From: a virus | Strand: one strand, 5' to 3' | IMG/VR virus record: IMGVR_UViG_3300036806_000045 | Coordinates: 1 to 61,059 of that record | Length of the DNA: 61,059 nucleotides | Shown here: piece after piece, positions 1-61,059 of the stretch | How positions within the stretch are numbered: position 1 is the first letter of the stretch | Layout of the letters: every line of letters starts with the position of its first letter | Translations under genes and position numbers: made by a program | The notes under the pieces: model-generated | Database searches by the model: none | Seen by the model: only the letters and a program-made list of their open reading frames with translations | What the model was told of the DNA's origin: nothing

Positions 1-127
1 GCCGGCATATCTTCGCCGTTGGCATCACGCTTCGCGAGGGGAAGAAGTTCCGTCTTGATCGTGCGCACCTTGGTCACAAGCGCGGCGCGGTCGCGCTTCA
101 GCGTTGCGACACTGAGTCGCAGATCAC
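1..127. repeat. 127-bp terminal direct repeat, left copy
   Basis: Bases 1-127 are identical to 60933-61059. The length of exactly 127 matches a common assembler k-mer, so this is most simply the overlap left on a circular or circularly permuted contig. Both copies lie inside the capsid coding frame, which continues without interruption across the join. Confidence 0.95.
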
Positions 128-137
128 CGTCAGGCAT
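1..137 (-). CDS. Major capsid protein, N-terminal part (gene crosses the contig join)
   Basis: This is the true 5' end of the capsid gene. An ATG at 137-135 follows a strong GGAGG six bases upstream and opens with MPDGDLRLSV. The frame runs off base 1 and, because 1-127 equals 60933-61059, continues at 60932 down to 59618. Joined, the gene is 1,452 bp (483 codons plus stop). The extra N-terminal residues extend the acidic, charged coiled coil (scaffold or delta-domain) typical of HK97-like capsid precursors. A caller working on the linear contig would miss this start and pick an internal GTG at 61009. Confidence 0.9.
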   Translation of the reverse strand, partial: MPDGDLRLSVATLKRDRAALVTKVRTIKTELLPLAKRDANGEDMP

Positions 138-215
138 AGAAGGCCTCCGTCTAAGGGATGCTGCGTCTCTCGACGCTGCTCGCCTTGCCCAAGGGCATGG
201 GGGCAACCGCGCGGA

Positions 216-1352
216 TTAGGCCGCGGTCAACTCGCGTTCGAGGCGCGTGGCGAGGGCTTGGAAGAACCTCCGCCGACCTGCGGAACTCGTCAGCTTCGCC
301 GGTTGCGTGTTCCGTGCACGCGCTCGATGCAATCCGATCAGGAAGCGCGCCATAGCTGGCGTGCGTGCCTGGGTTACAATCTCGACCTCGGCCGGCTCGA
401 CGATATCATCGACGGCCTCACCGCCGCCGACCATTTCGGCCACTTCTTCGGCCGTCATGTTGATCAGCACATCGCCGAGCGCCTTCATGGCCTCGCCGAG
501 CTGGCGTGGAACATCGCTACCATCTTGCTCAACACCGGCTTCCCACTCCACGCTGGATTTGAGCCATCCGAGATTTTCGAGTGTCATGGCGAGACTGCCG
601 CACTCGTAGAGCCCGCGGGTTTTCAACGCCGAGATCACGGATGCGCGGCGATCCGTATTGCCAGCGCCATTATCAAGCGTGATCTTCACAGTCCTGCGTT
701 CGACCGCTTCTTCTACCATCCGTTCAATCTCCGCCGCGGACCGCTGCGTCACGAGCGCGTCGGGAACGGCCGGGATGCTCACGAAACTCATCTCCTGCAA
801 TTCCCACTTCGTGATGCGCGTGCCGTCCGACGGCTTGTTCCGATCGATCAGCTCCTGGGCAATAACATCGAAGCCCGTAGATGCGGCGGAAATCACTCCG
901 GCGCGGATCAGGCCCAACACTTCATCCGCGCGCGCCGACACGCCGGCAGGCGGGAATCGAACGCGAGACACCAGCTTGTCGCTGCCATTGTCGATCGTCT
1001 CACTGCGGGCGATCGGCCAATCCGGATTGTGCTGCCAGAGCCAGATCGGGTTGGCCCGGTAATTGTCTAGATTCGCCCCGCGTGTCATGAGCACGATCTT
1101 GTCGCGTCCCATCATTTCGGTGGAGCACGTCACCGTCACCGCGCGGTCGTCGGCCTCGTCAATTTGCATCGAGGCGCGGAGGATGGCGCGTCGCACGCCC
1201 AGGGGAGCCGAACGATTCTCGCCCCATGCGGAATAGCAAACCGCCGAGCGCTGATCGTTGTCCGGATAGTCCGAAACCATCGTGTCATTCCCCATGCATC
1301 GCGAGATGAAATCTTCTTCCTTCTCGCCGTCATTCGGGCTGGGAATTGGCAT
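216..1352 (-). CDS. HK97-type prohead serine protease
   Basis: A 378-residue maturation protease that would cleave the capsid delta domain inside the prohead. The N-terminus (ISRCMGND...DQRSAVCYSAW) is a leader seen on many phage proteases. The catalytic core follows, with the NPIWLWQHN block (His about residue 108) and the EMSFVSIPAVPDA block (Ser about 189), which match the HK97 gp4 family His and Ser positions. The C-terminal part is charged and may act as an internal scaffold. The ATG at 1352 has GAGG upstream. It lies just before the capsid gene in transcription order, the standard portal-protease-capsid order apart from the inserted glycosyltransferase. Confidence 0.92.
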   Translation of the reverse strand: MPIPSPNDGEKEEDFISRCMGNDTMVSDYPDNDQRSAVCYSAWGENRSAPLGVRRAILRASMQIDEADDRAVTVTCSTEMMGRDKIVLMTRGANLDNYRANPIWLWQHNPDWPIARSETIDNGSDKLVSRVRFPPAGVSARADEVLGLIRAGVISAASTGFDVIAQELIDRNKPSDGTRITKWELQEMSFVSIPAVPDALVTQRSAAEIERMVEEAVERRTVKITLDNGAGNTDRRASVISALKTRGLYECGSLAMTLENLGWLKSSVEWEAGVEQDGSDVPRQLGEAMKALGDVLINMTAEEVAEMVGGGEAVDDIVEPAEVEIVTQARTPAMARFLIGLHRARARNTQPAKLTSSAGRRRFFQALATRLERELTAA

Positions 1353-1354
1353 CG

Positions 1355-1423
1355 CTACCTCGTTACGATCATTTTGCCTGATGCGGGCCGTTTCTTCCGC
1401 GTCGGCATTACCGGTCGCGTCAC
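1355..1423 (-). CDS. Possible 22-residue basic peptide
   Basis: A GTG-started ORF ending three bases before the protease ATG. The product is strongly basic (MPTRKKRPASGK core). The only support is its tight fit between neighbouring genes. It could equally be a translated leader or chance. Confidence 0.25.
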   Translation of the reverse strand: MTRPVMPTRKKRPASGKMIVTR

Positions 1424-1427
1424 CCGC

Positions 1428-1730
1428 TCAGGCGTATGTGGCAAGTCCCGCGGCAACGAGGGCATCTGCTTCGACGCTAGGCCATTGGCAGGCGTCTCCT
1501 GCTCGCACAGCGGTCCGCGTCGGGTATCGGTTGACGATGCTGGGCTCATATGCCGACGCCATTACCACATTCGTGAAAGGACCATAGGCGGCGATCCAGG
1601 CATTGACCGTGCCGGCGGCCGGGGAGTCGAAGTCACCCCACAGCGCGAAGATCCACGCGAGACCGCCCGACACACGATAGGAGCCAAGCTGCGCATAGCC
1701 GGGCCGATATCCGAAGGTCGCACCAGACAT
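1428..1730 (-). CDS. Unknown 100-residue protein in the head operon
   Basis: Not recognised. The start overlaps the stop of the preceding glycosyltransferase, so it is translated as part of the head operon. The protein is rich in Gly, Ala, Tyr and Trp (GYRPGYAQLGSY, GLAWIFALWGDF) and has no clear membrane span or signal. Its place between a glycosyltransferase and the protease suggests a minor virion or glycosylation-related role, which is inference only. Confidence 0.6.
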   Translation of the reverse strand: MSGATFGYRPGYAQLGSYRVSGGLAWIFALWGDFDSPAAGTVNAWIAAYGPFTNVVMASAYEPSIVNRYPTRTAVRAGDACQWPSVEADALVAAGLATYA

Positions 1731-2416
1731 TACGCTGCCCGCAGAGATTGCCTATTCGACAGCTTCGTCAGGCGGTCGACGACATCTTGGAATTCCGACG
1801 ATTGAATCCATGCCAGGAACGCCGCCTTGTCGAGCGCCGCACCGCTGTCGCCAATCTGATACGTGCTATCGATTGGCGCCCGTCCATTGGCGTGGTGCAG
1901 ATGCTCCACTCTGACCGTCATGTCGCAGTGCCAGAGATTCAGGCCTCGGCCGATGAATTCCCAGAAATCGTCGACGTACCAATGTCGCACGCAGGGCGGC
2001 ATCCAGAATCCGGCCGCGCACAGCACGTCGCCACGCCAGACGGCGGCACTGCCGAGACGCCAGGGCGATTGCCAGCCGTCATCTCCGGTCGCTATGCCGT
2101 GGCGGTTGGCCGCCTCGATGAGCTTCACATCCCATCGCTGCGTGACCGGATAATCATCATCGGCGATCATGCCGTACCAGCTGCGGAATTCATCCAGCGC
2201 GAAGAACCGATTGAGCACATGCACGAGCGATCGGTCGCTTTCAGCCCGCAGCGTTACGCTCCATTGTTCCGGCAATTCCTCGCGGATCGCGGCAATATCT
2301 CTCGCCTGGCTCGCCCCTAGGATTACAACGCCCGGCGTCGACATCCCGGTCGCTCGCATCGCGCGCAGAGTTTCCACCAGGCGCTGCGGCCGATTGAGGC
2401 TCGGAAGCACCCACAT
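1730..2416 (-). CDS. GT-A-like glycosyltransferase in the head gene cluster
   Basis: A 228-residue protein opening with a nucleotide-sugar-type strand (WVLPSLNRPQRLVETLRAM) and carrying an acidic DDD metal-binding motif at residues 86-88 (GMIADDDYPV), as in family-2-like GT-A enzymes. A later acidic stretch (VRHWYVDDFWEFIGRGL) and C-terminal His residues fit the acceptor and metal side. It overlaps the portal stop and the next start by one base, so it is co-translated with virion genes. Likely substrate is a capsid or other virion protein, or host surface sugar. The family is moderately sure; the substrate is unknown. Confidence 0.7.
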   Translation of the reverse strand: MWVLPSLNRPQRLVETLRAMRATGMSTPGVVILGASQARDIAAIREELPEQWSVTLRAESDRSLVHVLNRFFALDEFRSWYGMIADDDYPVTQRWDVKLIEAANRHGIATGDDGWQSPWRLGSAAVWRGDVLCAAGFWMPPCVRHWYVDDFWEFIGRGLNLWHCDMTVRVEHLHHANGRAPIDSTYQIGDSGAALDKAAFLAWIQSSEFQDVVDRLTKLSNRQSLRAA

Positions 2417-3789
2417 CAGATCACCGCCTGGTCGGCCGTTTCGCTTTCCACCGGCTTCAGATCGCCGGGAATCACATCGCTGCCGAGGCCTCCGGGCTTC
2501 GAACCATCCTTGGTTGACGGCGGCGGTGCGTTGCCCTGGTCGTCTAGTTGCGCGGTGTTGGCGGGGATCCGGAACTTGTCGCCACCCGGTACAGGCGGCA
2601 GCCCCAGTTTCGCGCGCGCCTCGTTCCGGCTCATCAGGCCGTTGTTCACGGTCGATCCGTAGAACTCAGCCTGCGACTTCATGTCGCCCTGCAGCATGTC
2701 GGAATAGTCAATCCGAAGCCGCACGCGCCCAAGCTCGTCCGCGTAGAAACACTTCTGGAAGCCTTGCGCGAGATTGACGATCCGCGGCTTAATCGTCTCG
2801 TTCGCGTAAGCCTGATCCTGCTGCTCCAGCGTCGAAAATGCCGCCTTGCTCAGATCATAGACCTTGTGCGGCGGCACGCCGAACATGCGGCAAATCTCAA
2901 TCACCTGGAACTGCCGGGTTTCGAGAAACTGGCTGTCCTCGTTGGTCATCGTCAGCTTCTCGAACCCCATCCCTTCCTCAAGGATCGCGGTCCTATGCGA
3001 GTTCTGCACGCCACCGTAGACATTGCCGAACGCCGTCGCCAGCCGCTCGCTTGCCTCTTTGCTCAGCTTGCCCGGATGCTTCAGTATACCATTGAGCTGC
3101 GCACCCTGCCGGAATAGCACCGCGCCGTGTTGCTGCGTCGCGATGGCGAGGCCAACCACATCCTGGGCCACAGCAATCGGCGTCATGCCGAGATAGCCGC
3201 CATCCACGGTCAGACCGCGGACATGCACGACGTCCTCCTGATGGAATGTGACGCCCCAGCCGATCTGCGGGTGCGATATATTGTAGAACAGGATGCCCTG
3301 CGGTGACAGCAGCACCGATACGCGATCCCAGTTCAGCGGGATCAGTTCTTCCGGCGAGCCGTCCCAGCCCCGCTTGATCACCGCAATCGCATTGCCGCGC
3401 AGTTCGAGCGACATGACCATGTAGCGAAAGAACTCGAACCAGGTCATCCAGCGGTTAGGCTTGCACAGCACCAGATTGAATGGATGCTCGGCATCAAGCG
3501 TCCAACCATGATCCGGCACGAATTTCTCCACGCCGAACTTTAGGCCGGCGATGTCCTCGGATAGCCGCTTGACGCAGGCATAAACCGTTGCTGCCTGCAA
3601 CGCGGATAGCGGCGTGATCGGAATGCCCGTACTGGAGCCGCCGCCGCCGAACAGGCCCCACAGCATTGGCGTGGGCCACGCAAGACTATAATCGCGGACG
3701 ACACGATCAACCGCACCGCGAACACGCTCGCCGATTTCAGCTTCCGACGCGAACCCTAGCCGTCGTGCAAAAGCGTCGACAAACTTCAC
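2416..3789 (-). CDS. HK97-family portal protein
   Basis: A 457-residue portal that forms the dodecameric DNA gate at the head vertex. Family features seen: the ALQAATVYACVKRLSEDIAGL opening helix, the FFRYMVMSLELRGNAIAVI stretch, EICRMFGVPPHKVYDLSKAAFS, and the LMSRNEARAKLGLPPVPGGDKF clip-to-crown region. The C-terminus is Pro/Lys/Asp-rich and probably disordered. GTG start at 3789 overlaps the upstream stop by four bases. Confidence 0.95.
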   Translation of the reverse strand: MKFVDAFARRLGFASEAEIGERVRGAVDRVVRDYSLAWPTPMLWGLFGGGGSSTGIPITPLSALQAATVYACVKRLSEDIAGLKFGVEKFVPDHGWTLDAEHPFNLVLCKPNRWMTWFEFFRYMVMSLELRGNAIAVIKRGWDGSPEELIPLNWDRVSVLLSPQGILFYNISHPQIGWGVTFHQEDVVHVRGLTVDGGYLGMTPIAVAQDVVGLAIATQQHGAVLFRQGAQLNGILKHPGKLSKEASERLATAFGNVYGGVQNSHRTAILEEGMGFEKLTMTNEDSQFLETRQFQVIEICRMFGVPPHKVYDLSKAAFSTLEQQDQAYANETIKPRIVNLAQGFQKCFYADELGRVRLRIDYSDMLQGDMKSQAEFYGSTVNNGLMSRNEARAKLGLPPVPGGDKFRIPANTAQLDDQGNAPPPSTKDGSKPGGLGSDVIPGDLKPVESETADQAVI

Positions 3790-3962
3790 GGAGCGTCTGC
3801 CACATCCGCGTCATCAACCCATTCCCACACGATGCAGCCGTTCACCGGCTGGAACCAATACAGCCAGCGCTTGTTGAACCGCATGCGGTGCACGCCGAGT
3901 TCGAAGCTGTCCGGGGTCACGACTGACTGTATGGTGTGAACGGGAATATCGTCGTCTGGCAT
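3786..3962 (-). CDS. Small acidic 58-residue protein between terminase and portal
   Basis: Starts at ATG 3962 (MPDDDIPVHT), because GGAGG lies five bases upstream inside the terminase stop region. A longer TTG start at 3974 would bury that ribosome site. The protein has aromatic WLYWFQPVNGCIVWEWVDD and ends in an acidic tail. Small genes at this spot are common in HK97-like head operons; no function is recognised. Confidence 0.65.
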   Translation of the reverse strand: MPDDDIPVHTIQSVVTPDSFELGVHRMRFNKRWLYWFQPVNGCIVWEWVDDADVADAP

Positions 3963-3963
3963 C

Positions 3964-5736
3964 TCATCCTCCAAGCACTGTCAGTCCGCGGCCTTCGTAG
4001 ACAGACGGCCCGTCATCGGCCATCGAGCGCCCGATTGCCATGATCAGCGCTGACATCCCATCGATGCGGCCGCGCGAGAATTTCTTATGCGGCATGCGAT
4101 TGTCGTTCTTATCGAACTGAACCCGCAAATTTGACGCCATCCAGGTCAACACCGGATTCGATCCATGATCCAGCTTCGAAGCGAGCAACCACGCCTCAAG
4201 CTCCTTCGTCGGCGCGGTATAGGAGCGGATGCCCTGGACGAACTCGAATACCGGAAGTCCATCGCTCTGCAGGCCGACGGCAAGCTGCGTTGCATTCCAA
4301 GGATCATATGCAATCGCGCCAACATCGAATTGCCGACAGTCATCGGTCACCGCGGCCTGGATCTCCTGATGATCGATCACGTTGCCGATCGTCGGCTCGA
4401 TCCATCCATCATCGATCCAGCGCTGGTACTGCACTCGGTCACGGTCAGATTTCTCAGCCACCGTGTCCGCCGGCATCCAGAACCGGGCGAGCGCATGCCA
4501 GCGGTCGTTCTCGTCCGCAGGGGCGAATATCTTCACCCACGCCGATAGATCGACCTTGCTTGATAAATCGAGGGCGCCGAGGAAGCGTCGCCCCTTCAGT
4601 TGCTCCACCAATTCGGCCTGATATTGCCCAGGCTGCCTATCCGCCGGACACAGGCTGTTCTTCGCCCACACGTCCATGTCGACGTAGCGATCAGCCGATG
4701 CGGTCCGCAGATTGAGCCGCAGCCGCTTGAATTCGACCTGTGCCGACGGTGAATTCTTCGCCTTGTGCGCCTGTCGCTTCAGATCATCGAGCTTGACGCT
4801 GATCCCAAGGTTCGGATTTGCCTTCGCCCAGGCCTTTGGATCGTCCCAGCGGTCTTCCTTGTCGATCGTGGTGATGAAGACGAACGCGGAGTCATCCTCC
4901 AGCACACCCTCCAGGACCTTCTCAGCGTAGTCATGCTCCTCCGCGTAGACACTCTCCGGCGTGTCGTCGCCGGCGGTGGTGATGATCCAGAGTAATGGCT
5001 GCCGGCGCGAACCCAGAGCCGTGTCCAGCACGTCCAGCACGCCGCGCGATTTGTGTTTGTGCAGCTCGTCAATCAGCACGACGTGCGGGTTGAGGCCATC
5101 CAGCGTGCGCTCGTCGGCGGACAGTGGCTCGAACTTCGACGCCGTGCTGTCGATCGACATATTCGACCGGAAGATACCGATGCGCTGGCTCAGTTCGGGA
5201 GAGGCGCGCACCATGCGCTTCGCCTCGTCGAAGATGATCCGCGCCTGTTCCTTCCGCGTGGCCGCCGTATAGACCTCGGCGCCGGGCTCGTTATCCGCCA
5301 CCAGGCTCTTGATGCCTACGCCGGCCAACAGGCTTGACTTCCCGTTCTTCCGCGGCAGTTCGATGTAGGCTGTCCGGAACCGGCGTGTGCCGTCGGTACG
5401 CTTCCAGCCGTAGACCGAGCCGACAATGAACTTCTGCCACGGCGCCAGGACGAACTCGGTGCCGCCCCACTCGCCCTTGCTGTGGTGCAGATAGGCGTAG
5501 AACCCGATCGCGTTCGCCGCCCTAACTGGATCCCAATGCAGTCCGCGGCGAGCTGCCCGCTGGATGTCCTTCAGATGCCGACGGCAGGCCAGCTGCACGA
5601 AGCGGCAGGCCGGAACACGGCCATCATCCACCGACTGCGCATAAGCCGTAACCGGATCAGTTGATGGCCGCGCTTTCGGCAAGGTAGTCGTCGAGGCTCT
5701 TGCGCTGGGTGGCGGACGGGATGCTGGCGGAGGCAT
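3964..5736 (-). CDS. terL: Terminase large subunit (HK97-like, Terminase_1 type)
   Basis: The DNA-packaging motor and nuclease, 590 residues at most. Walker A-like ELPRKNGKS lies at about 126-134 and Walker B VVLIDELH at about 219-226, followed by the motor coupling motif ITTAGDD. The C-terminal RNase H-like nuclease shows acidic residues in GALDLSSKVDLSAW, AIAYDPWNA and GRIDGMSALIMAIGR. The annotated ATG overlaps the small subunit by 80 bases, and the first 30 residues are low-complexity Pro/Ala/Ser, so a start nearer 5680 (TTG) or 5622 is possible. The Terminase_1 family with an HNH partner usually means cos packaging. Confidence 0.95.
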   Translation of the reverse strand: MPPPASRPPPSARASTTTLPKARPSTDPVTAYAQSVDDGRVPACRFVQLACRRHLKDIQRAARRGLHWDPVRAANAIGFYAYLHHSKGEWGGTEFVLAPWQKFIVGSVYGWKRTDGTRRFRTAYIELPRKNGKSSLLAGVGIKSLVADNEPGAEVYTAATRKEQARIIFDEAKRMVRASPELSQRIGIFRSNMSIDSTASKFEPLSADERTLDGLNPHVVLIDELHKHKSRGVLDVLDTALGSRRQPLLWIITTAGDDTPESVYAEEHDYAEKVLEGVLEDDSAFVFITTIDKEDRWDDPKAWAKANPNLGISVKLDDLKRQAHKAKNSPSAQVEFKRLRLNLRTASADRYVDMDVWAKNSLCPADRQPGQYQAELVEQLKGRRFLGALDLSSKVDLSAWVKIFAPADENDRWHALARFWMPADTVAEKSDRDRVQYQRWIDDGWIEPTIGNVIDHQEIQAAVTDDCRQFDVGAIAYDPWNATQLAVGLQSDGLPVFEFVQGIRSYTAPTKELEAWLLASKLDHGSNPVLTWMASNLRVQFDKNDNRMPHKKFSRGRIDGMSALIMAIGRSMADDGPSVYEGRGLTVLGG

Positions 5737-6169
5737 TGAACCCTTCGCCCGCCGTCGGAGCTACGAAAACCCGTGGCCGGCTCGTCGGACTGAAGCCCAG
5801 TTCCGAGGATGCCCGGATCATGATCAGCGCCTGGCGGTTGATGATGGCGAGGTACGGCGACATTACATCGCCCTTCGGGGACGTAACCGTGAGTTCGCTG
5901 GTAAGGTTGTAGGCAACCAGCGCCTGCCGATGCAGATCGAACGCGATGCACCACGCCGCTAGCGGCGCGAGATCAATGCGCTTCAACATCCCCGGCGGCG
6001 CGTGCGCCAGTGCGTATTCCCAAATGCCTCGCTGCTCGTCGCTGAAGTGGTCGGGTGCTGCGGCAAGATCGCCGACCGGCTTCGGCTCAGCCGGGTTCGG
6101 CTTCCGTCCGTGGCTCGGATTGCCGCGCAGGTTCGCGAGAACCGTCGGGACCGGCTTGCGTCCTCTCAT
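5657..6169 (-). CDS. terS: Terminase small subunit, P27 family
   Basis: A 170-residue DNA-recognition subunit. The opening MRGRKPVPTVLANLRGNPSHGRKPNPAEPKP is the hallmark basic N-terminus of the P27 family, followed by FSDEQRGIWEYALAHAPPGMLKRIDLAPLAAWCIAFDLHRQA and the SELGFSPTSRPRV motif near the end. It precedes the large subunit and follows a palindrome-rich gap that may hold the packaging site. Confidence 0.93.
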   Translation of the reverse strand: MRGRKPVPTVLANLRGNPSHGRKPNPAEPKPVGDLAAAPDHFSDEQRGIWEYALAHAPPGMLKRIDLAPLAAWCIAFDLHRQALVAYNLTSELTVTSPKGDVMSPYLAIINRQALIMIRASSELGFSPTSRPRVFVAPTAGEGFNASASIPSATQRKSLDDYLAESAAIN

Positions 6170-6272
6170 AGCGCGAGATTCCTGGGAAATTTTATTTCGG
6201 GGACGCGTACGCGGGGTTGGGACGCGGTCATTGGCGCAAAAGTCTCACGACTTCAGGCCCCTATAGGGGGCG
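6170..6272. promoter_or_regulatory. Candidate cos/packaging site between HNH and terminase
   Basis: A 103-bp non-coding gap holding two perfect palindromes: CCCCTATAGGGG at 6258-6269 and CGCGTACGCG at 6204-6213, with an AT-rich run (aaattttattt) between them and terS. In HK97-like phages the cos site commonly lies next to an HNH gene and terS. The assignment rests on position and symmetry; the nick sites cannot be read. Confidence 0.4.
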
Positions 6273-6602
6273 TCACGCCCCTCGGCGGCTGGCGTTGACC
6301 TCGCGCGCCGTCCGCGCATCGTGGCACGGCTTGCACAGGCTGCGCAGGTTGGCGTGGTCGAGTCGAAGGTCAGGCCGATCGCGGATGGTGCGGATGTGGT
6401 CGACCACCTCAGCGGCGCGGATGGTGCCTGCTTCCATGCAGAAGCGGCACAACGGCTCTTGCTTCAGATGATCCAGCCTGACGGCGGGCCACGCATCGGC
6501 GTAGCCTCGCTGCTTGGTCGTGCCTCGTTCGCGATCGAACTGGCGTCTAGCCTGGGCGGCCGATCCGTGTAGCGGTTGGTGGACTGGCGGCCGCGTTGGC
6601 AT
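6273..6602 (-). CDS. HNH endonuclease next to terminase
   Basis: A 109-residue HNH protein from ATG 6602. It carries two CxxC pairs (CRFC and CKPC) around a VDHI core and ends with NLRSLCKPCHDARTA, the classical zinc-structured HNH layout. Phage HNH proteins beside the terminase in cos phages assist specific DNA cleavage during packaging. It overlaps the preceding small gene by 56 bases, and a longer start at 6701 is less likely because it would overlap further. Confidence 0.88.
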   Translation of the reverse strand: MPTRPPVHQPLHGSAAQARRQFDRERGTTKQRGYADAWPAVRLDHLKQEPLCRFCMEAGTIRAAEVVDHIRTIRDRPDLRLDHANLRSLCKPCHDARTAREVNASRRGA

Positions 6603-6771
6603 GGGGACCGCTTTCGACCGACGGTGGATCAGCCGCGCCGTGATAGGCATGGTAGGCAGCCAACTGTTTCTGCCAACGAGCTTCGCAAGCGGCGCAACCA
6701 CAGTGGATCAGAATGTCGTCGGGGTGCGCCGGAGCGCCTTCGGCTTTGAGATACGGCAGCGGAAACGACAT
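6547..6771 (-). CDS. Small Cys-containing protein, 74 residues
   Basis: Starts at ATG 6771, one base after the stop of the preceding regulator. HCGCAACEAR could be half of a zinc site. The C-terminal third is Pro/Ser/Ala-rich and overlaps the HNH start. Function unknown; coding is supported by spacing and by the Cys cluster. Confidence 0.5.
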   Translation of the reverse strand: MSFPLPYLKAEGAPAHPDDILIHCGCAACEARWQKQLAAYHAYHGAADPPSVESGPHANAAASPPTATRIGRPG

Positions 6772-6772
6772 C

Positions 6773-7411
6773 TTATGCCGCCGCCGGGGACAATTCCCGA
6801 GCGATACTGGATGATGGGGCTTTTCGTTCCCGGTTGTCAAGCGGTTGTGTTCGGGCCCGTCCAGGTGGGTTGTAGTGCTCGTCCAGGGCGGTGAGCGCTG
6901 CCCGCAGCCAGCCGTAGGCAGTGGCATGCCGCAACCGGTGCGTCTCGGCGAACTCCTTGGGCGTGCGGTTGTCGATCACCACCCACCAGAACACCGTGTC
7001 CCGGTTCAGCCCCAGCATCAGCCGCACCACCGTAACACGGCGGATGGCACGCGCCTGAGCCTCGGGCATGCCGTCGCGTGTGCCACCGTGCATGGCCATG
7101 GACAGGAATGAGGCCGAGCTGCCACCGGACGCCAGCGAGCAATCATCGAGGAACCGGTTCGCTGCGTCGAACATGGGCTTGGTGATTGCGTCGTCGAGCC
7201 ATAAATTGCGCAGCGCCATGCGCCGGCGAGCGCCACGAACCACGGGACCGCGCACCTTGCCGCGGTCGTTGGCTGGGTCGGCTGAGCGGTCCTCCAGGTC
7301 CACGGCACCTGGCCCGGCGCTGTGCATGCGGCCGTCGCTGCCTAGCGTGATTGATGGGCCGTAGTCGGCGTGCGCGTCCAGGGCGATGACCTTGCGTGTG
7401 CGAGCCTTCAA
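6773..7411 (-). CDS. HTH-containing candidate late regulator
   Basis: A 212-residue protein from TTG 7411, overlapping the upstream stop. The C-terminal half (RLMLGLNRDTVFWWVVIDNRTPKEFAETHRLRHATAYGWLRAALTALDEHY) reads as a helix-turn-helix of the sigma-region-4 type found in several alphaproteobacterial phage proteins. It is the last regulatory-looking gene before the packaging and head genes, the usual place for a late activator or antiterminator. DNA binding is inferred from the helix pattern; the target is unknown. Confidence 0.5.
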   Translation of the reverse strand: MKARTRKVIALDAHADYGPSITLGSDGRMHSAGPGAVDLEDRSADPANDRGKVRGPVVRGARRRMALRNLWLDDAITKPMFDAANRFLDDCSLASGGSSASFLSMAMHGGTRDGMPEAQARAIRRVTVVRLMLGLNRDTVFWWVVIDNRTPKEFAETHRLRHATAYGWLRAALTALDEHYNPPGRARTQPLDNRERKAPSSSIARELSPAAA

Positions 7412-7485
7412 TTCATCCTCCGCAGCGGGCAGCGTGTGGTGCAGTCGCAGGGCTTCTGGTCCATTGGGCAGGTCTGGGCGCTCAT
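7408..7485 (-). CDS. Tiny Cys-rich protein, 25 residues
   Basis: ATG 7485 overlaps the preceding stop (ATGA-like), and its own stop overlaps the TTG of the next gene. Five cysteines in 25 residues (CPMDQKPCDCTTRCPLRR) suggest a metal-binding microprotein. Chained overlaps at both ends support translation. Confidence 0.5.
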   Translation of the reverse strand: MSAQTCPMDQKPCDCTTRCPLRRMN

Positions 7486-7655
7486 CGCAGCGGTTTCCCA
7501 GGTAACGAGTAGTCGACCTTGCAGCCGCGGCATTCGCGCCCGTCCTCGGCCTTCCCGGTGTCGCCGCAGCAGATGCACACGAACGTGCCGGCTTCCTTGG
7601 CGATCTCCCGCCACCGGGCGTTGATGTACTCGAGTTCCTCGGCGGCGGGCTTCAC
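7482..7655 (-). CDS. Small zinc-finger-like protein, 57 residues
   Basis: GTG 7655 overlaps the preceding TGA (GTGA). The C-terminal half has CICCGDTGKAEDGRECRGCK, a CxxC...CxxC arrangement like a DnaJ-type zinc knuckle; the N-terminal half is helical (EELEYINARWREIAKEAG). Likely a small nucleic-acid or protein-binding factor of the early leftward operon. Confidence 0.65.
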   Translation of the reverse strand: MKPAAEELEYINARWREIAKEAGTFVCICCGDTGKAEDGRECRGCKVDYSLPGKPLR

Positions 7656-8044
7656 GTGCCGCTCGCCCGAACCAGGCAGTGAACCTCGCCGCCATGCCAG
7701 CATGCCACTGGCTCGCCCTCCGGGTTTGGCTGCGGTGGCAACACGGCGTCGTCCGCAACTGCCACCCATGCGTCAGGTGCCGTGTCACCGAATGTCGCCT
7801 TGTCGATGAACACCTCCCAATGCGTGCCGACCGTGCGCGCGTTGACAACGCGGCAGTCGGAGACAGAGCAGCAGCCGTAGCCGGTGCTGGGCTCGGTGAG
7901 TGAGCGATACCAGCGGGCGACGGGGGAGTTCGGATCGGTGCCTGCCGGTGGGGCGGCGTGGGCGGCGGCCAGCAGGAGATAAACGCCGATCGCAGCCGCC
8001 CACAGAGCGAACCAGGCGGCGGTTTCCAGGAGGTGGGCTTTCAC
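7652..8044 (-). CDS. Secreted protein with signal peptide and conserved Cys pairs
   Basis: GTG 8044 overlaps the upstream stop. A hydrophobic leader (AWFALWAAAIGVYLLLAAAHA) ends in an AHA-like signal peptidase I site, giving an exported domain of about 100 residues with GYGCCSVSDCRVV, HWEVFI, WVAVADDAVL and ACWHGGEVHCLV. This pattern matches a family of small periplasmic alphaproteobacterial proteins of unknown role. An exported protein inside a replication operon suggests envelope modification or superinfection exclusion (inference). Longer starts up to 8278 run antisense to known genes and are not preferred. Confidence 0.7.
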   Translation of the reverse strand: MKAHLLETAAWFALWAAAIGVYLLLAAAHAAPPAGTDPNSPVARWYRSLTEPSTGYGCCSVSDCRVVNARTVGTHWEVFIDKATFGDTAPDAWVAVADDAVLPPQPNPEGEPVACWHGGEVHCLVRASGT

Positions 8045-8229
8045 GCCGCCACCCGCGTCATAGCCGCAAGCCACAACCGCCGCACCGAATCCCACGAGTG
8101 GCCCTCGTGGCGAGCCGTGAACACCACCCGCCAGAGCGACGGCTGAATGGCGCACAGCTGCATGACGCGGTGCTTGGCAAACATCCGCGCTGGTCCGGAG
8201 GTTCGGTCGGATTCTCCGAAGGCTTTCAT
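8041..8229 (-). CDS. Small basic protein, 62 residues
   Basis: ATG 8229 overlaps the primase-helicase stop (ATGA) and its stop overlaps the next GTG. The sequence (MFAKHRVMQLCAIQPSLWRVVFTARHEGHSWDSVRRLWLAAM) is Arg/Trp-rich and looks folded. No family is recognised. Confidence 0.55.
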   Translation of the reverse strand: MKAFGESDRTSGPARMFAKHRVMQLCAIQPSLWRVVFTARHEGHSWDSVRRLWLAAMTRVAA

Positions 8230-10013
8230 TCAGCTTGCTCCGTCCAAGCTGGCGGCATCTGGCCATCAAGGTCAGCAATCGGCGTCATGTAGCGGCCGGT
8301 GATCTCGTTGAAATCCAGCGTCACCACTGCGCCGCGCCGTGCCCACCGACGAAATCTTGATTTCCACACGTGAAGCTCGACGGAACCGGCTTGTGGGGAA
8401 TGCAGCGTCAAACCGAGATCAGCCTTGTTCGCCCAATGCTGACTGCCGCTGATCGAATATGGCCCAGGCGCGACCAGCTTCTCGCCCGGCCGCAGCGGAA
8501 GCGGCTTCGCTGGGTGAGCGATAATCCAAACGTTGCATCCGTGTCGTAGCGCAAATGCACGCAACCGCTGTAGAGCGCGACCGATATAATCCGTCTCGCT
8601 CATGTCGGCCTTCTGGTGATCGATCTCATTCCACGGGTCGATCAACAGGTCAGTCACGCCGTCTCGCAACACAGCGGCGCGCGCACGTTCAAGCACCCAA
8701 TCAAGCGCTGGCGCATCGTCCTCGGCATCACAGACCAGCATCGTTATCCGATCGGACAGCCACATCTCGGCGTCAGCGATCTCAACATCAGTCATGCATT
8801 CCATGGCCGGATTTGGATAAAATGGCTTGCCGACGAATACTTCAGCGCACTGTGCTGCAAAATGTTCCCAAGGTTGATGCTCAGGCGAAAACACTGCCCA
8901 CCGGCGCGCATGATCGGCTGCGGTGTGCACCATCACGAACCGAGTCCAGCTTGTTTTGCCGTGCGTGGGATACCCGGTGACGATGCACAGCCTACCTTCT
9001 GCCGGAAGCTTCAGCACGGCGTCGCTTGCGCGTACGCCGGTCGTCATTGTGCCTGGCGCCGGACGAGCGCGCAGGGAGAGCAGCGTGCCCGGCTTGATAC
9101 GCTGCAATCCCTCGATGGGATAAGGCTGTGCGGATTGCACGGCGGCGACAACCGCATCCGGTCCATGCAGCCGCAGCACGTCGCAGGCGTCTTTGCAGTC
9201 ATCCGGCCACGTCACGATGTAGCAGCGGTGACGACCAAGGCGCCGGGCGAGTTCCTCACGGAGAGCAAGACCAGCCCTGTCGGTGTCACCGGCCAAGACT
9301 ACGCGCCGCGCTTTCGCGAGAATGTCACCATGCGTGCGGAGCGCCTCGAACCGCTTATCACCACCGCCTGGTTGGGATGGTGCTCCGTCCTTCAGCGTGA
9401 CCGCATGCGGAAGGCCGCACTCGAACATCGCCATGACGTCGGGCTCGCCTTCGACCCAGACAATCTCGTCCGGAGCGTTGCCGAGAGCATCGATGTTGAA
9501 CAACGTGTGCTCGGCGTTCGGCTCCTGCAATTGCGGCGTCTTGGCCGGGTGCGGGCGATATTTCCGGTTCACCACGTTGCCCTGCCACACGTAGGGGAAC
9601 ACGATGCAGGGGCTTTCGCCGATCGGATCTGCGAACCGTCTGGTCACTGCGTAGCACCCGAACGCACTCACGGTTCGGTAGCCAATTTTGCGCTCGGAGA
9701 AGAAATCGTAGAGCCACTCGGGCCGGTTCTCTCGCTGCTCGGCGGTGTGCTCACGCGGCTTCTGCCGCGGCTGCTGACGCTCGATAGGTGGCGTATCGTG
9801 GCCGCTGCGCACGCCGTCGTGCCAGCCGCATGAGCCTCGGTGGCACACCCACTTCGCGCCTTCGCCATCGGCATCGACGGTGACTGACAGGCTGACTTCG
9901 CGCGTTTTACCGCCCTCGCATTTCGGGCATCGGATGTGCTCGTTGCGGCCGGGCTCGAAATGCTTCAGCCGGATGCCGACGTTGGCCAGGGCTTCGAACA
10001 GCGTGCTCGGCAT
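8226..10013 (-). CDS. Phage primase-helicase (zinc ribbon, TOPRIM, DnaB-like)
   Basis: A 595-residue bifunctional replication enzyme of T7 gp4 layout. A zinc ribbon with Cys29, Cys32, Cys57 and Cys62 is followed by a TOPRIM domain (VEGEPD about 187-192; GDTDRAG about 242-248) and a RecA-like helicase with Walker A GYPTHGKTS (347-355) and Walker B LLIDPWNE (Asp459). ATG 10013 is chosen over TTG 10016 because it overlaps the preceding TGA. It would prime and unwind at the replication fork. It lies leftward of the switch, apart from the exonuclease operon. Confidence 0.93.
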   Translation of the reverse strand: MPSTLFEALANVGIRLKHFEPGRNEHIRCPKCEGGKTREVSLSVTVDADGEGAKWVCHRGSCGWHDGVRSGHDTPPIERQQPRQKPREHTAEQRENRPEWLYDFFSERKIGYRTVSAFGCYAVTRRFADPIGESPCIVFPYVWQGNVVNRKYRPHPAKTPQLQEPNAEHTLFNIDALGNAPDEIVWVEGEPDVMAMFECGLPHAVTLKDGAPSQPGGGDKRFEALRTHGDILAKARRVVLAGDTDRAGLALREELARRLGRHRCYIVTWPDDCKDACDVLRLHGPDAVVAAVQSAQPYPIEGLQRIKPGTLLSLRARPAPGTMTTGVRASDAVLKLPAEGRLCIVTGYPTHGKTSWTRFVMVHTAADHARRWAVFSPEHQPWEHFAAQCAEVFVGKPFYPNPAMECMTDVEIADAEMWLSDRITMLVCDAEDDAPALDWVLERARAAVLRDGVTDLLIDPWNEIDHQKADMSETDYIGRALQRLRAFALRHGCNVWIIAHPAKPLPLRPGEKLVAPGPYSISGSQHWANKADLGLTLHSPQAGSVELHVWKSRFRRWARRGAVVTLDFNEITGRYMTPIADLDGQMPPAWTEQAE

Positions 10014-10852
10014 CAACCGAATCCTCCGACCATGCGGGTGATCGGCCTGCCGAGCGGGTTGGCCTCTGTGCGCTCGATGGGCAGCTCAGGGGCGGCGCCG
10101 GTAGCGGCGCGGGCCAGCCAAGCTCGCGGGTCTGCGGGCCGCAGGCTCTCGGCTTCTCGCAGGGCCTGCATGATGCGTGGGCAGTCGTCGTGGCTGTCCT
10201 TCAGCAGCTTGCCGAGGAAGGCTCGGGACTGCGCATCCGACGTGCCCACGAGCTGCCGAACGATGGGCAGGCCGTCTTGCCAAAGCGCGTCTCGGGCAGA
10301 TCGCGGAGCGCCGCCTTTCGACGCCTCGGCGTCCGAACGAAGTTCGGAATGTGATTGTGAATGTGAGGGGGTAGTAAGGGGGGGTATGGGGGGGAAAGGA
10401 GGGGGAGTTAACGGAAACTCAACGGGACTGCCGGTTTCGTTGCCTGCCTCGTTGCCTCCTTCGTTGCCTGCCCGTTGAACGGGCGTTGGAATTCCGTTGA
10501 CCTTTCCGTTGGAGTTTCGTTGCCTAGCTCGTGCCGCCGCCGATGCCTTCCCCGCTAACCTCCGTTGCTCTAAAGCGGACGACGTCGTTCCCAACTCCTT
10601 GTCGATACGCTTGTGCCTAAGGACCTCCCCGCACCGCTGGAAAAACCCCAAGATCGTGGCCCGCGAATGCTTCCATTCCTGCCTGTCCATTCTGGTCATT
10701 GACCGGAGCCGTTCGTCGTCCACGGGAAGCTCTCCAGATCGCGACCACGCTTGCATCAGCAGCAGAAGATATGCCCCGTGCTCGGCCGTGGTGAGATGCC
10801 CGGTGTCTCGGAGATAATCGCCGACATACAATGGCATCCATGCGGACCTCAT
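10013..10852 (-). CDS. DUF1376 replication protein (initiator or helicase-loader type)
   Basis: A 279-residue protein from ATG 10852. The N-terminus WMPLYVGDYLRDTGHLTTAEHGAYLLLLM is the DUF1376 signature, a winged-helix-like domain found in phage replication proteins beside helicases. The middle (about 120-190) is disordered, with Asn/Gly repeats (GNEGGNEAGNETG) and a run of prolines. The C-terminal helix-rich part (LPIVRQLVGTSDAQSRAFLGKLLKD) resembles a helicase-loading tail. It directly precedes and overlaps the primase-helicase. Confidence 0.85.
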   Translation of the reverse strand: MRSAWMPLYVGDYLRDTGHLTTAEHGAYLLLLMQAWSRSGELPVDDERLRSMTRMDRQEWKHSRATILGFFQRCGEVLRHKRIDKELGTTSSALEQRRLAGKASAAARARQRNSNGKVNGIPTPVQRAGNEGGNEAGNETGSPVEFPLTPPPFPPIPPLTTPSHSQSHSELRSDAEASKGGAPRSARDALWQDGLPIVRQLVGTSDAQSRAFLGKLLKDSHDDCPRIMQALREAESLRPADPRAWLARAATGAAPELPIERTEANPLGRPITRMVGGFG

Positions 10853-11319
10853 GCCGAACCTTCCACCCGTTCGAACGTGACGCCCCACGCCCATGTCAGT
10901 GGCCACTCGGCACGCAGCTCGAGCAGCTTTGGCTCCGACGCGGGCACAATAATGTGGCAATAATGCTGATCGGCCGGGATATCACTGACCGCGAGTGCAA
11001 GCTGAGACTTGGCCTGGCGGATGATGCCGAACACCGTGTGAATGCGTGGCTTGATCTCGAACAGGCTGACGACCGTCGTGAGATTGACGGTTAGAATCTC
11101 AATGGCATCCACGTACGCCACAACCTGCCCACGGCGGCGCAGCGGTCGCTCGGCCTCAACCTCCCGATGGACAAATGCACCCTTGGGGACGGCCGCGACG
11201 GGGCGGCTTCTAAGGAAATCTAGGAACGCGGCTTGCATCGCGTCGTGGCCGCGGTCGCGCTTGTAGGCTTGGTCATGCGCGCCGCTTGGCGTCAGAGGGG
11301 GTAGGCCGCCGATAGTCAT
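10849..11319 (-). CDS. PD-(D/E)XK-like nuclease
   Basis: A 156-residue protein from ATG 11319, overlapping the RuvC-like stop by four bases. RGQVVAYVDAIEILTVN followed by TVVSLFEIKPRIHTVFGIIRQAKSQLALAV gives the D-(x)n-ExK spacing of restriction-like nucleases, with the trailing Q/K helix. Likely acts in phage DNA processing with the adjacent resolvase. The fold is inferred from motif spacing. Confidence 0.6.
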   Translation of the reverse strand: MTIGGLPPLTPSGAHDQAYKRDRGHDAMQAAFLDFLRSRPVAAVPKGAFVHREVEAERPLRRRGQVVAYVDAIEILTVNLTTVVSLFEIKPRIHTVFGIIRQAKSQLALAVSDIPADQHYCHIIVPASEPKLLELRAEWPLTWAWGVTFERVEGSA

Positions 11320-11807
11320 GCCGCCACCGCCATGCCCCTGGTGCCCGTCAGAAAGGCCCACGCGGCGGTGGCATCAGCGGCATCGTAGTCAGGGCCACCC
11401 ACCGAACTCGGCACGCTCCAGCCCTGTGAGCCGCACCACGCCACGACGTCATCCTTGGTGGCATTGCCGCGGCCGACAGTGCGCGAACGCACACGGTTCA
11501 CATTGCATTCGATCAGGCGAACCTCGCGCCGCCAGCAAATCACCTTGGCCATCATGGCGAGACCGAGAGCGATCGCGCCGGCATTGATGCTCTTATGGTG
11601 CGGGATGGCCGCCTCAATGCCGACTAGCGCCGGATCGAACAGCGTGATCCGGTCTGCTAGCCAATCGGCGAGCGCTGCACCGATCGCGCCGTCTTCCGGA
11701 CCGCGCCCGATCAGCTGCACGGAACCCATGCGCGGCGACTGGCCAGGCGCGCCCACACACCAACCGGTTGAGGTAGCAAGATCGAGCGTGAGTACTACGC
11801 CCTTCAT
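11316..11807 (-). CDS. RuvC-like Holliday junction resolvase
   Basis: A 163-residue protein from ATG 11807 (MKGVVLTLDLATSTGWCV), whose start overlaps the upstream TGA. Acidic residues at LTLDLATSTGW, LVGIEAAIP and the paired DYDAADATAAW near the end fit the RNase H-like RuvC active site, with KDDVVAWC as the preceding helix. It would resolve branched replication or recombination intermediates before packaging. Confidence 0.82.
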   Translation of the reverse strand: MKGVVLTLDLATSTGWCVGAPGQSPRMGSVQLIGRGPEDGAIGAALADWLADRITLFDPALVGIEAAIPHHKSINAGAIALGLAMMAKVICWRREVRLIECNVNRVRSRTVGRGNATKDDVVAWCGSQGWSVPSSVGGPDYDAADATAAWAFLTGTRGMAVAA

Positions 11808-12409
11808 GCAGCCGGCCGATCTTCCGGATTGCCTGATGTTGCACGGCGTCCCTGCGATTTCGGCTTCGTCAGTCCCTTCGCGAGATGCGCTTGCCCGCGA
11901 TGCCAGCCTGCGCGCCAACTGGTGAACTCGTCAGACGCTTCGGCTTGGTGGTGTGGATTATCGTCAATTGAACGGCCATTCAGCCCGGCGCGATAGCCGC
12001 CATCATCGGCATCGAAAATGCGCTGCTTCTGCGCCTCCTCGCTATCGTCGGTGAAGCGAATCGGTTCTTCTGACGGCGGGAACAAATCCTGCTGATGCAA
12101 CGGCATGTTCAGCAATGCCGCATAGCGCACGTAAGTGCGTTCCTCGTCGATGACGTCAGAAAGTTCGCGGCGCCGATCGGCTATGACACGCACCAGCACA
12201 TCCTGCTGGATGCCCGCCTTCTTCGCCGCCTTGAGCATGGCGCGACGCTGGCCAACGAGCGACTTGCGGGCGTCGTTTACTTCATCGATCTCATTGTCTT
12301 TGGCGATGATTTGCCGCGCGAAATCGCGGATCAGTTCGACGCTGGGGCCATTGTGCCCGGCTGACGGCGTTTCATCGGCACCATTCGCATGCCCGTTCTT
12401 CTTCGCCAT
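11804..12409 (-). CDS. GapR/DUF2312-like protein with C-terminal RMF-like domain
   Basis: A 201-residue protein. Residues about 25-110 (LIRDFARQIIAKDNEIDEVNDARKSL...LKAAKKAGIQQDVLVRVIADRRRE) match the helical pattern of DUF2312/GapR, an alphaproteobacterial protein that binds overtwisted AT-rich DNA. Residues about 130-185 (GGYRAGLNGRSIDDNPH...WRAGWHRGQ) match ribosome modulation factor spacing. It could tie phage replication to host nucleoid or ribosome state; this role is inference. Confidence 0.7.
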   Translation of the reverse strand: MAKKNGHANGADETPSAGHNGPSVELIRDFARQIIAKDNEIDEVNDARKSLVGQRRAMLKAAKKAGIQQDVLVRVIADRRRELSDVIDEERTYVRYAALLNMPLHQQDLFPPSEEPIRFTDDSEEAQKQRIFDADDGGYRAGLNGRSIDDNPHHQAEASDEFTSWRAGWHRGQAHLAKGLTKPKSQGRRATSGNPEDRPAA

Positions 12410-12450
12410 CTCTCTCTCCTGTTCAACGCGCTATCCGGCGCGGTTGTGTG

Positions 12451-13401
12451 TTACGGCCGCGCCTCGAACTGGAACGGCCGGTGTCCGATTGCGCGCGCCT
12501 TGGCGTTGACGGTCGCCAGATCGGCGCGCGTTTCCATCTGAATGCCCCACACGGCTGCTCTTGCGCGGATGGTTTCGAAGTCCGTGACGATCGGCGTGGT
12601 GGTGTCGATCTGCTGCTCCGGCATCCGAAGGGCAGCGGCGAGCCGGTTGGGACCGAGATTTGGCCGTGGCGTCGGGGCCTTCGCCGGAGGTTCCCAGCGG
12701 ATCCCGAGCGCGATCGCGCGCGCTTGCATCTTGCCTCGATTGGGGCATTCCGGTCCCGGCATCGCGGCAATCGCCGGGTGATAGAGCGACGGATATTCGC
12801 CAGCCTTGATTCGCCTTTCGAGTTCCGCCCGCCGCTCCGGCGTTAGCCAATCGCCAGGCTGACGCGCGACGATCTCCGGTTGGGGCTCATCCGGGGGCGC
12901 TTGGGGCGCCTCTACCACAAGCGTTGTTGCCGACGCCGAATACATCCGGAAAGCATCGGCTAATGTTACGGGCGCGGTGGTGTGGTCGAAACCTACCGGC
13001 CGCCTGAGACCGCGTGAGGATGCGCGAGCTGCAATGCCGCCGTTCGATACCGCGGGCCCGGGGAGTGCATTGAACTGCTTTGCAATGGCCGCGATGGCAA
13101 CGCCGGCCGGATACAAGATATCCAGAAGGGCACCGCGCTCAGGAGTTACCTGTGGGCCAAGATGCGCGGACTTTACGAGCACCGCTGGGGCATCCGGCAT
13201 CTGCAATACGGCAGATGGTTCAGGCGTCACGACGACCGGAAGTTCAATAGGATCGCCGTCAATAGATCCAAGGTCTCGCTTGATCGCCTCGGTCGTCAGC
13301 GCCCTGGCGTACAACTGGACCGCCGACGCCAGTCCGTCGATCGCCGCGAGCAGCTCGGGCGCTGGCCTCAACTCGACAACGATGGTGATGGCGCCGTTCA
13401 C
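12451..13401 (-). CDS. Unknown 316-residue protein with repeated HTH-like segments
   Basis: GTG start overlaps the GcrA-like stop. No family is recognised. Three segments share a pattern like the GcrA N-terminal helix-turn-helix: TPERGALLDILYPAGVAIAAIAKQFNAL...IAARASSRGLRRP, LTPERRAELERRIKAGEYPS...KMQARAIALGIRWEP, and DFETIRARAAVWGIQ. They are linked by Pro/Ala-rich spacers. The arrangement and its GcrA-like neighbour suggest a DNA-binding regulator. Confidence 0.55.
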   Translation of the reverse strand: MNGAITIVVELRPAPELLAAIDGLASAVQLYARALTTEAIKRDLGSIDGDPIELPVVVTPEPSAVLQMPDAPAVLVKSAHLGPQVTPERGALLDILYPAGVAIAAIAKQFNALPGPAVSNGGIAARASSRGLRRPVGFDHTTAPVTLADAFRMYSASATTLVVEAPQAPPDEPQPEIVARQPGDWLTPERRAELERRIKAGEYPSLYHPAIAAMPGPECPNRGKMQARAIALGIRWEPPAKAPTPRPNLGPNRLAAALRMPEQQIDTTTPIVTDFETIRARAAVWGIQMETRADLATVNAKARAIGHRPFQFEARP

Positions 13402-13979
13402 GCCGCAGCATCCTCACGTCGATCGCGCACAGTCACGTACGCCACCTCGCAGTGGCTGCGGCAGTAAGGTCGTCCGGTCACTGCCGCGTCATCGCAGAAC
13501 CGGAATGCGCGCGTGCCAGGATCGCCGATCGGCCAGCAGCACGTCTGCGCAGTGCCGGCGCGCTTTTCCAAAACGCGTGGCGAATTATGCACGACGCTAT
13601 GCAGCGTCATTTCGGGAGCGCCTATGCCACCATCGGGCCGTCTGGCGTGGCGATCGCTAATGCCTATCGCGGCCTTGAGCGATGGTTGCTTCGGCGCGGC
13701 CGGCGGCAGGATCGCTGTTCGCGCGGCAATGCGCCAGTCAGGCACTGCTGCCGATGCGAGCGGTGGCAGCGTGGGACCTGCGGTGCGGCGCGCGCGCGGC
13801 TTACGCGGCTCGCCTGACAACCTGATCGGGCAGGGCCGTCCCGCCAGGCCCATGCGATGCGCCTTGCCGACGATGCCGTTCTTGCTCATGCCCATGCGCC
13901 GGCCGATCTCGGCGGTGGAGAGCTTCAGGTCCCAGAGCACGCGGAGCTGCGCGATCTGCGCGTCGGTCCACTCAGCCAC
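13398..13979 (-). CDS. gcrA-like: GcrA-family cell-cycle regulator
   Basis: A 193-residue GcrA homologue. The N-terminus (WTDAQIAQLRVLWDLKLSTAEIGRRMGMSKNGIVGKAHRMGL) is the GcrA DNA-binding domain, and the C-terminus (CCWPIGDPG...FRFCDDAAVTGRPYCRSHCEVAY) is its Cys/His sigma-contacting domain. In alphaproteobacteria GcrA activates sigma70 promoters methylated at GANTC by CcrM. The GTG at 13979 gives the family's usual start; a GTG at 13997 adds six residues. A phage copy could divert host cell-cycle promoters or drive phage genes. Confidence 0.93.
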   Translation of the reverse strand: MAEWTDAQIAQLRVLWDLKLSTAEIGRRMGMSKNGIVGKAHRMGLAGRPCPIRLSGEPRKPRARRTAGPTLPPLASAAVPDWRIAARTAILPPAAPKQPSLKAAIGISDRHARRPDGGIGAPEMTLHSVVHNSPRVLEKRAGTAQTCCWPIGDPGTRAFRFCDDAAVTGRPYCRSHCEVAYVTVRDRREDAAA

Positions 13980-14055
13980 GACGCACCGTCCGCGCACGCC
14001 AGCGCCGGAACACGTTGTTCCACTGTTCGAAGCCGTCGAGATCGTGGCGTCTCAC
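13972..14055 (-). CDS. Possible 27-residue Arg/Trp-rich peptide
   Basis: GTG 14055 overlaps the upstream TGA (GTGA) and its stop overlaps the GcrA-like GTG (GTGGCTGA). The peptide (MRRHDLDGFEQWNN...) is strongly basic at its C-terminus. Chained overlaps on both sides support translation; otherwise only coupling. Confidence 0.4.
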   Translation of the reverse strand: MRRHDLDGFEQWNNVFRRWRARTVRRG

Positions 14056-14459
14056 CGCGCGCCGTCCGCGCCACTGGGCGAAGTGAGCGAGCACGTCATA
14101 GAACCAACACCGCATTCCCCGCCCCTTTTTTGGAGGTCAAGCCGTAGCTGCATCTTCTGCATGCGGATTTTTTCCACTTCGGCCAGAAGGATCGTTTGGC
14201 GTTCGTCCAGGTGACGCTCGTACCGCGCCAGCAACCGGTCGTGCTCGGCGCGCGCGAGCTTCCAAATCTTGTCGCGATAGAACAGCGACTTGCTGCGGTT
14301 CGGCGACAGATCGAGCGCGCACGCGCCAGCCTCGATCGCATGCGCGGTCGGAAGGCCGGCGAACTGACGATAAAAACAGGCGACATCGCGCACGATGCGC
14401 ACGGCGGCTTCGAGACAGTCGCCGGCCGATTTGTCCGAAAAGTTTTGGGTGGCACTCAT
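14052..14459 (-). CDS. Unknown helical protein, 135 residues
   Basis: ATG 14459 overlaps the preceding stop (ATGA). Contains AAVRIVRDVACFYRQFAGL, then a long charged helix (LARYERHLDERQTILLAEVEKIRMQKMQLRLDLQKRGG) likely to form a coiled coil. No family recognised. Position among regulators of the early leftward operon suggests a regulatory or host-takeover role. Confidence 0.6.
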   Translation of the reverse strand: MSATQNFSDKSAGDCLEAAVRIVRDVACFYRQFAGLPTAHAIEAGACALDLSPNRSKSLFYRDKIWKLARAEHDRLLARYERHLDERQTILLAEVEKIRMQKMQLRLDLQKRGGECGVGSMTCSLTSPSGADGAR

Positions 14460-15031
14460 GCCGCGCTCCGTTCAATCTGGGTTTCGCCAGCAACAGAGGA
14501 GCGCTGCGCGGGGGAGAAATTCACAGTGTCAGACAGAGCAAAAAAGCGGCCGGCGTGCTCAGACCAGCGCCGGCCGCTGAGTTTGAGGGAGGACAAATGC
14601 GCCGAACCGTCCCGCGTCGGCTGCGGATGCGCGCCCGCAGTGCGGACCGAAGGCGCGAATGGGGTTGCCACCGAATCGAGCACGTCACGCTCGGTGGCCA
14701 GACGTGTAGCGGCGGGGAAAGGTACCCGCACGCGCCCGATAGCGAGAATTGCTGCCAGCGCGCCGCCCAGCAGCCAGAGCGACGATGGCTCCGGCACGGA
14801 CACAGGCGCACCAGCCACGCCAGCACCGGCGCCAGGGGCCGAGCCGCCCCACGAGCGCCATACAGGGGGCGCCAGGAGCGCGGCCGCACCGCCCGCCACC
14901 TGCACACACACGATCGACGCCACGGCGGCCCTGACAGCCCGGCGCGGCCAGACGTGGTGCGACGGCGCGTGCCAGGCGCCCGTGCGGAGGCGCGTTGTCG
15001 GGTGGGACAGAATGGGCCAGCAGCGCCACAT
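14456..15031 (-). CDS. Membrane protein with PEP-CTERM-like VPEPSS motif
   Basis: ATG 15031 shares a base with the Cro-like stop (TGATG), so it is translationally coupled to the switch. Two hydrophobic stretches are seen: AVRAAVASIVCVQVAGGAAALLA, and VPEPSSLWLLGGALAAILAIGRVR at about residues 82-105. The second has the PEP box, hydrophobic span and Arg cluster of PEP-CTERM exosortase signals. In that family the signal is at the extreme C-terminus, but here about 87 residues follow, so the match may be coincidental or a fusion. Second gene of the leftward operon, expected to be expressed early. Confidence 0.5.
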   Translation of the reverse strand: MWRCWPILSHPTTRLRTGAWHAPSHHVWPRRAVRAAVASIVCVQVAGGAAALLAPPVWRSWGGSAPGAGAGVAGAPVSVPEPSSLWLLGGALAAILAIGRVRVPFPAATRLATERDVLDSVATPFAPSVRTAGAHPQPTRDGSAHLSSLKLSGRRWSEHAGRFFALSDTVNFSPAQRSSVAGETQIERSAA

Positions 15032-15234
15032 CAGGCGGCGGCCTTCGCGGGCGGAATGCAAATGTCAGGACGAAGGACATGCCGAGGAATGCCGGTCGCC
15101 CGCTCAACTGCTGGCAAATGCTCTGCCGGCACGCGTTCCCAATCAGCAACCGCTTGCCGAGTGATACCGGCCTCGCGCGCGGCAGCAGCCATCGCACCAC
15201 GTTTCGCCCGTAAAAGCTGCATTCCGTCGTCCAT
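15031..15234 (-). CDS. Cro-like/YdaS-type HTH repressor
   Basis: A 67-residue protein with AMAAAAREAGITRQAVADWERVPAEHLPAVERATGIPRHVLRPDIC, the YdaS (Cro-like) helix-turn-helix layout including the C-terminal LRPDI box. It is divergent from the repressor across a 73-bp operator region and is the first leftward gene, the Cro position. Its ATG lies within about ten bases of the predicted promoter -10, so the transcript may be leaderless. Confidence 0.87.
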   Translation of the reverse strand: MDDGMQLLRAKRGAMAAAAREAGITRQAVADWERVPAEHLPAVERATGIPRHVLRPDICIPPAKAAA

Positions 15235-15240
15235 ACGGAT

Positions 15241-15300
15241 ATGTGAAGCACAGCTTGACGCGTCACGTCAAGTGATACTTGACGGGGCTTCGCCTACAAT
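15241..15300. promoter_or_regulatory. Switch operator region with divergent promoters
   Basis: Holds a perfect 17-bp palindrome GTCAAG-TGATA-CTTGAC at 15267-15283 and an overlapping inverted pair CTTGACG...CGTCAAG at 15254-15272, giving three half-sites. The leftward promoter reads TTGACG (15271-15266), an 18-bp spacer and TTCACA (15247-15242) with an upstream TG. For the repressor, TACAAT at 15295-15300 is a good -10, placing the start at or next to its ATG (15308), so that message may be leaderless. Confidence 0.75.
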
Positions 15301-15307
15301 CGGGGGC

Positions 15308-15646
15308 ATGAAGATCGGTCAGAAAATCCGAGAACGACGCACTGAGCTGAAGATGTCCTTACAGGACGTGGGAGAGCTCGTCGGTGTATCGCGAAATGCT
15401 GTCTACCTATGGGAGACATCAGAGGAAACGGAGATTACGGTCGTTAACTGTATAAAGCTCAGCGAGGCGCTCCAAATGCCTCTCGTTGACTTGCTTCCGC
15501 CTGAGGCGAGCGGTGAGGAGACTACGATCCGCGATCCGCAGGAGCTTTTATTGGTCCAGCGATTTCGCAAACTCGACGAGCAACAGAAAGAAGTCTATCT
15601 GCGACTTCTCCTGGTGATGCGCGAGGCCCCTTCCCAAGAAAGCTGA
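15308..15646 (+). CDS. CI-like repressor, short XRE-family HTH protein
   Basis: A 112-residue protein with a textbook XRE helix-turn-helix (KIGQKIRERRTELKMSLQDVGELVGVSRNAVYLWE) and a short C-terminal helical tail (LLLVQRFRKLDEQQKEVYLRLLLVMRE) for dimerisation. It lacks the S24 self-cleaving domain, so RecA-driven autocleavage is not expected. It is the only clear lysogeny gene at the switch and is flanked on both sides by the same operator type, so it probably controls both arms and itself. Confidence 0.88.
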   Translation: MKIGQKIRERRTELKMSLQDVGELVGVSRNAVYLWETSEETEITVVNCIKLSEALQMPLVDLLPPEASGEETTIRDPQELLLVQRFRKLDEQQKEVYLRLLLVMREAPSQES

Positions 15647-15693
15647 TATCGGCGATCGCCTGCATCTCAGCCGTCAAGTCAGCCAAATTATTT

Positions 15694-15734
15694 GTCAAGT
15701 TACGCTTGACCTGATTGTCTAGCTGTGCTTAACA
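15694..15734 (+). promoter_or_regulatory. Rightward early operator-promoter
   Basis: Perfect palindrome GTCAAG-TTACG-CTTGAC at 15694-15710, with another half-site GTCAAG at 15673-15678. The -35 TTGACC (15706-15711) is embedded in the operator, followed by a 17-bp spacer, an extended TG and the -10 TTAACA (15729-15734). The arrangement and much of the sequence repeat the leftward promoter. Repressor binding would block the -35. Confidence 0.75.
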
Positions 15735-15759
15735 TGCCTCCAACAAGACGGAGGCTACA

Positions 15760-16281
15760 GTGCTTCGACATTCCTCACCCTTCCTTCTGACAGCACACCG
15801 CGCTGAGCCTCACGGGCGTGTGATTATGACAGAGCAATGTCGGTCCATGCCAACCAGATTCGGCAGTGAATATAGCGTCAATGCCACGAGTTCACACCCG
15901 AAACGATGGGAGAGTTCTGTCACTCTCGCCGCGGTATCGTGCGTCTTTGATACGACTTCGATTTATAAAAAAATGGAAAGGATCGTCCATGCCACTTCGC
16001 ACGCGGCGATCGCCGCTGACGTGGAAGCAGATGCTCGACGCTGCGGATTTAGCGGAGGCTCGAATAAGCGAGGTGCTGCTCCACAATCGATTGCCGCGCC
16101 ATTCGCGAACATTGCTGAGCACGACGCGGCAGGAACTGCGGGCGATGCTGATCCGCGCCGGGCGGCGACCGACAGGAACGTTACCGGAGTAACATTCCGA
16201 AACGCGATTAATGGGGTCGCTCCTGCCGCGCTCCTAGCCGCCCTGCTCAACTCTCTCTCGGCCGTGGGTGCGTCGCTATGA
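15760..16281 (+). CDS. Doubtful 173-residue reading frame
   Basis: In its favour: GGAGG five bases before a GTG start, and a stop that overlaps the next ATG (ATGA). Against it: poor third-position GC across its second half, many weak Ala/Ser stretches, and a better-looking frame (15990-16192) lying inside it. The true content may be a shorter peptide from this ribosome site. Only one of the two overlapping calls is likely to be right. Confidence 0.25.
   Translation: MLRHSSPFLLTAHRAEPHGRVIMTEQCRSMPTRFGSEYSVNATSSHPKRWESSVTLAAVSCVFDTTSIYKKMERIVHATSHAAIAADVEADARRCGFSGGSNKRGAAPQSIAAPFANIAEHDAAGTAGDADPRRAATDRNVTGVTFRNAINGVAPAALLAALLNSLSAVGASL
15990..16192 (+). CDS. Small basic helical protein, 67 residues
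   Basis: ATG 15990 has AAAGGA upstream. The product (LTWKQMLDAADLAEARISEVLLHNR...LLSTTRQELRAMLIRAGRR) is helical and basic, with good third-position GC, unlike the competing longer frame. It would be the first gene of the rightward early operon. DNA binding is possible but not shown. Confidence 0.5.
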
Positions 16282-16580
16282 CGCCGCGCGAGATTCTCAT
16301 CGCCGCCCGCGCGCTGATCGCCGACCTGAAGTCATGGACGCAGGGTGCGTACCAGCGTGACGCAAAAGGCCGCATGTGCAAGCCGGAGAATGCCGTCTGC
16401 TGGTGTAGCGAAGCCGCGATCTTGCGCAGCGGCCGAGGCTTTCCGGCACCAACATGGGCGGCAGCAGACATCCTGCAATCTGTTGTGGGTGGCCTGATTT
16501 TCGACTGGAACGACGCCCCCGACCGCACGCATGCCGAGGTGCTGGCCGCGTTCGATCGCGCGATCGAGGTGGCGCCATGA
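16278..16580 (+). CDS. DUF6197 family protein
   Basis: A 100-residue protein resembling the DUF6197 pattern: AARALIADLKSWTQGAYQRDAKGRMCKPENAVCWCSEAAI, later helix AAADILQS and HAEVLAAFDRAIEVAP. The WTQG, Asp-Gly and CWCSEAA blocks are the family's conserved points. Common in actinobacterial and proteobacterial phages; biochemical role unknown. Its stop overlaps the next ATG by four bases. Confidence 0.7.
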   Translation: MTPREILIAARALIADLKSWTQGAYQRDAKGRMCKPENAVCWCSEAAILRSGRGFPAPTWAAADILQSVVGGLIFDWNDAPDRTHAEVLAAFDRAIEVAP

Positions 16581-16840
16581 CTACCACCCCCTCAGACGCC
16601 CAGTTCCTGTCGCTCTGCATCGAGGCAACGCGCGTCGTGATGCAGGACCTCGGTGGTGAGCATCGCCCGTCGTGCGCGGCGGCAGACGCCTCGATTGATA
16701 AGGCTTTGGAATTTCTGGACGAGGCGTTGTCGTCGCTGCGTGCGGCGCGGCGTGAGGTTAAGTGCGAGTTGCTGGAGGCCGACGAGATCGAGGCTGGCGA
16801 CAAGCGGTATCGGTCTTGGGGTGTGGAGGTGGTGCGATGA
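16577..16840 (+). CDS. Unknown helical protein, 87 residues
   Basis: Start and stop both overlap neighbours by four bases. The middle is a long helix (ASIDKALEFLDEALSSLRAARREVKCELLEADEIEAG). No family recognised; one of a chain of small early proteins. Confidence 0.6.
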   Translation: MTTTPSDAQFLSLCIEATRVVMQDLGGEHRPSCAAADASIDKALEFLDEALSSLRAARREVKCELLEADEIEAGDKRYRSWGVEVVR

Positions 16841-17037
16841 TTCCACCACCCCGTCACGACCCCGAGGCCCTGTTCATGGCGATGTGCGATATCCGCAACT
16901 GCTGCATATCAATCGGGCGTCGACGCACTGACGATCCGACAATCCGCGAGGCTCTGCGGAAGCTCGATTGCCTAGCTGGCGAAATGCACCTTGAGATCGA
17001 GACATGTGAGCCGCAGTCACCGCTGGTGACGCCATGA
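16837..17037 (+). CDS. Unknown 66-residue protein
   Basis: Coupled at both ends by ATGA overlaps. Contains CDIRNCCISIGRRR and a helix IREALRKLDCLAGEMHLEIE. Four Cys residues, no clear metal site. Function unknown. Confidence 0.55.
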   Translation: MIPPPRHDPEALFMAMCDIRNCCISIGRRRTDDPTIREALRKLDCLAGEMHLEIETCEPQSPLVTP

Positions 17038-17288
17038 GCGAGTGGCAACCGATCGAGACGGCGCCGAAGGATGGTAGCGCAATCCTAATTTATGAACCAA
17101 TGGGTCATTTCGGCAGGTTGCGTTGTGATTATCGAGCAGAGCGCGATGGTCCTATATTGGAATTCGACGACTACCGTTTTGCGATCGGATATTGGCGTCC
17201 GTATCGAAGTGGAGGTTGGGGCAATCGCAATTGTAGCGATGTAAAGCCGACCCACTGGATGCCGCTACCGGAGCCACCCAAGCCATGA
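17034..17288 (+). CDS. DUF551-like protein
   Basis: An 84-residue protein opening SEWQPIETAPKDGSAILIYEP and closing HWMPLPEPPKP, the conserved start and end blocks of DUF551, a small domain seen in many phage early regions. Function unknown. Overlaps neighbours on both sides. Confidence 0.85.
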   Translation: MSEWQPIETAPKDGSAILIYEPMGHFGRLRCDYRAERDGPILEFDDYRFAIGYWRPYRSGGWGNRNCSDVKPTHWMPLPEPPKP

Positions 17289-17530
17289 AACGCGCCACGG
17301 TCCACCTGGTCGATCGCAGCGTCGCAGAGGCGTGGCTGCGCTGCGGTGTTAAGCCGCCGGGCGATGGGTTTCGCGAAGTGCGGCGGCGCCGCGTCAACTG
17401 GGAACTCCTCGGCGCGTGGGTAGCCACAGCCGCTATCGGCGTTGTGGTTTGGTATGTCGCGCTGCTGGAGTTTACGCGCGGGCTGGAGTGGCTTTTTGTT
17501 GCAATAAGTGAAGGGAGAGTAACTTGGTAG
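17285..17530 (+). CDS. Small single-span membrane protein
   Basis: An 81-residue protein with a basic cytoplasmic-type N-terminus (FREVRRRRVNWELL) followed by one hydrophobic span (GAWVATAAIGVVVWYVALLEF), predicting N-in topology. Small early membrane proteins of this kind are often superinfection-exclusion or host-interaction factors; here the role is unknown. Confidence 0.65.
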   Translation: MKRATVHLVDRSVAEAWLRCGVKPPGDGFREVRRRRVNWELLGAWVATAAIGVVVWYVALLEFTRGLEWLFVAISEGRVTW

Positions 17531-17781
17531 AAGAGCATATTCACATTGTCGTCGAGATGCCGACCGCTGACGGCCGGTTCGAACAAGCGCGTAATACGCT
17601 GAAGCTGGAGCCAGTGCTGGCCGCGATTGCAGACGCAATGGTGAATGCCGGCCTGCAATACCGTATATCGCACCAAGAAGCCCCCGCCGCGAAGGGGAAG
17701 AAGCCCCGCGCGCCGCGCAGTGACGCCGGCAAGCCGCGGGCGAAGAAGGCGAACGGCGAGGCGGCGGAGTCGGTGGTGTGA
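17524..17781 (+). CDS. Unknown protein with basic disordered tail, 85 residues
   Basis: TTG start at 17524 preceded by GGGAG. Folded N-terminal half (IHIVVEMPTADGRFEQARNTLKLEPVLAAIADAMVNAG) and a Lys/Pro/Ala-rich tail (KGKKPRAPRSDAGKPRAKKANG) that could bind nucleic acid. The stop overlaps the GTG of the exonuclease gene, so it may assist recombination. Confidence 0.55.
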   Translation: MVEEHIHIVVEMPTADGRFEQARNTLKLEPVLAAIADAMVNAGLQYRISHQEAPAAKGKKPRAPRSDAGKPRAKKANGEAAESVV

Positions 17782-18467
17782 TCACTTACTACAAGGATCT
17801 GATCCAGGGCAGTGATGAGTGGCTTGCTGCCCGCTGCGGATTACTCACCGCCAGCGAAATCAAGCACATCCTGACGCCCACGCTCAAGCTCGCTAACAAC
17901 GACAAGACGCGCGCCCACGTGTGGGAACTCCTGGCCCAGCGCATCACGAAATACGTCGAGCCCAGCTACATATCTGACGACATGCTACGCGGTCGAGAAG
18001 ACGAGATACTGGCGCGCGCTTACTATTCCGAGTTCTACGCGCCAGTGACCGACATGGGCTTCATCACCAACGATCGGTGGGGCTTCACCATCGGCTGCTC
18101 ACCTGACGGCTTAGTGGGCGAAGATGGCGCGATCGAGTGCAAGTCTCGCCGTCAGCACTTTCAGGTCGAGACGATCGCGGAATCAATGCTTGGCCAGGTC
18201 GCGCCGTCAGACTTCATGATGCAAACCCAGACGATCATGCTCGTGTCTGAGCGCAAGTGGGTTGATTTCATCAGCTACAGCGGCGGCCTGCCGATGGTCA
18301 CGATCCGCGTGTATCCGGACCCGGTTGTGCAAAAGGCCATCATCGATGCGGCGACCGCGTTCGAGGAGAGGCTGGCCGAGAAGATGGACAAATATGCGGA
18401 GGCGCTTTCGTCTCGGATGCGGCTGATTGCCACTGAGCGCCGGATAGAACAGGAGATATTCGCTTAA
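17778..18467 (+). CDS. YqaJ/lambda-type exonuclease
   Basis: A 229-residue 5'-3' exonuclease of the PD-(D/E)XK recombinase family. Motifs: IQGSDEWLAARCGLLTASE near the N-terminus, GREDEILAR (helix Glu), and IGCSPDGLVGEDGAIECKS with Asp110, Glu120 and Lys122 as the catalytic set. It resects DNA ends so a partner can anneal single strands. GTG start overlaps the upstream TGA. Length is normal for the family. Confidence 0.92.
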   Translation: MITYYKDLIQGSDEWLAARCGLLTASEIKHILTPTLKLANNDKTRAHVWELLAQRITKYVEPSYISDDMLRGREDEILARAYYSEFYAPVTDMGFITNDRWGFTIGCSPDGLVGEDGAIECKSRRQHFQVETIAESMLGQVAPSDFMMQTQTIMLVSERKWVDFISYSGGLPMVTIRVYPDPVVQKAIIDAATAFEERLAEKMDKYAEALSSRMRLIATERRIEQEIFA

Positions 18468-18468
18468 G

Positions 18469-19185
18469 ATGCAAGAGCCACAACATTACGTCTACTTGCA
18501 CCGGCGAGCGACGGATGGCGCGATATTCTACGTAGGTAAGGGAAAGAGAGGACGCGCGTGGAGCGCTAGCGGTAGAAACAGGCAATGGAGATTTGTGCAG
18601 AAGAAACATGGCCACGGAGTGCAGATCATTAAAGACAGGATGCACGAGCCATGCGCACTTGCCATGGAGAGGATTATCATCTTCCACATAGGCCGTCCGT
18701 CTTTGGTTAACCTAGTTGACGGTGGTGGAGGCACGACCGGATGGAGGCACTCCGAAGATACAAAGAAGCGCATCGGAGCATTCAACAAGGGTAAGAAGGC
18801 AACACAGAAAGCGCTTGATGCTCTTGATAGGTTTAGGTTCCAACCACGCACCGAGGCGTGGCGAGCCAACATGAGCGTGGCGGCGAAGGCTAGGACTGCG
18901 AACAGGACACGCTCGCCAGAAACCCGTGCGAAGATTGCCGCTTCTCATATTGGGATGAGACCGTCTCCTGAAACTTTGGAAAAACTTAGAGTGTCACATT
19001 TGGGGAAATGTGGGCGTCTAAACTCCAGTTATGATCACACAATAAGGACTTTTGAACACCCTACTCATGGGATATTTATCGGCACCCAAGGCGATCTGAT
19101 CGCAACCTATAACTTGGGAAGTTCCTGTGTGTCATCGGTAATCCATGGCAAACAGAAGACAGTAAAGGGATGGAGGATAGTATGA
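18469..19185 (+). CDS. GIY-YIG homing endonuclease with NUMOD repeats
   Basis: A 238-residue free-standing homing endonuclease. The N-terminal catalytic domain shows HYVYLHRRATDGAIFYVGKG (GIY-YIG variant) and ALAMERIIIF. It is followed by NUMOD3-type DNA-binding repeats (HSEDTKKRIGAFNKGKK, SPETRAKIAASHIGMRPSPETLEKLRVSHLGK) and a NUMOD1-type C-terminus (GTQGDLIATYNLGSSCVSSVIHGKQKTVKGWRI). Visibly more AT-rich than its neighbours, consistent with recent transfer. Its stop overlaps the next ATG, so it has inserted neatly between two recombination genes. Confidence 0.93.
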   Translation: MQEPQHYVYLHRRATDGAIFYVGKGKRGRAWSASGRNRQWRFVQKKHGHGVQIIKDRMHEPCALAMERIIIFHIGRPSLVNLVDGGGGTTGWRHSEDTKKRIGAFNKGKKATQKALDALDRFRFQPRTEAWRANMSVAAKARTANRTRSPETRAKIAASHIGMRPSPETLEKLRVSHLGKCGRLNSSYDHTIRTFEHPTHGIFIGTQGDLIATYNLGSSCVSSVIHGKQKTVKGWRIV

Positions 19186-19895
19186 TAGACATGCGTCCAA
19201 CGATCGAGCCAAAAACGGACCAGCTGAATGCGGACTCGCTAATAGCCGGACCGATCACGATCAAGGTAACGAAGGTATCACTCTGCAAAGAGCCAGAGCA
19301 GCCGATCGCGATCAACTTCGAGGGTGACAATGGGAAACCATATCGCCCAGGAAAATCCATGCGTCGCGTTCTGGTGAACGTGTGGGGACCCGACGGCGCG
19401 GCCTACGTCGGCCGCAGCATGACGCTCTATCGCGACGATGCGGTGAAGTTCGGCGGCCTCGATGTCGGCGGCATTCGCATCAGCCACCTGTCGCACATCA
19501 CGCGGCCCGTCACGATGGCGCTGACGGCGAGCCGCGCAGCGCGCAAGCCGTTCACGGTTCAGCCGCTCGTCGCCGTGGAGGAGCCTAAGAAGCGCACCGT
19601 GGCCACGTTCCTTGATGAGATCGAGGCGGAATTCTCGGCTGCTGATTCTGTTGCCGCCGTCGATGCGCTGGAGGCCCGCGACGACGTGCATAAGGCGCTG
19701 AGCACGTTCCGCAACGGCGGCCTTGAGAGGTTGCGCGGTATCATCGACGGCGCCCGCACACGCCTCGCGTCGGCCGGCGAGGATGATGGTCTGACGGACG
19801 AGGCGCCCGCTATCGAGAACGCGCCGGAGAACGCCAGCGACTGGCCCGGCCCCGACCCCGACGAGATGCGGCGCCAGCGTGAGGCTGCGGCGTGA
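19182..19895 (+). CDS. Probable recombination partner or ssDNA-binding-like protein
   Basis: A 237-residue protein. ATG 19182 is chosen because GGAGG lies five bases upstream and the ATGA overlaps the homing endonuclease stop; an earlier ATG at 19170 would remove that site. The N-terminal domain (LNADSLIAGPITIKVTKV...GKPYRPGKSMRRVLVNVWGPDGAAYVGRSMTLYRDDAVKFGGLDVGGIRISHLSHI) belongs to a family often found beside YqaJ exonucleases in phages. The acidic C-terminal tail resembles SSB or annealing proteins. Function inferred from context. Confidence 0.6.
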   Translation: MIDMRPTIEPKTDQLNADSLIAGPITIKVTKVSLCKEPEQPIAINFEGDNGKPYRPGKSMRRVLVNVWGPDGAAYVGRSMTLYRDDAVKFGGLDVGGIRISHLSHITRPVTMALTASRAARKPFTVQPLVAVEEPKKRTVATFLDEIEAEFSAADSVAAVDALEARDDVHKALSTFRNGGLERLRGIIDGARTRLASAGEDDGLTDEAPAIENAPENASDWPGPDPDEMRRQREAAA

Positions 19896-20113
19896 GCGCG
19901 CCCATCACCCTCGACGCGCAGATCGCCGATGTCGAGCGCGAGATCAGCATGCGCAAGGCGGTGTACCCCAAGTGGATCGCAGCCGGGAAGTTGAAGCAGG
20001 CGAAGGCTGACGCACAGATCGCCTCGATGGAGGCGGTCAGCGTCACGCTCAACTGGCTGCGGCGCAACGAGGAGACAATCCGGCGCGCGGTGAATGCGGC
20101 GAAGGGTGTGTGA
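19892..20113 (+). CDS. Small coiled-coil protein, 73 residues
   Basis: GTG start overlaps the upstream TGA. Sequence pattern LDAQIADVEREISMRKAVYPKWIAAGKLKQAKADAQIASMEAVSVTLNWLRR resembles a small phage protein family in recombination operons. Helical throughout; function unknown. Confidence 0.65.
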   Translation: MSAPITLDAQIADVEREISMRKAVYPKWIAAGKLKQAKADAQIASMEAVSVTLNWLRRNEETIRRAVNAAKGV

Positions 20114-20466
20114 TGAATCTGACCTACCTAGCCACTCCCTACACGCGGTACCCAGGCGGACACGCTGCGGCATTCGAACTCGCGTGCCGGTCGGCTGCCA
20201 CGTTCCTCTCGGCCGGCATCCCGGTTTTCTCACCGATCGCGCACTCGCACCCGATCGCGCTGTTCATGACCAAGGAGCAGGTGTTCGACCACGATCTCTG
20301 GGTGAAGATCGACGCGCCTATGCTGGCCGCCTGTGATTCGATGATCGTCGTCACAGCAGACGGATGGCGTGAGAGCACGGGCGTAAAGCATGAGATCGCC
20401 ATGTTCGAGAAGGCCGGCAAGCCGATCGTTTATTGGGCGCCAGGGGAGCCGGTTCTCGATGCCTGA
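20113..20466 (+). CDS. DUF1937 protein (nucleoside deoxyribosyltransferase-like)
   Basis: A 117-residue protein: LTYLATPYTRYPGG, a helix with AAAFELACRSAATFLSAGIPVFSPIAHSHPIA, DLWVKIDAPMLAACDSMIVV, and GWRESTGVKHEIAMFEKAGKPIVYW. These are the DUF1937 blocks, a Rossmann-like fold related to nucleoside 2-deoxyribosyltransferases, suggesting a nucleotide or nucleoside substrate (possibly a small-molecule signal). Substrate not known. Confidence 0.85.
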   Translation: MNLTYLATPYTRYPGGHAAAFELACRSAATFLSAGIPVFSPIAHSHPIALFMTKEQVFDHDLWVKIDAPMLAACDSMIVVTADGWRESTGVKHEIAMFEKAGKPIVYWAPGEPVLDA

Positions 20467-20806
20467 CGACGCCCCCCGCTGGCTCGACGCAGAAGGCGCC
20501 GCCAAGTACATCAGCGTGAAGCCGTCCTCGCTGCCGCGCCTGGTGCGCGAGGGCCGAATCCCCCCGCCGAACCGCGAACTGGGCGAGCGCCGGCCCCGCT
20601 GGGACCGCCTGGCACTTGACGCGGCGTTCGAGGGCGGCACAGCGTCTACGGACGTGCGGGCGGTATTCCAAGGAGTCGCCGATGAAATTGCGGCCGAAGG
20701 GTCGAAAGGCCGGCCGGGTCGTCAGGCACACTCTGGCAGACGGAACGGCCAAGGAATACCACTACGCCCCGCACCGTCGGGAGCCGAAAGAGCAGATCGG
20801 CGCTGA
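20459..20806 (+). CDS. Excisionase-like (AlpA/MerR-type) HTH protein
   Basis: ATG 20459 overlaps the DUF1937 stop. The N-terminal 55 residues (PRWLDAEGAAKYISVKPSSLPRLVREGRIPPPNRELGERRPRWDRLAL) form a winged HTH of the excisionase or AlpA kind. The last third overlaps the integrase by 125 bases in another frame. Position directly before the integrase suggests a directionality factor. Confidence 0.75.
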   Translation: MPDDAPRWLDAEGAAKYISVKPSSLPRLVREGRIPPPNRELGERRPRWDRLALDAAFEGGTASTDVRAVFQGVADEIAAEGSKGRPGRQAHSGRRNGQGIPLRPAPSGAERADRR

Positions 20807-21671
20807 CAGCCTCCACACGCTGATCGCGGCATTCCAGCGCAGTCCGAAGTGGCGGAATCTGTCCGCCGCCACCCAGCAAAATTACATCCACTACCTGAAA
20901 CCGCTTCACCGCGCCGCGCATGTGCGCGTGACGGAGATCCGACGTCGCGATCTCGTCGCTGTCCGCGATCAGATAGCAGCGTCCCGCGGCGACGGAGCAG
21001 CGATCGGCTTTGTGCGATCGGTCTCGGCGCTGCTGGCGTGGGCGGTCGAGAATGACTGGCTCGAGTACAATCCGGCCCGTGGACTGGCCAAGGACCTCGC
21101 ACACGGGCATCTGCCTGCATGGCGCCCAGAGGACGCCGCCATCGCCATGGAGCGCCTACCGGAGCCTCTGCGGCGGGTGGTCGTCCTGGCGCTCTACACG
21201 GGCCAGCGCCGCGGCGATCTGTGCGCCCTGACCTGGGCGGCGTACGATGGACGCGCGATCCGGTTGACGCAGGAGAAGACGGACGAGCCGCTGGTCATTC
21301 CCTGCCACCCGGAGCTGAAGGCCGAGCTCGACGCGTGGCGGGCAGGACCGGTTGCCGCGCTGCCATCAGCGCCGATCCTGACCGCGCCGGGCGGCAAGCC
21401 GTGGAAGCCCAATCTGCTGTCGCACTACTTGCCGCCCGCGCTGGTGCGCATCGGCCTGTCCAACGAGTTGAATGTCCACGGGCTGCGGAAGCTGGCGGCC
21501 GCGACACTGGCCGAGGTCGGCTGCACGGAAAAGGAAATCGCAGCGATCACCGGGCATAAGACGCTTGGGATGGTGCAGCTCTACACCAAATCTGCCGATC
21601 AGCAGAAGCTGGCCGGCGCCGCGATGGTCCGGTGGATCGGACAAACCGGGACAAATAAACAAAACCGCTAG
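20682..21671 (+). CDS. int: Tyrosine-type phage integrase
   Basis: A 329-residue site-specific recombinase. ATG 20682 has AGGAG seven bases upstream. A SAM-like core-binding domain (about 40-125) precedes the catalytic domain with Arg176 (TGQRRGD), Lys199, His266-x-x-Arg269 (HGLRK), His292 (GHKT) and Tyr301 nucleophile (LYTKSAD). It would integrate the phage into a host att site. It is the last rightward gene before a structured non-coding region. Confidence 0.95.
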   Translation: MKLRPKGRKAGRVVRHTLADGTAKEYHYAPHRREPKEQIGADSLHTLIAAFQRSPKWRNLSAATQQNYIHYLKPLHRAAHVRVTEIRRRDLVAVRDQIAASRGDGAAIGFVRSVSALLAWAVENDWLEYNPARGLAKDLAHGHLPAWRPEDAAIAMERLPEPLRRVVVLALYTGQRRGDLCALTWAAYDGRAIRLTQEKTDEPLVIPCHPELKAELDAWRAGPVAALPSAPILTAPGGKPWKPNLLSHYLPPALVRIGLSNELNVHGLRKLAAATLAEVGCTEKEIAAITGHKTLGMVQLYTKSADQQKLAGAAMVRWIGQTGTNKQNR

Positions 21672-21891
21672 GAATATCAGAGGGTTATATGCGTGCGATC
21701 TTCGTCATGATAAGATGGAATCGTTGATTTGATTGATGATTTTGGACAAATGCAGCGGGTGGTCCGGCTGCGGCGTGAGTTCATCACCTTCCAACAAAAA
21801 AGGTGAATTCCGCAGCCGCCCTAGGCGGCCCGATACAAGATTCGCCTAGGTCGCGTAACGGTCGGAGGCGGCCGGCGGGTTTGTGTCAGGT
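21672..21891. other. Non-coding region after integrase: structured DNA, attP/terminator candidate
   Basis: A 220-bp gap between convergent genes. Two structures dominate: a hairpin at 21766-21817 with outer stem GGCTGCGG/CCGCAGCC and inner stem TCACCTT/AAGGTGA, and an 8-bp perfect inverted repeat CCTAGGCG...CGCCTAGG at 21820-21850 with a 15-base centre. Either may terminate the facing transcripts. The position directly after int also makes this a reasonable place for attP. No tRNA-like end is visible. Confidence 0.5.
21766..21817. terminator. Hairpin between convergent operons
   Basis: Outer 8-bp stem (21766-21773 with 21810-21817), inner 7-bp stem (21784-21790 with 21800-21806), with asymmetric bulges between. 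The loop carries an A-run. Lies where the rightward int operon meets the leftward accessory run; no long T tract follows, so termination is plausible rather than certain. Confidence 0.4.
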
Positions 21892-22158
21892 TTACTCGGC
21901 ATCGGTGACATCATCCTCAAAGTCTCCATTCTCGATTTGATCGAGTGCCGCGTTGATGACGGCCGCGCGATCCTCTCTGTCACCGGCATTCGGCCCCCAT
22001 GTGGCATGAGCCTGGACAACGCCCATTGCCTTGAAACGTTTGCGTAGCCGATCCTGCTCTGGTGCGGTGGTTCGGTTTTCGTAGCCTATCCATTCCGACA
22101 GCTTGTGAAGCCCCGCGTCGATAGCTTCCTGGTCACGAGGATCGGTGGTTTCAGACAT
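21892..22158 (-). CDS. Small acidic accessory protein A7, 88 residues
   Basis: Last gene of the leftward accessory run. Opens MSETTDPRD, sharing the run's start-proximal motif (GAAACCACCGA just after the ATG). ATGTCTGA overlaps the upstream stop. Helical middle (AIDAGLHKLSEWIGYE, RLRKRFKAMGVVQAHATWG) and acidic tail. No family recognised. Confidence 0.65.
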   Translation of the reverse strand: MSETTDPRDQEAIDAGLHKLSEWIGYENRTTAPEQDRLRKRFKAMGVVQAHATWGPNAGDREDRAAVINAALDQIENGDFEDDVTDAE

Positions 22159-22525
22159 GGGGTTGTTCCAACTTCATAGTGAGACGATAGCCGACGTGGC
22201 CGTCTATGTTGGTCAACCCCTGGCTTGCTGCCCATGTGTCGAAGAACACGCTCTCAGGCCAAGGGACCGGCCCTTCCATGCCGGCGTCCATCCACTGAGT
22301 CATCGAATGCATGACGCCAGCGTGGTATCCGTGCCCAAATCCACCGAACTCACGAATGATCTTGAGCGCAATGCGCAGTCGTATCACCCGCGTTCCAGCG
22401 CGCGCCGCTACACGTTGGTAGTGGACCGGACAGTCGCACTCTCGACCGACCATGCCCAAGCCATTGTGACTGAGTTCGCAGTCGCAGAGATCGAGCGGTT
22501 CGGTGGTTCGGATTTTGTCAGGCAT
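22151..22525 (-). CDS. Accessory protein A6, 124 residues
   Basis: ATG 22525 (MPDKIRTTEP) is preferred over TTG 22534 because AGGAG lies ten bases upstream and ATGCCTGA overlaps the previous stop. Contains CDCELSHNGLGMVGRECDCPVHYQR, a Cys/His set that may bind metal, and FGHGYHAGVMHSMTQWMD. Function unknown. Confidence 0.65.
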   Translation of the reverse strand: MPDKIRTTEPLDLCDCELSHNGLGMVGRECDCPVHYQRVAARAGTRVIRLRIALKIIREFGGFGHGYHAGVMHSMTQWMDAGMEGPVPWPESVFFDTWAASQGLTNIDGHVGYRLTMKLEQPHV

Positions 22526-22721
22526 TAGTTGCAAGCTCCTTCCACGTCCATACGACAGCGGAAGTTGAAAGCATGATTGCGGCGGGAAGGGCCAAGTGCT
22601 GGAATTGGGTCACGCTCAGCAGAAACCAGACAACCCCGGCACCAGTCAAAACGCCACGACATGCAGCCCCGATAAGCCGCGTCTCTCTGCGATAATCATC
22701 GGTGGTTTGGTTTTCACTCAT
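22518..22721 (-). CDS. Accessory membrane protein A5, 67 residues
   Basis: Opens MSENQTTDDYR (run motif). Two hydrophobic spans are likely: GVLTGAGVVWFLLSVTQF and LALPAAIMLSTSAVVWTW, predicting a small hairpin membrane protein. GGAGG precedes the ATG and the ATGA overlaps the upstream stop. Confidence 0.65.
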   Translation of the reverse strand: MSENQTTDDYRRETRLIGAACRGVLTGAGVVWFLLSVTQFQHLALPAAIMLSTSAVVWTWKELATNA

Positions 22722-22891
22722 GGCGCCGCAACCTCCATCTCGTCCCAGCCCAACAGTGAGATGCGATCATCGATGTCACCTAGTAGTTCATCCATCAGGC
22801 CATAACCCGAGAACTCGAATTCCTGATCTGGCACATCATTGACCAGCCGACGCACACGGATGGCATAGGTGATCGTGGTTTTGTCGGTCAC
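22718..22891 (-). CDS. Accessory protein A4, 57 residues
   Basis: GTG 22891 (VTDKTTITYAIRV) is chosen over ATG 22936 because it follows GAGG by eight bases, lies just after the upstream stop, and restores the run's conserved N-terminal motif. Beta-rich start and an acidic end (MDELLGDIDDRISLLGWDEME). Unknown function. Confidence 0.6.
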   Translation of the reverse strand: MTDKTTITYAIRVRRLVNDVPDQEFEFSGYGLMDELLGDIDDRISLLGWDEMEVAAP

Positions 22892-22901
22892 TGACTGATC
22901 C

Positions 22902-23114
22902 TCAAAATGGGGAAGGACTATCGGAGGGGTCCACATAGGACTGCCTCAAGGCGGCGGCTACCGCGTCAGCCTTCTCCCGAGCCATGTAGCCACTGCCCAC
23001 GACTAAAAGCACCCCATCAGGCAGTCGGACATACCACTCCGTAGTGCCGCCCATCTCGCCAGCGATGTGCCGATGGCACACAACGGCAGCGGTGGTTTTG
23101 GGGTTAGCCGGCAT
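22902..23114 (-). CDS. Accessory protein A3, 70 residues
   Basis: Opens MPANPKTTAAVVCHRH (run motif). GGAGTG upstream; start overlaps the previous stop. Core GTTEWYVRLPDGVLLVVGSGYMAREKADAVAAALRQ reads as a small beta-beta-alpha domain. No family recognised. Confidence 0.65.
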   Translation of the reverse strand: MPANPKTTAAVVCHRHIAGEMGGTTEWYVRLPDGVLLVVGSGYMAREKADAVAAALRQSYVDPSDSPSPF

Positions 23115-23331
23115 TGTATTTCACTCCATGCTTCTTGCACCACGCTCGACTGCCGCAGAACAATTCGCTGTTTCGGTTCGGGCATTCCCAGTCGCACTCC
23201 TCGGAGCCCGCCTTGAGGCATTGGCCATCCGGCATGAGGCCACAATCCTCGTAGCCGTCGCCGTCTTCTTCATCCCAATCGCGAGGGTCATCGTCGTAAT
23301 ATTCCGGCTCCGCGGTCGTTTTGTCGGTCAT
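23104..23331 (-). CDS. Accessory acidic Cys-rich protein A2, 75 residues
   Basis: Opens MTDKTTAEPEYYDDD (run motif), with a highly acidic first third, then seven Cys (CGLMPDGQCLKAGSEECDWECPNRN...CGSRAWCKK), suggesting a zinc-bound fold. The acidic surface would fit a DNA mimic or inhibitor, which is speculation. Confidence 0.65.
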   Translation of the reverse strand: MTDKTTAEPEYYDDDPRDWDEEDGDGYEDCGLMPDGQCLKAGSEECDWECPNRNSELFCGSRAWCKKHGVKYNAG

Positions 23332-23894
23332 GACGTTTTACCTTCTGCCTTCGAGATCGCGGCATCAATCACATCGGCTATCCACTGATGTGGCAGATCG
23401 ATCTTGCCTTCTCGGTCCGCCTTCTGTACGGCCAATAGCGCATCCAGTAAGTCTGGCGCGGCGGCGATGAGGCGCGCGTTTGCGGCATTGTCGATCAGGT
23501 CCGCAATCATGCCGTCTCGCATCGCTGGGACAATCATGTTGATGTTGCCCGTGTGGAATATGGCCCACGGCCCTGGGGTTTCACCCTCAGCCTCTGCTAT
23601 GGCGGCATGAGCCAAATCAAACTCGGCTGTCTTGCGGTCTGCCACGCTTACAACGGCCCGGAGCGCCGCCAGCAGTTGAGGCGCTGTAGCCATTAGGCGC
23701 GCCGCCACCGAGTCTCCCAGGTGCATTCTCGCAAGCGCTTCAGTGAGCGCGCGGGTAATATTCATTTCGCGTTCGGTCGTCCGTGGAGAATGCCCTGGAC
23801 ATTCAATCCAGTCGCATCCGCCTTCGCCAGCTTTGCGCCCACAATGTGAGCAAGCGTCGTTGACCGTGAGTAAGTCGGCGGTCTTCTCACTCAT
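23328..23894 (-). CDS. Accessory protein A1 with internal duplication, 188 residues
   Basis: Opens MSEKTADLLTV (run motif). N-terminal Cys cluster CSHCGRKAGEGGCDWIEC may bind zinc. Two copies of a helical unit follow: RLMATAPQLLAALRAVV...AAIAEAEGET and RLIAAAPDLLDALLAV...AAISKAEGKT. The ARLIAAAPDLL box is widespread in small phage proteins. The start overlaps the serine recombinase stop (ATGAGTGA). Confidence 0.7.
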   Translation of the reverse strand: MSEKTADLLTVNDACSHCGRKAGEGGCDWIECPGHSPRTTEREMNITRALTEALARMHLGDSVAARLMATAPQLLAALRAVVSVADRKTAEFDLAHAAIAEAEGETPGPWAIFHTGNINMIVPAMRDGMIADLIDNAANARLIAAAPDLLDALLAVQKADREGKIDLPHQWIADVIDAAISKAEGKTS

Positions 23895-24513
23895 CGGATT
23901 TTCCTTTCTCGGCGAGCGCTCGATCGCGGGCCTTGATGAAGCCGGAGACAGTCAAGCCTGCGGCGCGAGCGCCAGGCTTCGTGCCCAGCTTGGCGAACTC
24001 CAGGATGGCGTCAGACGTATGCTTCCGAGCAGCGCCGCCCACCCTGCCCTCGGACCGTGCCCGAGCCAGCCCGGCCATGGTGCGCTCTTTGCCGATGCCC
24101 GCCTCGAACTCGGCGAACACCGCCAGCATCCCGAACATCGCCCGGCCCATAGGCGTCGAGGTATCCATGCCAGGCGTCGTCAGGACCCGCAGATTGGCGC
24201 CCTTAGCCTGGATGTCCTGCGAGGTCTGGTAGAGCTGCATGGCATTCCGGCCGAGCCTGTCCAGCTTCCAGATCACGACGGTATCGCCTTCGCGCACGTC
24301 CTTCATCATCGCCTGGAACTCGCGCCGCTTTTTGATGCCGGTCCCGCTCGCCTTCTCCCAATATATGTCGCGGGCGTCCACGCCGGCTGCTACAAGGGCA
24401 TCAATCTGCAATTGCGGATTTTGGTCGGCCATGGACACTCTCGCGTAGCCTATTAGGTGCGGTTCGGCCGGCGGTTCGGGTTGCGATTTCCTGTTCGATG
24501 CAGATTTCGACAA
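23887..24513 (-). CDS. Small serine recombinase (resolvase/invertase family)
   Basis: A 208-residue site-specific recombinase. LIGYARVSMADQ carries the nucleophile Ser27, and WKLDRLGRN supplies the catalytic Arg pair, with GTGIKKRREFQ upstream. The catalytic domain is followed by the long E helix (FAEFEAGIGKERTMAGLARARSEGRVGG) and a short, somewhat degenerate HTH (GTKPGARAAGLTVSGFIKARDR). It heads the leftward accessory run and is distinct from the tyrosine integrase. Role could be resolution, inversion or cassette exchange; no invertible segment was identified. Confidence 0.92.
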   Translation of the reverse strand: MSKSASNRKSQPEPPAEPHLIGYARVSMADQNPQLQIDALVAAGVDARDIYWEKASGTGIKKRREFQAMMKDVREGDTVVIWKLDRLGRNAMQLYQTSQDIQAKGANLRVLTTPGMDTSTPMGRAMFGMLAVFAEFEAGIGKERTMAGLARARSEGRVGGAARKHTSDAILEFAKLGTKPGARAAGLTVSGFIKARDRALAEKGKSDE

Positions 24514-24594
24514 GGCGGCGAAACTTTCTATCTTGACGGTTAACTATACGGGGTATACTTTGACGGTGTCAAGGCGAACCAGCGGTCGATAACG
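24514..24594. promoter_or_regulatory. Divergent control region of the accessory island
   Basis: Leftward promoter: TTGACA (24572-24567), 18-bp spacer, TATAGT (24548-24543), close to consensus. Rightward candidate: TTGACG (24533-24538) and TATACT (24554-24559) with a short 15-bp spacer. A palindrome TATAC-GGG-GTATA spans 24545-24557, overlapping both -10 boxes, and TTGAC-GGT-GTCAA follows. This is a compact site where the recombinase or the RHH protein could repress both arms. Confidence 0.6.
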
Positions 24595-24798
24595 ATGCCC
24601 CACAGACACGGCAACTCATCGAAATATGTTGCGCGTCAGATCACACTCTCGACGGAGATTGACGATGCACTGCGCACCATTTGCGGGCGCGCTGGCAAGT
24701 CGCCCAGCGAGGTGGTGCGCGTCATCCTATCGCGCGATCCGGGCATCGCTAAGTTGCTGCGGCCCGCGTCGAACGATCTGATGGCCGTTCCTGAATAA
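24595..24798 (+). CDS. Ribbon-helix-helix regulator
   Basis: A 67-residue protein with ARQITLSTEIDDALRTICGRAGKSPSEVVRVILSRDPG, an RHH (Arc/MetJ-type) strand-helix-helix. Divergent from the serine recombinase across a palindromic promoter region, so autoregulation of the island is likely. First gene of the rightward accessory run. Confidence 0.75.
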   Translation: MPHRHGNSSKYVARQITLSTEIDDALRTICGRAGKSPSEVVRVILSRDPGIAKLLRPASNDLMAVPE

Positions 24799-24824
24799 CC
24801 CCCCTAGACCCCGGAGCGAAATTG

Positions 24825-24986
24825 ATGCCGCAATTGATCGGTGACAACTGGGTTAGAACGCCGACTGAAGCGGACGAAATGCGGCGACAGTGGAAGCGCT
24901 GGTATCTCCAGAACTTGCCGACGAACGATGAGCTACAGGAACTTGTCGAGTGGGCGAAACGTCGTTCCGCTCAGAATGCAACGTAA
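24825..24986 (+). CDS. Accessory protein B2, 53 residues
   Basis: MPQLIGDNWVRTPTEADEMRR... through EWAKRRSAQNAT. Mixed charge, Trp-rich (DNWV, QWKRWYLQNLP). Preceded by GGAG and a CCCC-containing boundary, followed by the run's boundary motif. Function unknown. Confidence 0.6.
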   Translation: MPQLIGDNWVRTPTEADEMRRQWKRWYLQNLPTNDELQELVEWAKRRSAQNAT

Positions 24987-25000
24987 CCCCGGTGAGAGAA

Positions 25001-25192
25001 ATGGCCCGCGAAGATCTACACTTCGACATGATGAACGCGATGACCGACGTGGTTCTCAGGCGCGTTGAAGGCTGCATCAAAAACCTGCGCGCTGATACGT
25101 CGGCCGTAGCCCATGAACATCAGGTCGGGTTCGAGGCTGGCTATCGTGCGGCAAAAGTCGCCATGCTCGACCTGCTTGCCGATTGCACCTAA
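25001..25192 (+). CDS. Accessory protein B3, 63 residues
   Basis: Begins right after boundary AACCCCGGTGAGAGAA. Helical (MAREDLHFDMMNAMTDVVLRR...HQVGFEAGYRAAKVAMLDLLADC). No family recognised. The ATG matches the position fixed by the repeated ribosome site GGTGAG. Confidence 0.65.
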   Translation: MAREDLHFDMMNAMTDVVLRRVEGCIKNLRADTSAVAHEHQVGFEAGYRAAKVAMLDLLADCT

Positions 25193-25206
25193 CCCCGGTG
25201 AGTGAG

Positions 25207-25479
25207 ATGACGCAGTTCAATGACATCCCGACTGGTCCGCACTTCGCAATCCTCGGCCAGACTTCGGTGTATATACCTGGCGATGAGCGTTCGAGAACGC
25301 ATCCTGGGCACGGCTATCCGGCCAGCACTGAGTACTACATCACCTATCGCGCTTTCACGGACCGCGCCGAATGGGAGTGCGAGATTGAGCACTTGGCGGC
25401 GCGTGGCGACAGCTTCCGAGCCATCGTGGTCACTCCAGCTAAAGTGACCACTTCGACATCCGTCACAGTGAACACCTAG
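25207..25479 (+). CDS. Accessory protein B4, 90 residues
   Basis: Start at ATG 25207 is set by boundary motif AACCCCGGTGAGTGAG. Contains IPTGPHFAILGQTSVYIPGDERSRTHPGHGYPASTEYYITYRAFTDRAEWECEIEHLAARGDSFRAIVV, a compact beta-rich domain. A second strand-helix unit ends the protein. Unknown function. Confidence 0.65.
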   Translation: MTQFNDIPTGPHFAILGQTSVYIPGDERSRTHPGHGYPASTEYYITYRAFTDRAEWECEIEHLAARGDSFRAIVVTPAKVTTSTSVTVNT

Positions 25480-25497
25480 AACCCCCCGGTGAATGAG

Positions 25498-25740
25498 ATG
25501 GACACACGACATATGCAATTCGCGCACCCAGAATCAGCGGTGCCGGTAGCAGTTCAAAAGTTCGCAGATGTCGGACCTGGCCAGTGGTGGTTCGTCCATC
25601 ATCCTGACGGTTTCCTTATCGAATGCGCAACCGAGGTGCGAGCTAAGCAGATAGCCTACGAGATCAATGCAGGACGATCGTCGATGCAGGCGAGGGATGC
25701 GATGGTGCCGTTTAGACCTCACATTGACCCAATATCCTAG
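25498..25740 (+). CDS. Accessory protein B5, 80 residues
   Basis: Start at ATG 25498 after AACCCCCCGGTGAATGAG. GPGQWWFVHHPDGFLIECATEVRAKQIAYEINAGRSS resembles the beta-beta-alpha layout of accessory A3 (YVRLPDGVLLVV...AREKADAVAAAL), suggesting distant relatedness between the two arms. Unknown function. Confidence 0.65.
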   Translation: MDTRHMQFAHPESAVPVAVQKFADVGPGQWWFVHHPDGFLIECATEVRAKQIAYEINAGRSSMQARDAMVPFRPHIDPIS

Positions 25741-25760
25741 AACCCCAAAGGAGAAAGGCG

Positions 25761-25928
25761 ATGGACTTCAACGCATGGCTGAACGAACTGAACGCAGAAT
25801 CGAAGCGCCGCGGTTATGCGGGCGCCGATGAGTTCTGGCAGGGCACGGGAGCCGACTGCTGGCGCCCTTCCTACGATGATGGCATGACGCCGGTAGACGC
25901 TCTCGCTGATGACGCGTCCTACCTCTAA
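25761..25928 (+). CDS. Accessory protein B6, 55 residues
   Basis: ATG 25761 follows AAAGGAGAAAGGCG, a stronger and different ribosome site from its neighbours. MDFNAWLNELNAESKRRGYAGADEFWQ then an acidic end. A small soluble acidic protein of unknown function. Confidence 0.6.
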   Translation: MDFNAWLNELNAESKRRGYAGADEFWQGTGADCWRPSYDDGMTPVDALADDASYL

Positions 25929-25953
25929 CCTAGAACCCGGTGAGGAACTGACA

Positions 25954-26148
25954 GTGAGTAAGATTGTCCAGATCGCAGTGATGAACTTGGCCGAAGAGCG
26001 CACCGCTGAAGGCGTTGGCATCCGAGAGGGCGGGGACCTGCTATTCGTTCTGACCGACGACGGAAAGATTTGGGAGCGGTTCAATCGTCGTGACTGGGTG
26101 GCCGTCCCCTCGCCTCCCGGCACTGACGGATTCCAGCCCGTATCGTAA
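25954..26148 (+). CDS. Accessory protein B7, 64 residues
   Basis: GTG 25954 after GGTGAGGAACTGACA. Core LLFVLTDDGKIWERFNRRDWVAVPSPP resembles beta-propeller-like single blades seen in small phage proteins. Upstream in-frame ATG 25909 lies within the previous gene and lacks a ribosome site. Confidence 0.6.
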   Translation: MSKIVQIAVMNLAEERTAEGVGIREGGDLLFVLTDDGKIWERFNRRDWVAVPSPPGTDGFQPVS

Positions 26149-26176
26149 AGCCACCCCCTAACCCCGGATTATCACG

Positions 26177-26647
26177 ATGCACGAAGACTACGATGACATT
26201 AGGTCTAAGATCGCACAGGCGCCACAATGGTTCGATGAGTATGCTGTGCCTCGCTATTGCACCTTTGAGCCGAAGCGATGCGCTGATATCTATTGTGATG
26301 AAGCGGTATTGGCCGAGATTACTTGCCAAGGCTGTGGGGCGGAATTCCGTGTGGCATTTAGCCAAGGTAGCTTTGACCGCTTCGGACGCGACGGCCGCCG
26401 TCTGGCGGATGACATTCGTGCGCGCGAATTGCATTATGGAGATCCGCCAAATATCCGCTGCTGCGCGGCGGGTCCGACTATGAACAGTGAGCCTCGTCGC
26501 GTGTTGCAGTACTGGCACACACACCACAAAGAATACGTCGGCGAGAATGGCATCGTCACTGACATGGCGTATTTCGACTGGCGGCGAGATCCAACGCTGG
26601 AAATCGAAATCGAGCCGGAGTGGGTCTCCGGCGGACGTGCCCTCTAA
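26177..26647 (+). CDS. Accessory protein B8, zinc-ribbon-like, 156 residues
   Basis: Largest gene of the rightward run. Cys/His pattern CADIYCDEAVLAEITCQGCGAEFRVAFS...NIRCCAAGPTM suggests a zinc ribbon; later HTHHKEYVGENG and an acidic EIEIEPEW tail. ATG 26177 follows an AACCCCGG boundary. No family recognised. Confidence 0.7.
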   Translation: MHEDYDDIRSKIAQAPQWFDEYAVPRYCTFEPKRCADIYCDEAVLAEITCQGCGAEFRVAFSQGSFDRFGRDGRRLADDIRARELHYGDPPNIRCCAAGPTMNSEPRRVLQYWHTHHKEYVGENGIVTDMAYFDWRRDPTLEIEIEPEWVSGGRAL

Positions 26648-26661
26648 CCCCGGCGAGTGAG

Positions 26662-26733
26662 ATGAGTGAGATTATCGACGCGATCAGGCTGGCAGACCGA
26701 GTGTTGGATAAGCCATACATTGGAGGCGCTTGA
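26662..26733 (+). CDS. Short ORF after boundary motif, possibly truncated
   Basis: ATG 26662 sits exactly on boundary motif AACCCCGGCGAGTGAG, and MSEIIDAIRLADRVLDKPYIGGA reads like a real N-terminus, but the frame stops after 23 residues. The following frame continues with coherent helical sequence, so this is probably the front half of a frameshifted gene. Confidence 0.45.
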   Translation: MSEIIDAIRLADRVLDKPYIGGA

Positions 26734-26740
26734 GGAAAGC

Positions 26741-26872
26741 GTGAAACTTCAAAGCCATTATGCCAGCATTCTAAACATGCACGACGGCGGTGAGCGGTTG
26801 CAGTTCGAGACTGCTCGTGATTGGCTTGACCGGCTCCGCGCCGTTCGTTCCGCAACGACTGAAACTGCCTGA
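26741..26872 (+). CDS. C-terminal half of last accessory gene, or separate small ORF
   Basis: Forty-three residues from GTG 26741 (preceded by GAGGA): KLQSHYASILNMHDGGERLQFETARDWLDRLRAVRSATTETA. The helical frame is open from 26666, and joins the preceding 23-residue ORF by a single frameshift around 26715-26730. It ends 8 bp from the convergent late operon with no visible terminator. Confidence 0.5.
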   Translation: MKLQSHYASILNMHDGGERLQFETARDWLDRLRAVRSATTETA

Positions 26873-26880
26873 ACCCCCCC

Positions 26881-28974
26881 CTACCGCGTAAAACCCACCT
26901 GAGCGAACTTGAACTCGGTCGCGCCGGCACTTTGAACCGCCGCTGTGTCGACGCAGAACTTCATGGCGTTGGTCGGGGACCGGTTCGCATCCATCCAAGC
27001 GCGCGCCGTAATCGCGTTCGGATCGGCAATCGCGTCGATCAGTGCTCCGAGGCTCCCATAACGCAATGCCGCATAGGCAGGATCGCCCCCGGTGATCTGG
27101 TCGACGGGCGGCTGGTTGTTCGGGTCGGCCAGCCGGATCGTGGCTAACGTCGGCCAATCCGATGCGAGCGTCCCAGTTGATCCGGTGAGCGTCAGCTGGT
27201 AGGGCCACGCGCCCTCAACGGGGTACCCCAGATTGCGGAACGGCCCGGACAGGAAGCTCGCGGTCTCCGCCAGCACGTCGGCGCACTCCATGCCGAGCCT
27301 GTGCATCCAGGCCAGCACCATCGCGTAGTAGTCGACCTGCCACATGGGAATACCGGCCCACACGGCGCCGCTCGATAGCTGCCCTGGGATCAGCGCCAGG
27401 TCTCCCTGGAACGGCCTGGCGAACGCCATATAGTCGCGCAACGCCACGATGTTGCCGGCGACGATCGTCCGCAGCGCGGTCGACAGATAGCGGGCATCCG
27501 GGATCAGCGCGGCACCGAGCATCAGCGTTCGGAGTGACCACGCCATCGCGCGGGTTTGGCCGTTGCCCACGGTGAACGGGAGCGCCGACGCGTTGGATGT
27601 CGGAAAGCTCACGACGATGGACCTGTTGCCGTGATCGTCCACCTGCGTTGACTGCGTGGCCGCAGCCTGGGCCTCCAGGTCATCGAGCCACATGCGCCGT
27701 CCCGTCAGATACCACGGAACCGCCGCAGCACAGCCAGCGTGCGCGCTGTCGATCGTCCAGCCGTTGCCCTGCGAGAGCTGCTGGATCTGCTGGCCAGGGA
27801 AGTCCGTTGCCGAGAACCACTTGCCACTGGCCCGGTCGCGTAGATGCCACGGCACGGCGCCGAAGCCGCGCAGCATCGGCAGCGTGGCCAGATAGGCGCC
27901 TGGATCCTGGGAGATTAGCCAACTCGCGACTGGACCGGGCATGGGGCCTATCTCGTCGCGGTCGCCGGTCGACGGGAAGTATCGCGTCACACCACCATCG
28001 GCCAGTGGCGCGATCGGTGGCCATGCCGAAACGGGAATTCCCGTAACGCCCAGATCGTCCCGGTGGATCATCAGGCCGCACTGTCGTAGCAGCTGTGTGT
28101 CAAACATCGGATGGACCGGCTGCTCGTTGACCGTATGCCGCCAGACCTGGCCTAGCGCATGGGTGTTGCCCTGCGAGAAGCAGAACAGGCCGGAGTAGCG
28201 CGCGTGGTTGAGGGTGAAGGTGTTTGTCGGTGGATCGAACGCGGTCAGCTCTACGTCAGGCTCAAGCGAGTAGCCGTCAGCACGTAGGGCCGAGACGCCA
28301 GTGTTGATTATTGGAACACCGTTCACTTTGCCGATGACGGTTGCCGTGGTGCCGACAACGTTGGCGATAAAGGAGCAGCCATCCAACGAGTACGAAGCAA
28401 TCTGTCCCTCACCTTCGATTCTCACGTCGTAAGAGAGGTTCGGCACCAACGCTGGCGCGGCAGTGCCGATGTCCACCAGCGAGCGGGAGAAGCCCACATC
28501 CACGCGGGTCGGGGTGCCATCACGGAAGCAGGCCACGTCAACCACAAGCTCGAAGTCAGGCGATAAGTCGGGAACCGGGATGTAGACGCGACCCTCCGTC
28601 ACGAGCGGCCCGTTGCGCCATGGATCATTTTGCCAACTGCCTTGCAGTGGGATGGTGATGGGAGCTGCACCAGCTACGGCGATCGTAACCACCGCGTCGG
28701 TCACCAGGGCAAGAGGCGTCCCTACAAGTGCCCCACCAACCGTCAAATCCCCCGGCGCCCATTCGCCCATCGCCAGCGCTGGCACTTGCACCGCGACGAG
28801 GGCGTGCTTGACGCTGCCGTCTGGGCGGCTCTGCAGTACGTCCACCTGCGCTGGCTGGTTGCCTATCAACAGGCCAGCGCCTCGTGGCAGAAAGCCGGGC
28901 AGGAACGGATGCGCGAACGTGACGGTGCGCGGCTGGGTGGGAACGTCGAAGGGGTGGAAGGCTAGGAATGTCAT
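26881..28974 (-). CDS. Large virion-associated protein, possible polysaccharide-binding or lyase
   Basis: A 697-residue protein, last of the leftward late operon. The N-terminus (GNQPAQVDVLQSRPDGSVKHALVAVQVPALAMGEW) resembles the beta-rich first domain of exo-rhamnogalacturonan-lyase-like proteins. The later part is rich in Trp/His/Tyr (DPGAYLATLPMLRGFGAVPWHLRDRAS, QVDDHGNRSIVVSFP, AGIPMWQVDYYAMVLAWMHRLG), the look of an (alpha/alpha) toroid. It ends with FKFAQVGFTR. Position beside collagen-like and fibre genes suggests surface-glycan interaction; family only tentatively recognised. Confidence 0.5.
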   Translation of the reverse strand: MTFLAFHPFDVPTQPRTVTFAHPFLPGFLPRGAGLLIGNQPAQVDVLQSRPDGSVKHALVAVQVPALAMGEWAPGDLTVGGALVGTPLALVTDAVVTIAVAGAAPITIPLQGSWQNDPWRNGPLVTEGRVYIPVPDLSPDFELVVDVACFRDGTPTRVDVGFSRSLVDIGTAAPALVPNLSYDVRIEGEGQIASYSLDGCSFIANVVGTTATVIGKVNGVPIINTGVSALRADGYSLEPDVELTAFDPPTNTFTLNHARYSGLFCFSQGNTHALGQVWRHTVNEQPVHPMFDTQLLRQCGLMIHRDDLGVTGIPVSAWPPIAPLADGGVTRYFPSTGDRDEIGPMPGPVASWLISQDPGAYLATLPMLRGFGAVPWHLRDRASGKWFSATDFPGQQIQQLSQGNGWTIDSAHAGCAAAVPWYLTGRRMWLDDLEAQAAATQSTQVDDHGNRSIVVSFPTSNASALPFTVGNGQTRAMAWSLRTLMLGAALIPDARYLSTALRTIVAGNIVALRDYMAFARPFQGDLALIPGQLSSGAVWAGIPMWQVDYYAMVLAWMHRLGMECADVLAETASFLSGPFRNLGYPVEGAWPYQLTLTGSTGTLASDWPTLATIRLADPNNQPPVDQITGGDPAYAALRYGSLGALIDAIADPNAITARAWMDANRSPTNAMKFCVDTAAVQSAGATEFKFAQVGFTR

Positions 28975-29141
28975 ATCGGTTCACCGTATGCTATGCGGCG
29001 AAGTTCTTCGAGTTCTCGCGCTGCTTGTCGGATAATTTGCGCTTCAGAACACGGTGATGCTACCGCGCTAGCATCTAACTCATCAGCTATTTGGCGTAGG
29101 TAGTCTATGCGATTCGCGTAATCATCGCTGGCCTTGCTCAT
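28971..29141 (-). CDS. Small helical protein, 56 residues
   Basis: ATG 29141 shares its A with the preceding stop (TGATG), and its stop overlaps the next ATG. MSKASDDYANRIDYLRQIADELDAS...IIRQAARELEELRRIAYGEPI is a helical hairpin. AT-richer than the flanking genes. It lies between a duplicated N-terminal fragment and the full gene. Confidence 0.55.
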   Translation of the reverse strand: MSKASDDYANRIDYLRQIADELDASAVASPCSEAQIIRQAARELEELRRIAYGEPI

Positions 29142-29218
29142 CACGCCACCCTCGGCGCCAGGGTGACGGTGCGCGCGGCGGTGGGTTGGTCGAAGGGGCG
29201 GAAGGCGAGGAAGGTCAT
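29141..29218 (-). pseudogene. Duplicated N-terminal fragment of the 28974 gene
   Basis: Codes for [20 protein letters not shown] followed by five residues and a stop. The start of the large gene at 28974 reads MTFLAFHPFDVPTQPRTVTF, so these are copies of the same 5' end. The fragment is 25 codons and still coupled to its neighbours by overlaps. Likely remnant of a duplication or of an insertion of the small gene 28971-29141. Confidence 0.7.
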
Positions 29219-29529
29219 GGTTTCGTGTCCGGAGGAATGTCCCCCATATCCCAATTCGCGAGCGTCAGAAACACGTGCCACTCGCAGCCGTCAGGTTGTT
29301 CCGGATAATTGGTTCCGCGCTTGTGGTAGAAAGAAGCGGTGACGGTCCCATCGGCGTGTACGTGGTGCAGTCCTATTCCGGTAACGTGACCACAATTGCA
29401 CCGGATCAATGGCTTGAGCGGGCGCCCGGTCCCGTATTCTGTGACTTTGTACCAGCCTGGCTTTCCCACCACTGGGAAATCCTTATAGACACTCTCCCCT
29501 TCGGGCAGCCGCGGAATGATAATGTTCAT
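29215..29529 (-). CDS. Unknown 104-residue protein with CxCxH motif
   Basis: ATG 29529 overlaps the preceding stop. Contains [27 protein letters not shown], a Cys/His-rich beta segment likely to bind metal, and [15 protein letters not shown]. Probably a cytosolic or virion accessory protein; not recognised. Confidence 0.6.
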
Positions 29530-30653
29530 GCGAACCTCGGCGCCAGCGTCCCGCCAGCATTGCTAATCGCCGCAGTGAATGGTGCCGCGGCGAGATTGGT
29601 TGCCACAACAGGCGGCGGAGGAGATGGCGGAGACACGGGCGGAGGCGCCCCCGTCGCGCCACCTGTTCCGGATGATCCGCTCGGCGACGGTTCAGAGCCG
29701 GCACTCAGCGCGGCGATCTGCGCCGCAGTCAGCGTGCCTCGGAACACCATCATCGCACGCCAGCGGCCGGTGAAGGACGGGAACGGCGTCGCCGCGGCGG
29801 GATCGGCGCCAATCGTGCCCCCGTCCGGCGCCGTGGTGAACATGACGTCGCCACCGCCCCAGACCGGGCTGCTATTGCCATCCGTCCGCGTGTCCACGTT
29901 CACGGACAGCGTATCGGGCTGGCCGGCTACCGGCGTGAGAAGCGTCACGCCCATGAACCAAGTGCCGGCGGACACCGAGCCAACAGTCTGTCCGTTCGTG
30001 GCGTTCGGCGAATCGTTGTCCACGCCCTGCCCGCCCGTCGGTGTCCATCGAGTTCCGTAGCCGCTCGCCCAGAGCCAGAACAGCATCCCGTTCCCCGGCT
30101 TGCGGGCGCACAGCCACGTCACGGGATCGTTGCCGTGCGCGATGTCGATGCTCGCGGCGTCCGGGTTGCCGATCCACACGATCGACAGCGGCCCGGCGTT
30201 GACGTTGCGCCACACGCCGTCGCCTGGGGACAGAGCGACAAACGTAGAGGCGTCCAGTTGCAGCGCCTGACCGACAGGCGCGGCCGACAATGCGATCGGC
30301 CCATGAACGGTGCCGTCCTGGCCGTGGCCGCTTTCGTCGGGGATCGTCGTGTCAACGAGTGACGACGCTCGCCAATAGCCGAGCATCGGTGGCCACGCAT
30401 TGGTGCTGCCGCCGCCGGTGTTGGTGGTGCCCGTGGCGCCGGTTGTGCCCGTGCTGCCGGTGGCGCCGGTCGAGCCCGTGCTTCCCGTGGCGCCTATGCT
30501 GCCTGTCGCGCCCGTTGTACCAGTGGAGCCTGTCGAGCCCGTCGCCCCGGTACTTCCCGTGGCGCCCTCGAGTACGGCCACCCGCGCAGTGAGCACATCC
30601 ATCTCAGCAGTCAGCGCGTCGAAATCCTCGATCGTTGGCACATTCACTGGCAT
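29526..30653 (-). CDS. Collagen-like fibre protein with LamG-like domain
   Basis: A 375-residue protein from ATG 30653 (GGAG upstream). A short coiled coil ([20 protein letters not shown]) leads into about 17 Gly-x-Thr/Ser triplets ([13 protein letters not shown]...), a bacterial collagen-like stalk. Then a LamG/concanavalin-like domain ([28 protein letters not shown]...[21 protein letters not shown]) and a Pro-rich linker to a short tip. The trimerising coil, stalk and lectin-like head fit an adhesion fibre. It lies downstream of a strong terminator. Confidence 0.8.
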
Positions 30654-30680
30654 CAGAATCACTCCTTGCATTCACACAAC

Positions 30681-30711
30681 AAAAAAGGCCACCAGGTTTC
30701 CCCCGGTGGCC
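30681..30711 (-). terminator. Rho-independent terminator on the leftward late transcript
   Basis: Perfect 7-bp stem GGCCACC/GGTGGCC (30687-30693 with 30705-30711), 11-base loop, then six Ts on the minus strand (A-run 30681-30686). It lies after the peptidase-like gene and before the collagen-like fibre gene, so the last late genes are either read through or have their own promoter. Confidence 0.85.
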
Positions 30712-30736
30712 CGTCATCTCGGATTGTCCCCAGACA

Positions 30737-31477
30737 TCAGCCGGTGAACTCGTCCAGTTCGGCCCGTAGCGTGTCGGCATCGACGCCGCTGTTCTGTCGC
30801 CACGTGAGCGCATAGGCCTCGTCCACCCGCGCCCGCAGCCACGGCCATGTCGCAGGCTGGAACTGCCCCCACGTCACCAGCCGCACCGTGTCGCCGTCCT
30901 GGAGCCCCGTGTAGTCCCAGGCAACAAGGCAATGGCCACCAACCACGGCACCATCGTCCCGGCCGTCCTGCACGTCCCAGAGCGCCGCCATGTCCATGTC
31001 CCGCTCACGCAGCGTGACGCCGAGATAGGCATGGGACAGCCGGTCGATCGCGTGCGGAATGTTGGCCAGCGGCAGCGTGCCGAATAGGCCCACCAGCGGC
31101 ACCTGCTGGCCCACGTCGAAGCCCAGCGTTGCCTGCCGCGTCAGCACGTCGAGCATGACGGCGCCGTCCGTGGCCATCAGTTCGGCATCGGTGGCGCTCG
31201 GTCGGTTGATGCACGCAGCGTAGAAATCCACCACTAGGGCCGGTTGGATGACGGGCTGAAACCCCTGCTCGGCCCACGCCACCGCTGAGGCAGCGTTTGC
31301 CAAGCCGGCAGCGGTGCAGTCGGGGAGGCTGTCGTTCTGGTACAGCCCAGGCGAAAACGGTATCCCCGACCGGTCCACCACAGCGCGCGGTGGCGCGGCT
31401 GCGGCGAACCGATGCGCCGCCAGCGACGGTGCGCTGGCAACGCGGGCGGGATCGTGGGGAAGGCGGCCGAGCTTCAT
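30737..31477 (-). CDS. Papain-like cysteine peptidase fold protein
   Basis: A 246-residue protein. NDSLPDCTAAGLANAASAVA supplies a Cys at the head of a helix, and GGHCLVAWDYTGLQDGDTVRLVTWGQFQPATWPWLRARVDEAYAL supplies the His and the conserved Trp-Gly, matching the C1-peptidase layout. A peptidase beside lysis genes could act on host envelope or virion proteins; the active-site Asn/Gln are not certain. Confidence 0.65.
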   Translation of the reverse strand: MKLGRLPHDPARVASAPSLAAHRFAAAAPPRAVVDRSGIPFSPGLYQNDSLPDCTAAGLANAASAVAWAEQGFQPVIQPALVVDFYAACINRPSATDAELMATDGAVMLDVLTRQATLGFDVGQQVPLVGLFGTLPLANIPHAIDRLSHAYLGVTLRERDMDMAALWDVQDGRDDGAVVGGHCLVAWDYTGLQDGDTVRLVTWGQFQPATWPWLRARVDEAYALTWRQNSGVDADTLRAELDEFTG

Positions 31478-31484
31478 GGCTTAC

Positions 31485-31949
31485 CTACCGCGCAACCGCC
31501 TTGAGGGCGGCGCGCGCCTGGTCCGGTGTCATGGCGCCTCGCACGGCGGAGGCAGGAACCACGAAACCGACGGCTACCTCGATAATCGGCAGAAGGACCG
31601 CCGCGGCCTGGATAGCCGTGCTGAACGGCGCCGGGATGGGGAACGCAGCCAGCGCGTTGACGATGGTGTTCACGTCCGTCTCGACCTGCTTGACGATCGG
31701 CTGCGCCGCCGTGGTGCTGGCTGCGGACGACACCTGCGAGGCAAGCGATTGCAGGTCGGCCACCGCGGCGCCAACCGCTGCCATGGTGGCAGACGGAATG
31801 ATGTTCGCCGGCAGGTTCGGCAGCACGCCGAGCAGACCCGACGCAATCGTGGCAACGTCCTGTGCGACGGTGGCGAGCGCAGTGTTGCCGGTGACACAGC
31901 CTGCCAGCAGGAGTGCCGGCGTGGCGATGAGAAGGTGGCGGCGGTTCAT
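31485..31949 (-). CDS. Predicted lipoprotein, 154 residues
   Basis: ATG 31949 is preceded by AAAGGA. MNRRHLLIATPALLLAGC is a lipoprotein signal with lipobox LAGC. The mature part has long Ala/Val-rich helices (AAVGAAVADLQSLASQVSSAASTTAAQPIVKQVETDVNTIVNALAAFP) and a hydrophobic stretch near residue 120. Likely envelope-located and part of the lysis or host-envelope module. Confidence 0.7.
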   Translation of the reverse strand: MNRRHLLIATPALLLAGCVTGNTALATVAQDVATIASGLLGVLPNLPANIIPSATMAAVGAAVADLQSLASQVSSAASTTAAQPIVKQVETDVNTIVNALAAFPIPAPFSTAIQAAAVLLPIIEVAVGFVVPASAVRGAMTPDQARAALKAVAR

Positions 31950-31960
31950 GTGGTGTCCTT

Positions 31961-32086
31961 TCATGGACAGTCGGGATGGTAGACAGGATGCCGCGCCATC
32001 TCCTGGACGCAGCCGGGGTTGAGATAGCAGTCGGGGCAGATGCAGCCGGTCGTCAGCAGCGCGAGTAGGAGCGCTGCCAGCCTCAC
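31961..32086 (-). CDS. Small Cys-rich lipoprotein, 41 residues
   Basis: GTG 32086 overlaps the holin stop (GTGA). RLAALLLALLTTGC is a lipobox signal; the mature peptide has CICPDCYLNPGC and ends HPDCP. Size and place after the holin fit an outer-membrane lysis lipoprotein, a second Rz1-like candidate. Confidence 0.6.
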   Translation of the reverse strand: MRLAALLLALLTTGCICPDCYLNPGCVQEMARHPVYHPDCP

Positions 32087-32340
32087 GGCTTGGTCGGCGC
32101 CAGCAGCGCCGTCTTCGCTGCCGAGCCGCTGGATGAGCCGTAGTAGAATTGGATGACGGTCGTGACGTTCGACACGACGGCGCCGAGCATGATTGCCAGG
32201 GCGTTGTCGTTCTTTGCCCACCAGGCAACGCCGAGCCCGGCGGCAAATAGGGCCAGAGAGAAGAATGCAATACTTGGCTTGGCCCACGACGGCTCAGCCA
32301 TCGTGACTGGCGCTGGCGGCGTGGTGGTGGTCTCGCTCAT
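32083..32340 (-). CDS. Holin-like membrane protein
   Basis: An 85-residue protein with a polar N-terminus and two spans (IAFFSLALFAAGLGVAWWA and ALAIMLGAVVSNVTTVIQFYYG) ending with SSGSAAKTALL, the tail typical of small phage holins of this kind. It would permeabilise the inner membrane. Its start overlaps the endolysin stop. Confidence 0.75.
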   Translation of the reverse strand: MSETTTTPPAPVTMAEPSWAKPSIAFFSLALFAAGLGVAWWAKNDNALAIMLGAVVSNVTTVIQFYYGSSSGSAAKTALLAPTKP

Positions 32341-32906
32341 GGTTGCTCCGTTTCACGTGAAACATTGGACAGTTCTGCTGCATTAAGTTCGTCAGCAGAC
32401 ACATCGGGAAAGCCGCCAGCCGGCGCCGCATGTCCCGTCGCCGCCGCGAGGAACGCAGGCCAGCGCGCATCGCACAGGATCATGCCAGCCGCGATCTCAG
32501 CGATTGGCCACTGCGCCTGGTAGTCTTCCCAATGCGCGATCGCTTGGCACAGCGCCTGCCGGGTAGCCACGACGTGCACGTCAACATCAGCATCGAGCGC
32601 CAGACCGAGCTTTGCCGCGACGCCGGCGGCATAGGATGCGGTGGCGTTCTCGGAGGGTGGCGCGAATACGTCGATCATGGCGCCGACGCTGCGCAGGCCT
32701 CGATTATCGTGCGCATCAAGCAGCCACAGGCCGAGCGCTGCCCAGCCATCCGGCCGCGTGGCAAAGATCGCGAATGGACCGCCGGGGCCGTTGTCCACTG
32801 CCACCTGCCCAGGCCACGGAGGCGCACCGTGACGCGGACGCAGATCGCCGGGATTCCAGTTCCGCCAGGGGCGGTGGTGCGTCCAGGGGGCGACGGGATC
32901 GGTCAC
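32337..32906 (-). CDS. Endolysin-like muramidase (P5 structural-protein type)
   Basis: A 189-residue protein: RNWNPGDLRPRH...PWPGQVAVDNGPGGPFAIFATRPDGWAALGLWLLDAHDNRGLRSVGAMIDVFAPPSENATASYAAGVA, a well-known phage family annotated structural protein P5 and thought to act on peptidoglycan. It overlaps the holin and lies in the lysis block, favouring an endolysin role. The tail (ELNAAELSNVSRETEQP) is unstructured. Confidence 0.75.
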   Translation of the reverse strand: MTDPVAPWTHHRPWRNWNPGDLRPRHGAPPWPGQVAVDNGPGGPFAIFATRPDGWAALGLWLLDAHDNRGLRSVGAMIDVFAPPSENATASYAAGVAAKLGLALDADVDVHVVATRQALCQAIAHWEDYQAQWPIAEIAAGMILCDARWPAFLAAATGHAAPAGGFPDVSADELNAAELSNVSRETEQP

Positions 32907-33169
32907 GGCGCCACCAGCGCCAGCACGCGCTCCAGCCGCGCCCGGCAGACCTCAAGAGCGGAGGCCGTTTCAGACCTGGCAGTTTCAGTCTTCCTCGCCC
33001 ACTCGATCGCCGCCTCAAACGTGCGAGGCGCTGGCGGCACCGGCACCGCAGGCACAGCATGCGGGCACGACAGGAGATCAGCCGATATCTCAATGTGAGC
33101 CGCCGCCGGCGGCTCGACCACTGCCTGCGAACAGCAGGACAGCAGCATGATAGGCAGGAGGCGGATCAT
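32903..33169 (-). CDS. Lipoprotein spanin-like protein (Rz1-type candidate)
   Basis: MIRLLPIMLLSCCSQ has a lipobox (LLSC); the mature part is Pro-rich (PAVPVPPAPRT) and then helical (TARSETASALEVCRARLERVLAL), as in o-spanins. Start and stop overlap its neighbours, and it follows a membrane-anchored coiled-coil protein, the standard i-/o-spanin pairing. Confidence 0.65.
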   Translation of the reverse strand: MIRLLPIMLLSCCSQAVVEPPAAAHIEISADLLSCPHAVPAVPVPPAPRTFEAAIEWARKTETARSETASALEVCRARLERVLALVAP

Positions 33170-33543
33170 TTGTGCCCCGTCAGTTGCGCGCGGGATGCGG
33201 CGTCGATGCCGTCCACGCGCACGGCCATGCCAGCTTCCAGTTGCTCGAGCGCCCGAATACGCGCGTCGTAGGCATCCATGCGGCCAGCTTCTTCGGACAG
33301 CCGCCGCACGATATCCTGCATCTGGTCCATGCGCGGCCCGTGGTCGATCTTGTCGCTGAGCGCGCCGATGGACATTTGCATCTGGTCGAGCTGCTTCTGG
33401 AATTGCCCGACGGTCGCAGCGTCATGCCCAAGCACACCGCCTGCGCCGAACACATTCTGTCCCACGCTCAATAGCAGCATGAGCACGGTCCCGATCGAGA
33501 CCACCCACGCGCTGGTATCCATCTGCCGCAGTCGTTCAACCAT
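33166..33543 (-). CDS. Membrane-anchored coiled-coil protein (i-spanin candidate)
   Basis: From ATG 33543: a single N-terminal span (WVVSIGTVLMLLLSVGQNVFG) followed by about 80 residues of coiled coil (VGQFQKQLDQMQMSIGALSDKID...MDQMQDIVRRLSEEAGRMDAYDARIRALEQLE). This is inner-membrane spanin architecture and overlaps the lipoprotein gene. Some tail-region DUF2730-like proteins look similar. Confidence 0.6.
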   Translation of the reverse strand: MVERLRQMDTSAWVVSIGTVLMLLLSVGQNVFGAGGVLGHDAATVGQFQKQLDQMQMSIGALSDKIDHGPRMDQMQDIVRRLSEEAGRMDAYDARIRALEQLEAGMAVRVDGIDAASRAQLTGHK

Positions 33544-33693
33544 CGACGTTCCAGTTCCGAACCGAGGGTGGCAAAGCAGAAGCGTGTGCATGCGGATATC
33601 CTCCGCGCCGCCCTATGTGAGCGGCGTCACTGTGTCGGCTTGCGTTTCGTGACATCCTTTCTCACCCGTGGCTGTTGATGCAGTCATGGGACT

Positions 33694-33746
33694 TGGACCG
33701 TGAGGTCCGGGGGAGAGGGATCGGGCCGTCCAACCGGCTCGGTCCC
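33694..33746. other. Tandem hairpins in a late intergenic gap
   Basis: The gap 33544-33754 has no gene. It holds hairpin GGACC-gtga-GGTCC (33695-33708) and a 12-bp stem pairing 33717-33728 with 33735-33746 (two G-T wobbles, 6-base loop). No T tract follows, so this is more likely an RNA structure or processing site than a terminator. Confidence 0.4.
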
Positions 33747-33754
33747 TCGCTGGA

Positions 33755-34006
33755 TTACTTCCCGTCTGAATCAGATGACTTCGGCGGATCGACCGGCTTC
33801 GGAGCCTGCGCTGCTCGCTGTGCCGCCTGGGCCGCGTCGATGATCTGCTTGGCCAGGAGCGCGCCCTCGTTATGGCTCCCGCCGTTCTGCAGGAACGCCA
33901 TTGTAGCGCCGAGCACGTCAGCCGGCACGGGCACGGTCTGCGGCGGCTGCTGGGCGTGGGCGAGCATCGGCGCCACCAGGGCGGCGGCTAGGATCAGGCG
34001 GCGCAT
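33755..34006 (-). CDS. Small secreted protein, 83 residues
   Basis: ATG 34006 with AAGGA upstream. MRRLILAAALVAPMLAHAQ is a signal peptide with AHA cleavage; mature chain is helical (ADVLGATMAFLQNGG...LLAKQIIDAAQAAQRAAQ) with a Pro/Lys/Asp tail. A periplasmic late protein of unknown role. Confidence 0.7.
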   Translation of the reverse strand: MRRLILAAALVAPMLAHAQQPPQTVPVPADVLGATMAFLQNGGSHNEGALLAKQIIDAAQAAQRAAQAPKPVDPPKSSDSDGK

Positions 34007-34135
34007 AGGGGATTCCTTGACTTCGTGGCATGATCTGACGATGAGTGCCGACGGCGGGATAGGTTGATCCCCGAACGTCCGGCACCACACCGGGCTTCCC
34101 GCCGCAACCTTGTGGGCACCAGTGGAGGTGTTTCA

Positions 34136-34999
34136 ATGACCAAACTACATCTTTCCGAGGCGTTCCCTGGCGAGCGAGTCACTGAGGAAATTTACCCCAA
34201 ACTGCTGGAATGGCTCGGAAGTCCCAGCATAACCGTTACTCTTATCCCTGGCCGGTGTGGCAGCACATTCCTTGCCGATATCGTCCGTGGTACGGGCATC
34301 TGTGGCACCGGCGATGAGACATTCAACGAAATACCGCGGGATGCGTGGATCAAGACAGCGCCTCAACTGCTATGGGCGTTCGCACAAGCTCTGAAACGAG
34401 CCAAGCTCGGGGGCGTTTCATGGTTTCAGATCGCGCCGCACAGGTTTGACGCTCTCTCTGATGTCATAGACAGTTCAATATTGCGCCAGTGGCGTTACAC
34501 GACGCTGTTGCGTCGCGACATCTTGGCGCAGGCAATCTCTTACGTTTATGCGACAGAATCCGGGGTATGGCATTCCTCGCAACATGGCCAGGATTCCAAC
34601 ATCAATATAACAGTCGGCGCCGCAGTCGCTCTGGTAGTCGAATGGGTGCAGGCAATCACTGAGGCCGAGACGGCTATCGATCACATCATCCATCACTTCG
34701 CGAGCGCGCCGCCGTTGGCTCAGTTCTACGAGGATATCGTTGCTTCGCCCTACGAGGAGTTGGGCCGGTTCCTGCGATTCAACGGAGTGCGGTATAACCC
34801 AGCTGACATCGCGATGGGCGAAACGTCCCTAAAACTGCGCAAGTCGGGCGCCATGGCACTTTACGACGAATGTTGCACTCGTCATCCGTGGGTGGAAAAG
34901 CTGGTGCAGACTAGAAAGACCGTCAAGGCTCCACGTCCTAGGCTCTGCGTGAGCAATCCGATCTTCCTGAGCGAGACGGCACTGGAGTGGCTGTCCTAG
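34136..34999 (+). CDS. Stf0-type sulfotransferase
   Basis: A 287-residue enzyme that would transfer sulfate from PAPS to a sugar. IPGRCGSTFLADIV (37-50) is the 5'-phosphosulfate loop; DETFNE follows; LLRRDILAQAISY (124-136) is the 3'-phosphate site, followed by YATESGVWHS as in trehalose 2-sulfotransferase Stf0. GGAGG lies seven bases before ATG 34136. It is the only plus-strand gene inside the late block, the position of a moron expressed from the prophage. Acceptor unknown, probably a surface or envelope sugar. Confidence 0.85.
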   Translation: MTKLHLSEAFPGERVTEEIYPKLLEWLGSPSITVTLIPGRCGSTFLADIVRGTGICGTGDETFNEIPRDAWIKTAPQLLWAFAQALKRAKLGGVSWFQIAPHRFDALSDVIDSSILRQWRYTTLLRRDILAQAISYVYATESGVWHSSQHGQDSNINITVGAAVALVVEWVQAITEAETAIDHIIHHFASAPPLAQFYEDIVASPYEELGRFLRFNGVRYNPADIAMGETSLKLRKSGAMALYDECCTRHPWVEKLVQTRKTVKAPRPRLCVSNPIFLSETALEWLS

Positions 35000-37962
35000 T
35001 CAAAAGCGTAGACATCACAGGCGTTGAATGATGCGGATGCCGATATGTTCGCGTCAGTCAGAGCCGTGTCGGCATTGGTAATTCCGGTGAACAGCGCCAT
35101 AAGCGACTGCCCCTTATTGATTTGCATTACCGGCGGCTTCGTCAGGCTAGAAAAATTGGATGCGCTGGACATAGCGATAGGCTGTGCGAATCCCAGCGTG
35201 TTGCTGGCCGCGACCGGCATGCCCGTCACAGTTATGACTCCTGCCGATACGCCCGACTTACCCGATATCACCACCCGAAGACAGGCTCTGAGATTCTTAC
35301 CCTGCCAGTAGTAGCTGCCGATATTGGTCTCGGTCCAACCTGTCGATGATCCGTTGCTGTTCATCACCGGCGTCCAGGAGTACGGCGCTGAGTCGTATAT
35401 CGTATTATTGGACGAACCAGACAGATTGTACGTTCCGCTGCTCCCTGCCTGAAACTGATTATCAGATACGTAATTGTTCGTGCTTCTCAGCACTAGCGCA
35501 TATGTGTGCCCGCTGACGTTGGTCATGCGAGTGCCGGAGATCCTGAAGTTGGTGACCCCTGTATCAGCCGTGATGGCAGCCCCCGTCAGCGTCGCGGTGT
35601 CGATCGTCCAATTCTGTAAGGTCACATTGCTTGGCGTTCCGCCGACATCCCCCGCCGATGTGATCGACACAATCTGCGTGCCGTTGATGTTATAACAGTG
35701 AATGTTCCTGACGAGGATGTTGGTCCCGCTGCCAGAAATCTTCATGCAGTTCGCGGCAACGCCCGTTCCATCAATATCCTCGTTCTCAATCAGGACATTT
35801 GACGCACCGGAGTTGGCAAAGTTCAGTCCCTGTATCCAGATCGGTGTAAAGCTCCCAGAGGTCAGCACTGTTGTCTGGTTGTTCGCTATCGTGACGTGGT
35901 TTGCGTATCCGGCACCGGTCTCGATGCTCCCGGTGACAAGCGTACTGAACCCCCTAGCCACCGTAACTGTGCAATGATTCCCAAGAATGTGCAGATGCGT
36001 CGGATGGTTCCAATTATCCCAGCAGGCATTCTGCATGTTGTACGCGACGTTATTCGTCGCCCACGTGTCATCACTTCCGATGAATGCCACGCAATCAGAA
36101 CCGGCATTGCAGTAGTTCTTATCGGCCCATGCGCGCTGCACTGACATGAACGCAATGTGCTTTGAGACCGTGGCGCTATTGGTGGCAGAGTCGAATGAGC
36201 AGCCTTCCACCCGAAGATCATGGTCCGTTATTGTCGTCGCGGTGTTGTTAACGTTGGTGATTGTAGAGCCAACCACAATCGTCAGCGTATCCGCTGTGAC
36301 CGATGTAGTCGTGGCGATATCGAGCGTTATGCTGCCGGCCCCTATATTAATCGACGCTATCCGATTGTTGTTCGGGAAGTTAGCTGTGATGCCCGATCCC
36401 TGGACCGCCTGTCCTACGATCAGTTTAGCGATGTCGGCCGGCGAAATTCCGTCAACCGTAGTGCTGGAGTGCGTGTTCCCGGTGATGGTGAATGGCGCCG
36501 CTGGTTGAAGAATGGCGCCGCCTGCGCACGAAACCGTTGTGCCGGATTTCATCAGAAGGTTCGCGCCGATCGCGTAGGTCCCGGCGGGAATCCTAATTGT
36601 TCCGCCGCTAGATGGCACCGAGTTGAGGACGGCCTGAAGATTGGCCGTGTCGGTGGCAACCACACCAACCGCAACGGGAGCTTCCGTGATGGACACCAAC
36701 GTCTGAGGAGCGCCCCAGGTGTTCACGCCATTCAGCAGCGGCACAGTCCCGCCCGATGCGCCCGTGTTCTTCCCCGCCGCCGTGCCGAACGCCACGCCGC
36801 CGAAGCTCGATACCGTCAGCGCTCCGGTGTTCGCCAGGGTGGCGTCGCCGCTGATCGCGACGGATGCCGCGACATTGGACCCGTTGCCGACGTACAGGTT
36901 GCCGGATGTCAGCGCCGGCATCTGCGCGGTGGTGACGATGCCGGAGATGTCCGTGAACGCAGGCTGCGACAGCGACGGAACGCCCAACGTCGAGATCGAG
37001 GCAATCCACTGGTGCGATACCGATGCCGCGCTTTGCACACCGCCGAGCGTTGTGGCGGACGGGTTCGGCAACTGCGCCGCCGCAACCGATCCCGATATGT
37101 CAGAGAATGCGGGCTGTGCGAGGGCCGGTACGCCGCTGGTGGAGATCGAGGTAAGCCACTGGTGGCTGACGACCGCCGCGCTTTGGACTCCTCCCAGGGA
37201 CACCGCTGACGGGTTCGGCAGCCGTGCAGCAGGCAATGTGCCCGACGATATGTTCGACGCGCTGGTGGTGTCCGTGGTCGCACTGGCGGCCAGGCCGGAA
37301 ATGTCCGCTGCAGATGGCTGTGCGAGCGCCGGTACGCCCAGTGTGGAGATCGAAGTGACGAACTGGTGCGAGACAGCCCCAACCGCCTGGACGCCGCCTA
37401 GCGTGCCCGTGGTAGGGTTGGGGAGGCGTGCGGCGCCGAGCGTGCCGGACGTGATCACGCCAGCATCCAGCGAGACCGGAGCGGCCGAGGTCGCGGAGAG
37501 AATGCCGCCCGAAAGGGACAATCCGGCGCCCACAGACACGCCGCCCAACGCGCTCCCATTGCCGCTGAGAAGAGCCGCGGTCGGGATGCTGACCGCAAAT
37601 CCCGAGAATCGCGAATCATTGCCGGCGGCCACCGTGCCGACCGTCGTGCCGAACAGTACCTTCAGACCGTTCACGTCGTTGGTCAGACCAGTGCCTGGCG
37701 TGTTCACCGTCAGCAGGTTGAACGTGCCGTTGGCAGGAACCGCGGATCCGATCGGCACACCGTCGATGAAGCCGCCGGTGATCAGGACGTTGTTTGCGGG
37801 CTGCGTGGCAATCGTGCCGAGGCCGAGATTCGTCCTGGCCTGGCCGATATTCGTCAGATCGAGGAGGTTGTTCTGACGCTGCATAGGCCCGGTCTGGGCG
37901 TGCGCGAACCCGCACAGCAGCCCAAACGCCAGAACGGCACGGCGAATCAGATGCTGCGCCAT
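34996..37962 (-). CDS. Tailspike with beta-helix depolymerase domain and signal-like N-terminus
   Basis: A 988-residue protein. MAQHLIRRAVLAFGLLCGFAHAQ reads as a cleavable Sec signal, odd for a tail component. Three 44-residue repeats (about 180-223, 248-291, 298-341; core LPNPSATTLGGVQSA and SHQWIASISTLGVP) follow. From about 438 (DTANLQAVLNSVPSSGGTIRIPAGTY) a pectate-lyase-type right-handed beta-helix begins, and a beta-rich trimer-type C-terminus ends the chain. Likely degrades host capsular or exopolysaccharide. Confidence 0.82.
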   Translation of the reverse strand: MAQHLIRRAVLAFGLLCGFAHAQTGPMQRQNNLLDLTNIGQARTNLGLGTIATQPANNVLITGGFIDGVPIGSAVPANGTFNLLTVNTPGTGLTNDVNGLKVLFGTTVGTVAAGNDSRFSGFAVSIPTAALLSGNGSALGGVSVGAGLSLSGGILSATSAAPVSLDAGVITSGTLGAARLPNPTTGTLGGVQAVGAVSHQFVTSISTLGVPALAQPSAADISGLAASATTDTTSASNISSGTLPAARLPNPSAVSLGGVQSAAVVSHQWLTSISTSGVPALAQPAFSDISGSVAAAQLPNPSATTLGGVQSAASVSHQWIASISTLGVPSLSQPAFTDISGIVTTAQMPALTSGNLYVGNGSNVAASVAISGDATLANTGALTVSSFGGVAFGTAAGKNTGASGGTVPLLNGVNTWGAPQTLVSITEAPVAVGVVATDTANLQAVLNSVPSSGGTIRIPAGTYAIGANLLMKSGTTVSCAGGAILQPAAPFTITGNTHSSTTVDGISPADIAKLIVGQAVQGSGITANFPNNNRIASINIGAGSITLDIATTTSVTADTLTIVVGSTITNVNNTATTITDHDLRVEGCSFDSATNSATVSKHIAFMSVQRAWADKNYCNAGSDCVAFIGSDDTWATNNVAYNMQNACWDNWNHPTHLHILGNHCTVTVARGFSTLVTGSIETGAGYANHVTIANNQTTVLTSGSFTPIWIQGLNFANSGASNVLIENEDIDGTGVAANCMKISGSGTNILVRNIHCYNINGTQIVSITSAGDVGGTPSNVTLQNWTIDTATLTGAAITADTGVTNFRISGTRMTNVSGHTYALVLRSTNNYVSDNQFQAGSSGTYNLSGSSNNTIYDSAPYSWTPVMNSNGSSTGWTETNIGSYYWQGKNLRACLRVVISGKSGVSAGVITVTGMPVAASNTLGFAQPIAMSSASNFSSLTKPPVMQINKGQSLMALFTGITNADTALTDANISASASFNACDVYAFD

Positions 37963-38417
37963 AGCGTCGCCGAAACCTGGAGATATTCAGGATTGCCGAT
38001 GTTCACCACCGAGTCGGCGACGTTGGTGCCCAGGTTTTCGATCTGCGCGCCCACTGGCGGATAGACATTGATGGTCACGCCAGTGCGGTTCAGCGGTTTG
38101 ATCGATCCCGTGAAGCTCCCATCGGTCGGGGGAGTGAGGATCACGCCGCCGGTGCCGCTGGCGATGAGGGAAATCGGAGCGGAAATCGGCGTAGCGGTGC
38201 CCTGATTATTGCCGGCCGCCGCATAGGTGACGAATCGCTTGGCGATGGCGAGCAACTGACCGATCAGCGCGCGATAAGGCAGGTTACTCGGCGGCGTAGC
38301 GGATGATGTGAACTGCGAAATGACCGCGGTATCTGTCGCGTTGACCTGCGTCGCTGGAACGCCGGCGCCGCCAACTTCCGGCAGACTGTCCCAGCCGACC
38401 CCACCTGATCCTGACAT
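37947..38417 (-). CDS. Fibre-region structural protein, 156 residues
   Basis: Starts one base after the upstream stop and overlaps the tailspike start. Gly-rich N-terminus (SGSGGVGWDSLPEVGGAG), QVNATDTAVISQFTSSATPPSNLPYRALIGQLLAIAKRFVTYA, then a small beta domain (NRTGVTINVYPPVGAQIENLG...YLQVSATLWR) like phage fibre base domains. Probably links spike to baseplate. Confidence 0.65.
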   Translation of the reverse strand: MSGSGGVGWDSLPEVGGAGVPATQVNATDTAVISQFTSSATPPSNLPYRALIGQLLAIAKRFVTYAAAGNNQGTATPISAPISLIASGTGGVILTPPTDGSFTGSIKPLNRTGVTINVYPPVGAQIENLGTNVADSVVNIGNPEYLQVSATLWRSI

Positions 38418-40820
38418 TCACGAAACTCCTGGCAGCACGAGGACTTGGCCGGACGGCAGCACGAGCGGCTTGTCGGCGATCAGCAATGTGTTGGCCGGCA
38501 ACGTCAGCGGCCCGGGCGACAGCGAGAGCGTGCCGGCGGCGGTCACGGCGATCGTGCCGGTGATCGAGAAACTGCGGCCACCCTTGCTCTGCACGTTGAT
38601 CCCGACGGCGTACGACTGCCCGACCACGCCGCCGCTGAGATAGAAGCAGGCGAACTGGCCTGCGATCATTGTCCAGTCGAGCGCCAGGTCGTTGATGCCG
38701 TTCGGCTGGAGCGCGACCGAGATAGCGCCCAGATCGTCGCCGGCGTCGAACATGCCGGTTGTGTCGATCCAGTAGTCCAGACCGTCCTGCGTGGTGCGAT
38801 CGGGCCACGAGGGCTGCCCGGCAGAGATCAGCAGATCGAACGCCATCGACGGCAGGAACCGGGTCAGCGTGACCGTGCGGGATGGCGTAGGCGATAGCGT
38901 GCGGAGCGCGACGAATTTGACGACGCGCGAGACGACGGCCGCGGTGATGACCGCGAAGGATTGCAGTAGGCCGACGAAGTGGCCAAACCGGGTTTGCACC
39001 CGGGCGGTCTGCCCTTGTGCTGCGTGCACTGCCAGGCGTGTGAGCCGATGCGGAGCAGCTGCAGCGATCTCCAGTTGTGCCAGTCGCACGGCTATGCGAG
39101 CGGTATTCCGCCCGCCGATCATGGTTATGTTGGTGAAGGCCACCGCCTTGCCGGCACGGCGTTTGACGGCGACGATCTGTGCCGATGCGATAGCAGCGAG
39201 TTTCCCCGTCTGCTTCCGAACGGCTACCGTCTCGGTCAGCGCAACGGCTGCTGATTGGCTTCTCGCCTTGATGGTCGACGCACTGAATGCCTGCGTTTGG
39301 AGGAATGGGACGGACAGGCCGTTCCGGATTACAACAGTGCCGGCAGTAATGATCTGGCCAACGGAGAACGCGATCAGTTTGCCCACACGACGGACGATAG
39401 AGACTGTCTGCGCCAGCGCTAAGGTGATCGTATATCGCGCCTGATTACGCGTGGTGATCGTCTGAGTGATGGAGACGGCACGAGCGAGCGACGCACGGCG
39501 CGCAACAGAAATGATTTCTGCCAGCGTGGCAGTTGCACTCTGTAGCTTTGTCTTGATCGCCGCGGCGGAGAACGATTCTGTTAGCGTGACAGCGGTCACA
39601 TGGGTGACCTGTTTCAGCGTCGCCAGCACCTGCGCCAATGAGAAATCGACGCTCTGGCTACTGACTTGTTTCAGGACATTGGTCGTTTGGCCGAGCAGAA
39701 AGTCAGCGCCCTGGCTGCCGGCCTGCTTGATGACAGTAATGGTTTCGGCCTGCGCGGCGGCAGCGGATTGCAGTTTCGTCTTGATCTGCGCCGAAACGAA
39801 GGTCTCACCAAGCGTAATGGGTGTTTTATGCCGCGCCTGCTTCTTCGCGGTCAACGTCTCGGCCAGCGTGATCTTACGAATTGCTCTGCCCTGGTTTTTG
39901 ACCTTTAGTGTCTGCCCGAGCAATGCAGACCTGATAACTCTGCCCTGGTTCTTAAGCTTCAGTGTTTCGGCAAGTACTAGCGCAACTGGATGGCCTCGCG
40001 CATTACCGGAAGACAAAGCCTCGGCTAGCGTAAGAGTGACAATCTGGCTGCGCTGGACTGGGCCGCCTGCACCGATGATAAGGCGACGAGGCACCAGCAA
40101 GCCAGCTCCTCCGGATGTGTTGCTAGCAAGCCGCGCGACATCGGCCGGAGACAGTGCCCGATTATAGAGGCGGAAGTCCTTTAGCCTTCCATTCCAGAAC
40201 TGGCTGAAGTTGTCGTTGCCTATCTTACCGACGGATGTGATCGAACCGATGGACCAGGTGGTGGATGCGCGAGCGATCCCGTTGACGTAGAGCGTCCAGT
40301 TGTCGTTCTGAGCCGTTACGCAGTAGTGCCACCAGGCGTTATTAGGCGGGACCACTGCATACTGGTTGTCAGTGGCATTCAGGTACATGTCCAGAAACCC
40401 GGACGAATTCAGATAGAACCCTGGGCCAAAGGAGCCAGAACCCGTGTCAAACCGGAAGATCGTCCGGTAGCCGCTGCCTCCGCCAATATATACCCAACAT
40501 GCAAGAGCGAAGGCTGTGCTGCTGTAGGTTATGGATGGCGTCGTGACATAGGAGCTACTGAACGCGAGCGACTGACCGAATAACGCACTGGCCGGAGCGG
40601 GGGAGCTTACCGTGGCGCCGTCGTTGCGGTTGCCCGACAGGTCGCGAACTGTGGTCCCTGAGATCGTGTAGGAGTCCAGGCTGTAGTAGTAGACCAGTCC
40701 CTGCGACAGAGGATCGAGCTTATTGAGCCTCGGATACCCGCGCATGGCCGGGTCCGACCGCCCCAGGAATAGGCCCTGAGCAGGGGACTGCGCCGGAAGT
40801 TTGCCTGGATAGATCAGCAC
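38418..40820 (-). CDS. Long fibre protein: LamG head, 18-residue repeat array, duplicated C-terminal module
   Basis: An 800-residue protein from GTG 40820. Residues about 45-220 form a LamG/concanavalin-like domain (LVYYYSLDSYTISGTTVRDLSGNRNDG...RLKDFRLYNRALSPADVARL). About 265-630 is an array of roughly twenty degenerate 18-residue repeats with pattern L-A/G-E/Q-T-L/I-x3-K/R-Q, rich in Lys and Arg. The final 160 residues (RFLPSMAFDLLISAG...LVLPSGQVLVLPG) are a paralogue of the protein at 43971-44456. Probable adhesion fibre. Confidence 0.8.
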   Translation of the reverse strand: MLIYPGKLPAQSPAQGLFLGRSDPAMRGYPRLNKLDPLSQGLVYYYSLDSYTISGTTVRDLSGNRNDGATVSSPAPASALFGQSLAFSSSYVTTPSITYSSTAFALACWVYIGGGSGYRTIFRFDTGSGSFGPGFYLNSSGFLDMYLNATDNQYAVVPPNNAWWHYCVTAQNDNWTLYVNGIARASTTWSIGSITSVGKIGNDNFSQFWNGRLKDFRLYNRALSPADVARLASNTSGGAGLLVPRRLIIGAGGPVQRSQIVTLTLAEALSSGNARGHPVALVLAETLKLKNQGRVIRSALLGQTLKVKNQGRAIRKITLAETLTAKKQARHKTPITLGETFVSAQIKTKLQSAAAAQAETITVIKQAGSQGADFLLGQTTNVLKQVSSQSVDFSLAQVLATLKQVTHVTAVTLTESFSAAAIKTKLQSATATLAEIISVARRASLARAVSITQTITTRNQARYTITLALAQTVSIVRRVGKLIAFSVGQIITAGTVVIRNGLSVPFLQTQAFSASTIKARSQSAAVALTETVAVRKQTGKLAAIASAQIVAVKRRAGKAVAFTNITMIGGRNTARIAVRLAQLEIAAAAPHRLTRLAVHAAQGQTARVQTRFGHFVGLLQSFAVITAAVVSRVVKFVALRTLSPTPSRTVTLTRFLPSMAFDLLISAGQPSWPDRTTQDGLDYWIDTTGMFDAGDDLGAISVALQPNGINDLALDWTMIAGQFACFYLSGGVVGQSYAVGINVQSKGGRSFSITGTIAVTAAGTLSLSPGPLTLPANTLLIADKPLVLPSGQVLVLPGVS

Positions 40821-41288
40821 TTAGTACTGCGAGGGCGTTGGGAATATATCGAGTGTGTTGCCGCTTGCCGGCAGCGTGCCAGCGCCAGCTCCCACGTAGA
40901 CTAGCACCGTCTTGAACTTGCCCGCCGGAATGAAGACACCCTCCAGCCACTCGTCCACCGTGTTCGCCGATTGCGTAGCCGGATTGAGCGCGATCGAACC
41001 AACGAGATAATTTGACTCGGCCAGCTTGTAGCTGCTGCCACTGGTGTAAGTCGGATAGGTGCTGCCTGCGTTCGAGGACAGGAAGAACACGTTGCACTGG
41101 GAGCCAACAACAAGCGCCAAAGAGTTGGATGCGAGGTGAAGATGCAGCCTGCCGATCTGATAGGCGAATGTCGTATTGTCGATCTCAGGTCCAAGCGCGG
41201 TGCCGCTGCCGGATGCCAGAGAGTTCAGCTCGGTTGTCAGAAGATTATAGGCACTCGGTACAGTGCCCCAGAGAAAGTTCGCGACCAC
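40821..41288 (-). CDS. Virion structural protein of the fibre block, 155 residues
   Basis: GTG start. Ser/Thr/Gly-rich beta protein (NLLTTELNSLASGSGTALGPEIDNTTFAYQIGRLHLHLASNSLALVVGSQCNVFFL...EWLEGVFIPAGKFKTVLVYVGAGAG), a pattern seen in small phage fibre or cap proteins. Function inferred from location. Confidence 0.65.
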   Translation of the reverse strand: MVANFLWGTVPSAYNLLTTELNSLASGSGTALGPEIDNTTFAYQIGRLHLHLASNSLALVVGSQCNVFFLSSNAGSTYPTYTSGSSYKLAESNYLVGSIALNPATQSANTVDEWLEGVFIPAGKFKTVLVYVGAGAGTLPASGNTLDIFPTPSQY

Positions 41289-41314
41289 TATCTGAATCCT
41301 TCAGCCTTCATGGC

Positions 41315-41986
41315 TTACGCCCCGCTGAACTGATCCGTTATCGTGAACAGGATCGAATCGCTGGTGTTGAGCGCGAGACCGGCAAAGTCAGCGGCGGCAA
41401 ACATATTGCCGCCTTGCGCCGCGGCAACGGTCGCAGTCTGGCCGCCAAGAGTGAACGATGCGCGCGCGCCGCCATCTCCACCGACCGTGAATGAGGAGCC
41501 GGATGCCTGGATTGCGGCAGTGCTGCCCAGCTGCGCGCGGGTGATGGTAAGCACGCTGGTGTTCTGGCCGCCGGTGACCAGCACGCATTCGTTGCCGACC
41601 TGGCCGTAGAAGTTCAGCGTGGTCGGTCCGATGGTCGCAGACAGGGTCGCCGACGTTGCCGAGGCAGTGATCGACGCCGCGAGCGTAGCGGTGCCCGAGA
41701 GCGTGGTCGTGTCGAACAACCCTACTTCGGTGATTGTCTTGGCACCGGCTGCGGTGATCGCGCCGGTCACCTGGTAGGTATCCGCCAGGAACGATGTGCT
41801 TACGCCTGTGCTGGTGCCAGCGACGCGTGTCTCGCTGCCTGGCACGAACAGATTGACATCGCTATTTGCATGTCCGGTTGCGGTGCCGGTGCCCCAACCA
41901 ATATTGAGCGGTTCGGCACCGGTTCCCCTGAGTCGCGTGACCAGGATCGACCGACCGGAAAATGTCACGCTACCAGTGTGCGCCAT
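41315..41986 (-). CDS. Virion structural protein of the fibre block, 223 residues
   Basis: Beta-rich, Thr/Ala/Gly-rich (GSVTFSGRSILVTRLRGTGAEPLNIGWGTGTATGHANSDVNLFV, AGAKTITEVGLFDTTTLSGTATL), resembling phage proteins with a tail-fibre-type jelly domain. No catalytic motif. Starts three bases after the glycosyltransferase stop. Confidence 0.65.
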   Translation of the reverse strand: MAHTGSVTFSGRSILVTRLRGTGAEPLNIGWGTGTATGHANSDVNLFVPGSETRVAGTSTGVSTSFLADTYQVTGAITAAGAKTITEVGLFDTTTLSGTATLAASITASATSATLSATIGPTTLNFYGQVGNECVLVTGGQNTSVLTITRAQLGSTAAIQASGSSFTVGGDGGARASFTLGGQTATVAAAQGGNMFAAADFAGLALNTSDSILFTITDQFSGA

Positions 41987-41989
41987 CTC

Positions 41990-43360
41990 TCAAAGCTCCT
42001 TCAGGGCCTTCGCCACGTCAGTCACAACCTGCGTCCAATCGCCGCGGTGCTTCTGCCGGAACAGCCGCACAGAGGGGTACCAAGCCGTCAGCGTCTCGTT
42101 CCGACCCCATGCCCAGAACGCCTCGTGGCAGAGCATGACGAAGCATGGCACGCCGAGCGCTCCAGCGAGATGCGCGATGGAAGTGCAGCACGTCACCACG
42201 ACGTCGAGTTCAAGCATCGCGGAGGCACACACGACGAGGTCCTGCGAAATACCGTTCACGCGATCAGCGTTGAGGTCCTCGATCAGATGCTGCACACCGA
42301 GGCGCGCAATGTCGTCCTGTCCAGGCCCGCATTGCAGCGAATAGAGAACGTTGTCTGGATCGATTGTCAGATAGAGCAGAGTTTCGAGCGGCACCGATCG
42401 CTGTTTGTTCGCCACCTGCTCCGGATTGCCGGTCCAACAGATGCCGACCTTGCGCGCCGGGCGCAGAGGCTGTTGCAGCTGGTATGGCACCTTGGCCTGC
42501 TGCTGAAGCGCGCGCCGGCGGATCAGGCCAGGATCGGCTGCCACGCAATCAGCGCGGGCATTCGCGTGCCGCGCCAGGCTATGCAGATACACGCCATAAT
42601 CGAAGGCGTCATCGCCTTCTGGGATCAGTGTGCCGGTCGGTATGAACTCGCAGATATCGCGAAATTCCCACAGCAGGTTGCTGTAGACATGATTGCAGCA
42701 AAGCTTGATCGAGGCGGTCGGCCACGTGGCTTTCACCCATGGGATGAACCGTGAGAACAGGATCGTGTCGCCGATACCCTGTTCGGTCTGCACATAGAGT
42801 GTCTTGCCGGTAAGGTCCTCGCCTTCCCAGTATGGCACGCCGTGGAACTTCGGCAGCTTCCACTCTTGCGCCACGATGCCGTAGCGTTCCTCGTAGAGAT
42901 CGAGCCCGCGCTGCCAATCACCATGATAGAGCAGCATCAACGACAGATTGAGCCGCTGCTTCTTGCGCTGCTCGGGTATCTCCATGAGCGCGCGCATGAT
43001 GTGTTCCGCTTCGGCGACGTTACCAAGTTCGCCCAGCGTCAAGGCGAGATTTGACTGCGCCTCGGCATTGTCCGGGTTGAGTTCGACCGCCCGTTCCAGA
43101 GCGCGTCGCGCATCCGTCAAATGCCAACTATCGTGGTAGGCCGCACCGAGGCATCCCCACAGATCGGAGCTATCCGGCGCCAGCGTCAGCGCGCGGCGAC
43201 ATGTGGCGATCGCCGCCGGATACAGCTTGGCATTGATCAATGCCCGGCCATGCTGGTGAAGCACATCGACTTCACGCAGTTGCGCTTCACGGAGCGCCTC
43301 GGCTTCCTGCTGTTCCGCAGTTGGGACAGCCTGGACAATGATGATCGGCAGAGCATCCAT
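41990..43360 (-). CDS. TPR-containing GT-B glycosyltransferase
   Basis: A 456-residue protein. Residues about 30-150 hold three or four tetratricopeptide repeats (ALINAKLYPAAIATCRRALTLAPDSSDLWGCLGAAYHDSWHLTDARRALERAVELNPDNAEAQSNLALTLGELG). The rest matches heptosyltransferase- or O-GlcNAc-transferase-like GT-B domains (YVQTEQGIGDTILFSRFIPWVKATWP, KVGICWTGNPEQVANKQRSVPLETL, VVTCCTSIAHLAGALGVPCFVML, YPSVRLFRQKHRGDW). Located among fibre genes; it likely glycosylates a fibre or spike protein. Confidence 0.85.
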   Translation of the reverse strand: MDALPIIIVQAVPTAEQQEAEALREAQLREVDVLHQHGRALINAKLYPAAIATCRRALTLAPDSSDLWGCLGAAYHDSWHLTDARRALERAVELNPDNAEAQSNLALTLGELGNVAEAEHIMRALMEIPEQRKKQRLNLSLMLLYHGDWQRGLDLYEERYGIVAQEWKLPKFHGVPYWEGEDLTGKTLYVQTEQGIGDTILFSRFIPWVKATWPTASIKLCCNHVYSNLLWEFRDICEFIPTGTLIPEGDDAFDYGVYLHSLARHANARADCVAADPGLIRRRALQQQAKVPYQLQQPLRPARKVGICWTGNPEQVANKQRSVPLETLLYLTIDPDNVLYSLQCGPGQDDIARLGVQHLIEDLNADRVNGISQDLVVCASAMLELDVVVTCCTSIAHLAGALGVPCFVMLCHEAFWAWGRNETLTAWYPSVRLFRQKHRGDWTQVVTDVAKALKEL

Positions 43361-43611
43361 CAGACGGTTTCGGTGCTCGGCCCATCCATAGACAGGGTGA
43401 TGTAACCGCCTTCGACCGCAACCAGTTTGGCTGCCTCGACCTCAGCGGATTTGTGGAAGCTGAACCGAGCGGATCCATGCTGGCCGCTTTCGTCGATCAG
43501 TTCGATCTGCACTTCGGTCACGTCGGCGGTCGCTTCTTCGCCCTGAAACGTGACCGTTTTGGAGATCTTGTGGCTCGACACCCGGTTGACGAAGAACCGA
43601 CCGACCTGCAT
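43360..43611 (-). CDS. Small beta protein, 83 residues
   Basis: ATG 43611 (MQVGRFFVNRVSSH) is chosen because AAGGA lies upstream; a TTG at 43632 is less likely. KTVTFQGEEATADVTEVQIELIDESGQHGSARFSFHKSAEVEAAKLVAVEGGYITLSM is a compact beta domain. Unknown, probably a tail or fibre accessory. Confidence 0.6.
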   Translation of the reverse strand: MQVGRFFVNRVSSHKISKTVTFQGEEATADVTEVQIELIDESGQHGSARFSFHKSAEVEAAKLVAVEGGYITLSMDGPSTETV

Positions 43612-43612
43612 G

Positions 43613-43963
43613 TCACGCTTCCTTTTTGCCAAAACCGAGTGCGCCGAATAGCCAACCCGCCGTCGCTTTCATGATGTGCACCGGCTGCGCGAGCGGCGCT
43701 CGGCCGAGGCCGCAGTTCGGACAGGTCTCGCCGACATAGATGCCGGCACGTGGATCATCGTCACCGACAATGACACCGGGCCACCGACAGGCGCCGAAGC
43801 GAGCGATGAAATCCGGATCATTGACGGCAATCGCGCATGCATGCCTCGCGTGATCCAGCGAGGTCATGAACCGCCCAGGCGCACCACAGTGACGGCAGCC
43901 AGTCACAATCTGCGCTTGCACTCCGATCTTTGGGGCGACAGCAGAGCGTGTGTCCTGATCCAT
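43613..43963 (-). CDS. Two-zinc-site protein, 116 residues
   Basis: CRHCGAPGRF and CPNCGLGRAP flank a middle with HARHACAIAV, giving CxxC pairs at both ends; it finishes with an amphipathic helix (MKATAGWLFGALGFGKKEA). Possibly a chaperone for fibre assembly or a nucleic-acid-binding accessory. Not recognised. Confidence 0.6.
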   Translation of the reverse strand: MDQDTRSAVAPKIGVQAQIVTGCRHCGAPGRFMTSLDHARHACAIAVNDPDFIARFGACRWPGVIVGDDDPRAGIYVGETCPNCGLGRAPLAQPVHIMKATAGWLFGALGFGKKEA

Positions 43964-43970
43964 TCGATCC

Positions 43971-44456
43971 TCACGGTGGCGGCAGAATGAGCATCAACCC
44001 ATTCGGCAGAAACAGCGGCTTTGCGAGCAGCGTCAACGCACCGGATGGCAGCAGAAGCACGCCGGGCGGCACAGATGGCGTCCCCGCACCGATCACGGAC
44101 AGAAGCGGCGCAACCGACAGGACCAGGCCCTGCTCGCTCCTTATGCTGATCCCGATCGTGTATTGCGTGCCAACAACGCCATTGATCAGATAAAGACCAA
44201 TGAAGACGCCCGATAGCATCGTGAAGGACACTGCCAGGTCATCCGGATCGGCACTCGGCGAAACGGTGACATTCACGCCGCCCGGCGCATCCTCGTCATC
44301 GAAAACGCCAGTGGTGTCCAACCAGTAATCGAGACCATCGAGCGCTGTGCGGTCGGGCCATGTCGCGGGACCGCCGGATGTGACGGTGCCAAATTGTGTG
44401 TTGGGCAGGAAGTTCGCAAGCGTGATCGTCCGCGCCGGAACCGGCAGGAGCGCCAT
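43971..44456 (-). CDS. Fibre-tip module protein, paralogue of the 38418-40820 C-terminus
   Basis: A 161-residue protein from ATG 44456 (TGATG with the upstream stop). RTITLANFLPNTQFGTVTSGGPATWPDRTALDGLDYWLDTTGVFDDED... aligns throughout with the last 160 residues of the long fibre gene (RFLPSMAFDLLISAGQPSWPDRTTQDGLDYWIDTTGMFDAGDD), including the closing LPNGLMLILPPP / LPSGQVLVLPG. A stand-alone copy of that domain. Confidence 0.75.
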   Translation of the reverse strand: MALLPVPARTITLANFLPNTQFGTVTSGGPATWPDRTALDGLDYWLDTTGVFDDEDAPGGVNVTVSPSADPDDLAVSFTMLSGVFIGLYLINGVVGTQYTIGISIRSEQGLVLSVAPLLSVIGAGTPSVPPGVLLLPSGALTLLAKPLFLPNGLMLILPPP

Positions 44457-45400
44457 CAACCGTACTCGAGGAATTCCAGCAGCGGACCGCCACCCACACC
44501 ACCGGTGAGGTTGCTCTGGCTTACTCCTGCCATCGTAGCGCCGCCGCCGCCGCCATAGCTTGGCGATGTGATGCCTGGGCTGCCGTTCTGTACGAAATTC
44601 GCTGACGCGCCAGGACCATATTCGCTTTCGCCGCCGCCCCCGGTAGACAGCGTAACAGTCGCACTGGGGTAATAGAGCACGCCACCTTCCTTGCCGACGC
44701 GTGCCTTAGCCACGAGGCCAGACGTCGATGTCGGCGTAGCCGTCTGCGCGCCACCCGGGCCCGCCGCTGGCAGCGAGGCGGTCGCGAGAACCCCCGACGA
44801 TGGACCGCCTTTGCCGCCTTTTATGGTGGCAAATACGCCGGCATTCCCCGAAATGGTGAAATCACCACCATCAGTGCCCGCCGCGCCCGTCGCCGCACCC
44901 GCTGCCGCGCCGAGGGTAAATACAAGATGTCCGCTTGTCAGGAGCCCAGTGACCTGTGCAGCAGTCATCCAAAGATCGAGAAATGCGCCACCGCCGCCAT
45001 GGCCGCCCATGCTCACCTGGCTGCCACTGGTTGCAACGGCTCCGCCGCCGCCGCCGCCAGAAGCCTGACACCGAAAGCGGACCAGCTTCATCGTCGCCGA
45101 CGGTACATAGTTATACGCACCCGTCGCGGTGATCAGCGTCGGACCGGTTGAGGACAGAACGCGGCCAAGCAGCAGATATTGCGCCAACTGACTCCAGTTC
45201 GTGTCGTCGAGCGTGCCGCCCATGGCTGTGATCAGGTTGCACAGCTCGTCCTGGATCATGTTCCAAGCATAGGCTGGCCACTGCGTCGCTGGCGTGCTGG
45301 TCGCCGGGTTGCCGTCCGTCGCATATTGTGGCGTGCCTGAGACCGGGGCAGTATCCCGGCTTGCAAAGACGACCGAGTTTGTGGCGCGCAGCCGATTCAT
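44456..45400 (-). CDS. Glycine-rich tail fibre protein
   Basis: A 314-residue protein. The N-terminal baseplate-binding part (WPAYAWNMIQDELCNLITAMGGTLDDTNWSQLAQYLL) is typical of Mu/P2-type phage fibres, followed by a distal domain with many Gly loops (ASGGGGGGAVAT, SMGGHGGGGAF, GGGGESEYGPG, SYGGGGGATM), the layout of polyglycine-helix host-range tips. Directly downstream of the gp48-like baseplate gene, the usual fibre position. Confidence 0.82.
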   Translation of the reverse strand: MNRLRATNSVVFASRDTAPVSGTPQYATDGNPATSTPATQWPAYAWNMIQDELCNLITAMGGTLDDTNWSQLAQYLLLGRVLSSTGPTLITATGAYNYVPSATMKLVRFRCQASGGGGGGAVATSGSQVSMGGHGGGGAFLDLWMTAAQVTGLLTSGHLVFTLGAAAGAATGAAGTDGGDFTISGNAGVFATIKGGKGGPSSGVLATASLPAAGPGGAQTATPTSTSGLVAKARVGKEGGVLYYPSATVTLSTGGGGESEYGPGASANFVQNGSPGITSPSYGGGGGATMAGVSQSNLTGGVGGGPLLEFLEYG

Positions 45401-45412
45401 CGCGGCATCCTG

Positions 45413-46297
45413 TCAGGTCACGTTGAGAACGATGTTCGAATCCAGGCTTTCGCCGGCGCCATTGAACGCCGTCACTTTCCAGTCATGCGCGGAGAAGTCA
45501 GCAACATTGACCGGGAGGTGAATTGCAGGCGCGATCGGCGTACTGGTCACATAGGTCCAAGGCAGCGTGCCCGTCGGGCGGCTCCAGATGTAATATCCCC
45601 AGACTTCCGGCGGCATGGCTGGCGCCGTCCACGCCAAGAATGCCGTCAGCACGGGAGGGAACAGACCGACCGTCAGACTTGTCGGCGGTCCGGGCTTATC
45701 GGCGCCAAGTGTGAACAACACGATCGTATGTGCCGGCGCAGCATGCTCGATGCGGCACTGAATTTCGGTCGAGCCCCATGTCGCGAAGAACTGGCCGAAC
45801 GGCTGGCCGAACAGCAGATCCGTGACGAGCAGCCCCGGAATGCTGACCAGCCACGCGAAGGCCCATGCATCGCCGCCGAACGGCTCGCCGAACAATCCGC
45901 CGAAGCGTGATGGCGCATATTGCTGGATCGAAACGCCAGGATAGCCGAGCAGCAGCGCTAGGTGGATGTAGTAGGCTGTCGTCTGGCCACCGCGCGCCGC
46001 CCATTTCGCTCGCACTGCTGCTTGGCGCTGCGAGAAACTGGGGTTAGCCGGGGTGCATGCATCCGGTAGGCCGAGCGACTTTTCCCACTCTGGCAGCAGA
46101 TTGACCGTCAAGGTCGGGTCCATGTCGACCAGGAGTTGCGTCGCAGCGTCCGAACTTCGCGTGTATGTCGGGGACAATGCGCCAAGCATGCGTGCAAGCA
46201 CGCTGGTCAGTTCGCGCTGCCAGACGCGCCCCTGCGGAAGCAGTGCCAGCATCGCACCCTGATAGTCATCGTCGCCGAATTGCGGAGGCGTCGCCAT
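45413..46297 (-). CDS. Mu gp48-like baseplate protein with C-terminal FN3 domain
   Basis: Residues 1-190 match the DUF2313/gp48 family (DDDYQGAMLALLPQGRVWQRELTSVLARMLGALSPTYTRSSDAATQLLVDMDP...PEWEKSLGLPD). Residues about 200-294 form a fibronectin-III-like domain (PTSLTVGLFPPVLTAFLAWTAPAMPPEVWGYYIWSR...WKVTAFNGAGESLDSNIVLNVT), an addition that may dock fibres. Confidence 0.88.
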   Translation of the reverse strand: MATPPQFGDDDYQGAMLALLPQGRVWQRELTSVLARMLGALSPTYTRSSDAATQLLVDMDPTLTVNLLPEWEKSLGLPDACTPANPSFSQRQAAVRAKWAARGGQTTAYYIHLALLLGYPGVSIQQYAPSRFGGLFGEPFGGDAWAFAWLVSIPGLLVTDLLFGQPFGQFFATWGSTEIQCRIEHAAPAHTIVLFTLGADKPGPPTSLTVGLFPPVLTAFLAWTAPAMPPEVWGYYIWSRPTGTLPWTYVTSTPIAPAIHLPVNVADFSAHDWKVTAFNGAGESLDSNIVLNVT

Positions 46298-47424
46298 CAG
46301 GTGAACGTCACGGCGCCCAGAGTGAACAGATGGCCGAGCGCTGGTGTGATTGGCCAGGATGATGGACTGTCAACCGCGAATGGCACCACGCCAGGGACTG
46401 CCGCGATTGCAGCATCAACATCACTTTGCTCAATCGATTGCGTCGCGAGTGGCGAGCCTTTGTTGACTAACATCTGCGCAAGAGCGGCTTCTACGTCAGC
46501 TTGCACGTCGGAACCAACGCCGGAGAGCCCGGATATCGAGAAGGCCTGCGTTGTGGCGATCGGTGCGACGGCATAGACCAGCGCGGTCACCGGCTGGAGC
46601 GGATAGATGTGATTCGCGACAACGAGCTGATCACCGACAGCCGGTGATGTCCGCGTTTCCGCCGTGGCGCCGCCATCGGTGCCTTGCGGGAACCCATTGA
46701 ACGCGGACCGCGCGACGTCTTCCATGAAGTAGACGACAACCGTGCCAGGCCCCATGCCGTTTGGATTGCACCAGGCTCGGGTGACGGCCGGAACCTGGAG
46801 TGACCAGGTGACGTAATCCTGTGCGTCGCCGCCGGCGGGAGGAGCGCCATAGCTTTCCAGCATCCGCGAGCGCAGCGAATCATTGCTCTCCAGATCGGTG
46901 CCGAGCGTGATCGTTGCAGTGATCGAGCCGGCTGAATTGATGCCTGGTATCGTCACGCCAAGGTTGATCGGCGTCCCATTGTCGGTGTTGCCATTGGATC
47001 CGGCGTCTGTCGCGATGACATTGACCGAGGCGGTGCCCCCACCGCTGATCGTCCCATCGTTCTGGACGTTGTACTGGAACCCATCCTGACGCAGCGCTGC
47101 GGTTCCGGCTGGAATGACGCGCGCAGGCGTTCCGGCGAATTCCGCGGTCAGGACGGCCGAAACAGGAGCCAACCGGATGACCGGCGTCGGTGCATAGGAT
47201 GCCCACGCATCCAGGAATTCATCCTCGGACGTGAAAGGCGTGCCCATGCGCGCGATCCAGTCGAGATAGCCGTAGTGCAGATACGCGAGCCCAGCTTGCA
47301 CCCATGCGAGAACCCGGAGAGCGGCAAAGCGAAGGAAGCCGTCAGCGTTGGGCAAATCCGATGCAGTGATGTCCTGCATCGCCTGCGTACGCAGTGTGGT
47401 CAGCGTGGGACGGGAAAACGGCAT
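46297..47424 (-). CDS. Baseplate J-like protein (Mu gp47 family)
   Basis: A 375-residue wedge protein with the family's PFSRPTLTTLRTQAMQDI start, GTPARVIPAGTAALRQDGFQYNVQND middle (the J-like beta domain), SNDSLRSRMLESYGAPPAGGDAQDYVTWSLQVPAVTRAWCNPNGMGPGTVVVYFM, and the variable C-terminus. Essential baseplate wedge in Mu/P2-like myoviruses. Confidence 0.92.
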   Translation of the reverse strand: MPFSRPTLTTLRTQAMQDITASDLPNADGFLRFAALRVLAWVQAGLAYLHYGYLDWIARMGTPFTSEDEFLDAWASYAPTPVIRLAPVSAVLTAEFAGTPARVIPAGTAALRQDGFQYNVQNDGTISGGGTASVNVIATDAGSNGNTDNGTPINLGVTIPGINSAGSITATITLGTDLESNDSLRSRMLESYGAPPAGGDAQDYVTWSLQVPAVTRAWCNPNGMGPGTVVVYFMEDVARSAFNGFPQGTDGGATAETRTSPAVGDQLVVANHIYPLQPVTALVYAVAPIATTQAFSISGLSGVGSDVQADVEAALAQMLVNKGSPLATQSIEQSDVDAAIAAVPGVVPFAVDSPSSWPITPALGHLFTLGAVTFT

Positions 47425-47427
47425 TCC

Positions 47428-47871
47428 TCACCTTTCCTGCGCCCATGCATAGCGATACACGGAATTGTCGCCGCTCGGTTCCACGATGTAGATCGTCAGC
47501 GCCAGACCGCCCGAACCATAGAATTGTGGTTGCACGGTCACCGATTGCGCCACGCCGTCATCGATCATCCATTGCAGTGCGATCTGTGCGGTGTTGCGCG
47601 CCCAATTCAGCGTGTCGTCATTCCGCACACGCCAAAACGCCTGCCAGAGCTTCGACCCGATCGGCTGGGTTTCGTAGATGTTGGCCCACCAACCACGCGG
47701 ATCCTTCGATATGTCCGGAGGGATCACATCATCAGGCGAAGCGGTCGCGTCGGTGAACAGGCTGATCAGGATTGCCGTTTCGAGATCGTGACCGAGTTCC
47801 AGCGAATGATCGACGATATTGAAGTCCGCCGTCGCAGTTGACGGATCCCAAATCAGGCGAATGTCACCCAT
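47428..47871 (-). CDS. Baseplate wedge protein, Mu gp46/GpW-like
   Basis: A 147-residue protein: MGDIRLIWDPSTATADFNIVDHSLELGHDLETAILISLFTDATAS, then RGWWANIYETQPIGSKLWQAFWR, the gp46 family signature, corresponding to T4 gp25-like wedge components in Mu. In the canonical V-W-J order. Confidence 0.9.
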   Translation of the reverse strand: MGDIRLIWDPSTATADFNIVDHSLELGHDLETAILISLFTDATASPDDVIPPDISKDPRGWWANIYETQPIGSKLWQAFWRVRNDDTLNWARNTAQIALQWMIDDGVAQSVTVQPQFYGSGGLALTIYIVEPSGDNSVYRYAWAQER

Positions 47872-47874
47872 GCA

Positions 47875-48456
47875 TCACCAGAGAGGAACGGGCACCGAAA
47901 CGTCGCCGCCCTGCGGATCGTGATGGATGTGAATGTCATAGATATTGCTTCGGAAGTATCCGAGGCCGTTTGTGTTCGTGTTGTAGTGATCGAGGATTTC
48001 CCCGCTCACACGGAACAGCGTCACGTCAGCGGTGATGGTAGGCGAATTCTGGATCATGATGTTCTGACCGCCGCCATCGATGACGATGCCGCTGGCGCCC
48101 ATCAATACCGATGTGCCGGTCACCTTGTTGTAAAGAACCGCCTCACCGTTCGCCAAGCCAGTGAAGCGATATTGCTGGTGGTTCGTCGCCACCACCACAC
48201 CGCTCGATCGCTCGCCGTTGCCGAAGATCACGACGTGATCGCCGCCGAGCGGCATCGAGGCGCTGAATCCATAGTGATATAGCACCGGCATCGCATCGCG
48301 GATCGAGAGAGCATCGATCTGGCCCTGGAGGGTCTGGACGGTGCCGCTGTCAACTGGCTGGTTGGTCGATCGCGCGAAAGCTACGCCCATTGCCGTGCGG
48401 CGCTCCAGGCGATCGAGACGTCGTTCCAGCGTGGCGATGCGTGCTGATTCATCCAT
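47875..48456 (-). CDS. Baseplate spike protein, Mu gp45/GpV-like
   Basis: A 193-residue central spike. An N-terminal coiled coil (IATLERRLDRLERR), then an OB-like domain and beta-rich tip (GSVVVATNHQQ-type region, GTSVLMGASGIVIDGGGQNIMIQNSPTITADV), ending with YDIHIHHDPQGG, a metal-binding HxH apex as in Mu gp45. Confidence 0.88.
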   Translation of the reverse strand: MDESARIATLERRLDRLERRTAMGVAFARSTNQPVDSGTVQTLQGQIDALSIRDAMPVLYHYGFSASMPLGGDHVVIFGNGERSSGVVVATNHQQYRFTGLANGEAVLYNKVTGTSVLMGASGIVIDGGGQNIMIQNSPTITADVTLFRVSGEILDHYNTNTNGLGYFRSNIYDIHIHHDPQGGDVSVPVPLW

Positions 48457-49637
48457 CAGGTTGGCGCCCCGCCGGTTGGATTGCTGGTCTGCGGCTCTGG
48501 CGGGTTCTGTGACTTGGGCGAGCCTTGCGTGAGTTCGCGATCATAGAGATTGAGCGCGACCGGTACCGGGTCGAAGGCGTCCGGTGGCATTAGAACAATA
48601 TCGGCGTGCGTCCCGGACAGGTCTTTGCGGAATACGACGGTGCCGATGATCCACTTTTTCTTGTCGAGCTTCAGCGCGGGCGCATCAACGACCGCCAGTT
48701 GATTTGGCGTCCATAGGTTGCCCTTGCTGTCGCGCCAGGAATCGCAGGACAGAGAAACGGATGAAGACCGTCCGAACCTTCGCGCCCTTTCCCAGTCACC
48801 ACGCTTCTTGCCGAAATCAAAATCAGGAACGATCTGCTCAGACACGATGATCTTTGGCCTATACCTAGGCACCCTCTGATCGGCAACGACATATCGCTGA
48901 TAGCCGGCATTTCCAAGATCGGAGTACGTGTTAACTGCGGTCCACACCACGCAATAGACCGAATATAACTGATCTATAGACATGACAGCCGCAGCGGATT
49001 CTATATTACCCTGTGCATCAGCGGCTGCTGACATGACGAACCCGGATGCCATTTCCTTGGTACCGACGCGATCCAGCACCATCGCACCGTTCTCATCCTC
49101 GTAGACGAGATACCCGGCATAACGCGCTACCCGCTCAATGACTTCGTATGCCGTTTCTCCGGCCATGATTTGAAAGAACGGGATCGGCTGCCCCAGGTCG
49201 GAAACGGCGCTACGGACTTTGATCTTCTCGAATGGCTTGGCGAGCTTAGTGGCAAGGTCCAGCGCATTCGATGCGTTGACCATGCCGTTTCTCAAATCTT
49301 TGGTAGGATTGATCAGATCGACCGAGCAATCCACCAAATCTTCGCAAAGGCCGCGGCCGGTGATCATCACGCTATGCATACGTGGCCCGATGTGCATCTC
49401 GTAGCGATCGACATAGCCGGTGATCACCAAGTCGGAACCGATAAACACCTGACAGAACGCGCCGGGTTGAATCAGGATACGCTTCGCATCGTATGGAAAC
49501 GCCTCGGTGCCCGTGACTGAGAAGCTGTTCGGGAACGCCTCCGCGCTCCGCATGATCTGGATCGACTGCCAGCCCGCATAGCGATTGTTGTCGATGACGA
49601 TCGCCACGTCGTCTGGTGTGGCGGACAGGTCGCTCAC
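48456..49637 (-). CDS. Baseplate hub protein, Mu gpP/gp44-like
   Basis: A 393-residue hub with the gpP fold: VAIVIDNNRYAGWQSIQIMRSAEAFPNSFSVTGTE, VFIGSDLVITGYVDRYEMHIGPRMHSVMITGRGLCEDLVDCS, AYEVIERVARYAGYLVYEDENGAMVL, and a Pro/Thr-rich tail. Forms the trimeric hub beneath the tube. GTG start overlaps the upstream stop. Confidence 0.92.
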   Translation of the reverse strand: MSDLSATPDDVAIVIDNNRYAGWQSIQIMRSAEAFPNSFSVTGTEAFPYDAKRILIQPGAFCQVFIGSDLVITGYVDRYEMHIGPRMHSVMITGRGLCEDLVDCSVDLINPTKDLRNGMVNASNALDLATKLAKPFEKIKVRSAVSDLGQPIPFFQIMAGETAYEVIERVARYAGYLVYEDENGAMVLDRVGTKEMASGFVMSAAADAQGNIESAAAVMSIDQLYSVYCVVWTAVNTYSDLGNAGYQRYVVADQRVPRYRPKIIVSEQIVPDFDFGKKRGDWERARRFGRSSSVSLSCDSWRDSKGNLWTPNQLAVVDAPALKLDKKKWIIGTVVFRKDLSGTHADIVLMPPDAFDPVPVALNLYDRELTQGSPKSQNPPEPQTSNPTGGAPT

Positions 49638-51001
49638 GCGGCCAATGCCTGAAACACCGGCTTGCAGAACGCCGGATGCGGCGGGTTGGCCTCCTGGGTG
49701 ATCTGGTCGGACCGGCTCGCGTCCCGATACAGCATCTGCGCCATGACAAGGCTCGGCATCGCAGCCCGGAAGCTGGTTGTGATGACCTGCGGCAGTGATG
49801 CGCCACGTTTGGTCAGATCGGCGATCACTGCGGTCCGGAGCGTCTTCAGTGCCGTGTAGCTCTGGTCGTCGCCAGCATCGCCAGCCGCCGTTATTTCCAC
49901 ATCCAACGCGTCCGCCACGACGGTACGGATGTTCACCGCATCCTGGTAGCTGATAGGCTGATAGGCCGCTGAGGCGCGCGCCAGGCTGACCACGACGGCG
50001 CGCCGGCAGGCTGTTGCCACCGTATCCCGGACTGTCGCGATGTTGCCGCCCTCATACGGGCCGGTGAAGGCATCGGTGAAGCTGAACGTCGCAAGCGCGA
50101 GCAGGGAACGGATCTGATCTGCCGGATCGGTCATGGTTGCCCGCATGGCTTCCACCAGCGTGTCCATGGCGGCGGTGACGTTCGCCCCGGTCAAAGTGGT
50201 GAAGGCTTCCGCCGAGGCCGTCAGTGCCGTCCCAGAGGCCGCCACGAGGGTGCGCTGGTTGGCGATCTGAAGTTGTAGGGTTGCCACCGTCGTGCCGATC
50301 GGGAGTGCCGTGGTCGCGTTCCCGCCGCCATAACGGCCATAGGTCGAATTGATGTTCAGCGGCGGCAGCCCGGCCGCCATGCTGACCAACGCCGCCGGGT
50401 CCGTGGCTGCGGTCCCGATCTGCCCCGAGAAGGCCTCGCAGACCGTCACGCCTTCACCGAGCGCATCTGTGCCAGTCGCCGCCGCTGGCCCCGCCACGCC
50501 GCCCAGGTCAGCGCCGAAGGCCGGGCTGCACAGTCCCGCTGCGGCGATCGTCTGGATGATCGTGGCGATGATCGTCGCCGGAAAGAACTGCTGGCCCTGT
50601 TCGATGAACTCGAATCCGACCTCAATCACCCGCATCCGATCCTTGCGGACCGCCGTGCCACACGAGAGCAGGCTGACCTGCACCGCGCCGATCGTCGGAT
50701 GGATCAGCAGTCCTGGGCCCGGCTGTTCGGAGGCGCGGTCCAGCAAGAGCTGCATCAGCGGCGCATCGTCGCCGACCAGATAACCGGTGAACGAATAGGT
50801 CCGCATCGCGCGACCCATGTCCTCGGCCCAGCCGCCATCGCGGAACGGATATTCATGGACCGCCAGGCGCCTGCCTTTGCGTACCTGGGAGCCGATCACC
50901 TTGAACGGCACGCCACGCCAGAAAGCGTTCTGCAGCAGCGACATAAAGCCGGACGCGCTTGTCGGCGGGGCGAAGCCCGTGATGTTCTGGAAGCCGCTCA
51001 T
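49634..51001 (-). CDS. DNA circularisation N-like baseplate protein (Mu gp43 family)
   Basis: A 455-residue protein whose first 150 residues are the DNA_circ_N domain (NAFWRGVPFKVIGSQVRKGRRLAVHEYPFRDGGWAEDMGRAMRTYSFTGYLVGDDAPLMQLLLDRASEQPGPGLLIHPTIGAVQVSLLSC). In Mu this is a tail/baseplate component next to the tape measure, despite the family name. The rest is Ala/Thr-rich helices. Confidence 0.9.
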   Translation of the reverse strand: MSGFQNITGFAPPTSASGFMSLLQNAFWRGVPFKVIGSQVRKGRRLAVHEYPFRDGGWAEDMGRAMRTYSFTGYLVGDDAPLMQLLLDRASEQPGPGLLIHPTIGAVQVSLLSCGTAVRKDRMRVIEVGFEFIEQGQQFFPATIIATIIQTIAAAGLCSPAFGADLGGVAGPAAATGTDALGEGVTVCEAFSGQIGTAATDPAALVSMAAGLPPLNINSTYGRYGGGNATTALPIGTTVATLQLQIANQRTLVAASGTALTASAEAFTTLTGANVTAAMDTLVEAMRATMTDPADQIRSLLALATFSFTDAFTGPYEGGNIATVRDTVATACRRAVVVSLARASAAYQPISYQDAVNIRTVVADALDVEITAAGDAGDDQSYTALKTLRTAVIADLTKRGASLPQVITTSFRAAMPSLVMAQMLYRDASRSDQITQEANPPHPAFCKPVFQALAA

Positions 51002-52719
51002 CAGTGAACGCTCGGCATCGGTGTTTCAATCCGCGGCGGGGCTGCCGACACGGGCCCGGTTGTCGTCACGGCCGCCGTCGTGCCCGCTGGCGCGCCGTGC
51101 AGATGCACGTCGACCTGGACGTGCCCGCTCTGCAAGCCGGCGACACGGCCGGCATTGGCAACGTGTCCGGGTAACTGCGATTGCAACCCCGGGTCGTTGC
51201 CTGATTCGAAGGGGAAGAACGCCGCCGCTGCCGAAGTCGGATCACGCGCCGATCGCACCGCATTCAGCGTATCGGGATGCGCCCGGATGTCTTCCACCAG
51301 ATAGTCGTAATTCGTCTGCGGATCAGCGATGTCGCGGTGATGTGCTGCGGCCCACTGCTCGAACGCGATGCGACGCGATCCGGTCCATTGCGCCCATCCG
51401 AAACCGCCGCGCGTGCCAGGGGCCGGGTTGCGTTCGTTTATCCCCTCCATCGTGCCGCCCTCGGCGAGCAGATTACTCACGATTCCGGAGGATTGATCGC
51501 GGGTCAGATTGAGATCACGAGCGAGGCGATCACGAACCGAAGCCGCGCTTTCGTCTTGCTCCTGCGTGGTGTGCTGGATTGGTGCCGCTCTGGCCGCTGG
51601 CGCGCGCTGCGGATACGCTCCGCCGCCCGGCATCATCCACGAATAGTCGTCCGGCCCGCTATGGACGACATCGCCCGGCAGCGTGACCGTATCAGGAAAA
51701 CTCGCCCCCACGCCGCCGATCAGACCGCCGATCGGCCCCGCGACCTTGCTGCCGGCCCAATACCCAAGCAGGAACTTCACGACCTGCGGATGACGGTCAA
51801 CCCAATCGCCTACCTTGCCCACCCATTCGAGCAATCCGCTGGCCACAACCTCGCGGTTCGCAGCGGCCCAGGCCGCCATCTTCTCAGCGATCTTCGTCGC
51901 CATTGGCGCCAACTTATCAGCGATCGCCGTGGCAATTCCGCCAACCGCCGTTTCGAGATCGACGAACGACTGCCGCATTTCGTCGGCGCGCTTCGCCATA
52001 TCCTTATCGATCACGCCACCGAACTTCTGCGCGTCCTCGGTCAGTTTCTTGATACCGGCGCTGCCCTGCCGCATCAACGGCAGCAGGTCCTCCGGCAGTC
52101 CCAGAACCTGCAATGCGCGCACCTGCTGGTGCGGGTCCTTCATCGCCGCGATGTGGTCCGCCAACTCGCCAAACGCAGTCGCGGTGTCCTTCACATGGCC
52201 CGGCGTTCCGGGATCAATGTTCAACGACCGGAGCGTCTGCATCGCACCGGCGTCACGGCCCCAAGCCGCCGCCGACAATGTGTCCTGCAGGGTCCGCATC
52301 CCGGTATCAAGCGACGTCGCGCTCGATCCCGCTTTCCGAGCCGCGAACTCCATCGCGCTCAGCTTGTCGACCGGCGTGTTCAGCCGATACGCCGTATTCT
52401 GCACAGTTGTGCCAAGCTGCGCGAACCGCTGTGTCAGCGCGATCACACCGCCGACTGTTGCAGCGCCGGTTATGGCGGTGAGTGATGGCGCCACGCGCTC
52501 CAGCGCGCGGAACGTCTCCTGACCACTACGCGCGAGATTGCCGAAACCTTCTGCCAGCCGGTTGATGCCGGTCACATCGCCGAACTTACCGAGCGATTTG
52601 CTCAGCTTCTCGGCAGGCGCCGACATCGACTGGATTTTCTTATTCACACCATCGATGGTTTTCGATGCCGCATCGACGGCACTGATGGTGACCGAGAAAC
52701 CGCCAACCCTACCGGACAC
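51001..52719 (-). CDS. Tape measure protein with tail-lysozyme domain
   Basis: A 572-residue tail-length protein. The N-terminus is helical (KTIDGVNKKIQSMSAPAEKLSKSLGKFGD...LTQRFAQLG) with the TMP core (DKLSAMEFAARKAGSSATSLDTGMRTLQDTLSAA) and amphipathic spans near 290-340. Residues about 395-507 form a phage tail lysozyme domain (LNLTRDQSSGIVSNLLAEGGTMEGINERNPAPGTRGGFGWAQWTGSRRIAFEQWAA). It likely digests peptidoglycan during DNA entry. Short for a TMP, implying a short tail. Confidence 0.92.
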   Translation of the reverse strand: MSGRVGGFSVTISAVDAASKTIDGVNKKIQSMSAPAEKLSKSLGKFGDVTGINRLAEGFGNLARSGQETFRALERVAPSLTAITGAATVGGVIALTQRFAQLGTTVQNTAYRLNTPVDKLSAMEFAARKAGSSATSLDTGMRTLQDTLSAAAWGRDAGAMQTLRSLNIDPGTPGHVKDTATAFGELADHIAAMKDPHQQVRALQVLGLPEDLLPLMRQGSAGIKKLTEDAQKFGGVIDKDMAKRADEMRQSFVDLETAVGGIATAIADKLAPMATKIAEKMAAWAAANREVVASGLLEWVGKVGDWVDRHPQVVKFLLGYWAGSKVAGPIGGLIGGVGASFPDTVTLPGDVVHSGPDDYSWMMPGGGAYPQRAPAARAAPIQHTTQEQDESAASVRDRLARDLNLTRDQSSGIVSNLLAEGGTMEGINERNPAPGTRGGFGWAQWTGSRRIAFEQWAAAHHRDIADPQTNYDYLVEDIRAHPDTLNAVRSARDPTSAAAAFFPFESGNDPGLQSQLPGHVANAGRVAGLQSGHVQVDVHLHGAPAGTTAAVTTTGPVSAAPPRIETPMPSVH

Positions 52720-52924
52720 GTTCTTTCTCCATCACGGTCGGGATCAGATGGTGCCAGCGGATCAATTCATCGACAGGAAGCGCCAGAGCCCAGGACAGGC
52801 CGTCGCCATAAAACCGGCCAAGCTTTGCCGCGATGATGCGGAGTTCGTCACCGGACGAAACCAGGACGGTATTCGGTACCCTCAGTTGCCGGACGCGGCG
52901 GCCTCGCGACGCTGCTGATACCAT
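52709..52924 (-). CDS. Tail chaperone downstream frame (GT-like, possible frameshift product)
   Basis: This frame reads SSGDELRIIAAKLGRFYGDGLSWALALPVDELIRWHHLIPTVMEKERVR, the short Trp-rich domain found downstream of Mu-like tail chaperones. It overlaps the upstream chaperone in the -1 frame by about 40 bases, and the only in-frame ATG (52924) lacks a good ribosome site. Expression by programmed frameshift from 53223 is therefore likely. Confidence 0.75.
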   Translation of the reverse strand: MVSAASRGRRVRQLRVPNTVLVSSGDELRIIAAKLGRFYGDGLSWALALPVDELIRWHHLIPTVMEKERVR

Positions 52925-53223
52925 TGTTCCAAAGGGTCCGGTGCGGGCGCTCCTGCGAACGCATCCATGTAGCCTGACATCTGCTCGATCAGCCAAGTCG
53001 GCAGCAGGATGATCGCCTCGTAAGGAATGCCCTCGGCGCTTACGATGCCGATCAGGCGGCAGGTTGCTTCAAGGTTGGTAGCCGAGCGAACCGCGGTCGC
53101 CTTCAGCGTCTCGGCGACGGTTGGCGAGCGCAATGTGATCGCCGGGTACGTGGCGCCGGCGAATTCCACCGGCTTCTGCAGCGTCCACGTCATCGAATCA
53201 GGCGGAGCAATCCAGTCCGTCAT
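52882..53223 (-). CDS. Tail assembly chaperone (Mu gp41-like)
   Basis: A 113-residue protein between tube and tape measure: MTWTLQKPVEFAGATYPAITLRSPTVAETLKA, then a helical second half (ATCRLIGIVSAEGIPYEAIILLPTWLIEQMSGYMDAF). Binds the tape measure during tail assembly. Its last codons are read over by the downstream frame. Confidence 0.88.
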   Translation of the reverse strand: MTDWIAPPDSMTWTLQKPVEFAGATYPAITLRSPTVAETLKATAVRSATNLEATCRLIGIVSAEGIPYEAIILLPTWLIEQMSGYMDAFAGAPAPDPLEQWYQQRREAAASGN

Positions 53224-53627
53224 ACGCCACCCATCTCCTGCACGGTGCCTGTCGCACCCTCGAACCGGAAATCGAACGTCGCGTCGGTGCCGGATACGTC
53301 AGGCTGTCCGACGTACCACATGTTATGGCCGACGATCTGCTTCCCGTTGGCGAGCTGCACAACAAGTGTTGCGTTCGTCAACCCAAGGAAACCCGTCACA
53401 TTCACTGTCTGCGCGTCGCGGAATTTGCCCGATATGTGCCCGGCGATCGGGTTCTCACTGAACCCGTCGACCCCGGAGAGGCTCGTCAGCGTGGCGCGCT
53501 GAACAACGCCAGGGCTCCACGCGAATTCGGTGACATTGAACGTCGACCCGTTCACCGTGAAGCTGGTAATGCCGGATAGCCGACGATTTGTCGGCGTACT
53601 CGGCGCAAGCTGGTTTGTGCCGCTCAT
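53220..53627 (-). CDS. Tail tube protein (Mu gpM-like)
   Basis: A 135-residue tube protein: RRLSGITSFTVNGSTFNVTEFAWSPGVVQRATLTSLSGVDGFSENPIAGHISGKFRDAQTVNVTGFLGLTNATLVVQLANGKQIVGHNMWYVGQPDVSGTDATFDFRFEGATG, the Mu-like tube signature. Lies between sheath and chaperone as expected. Confidence 0.92.
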   Translation of the reverse strand: MSGTNQLAPSTPTNRRLSGITSFTVNGSTFNVTEFAWSPGVVQRATLTSLSGVDGFSENPIAGHISGKFRDAQTVNVTGFLGLTNATLVVQLANGKQIVGHNMWYVGQPDVSGTDATFDFRFEGATGTVQEMGGV

Positions 53628-53635
53628 TTACCGCC

Positions 53636-55153
53636 TCACGTGGTCTGGATGAACTGGATTAACGCCGCGATTTGCACAACGTTGTCACTGAAGTTGATGG
53701 GCAGATATAGCAAGACCTGCCCCTTCTGGCCCTTCGCGCCGTAGCCGTTTTTCGCGAAGCTCTGCACATCTTGCACGATGAATTGCGTGGCAAGATAGGC
53801 ATAGATCGCAACGGCCGCCTGAAACACGAGGCTCGGTGTGGTGGCTGGTGCACCGGGCGGGATCGGCGTTCCGTCTTCGACTAGTATTTTGCCGGCCGAG
53901 ATGAACTGGCTGGTCAGCTGCGCCTTCAGATACCGCGCGGCATACATGCCCTGGAAAAGCAGATTTGTGGACAGGTAACTGTTGTCCGGCTGATCCGATG
54001 CATTGGTCTGATACATCGTGATCGAGCGATCGATGTGGCAGACGGACGCGTGGTCCACTGTGAAGGTGGCGATGCCATCATACAGCAGCGTATTGCGACT
54101 GCTCGGCACGTCGCGATCGGACACCGGCGGCGCCAGAAGATTGAGCGCCATGTCGGTCACGCCGAGAGCCGGATTGACCTTCAGGCGGATTGCATGCGCA
54201 CCGGCCCAGTCTGCGCTTTCGAGCCATGCTGGGGTCGGCGAGTTGTAGAATCCGAGACATGAGACATGTTGGCTGTTGCGCCCCGTGCCGAACGTGGCGC
54301 GCGCGCTGACCGTGCCCCGATATGCCGTGAAGGCGTGGCCATAGAGCATCTGGATCGCTGCCCAGCGGCCAGCCTGGTCATTCAGGAAGGCTTCGATCGC
54401 CGTCATGCTGGTGGCGTCGGTGTAGGGGAACGCTATGAAGTCGAATGTGGTGTCGGCGAGGTTGGCGAGGCCGGTGGTGAGCACCGGGTTCGTCGCGCCG
54501 CCGGAGACGGCCGTGATCGTGATGCCTACGCCGGCGGGCGTGACTTCGCCATTCTGCGGGCCAAGGTAATTGACGCGCAGGTCGATGTCGCCGGCCGCCA
54601 GGCCCTTGTGATTCGCCGTCACGTCGACCTGGTAGTTATGCGTGCCGTCGACCGCTGCCGTCGCGCAGACGCCCACGGCCGCATTGATGGCCGCCGTGAC
54701 GTTGGTGGCGATCGTCGCCGCTGTGTCGGCGCTGGCCACGGCCACGGGGACAGAAACGCCCATGACGTAGAGCGCGATCGTGCCGGCAGCCGTCGCTGGC
54801 CCGGTGAACGAAAGGTTCCCTGTGCCCGCCGTCCCGCCGCCGTTGTCGGAGAGCGGCAGGATCCAGCATTCGCCGTACGGGTCCTGCAACCGGTACTGCG
54901 CATACATCAGTGCCAGCATCGAATCCACGCCGGCCAACAGGTTCACCTGTGTCTGCGAGTAGGCCAGCACCGGAGCGTTTGCCACGGCCGTGCCCGAACT
55001 CAGGATCTGGCCGACGATCAGGGACCGCTGCTGCTCAAGCGCCGTGTTCGCCTGCGACGGATCGAACTCGGCATAGAAGCCGCTCGGGCGCCACGTCGAC
55101 GCCGGGAAATACCGGAAATTCAGCGTCGCCTCGCCTGACTGCGAACCGGACAT
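53636..55153 (-). CDS. Contractile tail sheath protein (Mu gpL-like)
   Basis: A 505-residue sheath: the N-terminal PSGFYAEFDPSQANTALEQQRSLIVGQIL, an inserted Gly/Ala/Thr beta domain (about 115-230, VGVCATAAVDGTHNYQVDVTANHKG), and the conserved C-terminal core (DVPSSRNTLLYDGIATFTVDHASVCHIDRSITMYQTNASDQPDNSYL...VQDVQSFAKNGYGAKGQKGQVLLYLPINFSDNVVQIAALIQFIQT). Its presence shows a myovirus. Confidence 0.95.
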   Translation of the reverse strand: MSGSQSGEATLNFRYFPASTWRPSGFYAEFDPSQANTALEQQRSLIVGQILSSGTAVANAPVLAYSQTQVNLLAGVDSMLALMYAQYRLQDPYGECWILPLSDNGGGTAGTGNLSFTGPATAAGTIALYVMGVSVPVAVASADTAATIATNVTAAINAAVGVCATAAVDGTHNYQVDVTANHKGLAAGDIDLRVNYLGPQNGEVTPAGVGITITAVSGGATNPVLTTGLANLADTTFDFIAFPYTDATSMTAIEAFLNDQAGRWAAIQMLYGHAFTAYRGTVSARATFGTGRNSQHVSCLGFYNSPTPAWLESADWAGAHAIRLKVNPALGVTDMALNLLAPPVSDRDVPSSRNTLLYDGIATFTVDHASVCHIDRSITMYQTNASDQPDNSYLSTNLLFQGMYAARYLKAQLTSQFISAGKILVEDGTPIPPGAPATTPSLVFQAAVAIYAYLATQFIVQDVQSFAKNGYGAKGQKGQVLLYLPINFSDNVVQIAALIQFIQTT

Positions 55154-55157
55154 CTCG

Positions 55158-55373
55158 TTACTCCTGCTGGGCCGGCGCGGGCTGCGCCTCGGTCGGCGAC
55201 GCTGGGATCACATCGCCGTCGCGAAGCCGGAGCTGCCAGTACTGGTTGTCCGGCACGTTTCCACCGGTCGGCGGCAACACACGTCGCAGCGCAGCGGGAT
55301 CGCGCACGATGAGATGGTCCGGCCACCCGTCGGCACGTTCGGCCGCCGTGGTCTCGCGAGGCTTGACGAACAT
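55158..55373 (-). CDS. DUF2635 protein (Mu gp38-like)
   Basis: A 71-residue protein from ATG 55373: MFVKPRETTAAERADGWPDHLIVRDPAALRRVLPPTGGNVPDNQYWQLRLRDGDVIP, the DUF2635 pattern (VKP start, LPPxGxxVPxxxYWxxRLxDGDV end). It precedes the sheath in Mu-like tails. A longer start would overlap the terminator gene. Confidence 0.88.
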   Translation of the reverse strand: MFVKPRETTAAERADGWPDHLIVRDPAALRRVLPPTGGNVPDNQYWQLRLRDGDVIPASPTEAQPAPAQQE

Positions 55374-55377
55374 GGTG

Positions 55378-55950
55378 CTACTCCGTGGGGAGATCGACTT
55401 CGAAGATAATCGGCGGTGTGTAAGGCCCGTCGCCTGGGATCGTGCCGCGCAGACTGATCGGGGCATCGCCGGAAAGCGGGAAGCCGTCACCGTCGGTGAG
55501 TTGGATCACCAGCGTGTATTCGAACTGCCAGAACAGCCGCGCACGATCGAAGTCGATCAGTCTGCCGCCGCCATATCGTAGGCCGTTCGTGGAACGAAAG
55601 GTGTCGGGGTTCCAATTCAATATTGCGCCGTGCAGAGCGTACCGCATCGCCTGCACCTGATCGACACCGGCCTGCCCGCGGCGATCGGCCTTTGCGTCGA
55701 ACTCCACGATGATGCCGATACGCTCGGTCACCATCTGGTTGAGCTGCGGCCCCATCAACGGATCGAGGTCCTGGGCTTCGTCGTCGAGCGGAATCACGAT
55801 GGCGGATGGATAGGCCAGGCCGCCGGTGGCTGGATCGGTGAACGCCACGATGCTCTGCACACCGGTATCGAAGTCTGCCGCGCCACCGACGCGACCGCCG
55901 AGCGGCTCGCAGTAGGCTCGTATTTGCGTGATCACCGTGTCGATGTTCAT
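55378..55950 (-). CDS. Tail terminator protein (Mu gp37-like)
   Basis: A 190-residue protein: MNIDTVITQIRAYCEPLGGRVGGAADFDTGVQS...PSAIVIPLDDEAQDLD...NQMVTERIGIIVEFDAKADRRGQAGVDQVQAMRYALHGAILNWNPD, the tail-completion domain that caps the tail and joins the head. Placed between the gp10-like connector and the gp38-like gene. Confidence 0.85.
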   Translation of the reverse strand: MNIDTVITQIRAYCEPLGGRVGGAADFDTGVQSIVAFTDPATGGLAYPSAIVIPLDDEAQDLDPLMGPQLNQMVTERIGIIVEFDAKADRRGQAGVDQVQAMRYALHGAILNWNPDTFRSTNGLRYGGGRLIDFDRARLFWQFEYTLVIQLTDGDGFPLSGDAPISLRGTIPGDGPYTPPIIFEVDLPTE

Positions 55951-56456
55951 GGCTTCCCGCGGCGAAACGCGACGCCTTGCGTGACCGAATCCTGAATGCG
56001 CCGTTCCAGATCTGCGCCGGTCACATCGGACAGCGCTCGCGACAGGAATGGATGCGGCGGAACGTTGCGCGTGCCGACAATGGCAGTGCGGATGCTCTTG
56101 CCACCGAATTTCGTGCGCGGGTTGCGCAGACCTTTGCCACCCCGCCTGCCTGGGCTTTTGCCGCCATGCGTGCCACTTTCGAGAAACAGCGCATAGAAGG
56201 CCACGTCCCGGATACTCACACCGTCACCATCGCGGAACGGACGCACCTTGATCGAGTTGGCCAGCGTCCCCGTGCGGCTGATTGGCGGCATCCCTGGCGC
56301 CGAGGTCCTCTTGTTCTTTCCTCTCGAGCGCTGTGCGATCAGCGCCTTTGCACGAGCGGCGACTTCGGCACCGGCCTTGCGCAGTAATGCACGCAGCGGC
56401 CCCTTGCCATAGACCAGCGTCAGGCCTGCGGGGATGGTGACCTTCAGCCGGATCAC
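55947..56456 (-). CDS. HK97 gp10-like head-tail protein
   Basis: GTG 56456 overlaps the adaptor stop. Helical N-terminus (LRALLRKAGAEVAARAKALIAQRSRG) and SAPGMPPISRTGTLANSIKV, FYALFLESGTHGG, VPPHPFLSRALSD, the HK97 gp10/tail-component pattern. Interface protein between head connector and tail. Confidence 0.9.
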   Translation of the reverse strand: MIRLKVTIPAGLTLVYGKGPLRALLRKAGAEVAARAKALIAQRSRGKNKRTSAPGMPPISRTGTLANSIKVRPFRDGDGVSIRDVAFYALFLESGTHGGKSPGRRGGKGLRNPRTKFGGKSIRTAIVGTRNVPPHPFLSRALSDVTGADLERRIQDSVTQGVAFRRGKP

Positions 56457-56836
56457 GACCGGCGCTCCATCTCGCAATCCATGTCTAGGAACCGATTTCT
56501 CGGGATCACCATCAGCCGGCGAATGCGGAGCACGTCGCGCTGGATTGAACTATCCGGCAGGCGGTGGTCCCGGAGGATCACATACGTCGTGTCAAGCCAG
56601 GCCAGGAACCGGATCACCACACGATGTGTGACCGGCGTATCGACCTGTTCCGCCGCATAGAAGGTCTGCCGATAAAGGTCCTCGATACTGGCCCAGACGA
56701 ACACACCACCGACGATCGGCTCCAGGATTGACGTGCTGTTTGGATCCGGAACGTTCTGCCGCTTGGCCAGGATTACCGGCGTATCGAGGCGTCCGACGGC
56801 GAATCCGTCTCGCTCACGGGAAAAGGCGAGAGGCAT
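56453..56836 (-). CDS. Head-tail adaptor (stopper) protein
   Basis: A 127-residue protein: GRLDTPVILAKRQNVPDPNSTSILEPIVGGVFVWASIEDLYRQTFYAAEQVDTPVTHRVVIRFLAWLDTTYVILRD, resembling SPP1 gp16-like stoppers. Sits between the connector and gp10-like genes. Confidence 0.83.
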   Translation of the reverse strand: MPLAFSRERDGFAVGRLDTPVILAKRQNVPDPNSTSILEPIVGGVFVWASIEDLYRQTFYAAEQVDTPVTHRVVIRFLAWLDTTYVILRDHRLPDSSIQRDVLRIRRLMVIPRNRFLDMDCEMERRS

Positions 56837-56838
56837 CG

Positions 56839-57483
56839 TCAGCCGCCGCCGAAGAATGCGATGCGATATGGCGCCAGCAGATATTCCATGGCTTTTGGCG
56901 GGTCGGCTGCGGCTTCCGCGACGTCGCCGCGGTGCTCATAGAGCCATGAAACCATCAGCTTGATTGCCAGCAGGATTGGCACCGGGATCTGATCTGGCGC
57001 AACGTATCCCGCAGTGAACGTCACCTGGATATGCTGCAAAAACCGAGGAACCGTGATCCAGTTCAATCGAAGTCGCGCCGGATCGAGCGTGAGATCGGCA
57101 ATCCAGTCCCCGGCGGTCAGCGTGTGGGTTGTGCCGTCGGTATCCGTTTCGGTGACCGACACGATCGATTGGACCGGTGAACGCGGCAGTTCGAGCGGCT
57201 TATTCATGACCTGCGGGGCTGTCATGATGACCGGAAGCACCAGCAGAGGCATCGGCAACAGCGGCAACGCTCCCGTCGGCGGATCTTGGCTCATGGTCCA
57301 AAGCAAGGTCTGCAGCATGAGCGCGCGACCGAGGTAGCTTTCCGCCCACCACCGAGCCGCGGTGATCATGCCGCCGATCAGCGCATCATCCACGTCCTGG
57401 GTGATACGCAGCTGCGCTTTCATCTCGACCAGACTGACCGGCTCGGTCGCGGGAGGCGTGACGACGCGGAGCGACGAGTACAT
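56839..57483 (-). CDS. Head-tail connector protein (gp6-like)
   Basis: A 214-residue protein: TPPATEPVSLVEMKAQLRITQDVDDALIGGMITAARWWAESYLGRALMLQT, then a beta-rich middle and C-terminal helix (LAIKLMVSWLYEHRGDVAEA), the phage gp6-like connector pattern. Binds the portal ring. Confidence 0.9.
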   Translation of the reverse strand: MYSSLRVVTPPATEPVSLVEMKAQLRITQDVDDALIGGMITAARWWAESYLGRALMLQTLLWTMSQDPPTGALPLLPMPLLVLPVIMTAPQVMNKPLELPRSPVQSIVSVTETDTDGTTHTLTAGDWIADLTLDPARLRLNWITVPRFLQHIQVTFTAGYVAPDQIPVPILLAIKLMVSWLYEHRGDVAEAAADPPKAMEYLLAPYRIAFFGGG

Positions 57484-57511
57484 GCCTTACCCCGCGGCGC
57501 GTTGGAATATG

Positions 57512-57919
57512 TCAGGCGCCTCGCGCGGACGCGGGGGCGCGGCGGCCGTCCTGCGGTGCGGGAATGGCGCCGGCGGCGATCAGCTGCTGCTCCAGGGCAT
57601 CGGCAGCATGCAAGGCCGCTGACGCCTGCGACAGCGTCTCGGCAGCGGCAGCGGCGGCGCCAGGCTCGTTGGCTATGGCCTTTGCCTGACGCTGTGCATT
57701 GGTCACTGCGGCGCGAATGTCGGCAATCTTCCGCTGCGCGTCGGTCACAATGACACCAGGGTCGATCCTGGGCACGTTTTCGGTCACCATCCTCGCGAAA
57801 CCGCGCTGCACGAAGTCGCGCGCCATTTCGGGGGCAAAGCCGGCCTTATCGCCGGTGTAATAGTTCGCGCCGGGTTTGATGAACTCGACGACTGACACCA
57901 TTTCCATGAAGGAACTCAC
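57512..57919 (-). CDS. Unknown head-region protein, 135 residues
   Basis: GTG 57919 overlaps the glycosyltransferase stop; ATG 57907 is an alternative. VSVVEFIKPGANYYTGDKAGFAPEMARDFVQRGFARMV is a small domain often preceding head-completion genes; the rest is Ala/Gln-rich coil. Probably a minor head or connector accessory. Confidence 0.6.
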   Translation of the reverse strand: MSSFMEMVSVVEFIKPGANYYTGDKAGFAPEMARDFVQRGFARMVTENVPRIDPGVIVTDAQRKIADIRAAVTNAQRQAKAIANEPGAAAAAAETLSQASAALHAADALEQQLIAAGAIPAPQDGRRAPASARGA

Positions 57920-58674
57920 TCGGTTGGAGTTGAGGAGAAAAGATCGCTCACACGGCCGCCATATTCATGCGGCCCAGTGTGTCCGAGGGCGATTTCGGGG
58001 TCGATCCACACGGAACCGCCCAAAGCACGCCACGCCTGGCAGAAACCGAAGTCCTCGCCGGGCTCGTTGGGGTCCTCGGCGTCGAAAACGAAAAATCGGT
58101 GGTAGTGATTGCGCGCGGCTTCGGTCAGAGAGCCAGGTCCGCGCCGTTTCCACTCGGGATGCGCCTCGATCAGCGCCTCGAACACCCCGCGCTCTATTTT
58201 CAGGAAGCCGGTGCCAATGGCATCGACCAAAATTGCCCCCATTTCGTCCTGAACGATGTCAGGCTTGAATCGGGCGCACCAAACGCGCGGATCGGTGTTC
58301 GGTTCGGGGCATTTTTTGCGTCCAACGCCACCAATGACCTGCCGCTCCGACGCCAGAAGCCAGGAAACGGCTGATTTTTCCCATTTCATGTCGGAATCGA
58401 TGAAGATCAGGTCTGTGCAGTCTGATCCCAGGAATTCCGCGACCAACTCGTTGCGCGCTTTCGGCAAATTCGAGTTTCCGACCACGAACAGATGGCGGCA
58501 AACACGGCCGATGCCGATGCGCTCCATCTCGATCACGGTGCTGCACATCGAAACCGTGTAGCAGAGCGATGTATCCCGATAGACTGGAGTGGCGAAGAAG
58601 GGGCGGCGCGATCGGATCCGATCGATACGCTCCTCAATACCAACGAACCCGTTGCTTAGCGTGCTATCCAGCAT
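57916..58674 (-). CDS. Second head-cluster glycosyltransferase (GT-A fold)
   Basis: A 252-residue protein: FFATPVYRDTSLCYTVSMCSTVIEMERIGI, NSNLPKARNELVAEFLGSDCTDLIFIDSDMKWEKSAV (DxD at Asp93/Asp95), AVSWLLASERQVIGGVGRKK, a middle helical domain, and EDFGFCQAWRALGGSVWIDPEIALGHTG. These match a phage family-2-like GT-A enzyme found beside capsid genes. Probable target is a virion protein. Confidence 0.82.
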   Translation of the reverse strand: MLDSTLSNGFVGIEERIDRIRSRRPFFATPVYRDTSLCYTVSMCSTVIEMERIGIGRVCRHLFVVGNSNLPKARNELVAEFLGSDCTDLIFIDSDMKWEKSAVSWLLASERQVIGGVGRKKCPEPNTDPRVWCARFKPDIVQDEMGAILVDAIGTGFLKIERGVFEALIEAHPEWKRRGPGSLTEAARNHYHRFFVFDAEDPNEPGEDFGFCQAWRALGGSVWIDPEIALGHTGPHEYGGRVSDLFSSTPTE

Positions 58675-58680
58675 GGGTCC

Positions 58681-59094
58681 TCACTGGTACGGCTGGATCA
58701 GATCGGCAGCAATGTCGGCCGAGAACGTCGTGCCGCCCGCATAGGTTCCGGTCGACGTGTATTTGCCGCGGAGCCATGTGCCGACGATGCCATCTTGCGC
58801 TGTGTTCGCAGTCATCGAACCATCGGTCGGTGTGACTTGCGTTGTCACGGCGGTTACGGACGAAAGATTGATCAGCCGGCGAAGGCTAGCGGTCGTTGCG
58901 TGGAAATTAGCAATGTCCGTCCACGTCACGCCTTTGTCGATGCTAGTCTGCAAGTAGAAGTCGAACGTCGTGCCTCCCGAGCCGTAGACGAGATTAAACT
59001 GCGCTACGATGCTTCGCGGGCGCCCGGTCAGTTGGATGGCCGGCGTGACGAGGGCCGTTACAGCCCCCGTCAGCGTCAGAGACAGGACGTTCAT
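58681..59094 (-). CDS. Head decoration-like structural protein, 137 residues
   Basis: MNVLSLTLTGAVTALVTPAIQLTGRPRSIVAQFNLVYGSGGTTFDFYLQTSIDKGVTWTDIANF is a beta-sandwich of Ig-like type seen in phage minor head proteins. Paired with a similar protein upstream. Function inferred. Confidence 0.65.
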   Translation of the reverse strand: MNVLSLTLTGAVTALVTPAIQLTGRPRSIVAQFNLVYGSGGTTFDFYLQTSIDKGVTWTDIANFHATTASLRRLINLSSVTAVTTQVTPTDGSMTANTAQDGIVGTWLRGKYTSTGTYAGGTTFSADIAADLIQPYQ

Positions 59095-59099
59095 CGATC

Positions 59100-59576
59100 T
59101 TACGTCGGCGCCGGTACTTCGTCGAAGCCGCTCAACACGGCAACGCCCATGCCGACGGCAGTATCGGTGCCGGCCCGCGAAAGGTCCGGCGTGAATAGCA
59201 TGCGCACATACTGCCGCGCCGAACGCAGGCTCACGCCGAGTGTCGCCTGGCCGTAAACTTCGCCGCCGCCCGATGGACCGGTGGCGATGATGGCGCTGGC
59301 GAGCGTGGCATAAGCCGACCAGGAAGCGCTATCTGCACTGTCCTGAACGGTGATGCCGACGGAGAGAGATGACCCGCTGGCCAAGGTGGCATCAAACGCC
59401 GCGATGAACTGCGCGGTCAGCGGAACGTCGGATCCGCTGAAGCTCAACCGATCGATCGTGATGCCGGTCACGGTCGTGGCGTCGCCTGATCCAGCAGCAG
59501 TCAGCGCCGAAGATTTCACTGCCGTCACTGACTTCACCAGCGAGGCAATGTCGAGTTGATTCACGATACCCGTCAT
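59100..59576 (-). CDS. Head decoration-like structural protein, 158 residues
   Basis: Beta-rich and Ser/Ala/Thr-rich (SGDATTVTGITIDRLSFSGSDVPLTAQFIAAFDATLASGSSLSVGITVQDSADSASWSAYATLA...RQYVRMLFTPDLSRAGTDTA). Immediately after the capsid gene, the normal place for a decoration or minor head protein. It shares the repeated sandwich pattern with the next gene. Confidence 0.65.
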   Translation of the reverse strand: MTGIVNQLDIASLVKSVTAVKSSALTAAGSGDATTVTGITIDRLSFSGSDVPLTAQFIAAFDATLASGSSLSVGITVQDSADSASWSAYATLASAIIATGPSGGGEVYGQATLGVSLRSARQYVRMLFTPDLSRAGTDTAVGMGVAVLSGFDEVPAPT

Positions 59577-59617
59577 TTGGAGTACCCCTATTCAGAGTGG
59601 ATGGAGGCCGGTCAGCG

Positions 59618-61059
59618 TTAGCTGATGGCCGGCGCCCAGCGCACGCCAGTCGCGACGGCAACCGCCTCGTCGTGGCGCATGTGGAAATCGTGCTCCGCAA
59701 TGCCGCGGATCAGGGTCTGATCCGACTGGAACACCGACACCGTGTTGGAATTCGCGTCCACATAGGTGCCTTCACGCGAGACTGCCAGTTCGAGGCGCAT
59801 GCTGTCGAACAACATAGCCTGCCCCATCGCGACCGCATAGATTTCCGAGCAGTCGGAATTGCTGCTGACGGTCAGGTTGATCGGGATTTGCGTGGTAGTC
59901 TTCCACGGCCAGCCAAGGAGCGTCTTCGAAGACGTCATCTCCTCACGGTACACGTAGAAGCCATTGCTGTTCTGCACGTTGAGGAGATAATTCTTCGTGC
60001 GCGGGTGCATGAACCACACGATCTTGTCCATCGGGACATTCGCGGTCTCAATCTTGTTGATCAGACCGCCAAGCTCCGACGCCGCCGTTGCCAGCGTGTA
60101 GCTCGCGTTTGACGTGATGATGTTGCCTGATAAACAGAAGGTCCGGAACCCTTTCGGGCTGTCCGCCGTGCCATCGCCGCGGATGAACGCCAGGTCCTCG
60201 CGGCGGGCGATCACCGCCGCCAGATCATCGCGCACCAGGGCGTCGACGGCCGGATCGGAATAGCGGATCAGGTCGTTCGTGACCGGGGTGAGCGCCGTCA
60301 GCTTGCGATAGGTCGCCACGACCTGACCAACCGACTGCTGACTGACCGGGATTGCCGTGCTCTCGCCGCCGTAGCTCGCGGTCGCTGCCTGCGTCTGGCG
60401 GGGCATATTCATCGTGCCGCGCGGCATCTCGATCATGCGAGGCCCGCTGTCGCGGACCACGGCCATGGGTCGCAGGACCTCGATCAGTTCCGCCACATAG
60501 TCCGGCGGAACGATAAAGCCGCCCGAGGCGCCTATTGCCAGGTTCATGGCACGTTGATCTGGCGCGGCGCCGGACCAACCGCGAGTGCCGTGCAGCACTT
60601 CGGTCACGGGATGCCGTTCGCCGAGAATTTCAGTCGCAGCTGAGCGGGCCGCATAGATGTTGCCGCCGCCCGCCGCCAGCATGCGGCAGATTGCGCCAAT
60701 CACCAGAGACGGCTGCGTCTCATGGTCCGGCTTGCGTGACCGGGCTTCCGAGCGCTGCGCGGCTGGCTTGCGACTGCGGTCCGTGTCCGCGTCGCTATCG
60801 ACCGGCTGGGCCAAGTCCTTCTCGATGCCGATCGCGTCCTCGGCGCGTGTTATACGCGCGTCGTGATCGCGCAGCGTCTCCTCGTGTTCGCCGAGCGAAT
60901 CGTACAACTCGTCGAGCTTGGTACGATCCTCCGCCGGCATATCTTCGCCGTTGGCATCACGCTTCGCGAGGGGAAGAAGTTCCGTCTTGATCGTGCGCAC
61001 CTTGGTCACAAGCGCGGCGCGGTCGCGCTTCAGCGTTGCGACACTGAGTCGCAGATCAC
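59618..61059 (-). CDS. Major capsid protein, HK97-fold (main part; continues at 137-1)
   Basis: HK97-like capsid. N-terminal delta-like region is a charged coil (RTKLDELYDSLGEHEETLRDHDARITRAED). The mature shell starts near SGGFIVPPDYVAELIEVLRPMAVVRD, then LTALTPVTNDLIRYSDPAVDALVRDDLAAVIARREDLAFIRGDGTADSPKG and the E-loop and P-domain (KTLLGWPWKTTTQIPINLTV). The protein runs off the contig end; its true ATG is at 137 of the left end, giving 483 residues in the circle. The GTG at 61009 is internal. Confidence 0.95.
   Translation of the reverse strand, partial: DLRLSVATLKRDRAALVTKVRTIKTELLPLAKRDANGEDMPAEDRTKLDELYDSLGEHEETLRDHDARITRAEDAIGIEKDLAQPVDSDADTDRSRKPAAQRSEARSRKPDHETQPSLVIGAICRMLAAGGGNIYAARSAATEILGERHPVTEVLHGTRGWSGAAPDQRAMNLAIGASGGFIVPPDYVAELIEVLRPMAVVRDSGPRMIEMPRGTMNMPRQTQAATASYGGESTAIPVSQQSVGQVVATYRKLTALTPVTNDLIRYSDPAVDALVRDDLAAVIARREDLAFIRGDGTADSPKGFRTFCLSGNIITSNASYTLATAASELGGLINKIETANVPMDKIVWFMHPRTKNYLLNVQNSNGFYVYREEMTSSKTLLGWPWKTTTQIPINLTVSSNSDCSEIYAVAMGQAMLFDSMRLELAVSREGTYVDANSNTVSVFQSDQTLIRGIAEHDFHMRHDEAVAVATGVRWAPAIS
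60933..61059. repeat. 127-bp terminal direct repeat, right copy
   Basis: Identical to 1-127. Removing one copy leaves a 60,932-bp circle in which the capsid frame is intact. Confidence 0.95.

Follow-up and report, generated by a model that had tools for sequence, protein, structure and literature searches.

The model we propose, which we consider moderately probable, describes the island at positions 21892-26872 as a platform for accessory genes whose start modules are standardised. A single bidirectional promoter would drive two operons, one of them headed by a serine recombinase of the Tn3/Gin type, and each arm would impose its own start module on any small gene within it. The recombinase arm would give its genes a short Thr-Thr tag at the N-terminus, the other arm a leader made of a stop codon, CCCCGG and a ribosome site. 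These arm-specific start modules are the most distinctive feature of the island and were absent from the first-pass annotation of this DNA. From one island to another the cargo is replaced entirely; the hub, the lead recombinase and the modules persist.

The window, that is the whole stretch of 61,059 nt that was analysed, is a complete circular phage genome with an end repeat of 127 bp. The phage carrying the island is temperate. The two-armed layout described from the first reading holds, both in its coordinates and in its gene directions. The left or recombinase arm comprises the small serine recombinase and seven genes, reaches down to 21892 and is covered by ORFs over 99.6% of its length; coverage of the right or other arm is 89.6%. 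When the codon usage of the phage's own long genes was applied to the six frames, all of the main island ORFs ranked first (16/16), including L1 to L7 and R1 to R7 below. The pieces of 26663-26872 are not the best frame (rank 3-5 of 6), and the right arm therefore has, after the RHH-like gene, seven genes that are well supported and one doubtful remnant, in place of the "about nine" tiny genes annotated there. Tail-fibre genes lie just past the right-arm end. The features are as follows.

20682-21671, plus strand: tyrosine integrase (phrog_1, 1.2e-34), converging on the recombinase arm
21892-22158, minus strand: cargo L7, 88 aa, acidic, tag MSETT, converging on the integrase
22151-22525, minus strand: cargo L6, 124 aa, tag MPDKIRTT
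22518-22721, minus strand: cargo L5, 67 aa, hydrophobic membrane type, tag MSENQTT
22718-22891, minus strand: cargo L4, 57 aa, GTG start, tag VTDKTT
22902-23114, minus strand: cargo L3, 70 aa, tag MPANPKTT
23104-23331, minus strand: cargo L2, 75 aa, acidic, Cys-rich, tag MTDKTT
23328-23894, minus strand: cargo L1, 188 aa, start MSEKTADLL (TA variant of the tag), Cys-rich N-terminus, ANARLIAAAPDLL stretch, phrog_1273
23887-24513, minus strand: small serine recombinase, 208 aa, TTG start (PF00239, 1.8e-35; phrog_125, 1.7e-46), heading the recombinase arm
24533-24572, unstranded: predicted interleaved divergent promoters (rightward -35 at 24533-24538, leftward -10 at 24543-24548, rightward -10 at 24554-24559, leftward -35 at 24567-24572)
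24595-24798, plus strand: RHH-like gene, 67 aa, first gene of the other arm, in the window phage only
24825-24986, plus strand: cargo R1, 53 aa, ACCCCGGAG upstream
25001-25192, plus strand: cargo R2, 63 aa, TAACCCCGGTGAGAGA before the start
25207-25479, plus strand: cargo R3, 90 aa, TAACCCCGGTGAGTGA before the start
25498-25740, plus strand: cargo R4, 80 aa, AACCCCCCGGTGAATGA before the start
25761-25928, plus strand: cargo R5, 55 aa, AACCCCAAAGGAG before the start
25954-26148, plus strand: cargo R6, 64 aa, GTG start, AACCCGGTGAG before the start (the motif minus one C)
26177-26647, plus strand: cargo R7, 156 aa, TAACCCCGGATT before the start, phrog_27600
26663-26872, plus strand: intact start module (MSEIIDAIRLADRVLDKP...), then a 43-aa ORF, apparently a frame-shifted or decayed remnant

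The statement that none of the small products matches a known family is nearly right. The exceptions are the 188-aa ORF L1 (phrog_1273, 7e-18) and the 156-aa ORF R7 (phrog_27600, 1e-17), both from families of unknown function, and, weakly, the RHH-like protein, which stays below the Pfam gathering cutoff (RHH_1, E 0.03, 14.7 bits against 20.5) and whose AF2 model, of low confidence (pLDDT 60), has helices and lacks an N-terminal strand. The search for functional matches of the cargo found none, the relatives giving only RMF-like and zinc-ribbon hints. Tiny genes to which no function has been assigned are numerous in phages.

This recombinase recurs in just three further phages of IMG/VR (52-85% identical). 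All three have the two-armed plan and the interleaved promoters, and no cargo gene is shared. The four phages share almost no other genes and their virion genes differ; their cargo shows no homology apart from the tags and from matches that are short or zinc-ribbon-like, and this holds even where the recombinases are 78-84% identical. The turnover of the cargo is thus complete, the opposite of the constant gene set and order by which the cassette interpretation was to be refuted, and no pair is close enough to show the gain or loss of single genes. A cassette platform predicts such complete turnover around a constant recombinase. This part of the earlier interpretation stands, together with the two-armed plan, but the RHH protein as a constant hub does not: it is absent from all three relatives, and a scan of viral contigs found no relative of it. 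Nor is the island separate from the integrase, since it adjoins a related one in the window and, in the same place, in L055 (54% identical). Phages with related integrases or terminases are without the island, and a genome scan for prophage copies gave only two weak and irrelevant Firmicute matches.

The start modules were compared over the four islands and 1903 genes outside them. Thr-Thr occurs within the first 14 residues of 30 of the 41 recombinase-arm cargo proteins; the other arm has 1/26 (Fisher 8e-9) and the outside genes have 97/1903. Conversely, ACCCC stands upstream of 20/27 other-arm genes, where the typical leader is TAACCCCGG directly before the start; the figures are 2/45 for the recombinase arm and 44/1903 for the outside genes. 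Against the outside genes both signatures reach p about 1e-25 or below, the value for ACCCC being optimistic because the motif was chosen after the sequences had been seen. Outside the four islands, neither signature was found at such strength in about 680 operons of the compared loci. A pattern scan with the full other-arm leader matched the L068 contig and, by chance, an AT-rich virus, and nothing else; that with TTGGAGATCA-ATG-ACSACV returned 48 stretches and no new tagged operon past the contigs already known. It could be argued that this is an ordinary accessory region of unrelated small genes whose signatures reflect common ancestry or chance; small-gene clusters are indeed common in phages and short motifs are easily over-read. 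Given these p values, and signatures that are arm-specific in four phages with unrelated cargo, we hold this to be highly improbable.

Two natural comparisons suggest, at the level of sequence, that the modules follow the arm and not the protein family. An RMF-like protein family is tagged in the recombinase arm of L068 and untagged in the other arm of L055. Thermus phages and seven contigs of IMG/VR encode homologues of R7, and the leader motif, present at R7, is absent in all six homologues examined (6/6). The model is further supported by the starts of both arms, which are less folded than those of other genes (p 0.014 and 0.001).

The leader would standardise translation initiation, as proposed for the start-associated sequences (SAS/ESAS) of cluster K mycobacteriophages, in which a short conserved sequence, the 13-bp GGGATAGGAGCCC in the case of SAS, lies just before many unrelated small non-structural genes, is rare elsewhere and is thought to act in translation initiation (PMC3203893). 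The two are alike in having conserved bases shortly upstream of the starts of unrelated genes, but their sequences are unrelated, the TAACCCCGG leader failing to fit the SAS consensus. Furthermore, the island has two arm-specific modules, and one of them, the Thr-Thr tag, is inside the coding sequence.

Both modules might be purely translational elements of the mRNA, the amino acids of the tag being irrelevant, a reading we regard as possible but doubtful. They adjoin the starts, in A/C-rich unstructured regions; ACT is never used for the Thr-Thr codons and the first of them is only ACC or ACG; and GGAGATCA is found upstream of several starts in both L068 and L056. Yet C, G and A all occur at the third positions of these codons, much as in the background, and the tag lies at variable distances of 3 to 11 codons from the ATG; because of this variation, the tag seems to be selected mainly at the amino-acid level. 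A simple anti-folding device was rejected, as in silico deletion of the tag changed the predicted folding no more than deletion of codons 2-8 in control genes (p 0.30). A bolder form of our model, which we put forward tentatively, is that Thr-Thr would be an address tag on unrelated proteins, added to any gene entering the arm and acting on the protein (for example through a common partner or its stability), with an RNA leader in the other arm, the whole forming a standardised platform with two channels, from which interchangeable host-directed genes would be expressed.

The divergent promoter placed at 24514-24594 by the first-pass annotation is borne out by predicted sigma70-type elements in both directions. 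The leftward promoter reads TTGACA-18-TATAGT (11/12 matches), the rightward one TTGACG-15-TATACT, and their spans overlap by 17 bp. With an overlap threshold of 15 bp, none of 2000 dinucleotide shuffles reached the score of the window hub; the hubs of G024, G025 and G026 have the same arrangement, so that the promoters interleave at 4/4 hubs, each matched by at most 2/2000 shuffles. Overlapping divergent elements are the mark of prokaryotic bidirectional promoters, at which one polymerase excludes the other (PMC12825309); the predicted hub shares it, but would drive two multi-gene phage arms and recurs with different sequence in four phages. Since the promoters interleave, only one polymerase would be bound at once and transcription would probably fire in one direction at a time; competition between the arms could therefore follow, which a regulator might bias. 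Expression of the platform would probably be early.

The recombinase itself is, to judge from its substitutions, conserved by selection: between the window and L055 the differences amount to 38% at third and 6% at second positions, and the catalytic residues Ser27, Arg25, Arg86 and Arg89 are invariant across the four phages. Its AF2 model, with helices at 121-154 (the long E helix) and 167-206 (the C-terminal HTH), matches the Tn3/gamma-delta resolvase and Gin (Foldseek matches 5cy1 and 1gdt). The catalytic domain, E helix and HTH are common to this family, but the recombinase stands at the head of an operon and is followed by cargo, and no res, gix or hix-like site was found. Repeat searches and the cross-phage comparison of hubs gave no candidate crossover sites, and no site is shared between the hub of the window and those of its relatives. 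Inverted repeats scoring at least 18 are absent from all four genomes, the window having only chance-like imperfect pairs, and an invertible segment was rejected on these grounds. The similarity to Gin, the match to the DNA invertase family phrog_125 and the neighbouring tail-fibre genes could point to a tail-fibre or other DNA invertase, with ordinary morons beside it by chance. This is very unlikely, given the missing repeats and a recombinase that always heads the arm and stays with it in phages with different tail genes.

An autoregulator and resolvase like TnpR of Tn3, which would bind the hub, repress both arms and resolve phage dimers there, is unlikely rather than implausible. The closest fold is that of the Tn3/gamma-delta resolvase, a divergent gene lies beside the recombinase and the hub is rich in dyads, but the hub is shorter than a Tn3 res site, and the hubs of the window and L055, despite recombinases about 80% identical, show no sequence match. 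This role would be compatible with the platform, as it concerns the recombinase only, which may also be a passenger in the island.

Integrons and other gene-cassette platforms likewise combine a constant recombinase, a tyrosine recombinase in integrons, with variable small genes. The island differs by its serine recombinase, its two arms and the lack of attC-like or palindromic sites. The start modules could be the recombination sites of an integron-like system, as a module is repeated at every gene junction, a 28-nt repeat occurs at two L068 starts and the cargo turns over around the recombinase. However, known small serine recombinases use imperfect palindromes of about 26-28 bp as sites. 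The Thr-Thr module has only a few scattered, codon-periodic conserved positions without dyad symmetry, the modules differ between the arms, so that no recombinase-specific site marks the cassette boundaries, and a comparison of the phages gave no site in common, which makes this possibility extremely improbable. In the platform model, the modules at the gene junctions would provide short stretches of homology that could allow the exchange of single genes.

By analogy, the cargo is most likely host-directed, for takeover or anti-defence. The host takeover module of Bacillus phage SPO1 brings together some two dozen early genes, most of them small, which have strong expression signals and of which several act on host functions (PMC6873191). 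That module has several promoters and operons in a terminal region, whereas the island has one bidirectional hub, a recombinase first and complete cargo turnover. If its modules work as we suppose, they would amount to an insulated expression cassette of natural origin, and the Thr-Thr tag would offer a handle to find cargo genes and to test them as a set. Such a two-armed layout, with a different start module for each arm, is found in only four phages.

The island is best read, and we commit ourselves to this reading, as a platform in which each arm has its own start module: an RNA leader before the genes of the rightward arm and, more tentatively, a protein tag at the N-terminus of the genes of the leftward recombinase arm. 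It follows from the position of the leader outside the coding sequence, and from the codon freedom, the variable spacing and the lack of an excess folding effect of the tag. The window phage is temperate, has contractile-type tail genes (sheath, baseplate, tape measure) and carries an identical 127-bp direct repeat at both record ends (1-127 and 60933-61059), so that the record is most likely a circular complete genome of 60,932 bp. The island lies between two boundaries.

20682-21671, + strand: int, left boundary
26881, - strand: end of the late operon, right boundary

With gene starts called by a simple script, the recombinase arm (- strand) comprises the serine recombinase and seven ORFs (ORF coverage 99.6%), and the other arm (+ strand) an RHH-like ORF followed by seven more and a remnant (89.6%). 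All 16 main ORFs rank best among their own six frames by codon-usage score. The two-armed layout and coordinates of the first-pass annotation are correct for the most part, the exception being the last right-arm genes, since 26663-26872 fails this test. This final gene keeps its start module, is apparently frame-shifted or decayed, and is possibly a cargo gene under loss.

Scanning IMG/VR with the recombinase, and also with a profile built from three sequences, gave only three distinct phages whose recombinase is clearly more than 50% identical across the whole protein; all three have the two-armed plan. The next-best matches reach 48-50% across the catalytic part and lie in a different gene setting.

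Recombinase identity to the window, and examples of recombinase-arm tags
Window: MTDKTT, MSENQTT, MPDKIRTT
L055/L067 (G024): 85% (tblastn), 79-81% over the full alignment; MPDETRTT, MSEAKSETT
L068 (G026): about 57%; MADNPTT, MADNSQTT
L056 and its identical copy L057 (G025): 52%; MAEFQTT

The window terminase has no match in any of these phages, and beyond the recombinase what the window and G024 have in common is limited to int and a few small ORFs. Such arms are absent from seven contigs with a related terminase and, among phages with related integrases, from L225, from the short flank of L226 and, judged by its annotation, from Komagataeibacter phage phiKX2. Because the best named relatives of the window integrase are Komagataeibacter phages, an Acetobacteraceae-like host may be guessed. 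The other arm converges on a late or lysis gene end in the window, L055 and L068; in L055 a tRNA-Arg gene, a likely attachment site, separates the recombinase arm from int. The L068 island has a tRNA-Tyr gene within its other arm (L068 7258-7343).

The proposal of a constant recombinase and RHH gene around changing genes holds for the recombinase and for the cargo, which is different throughout; the RHH gene is absent from all three relatives. No window cargo gene matches the relatives, and in an all-against-all comparison of the cargo of four phages, every pair of which is too distant to show single-gene gain or loss, the only matches fell in tags, in zinc-ribbon-like segments or in stretches that were short and weak, even for L056 and L068 (recombinases 78% identical) and for the window and L055 (84%). 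The recombinase itself is conserved and its change mostly silent (window vs L055: 38% third-position vs 6% second-position differences).

In the tag, the initial M and Thr-Thr are separated by a few residues, most of them polar. Thr-Thr occurs within the first 14 residues of 30/41 recombinase-arm cargo proteins vs 1/26 in the other arm (Fisher 8e-9; shuffled mean 1.6/41), a conservative count, as two further genes with a later called start have it at an earlier one; among genes outside the islands, called on both strands and including spurious ORFs, it occurs in 97/1903 (1.6e-28). The Thr codons are ACC, ACG and ACA, never ACT (the first only ACC or ACG), and lie 3 to 11 codons from the ATG. 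Such freedom at third positions, together with the varying distance, speaks for selection acting on the amino acids. Removing the tag in silico altered predicted folding no more than removing a control stretch did (p 0.30), which leaves a purely structural explanation of the tag weak.

The leader is typically a TAA stop codon, CCCCGG and a purine-rich stretch. An ACCCC-containing leader precedes 20 of the 27 other-arm starts vs 2/45 in the recombinase arm and 0/47 late genes; the comparison with outside genes (44/1903, 7.8e-26) is optimistic, the motif having been picked after inspection, but it was noticed first in the window and then recovered in the relatives. Lying outside the coding sequence, save where it holds the stop codon, the leader must act in RNA or DNA.

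Across 516 operons in the loci examined, the four islands alone have these signatures at high frequency in operons with at least five small genes, and 166 operons in further loci gave no additional signature-rich case. Two natural comparisons suggest that the module follows the arm and not the protein family. A protein resembling ribosome modulation factor (RMF) in the recombinase arm of L068 (12321-12503; 6e-7, above the Pfam cutoff) bears the tag MSPNDTT; another in the other arm of L055 (6440-6640; 0.0028, below the cutoff) is untagged, with AACCCCCGGAG upstream. The other-arm gene R7 (26177-26647; phrog_27600) has the leader, whereas it is missing before the starts of six homologues (39-49% identical) from unrelated phages. 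R7 also has relatives at ~35% in several IMG/VR phages and in the Thermus phages P23-45, P74-26 and G20c; the family is widely scattered, and no match assigns it a function.

In both arms the regions around gene starts are predicted to fold less than those of the phage's other genes (p 0.014 and 0.001), which fits efficient initiation. A 28-nt stretch is identical at two L068 starts, and junction repeats of this kind would give homology for single-gene exchange. The recombinase is an intact small serine recombinase; repeat searches and cross-phage hub comparison found no crossover sites, and the start modules do not resemble sites on which it would act. It could be an autoregulator, a resolvase or invertase, or a passenger.

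In the hub between the arms, two predicted sigma70-type promoters interleave at 24533-24572 (rightward -35, leftward -10, rightward -10, leftward -35), the leftward one with 11/12 consensus matches. The best predicted promoter pair is likewise divergent and interleaved in the relatives, an arrangement matched by few of 2000 dinucleotide shuffles (window 0, G024 1, G026 2, G025 0), although the hubs of window and relatives have no long match in common. At E. coli promoters of this kind, polymerases exclude each other in a way that depends on activation (PMC12825309); such exclusion may also operate at the island's hub.

The leader resembles the start-associated sequences of cluster K mycobacteriophages in its working but differs in sequence (PMC3203893). 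In the size and number of its genes the island is similar to the SPO1 host takeover module (PMC6873191); with integrons it shares only a constant recombinase and variable cargo. The papers searched contain no account of start modules that differ by arm and include an in-frame tag, an absence that is weak evidence.

Elsewhere in the window, a 64-nt direct repeat (80%; 28911-28974 and 29155-29218), at the start of tail gene 26881-28974 and just upstream, reads as the remnant of a duplicated tail-fibre start. A run of 9-nt-spaced repeats (30398-30575) encodes a collagen-like stretch of tail fibre 29526-30671. An ORF matching the phage homing endonuclease family phrog_314 (18469-19185) comes just after the exonuclease gene, and a glycosyltransferase or methyltransferase-like gene (1730-2416) sits between the portal and head protease genes.
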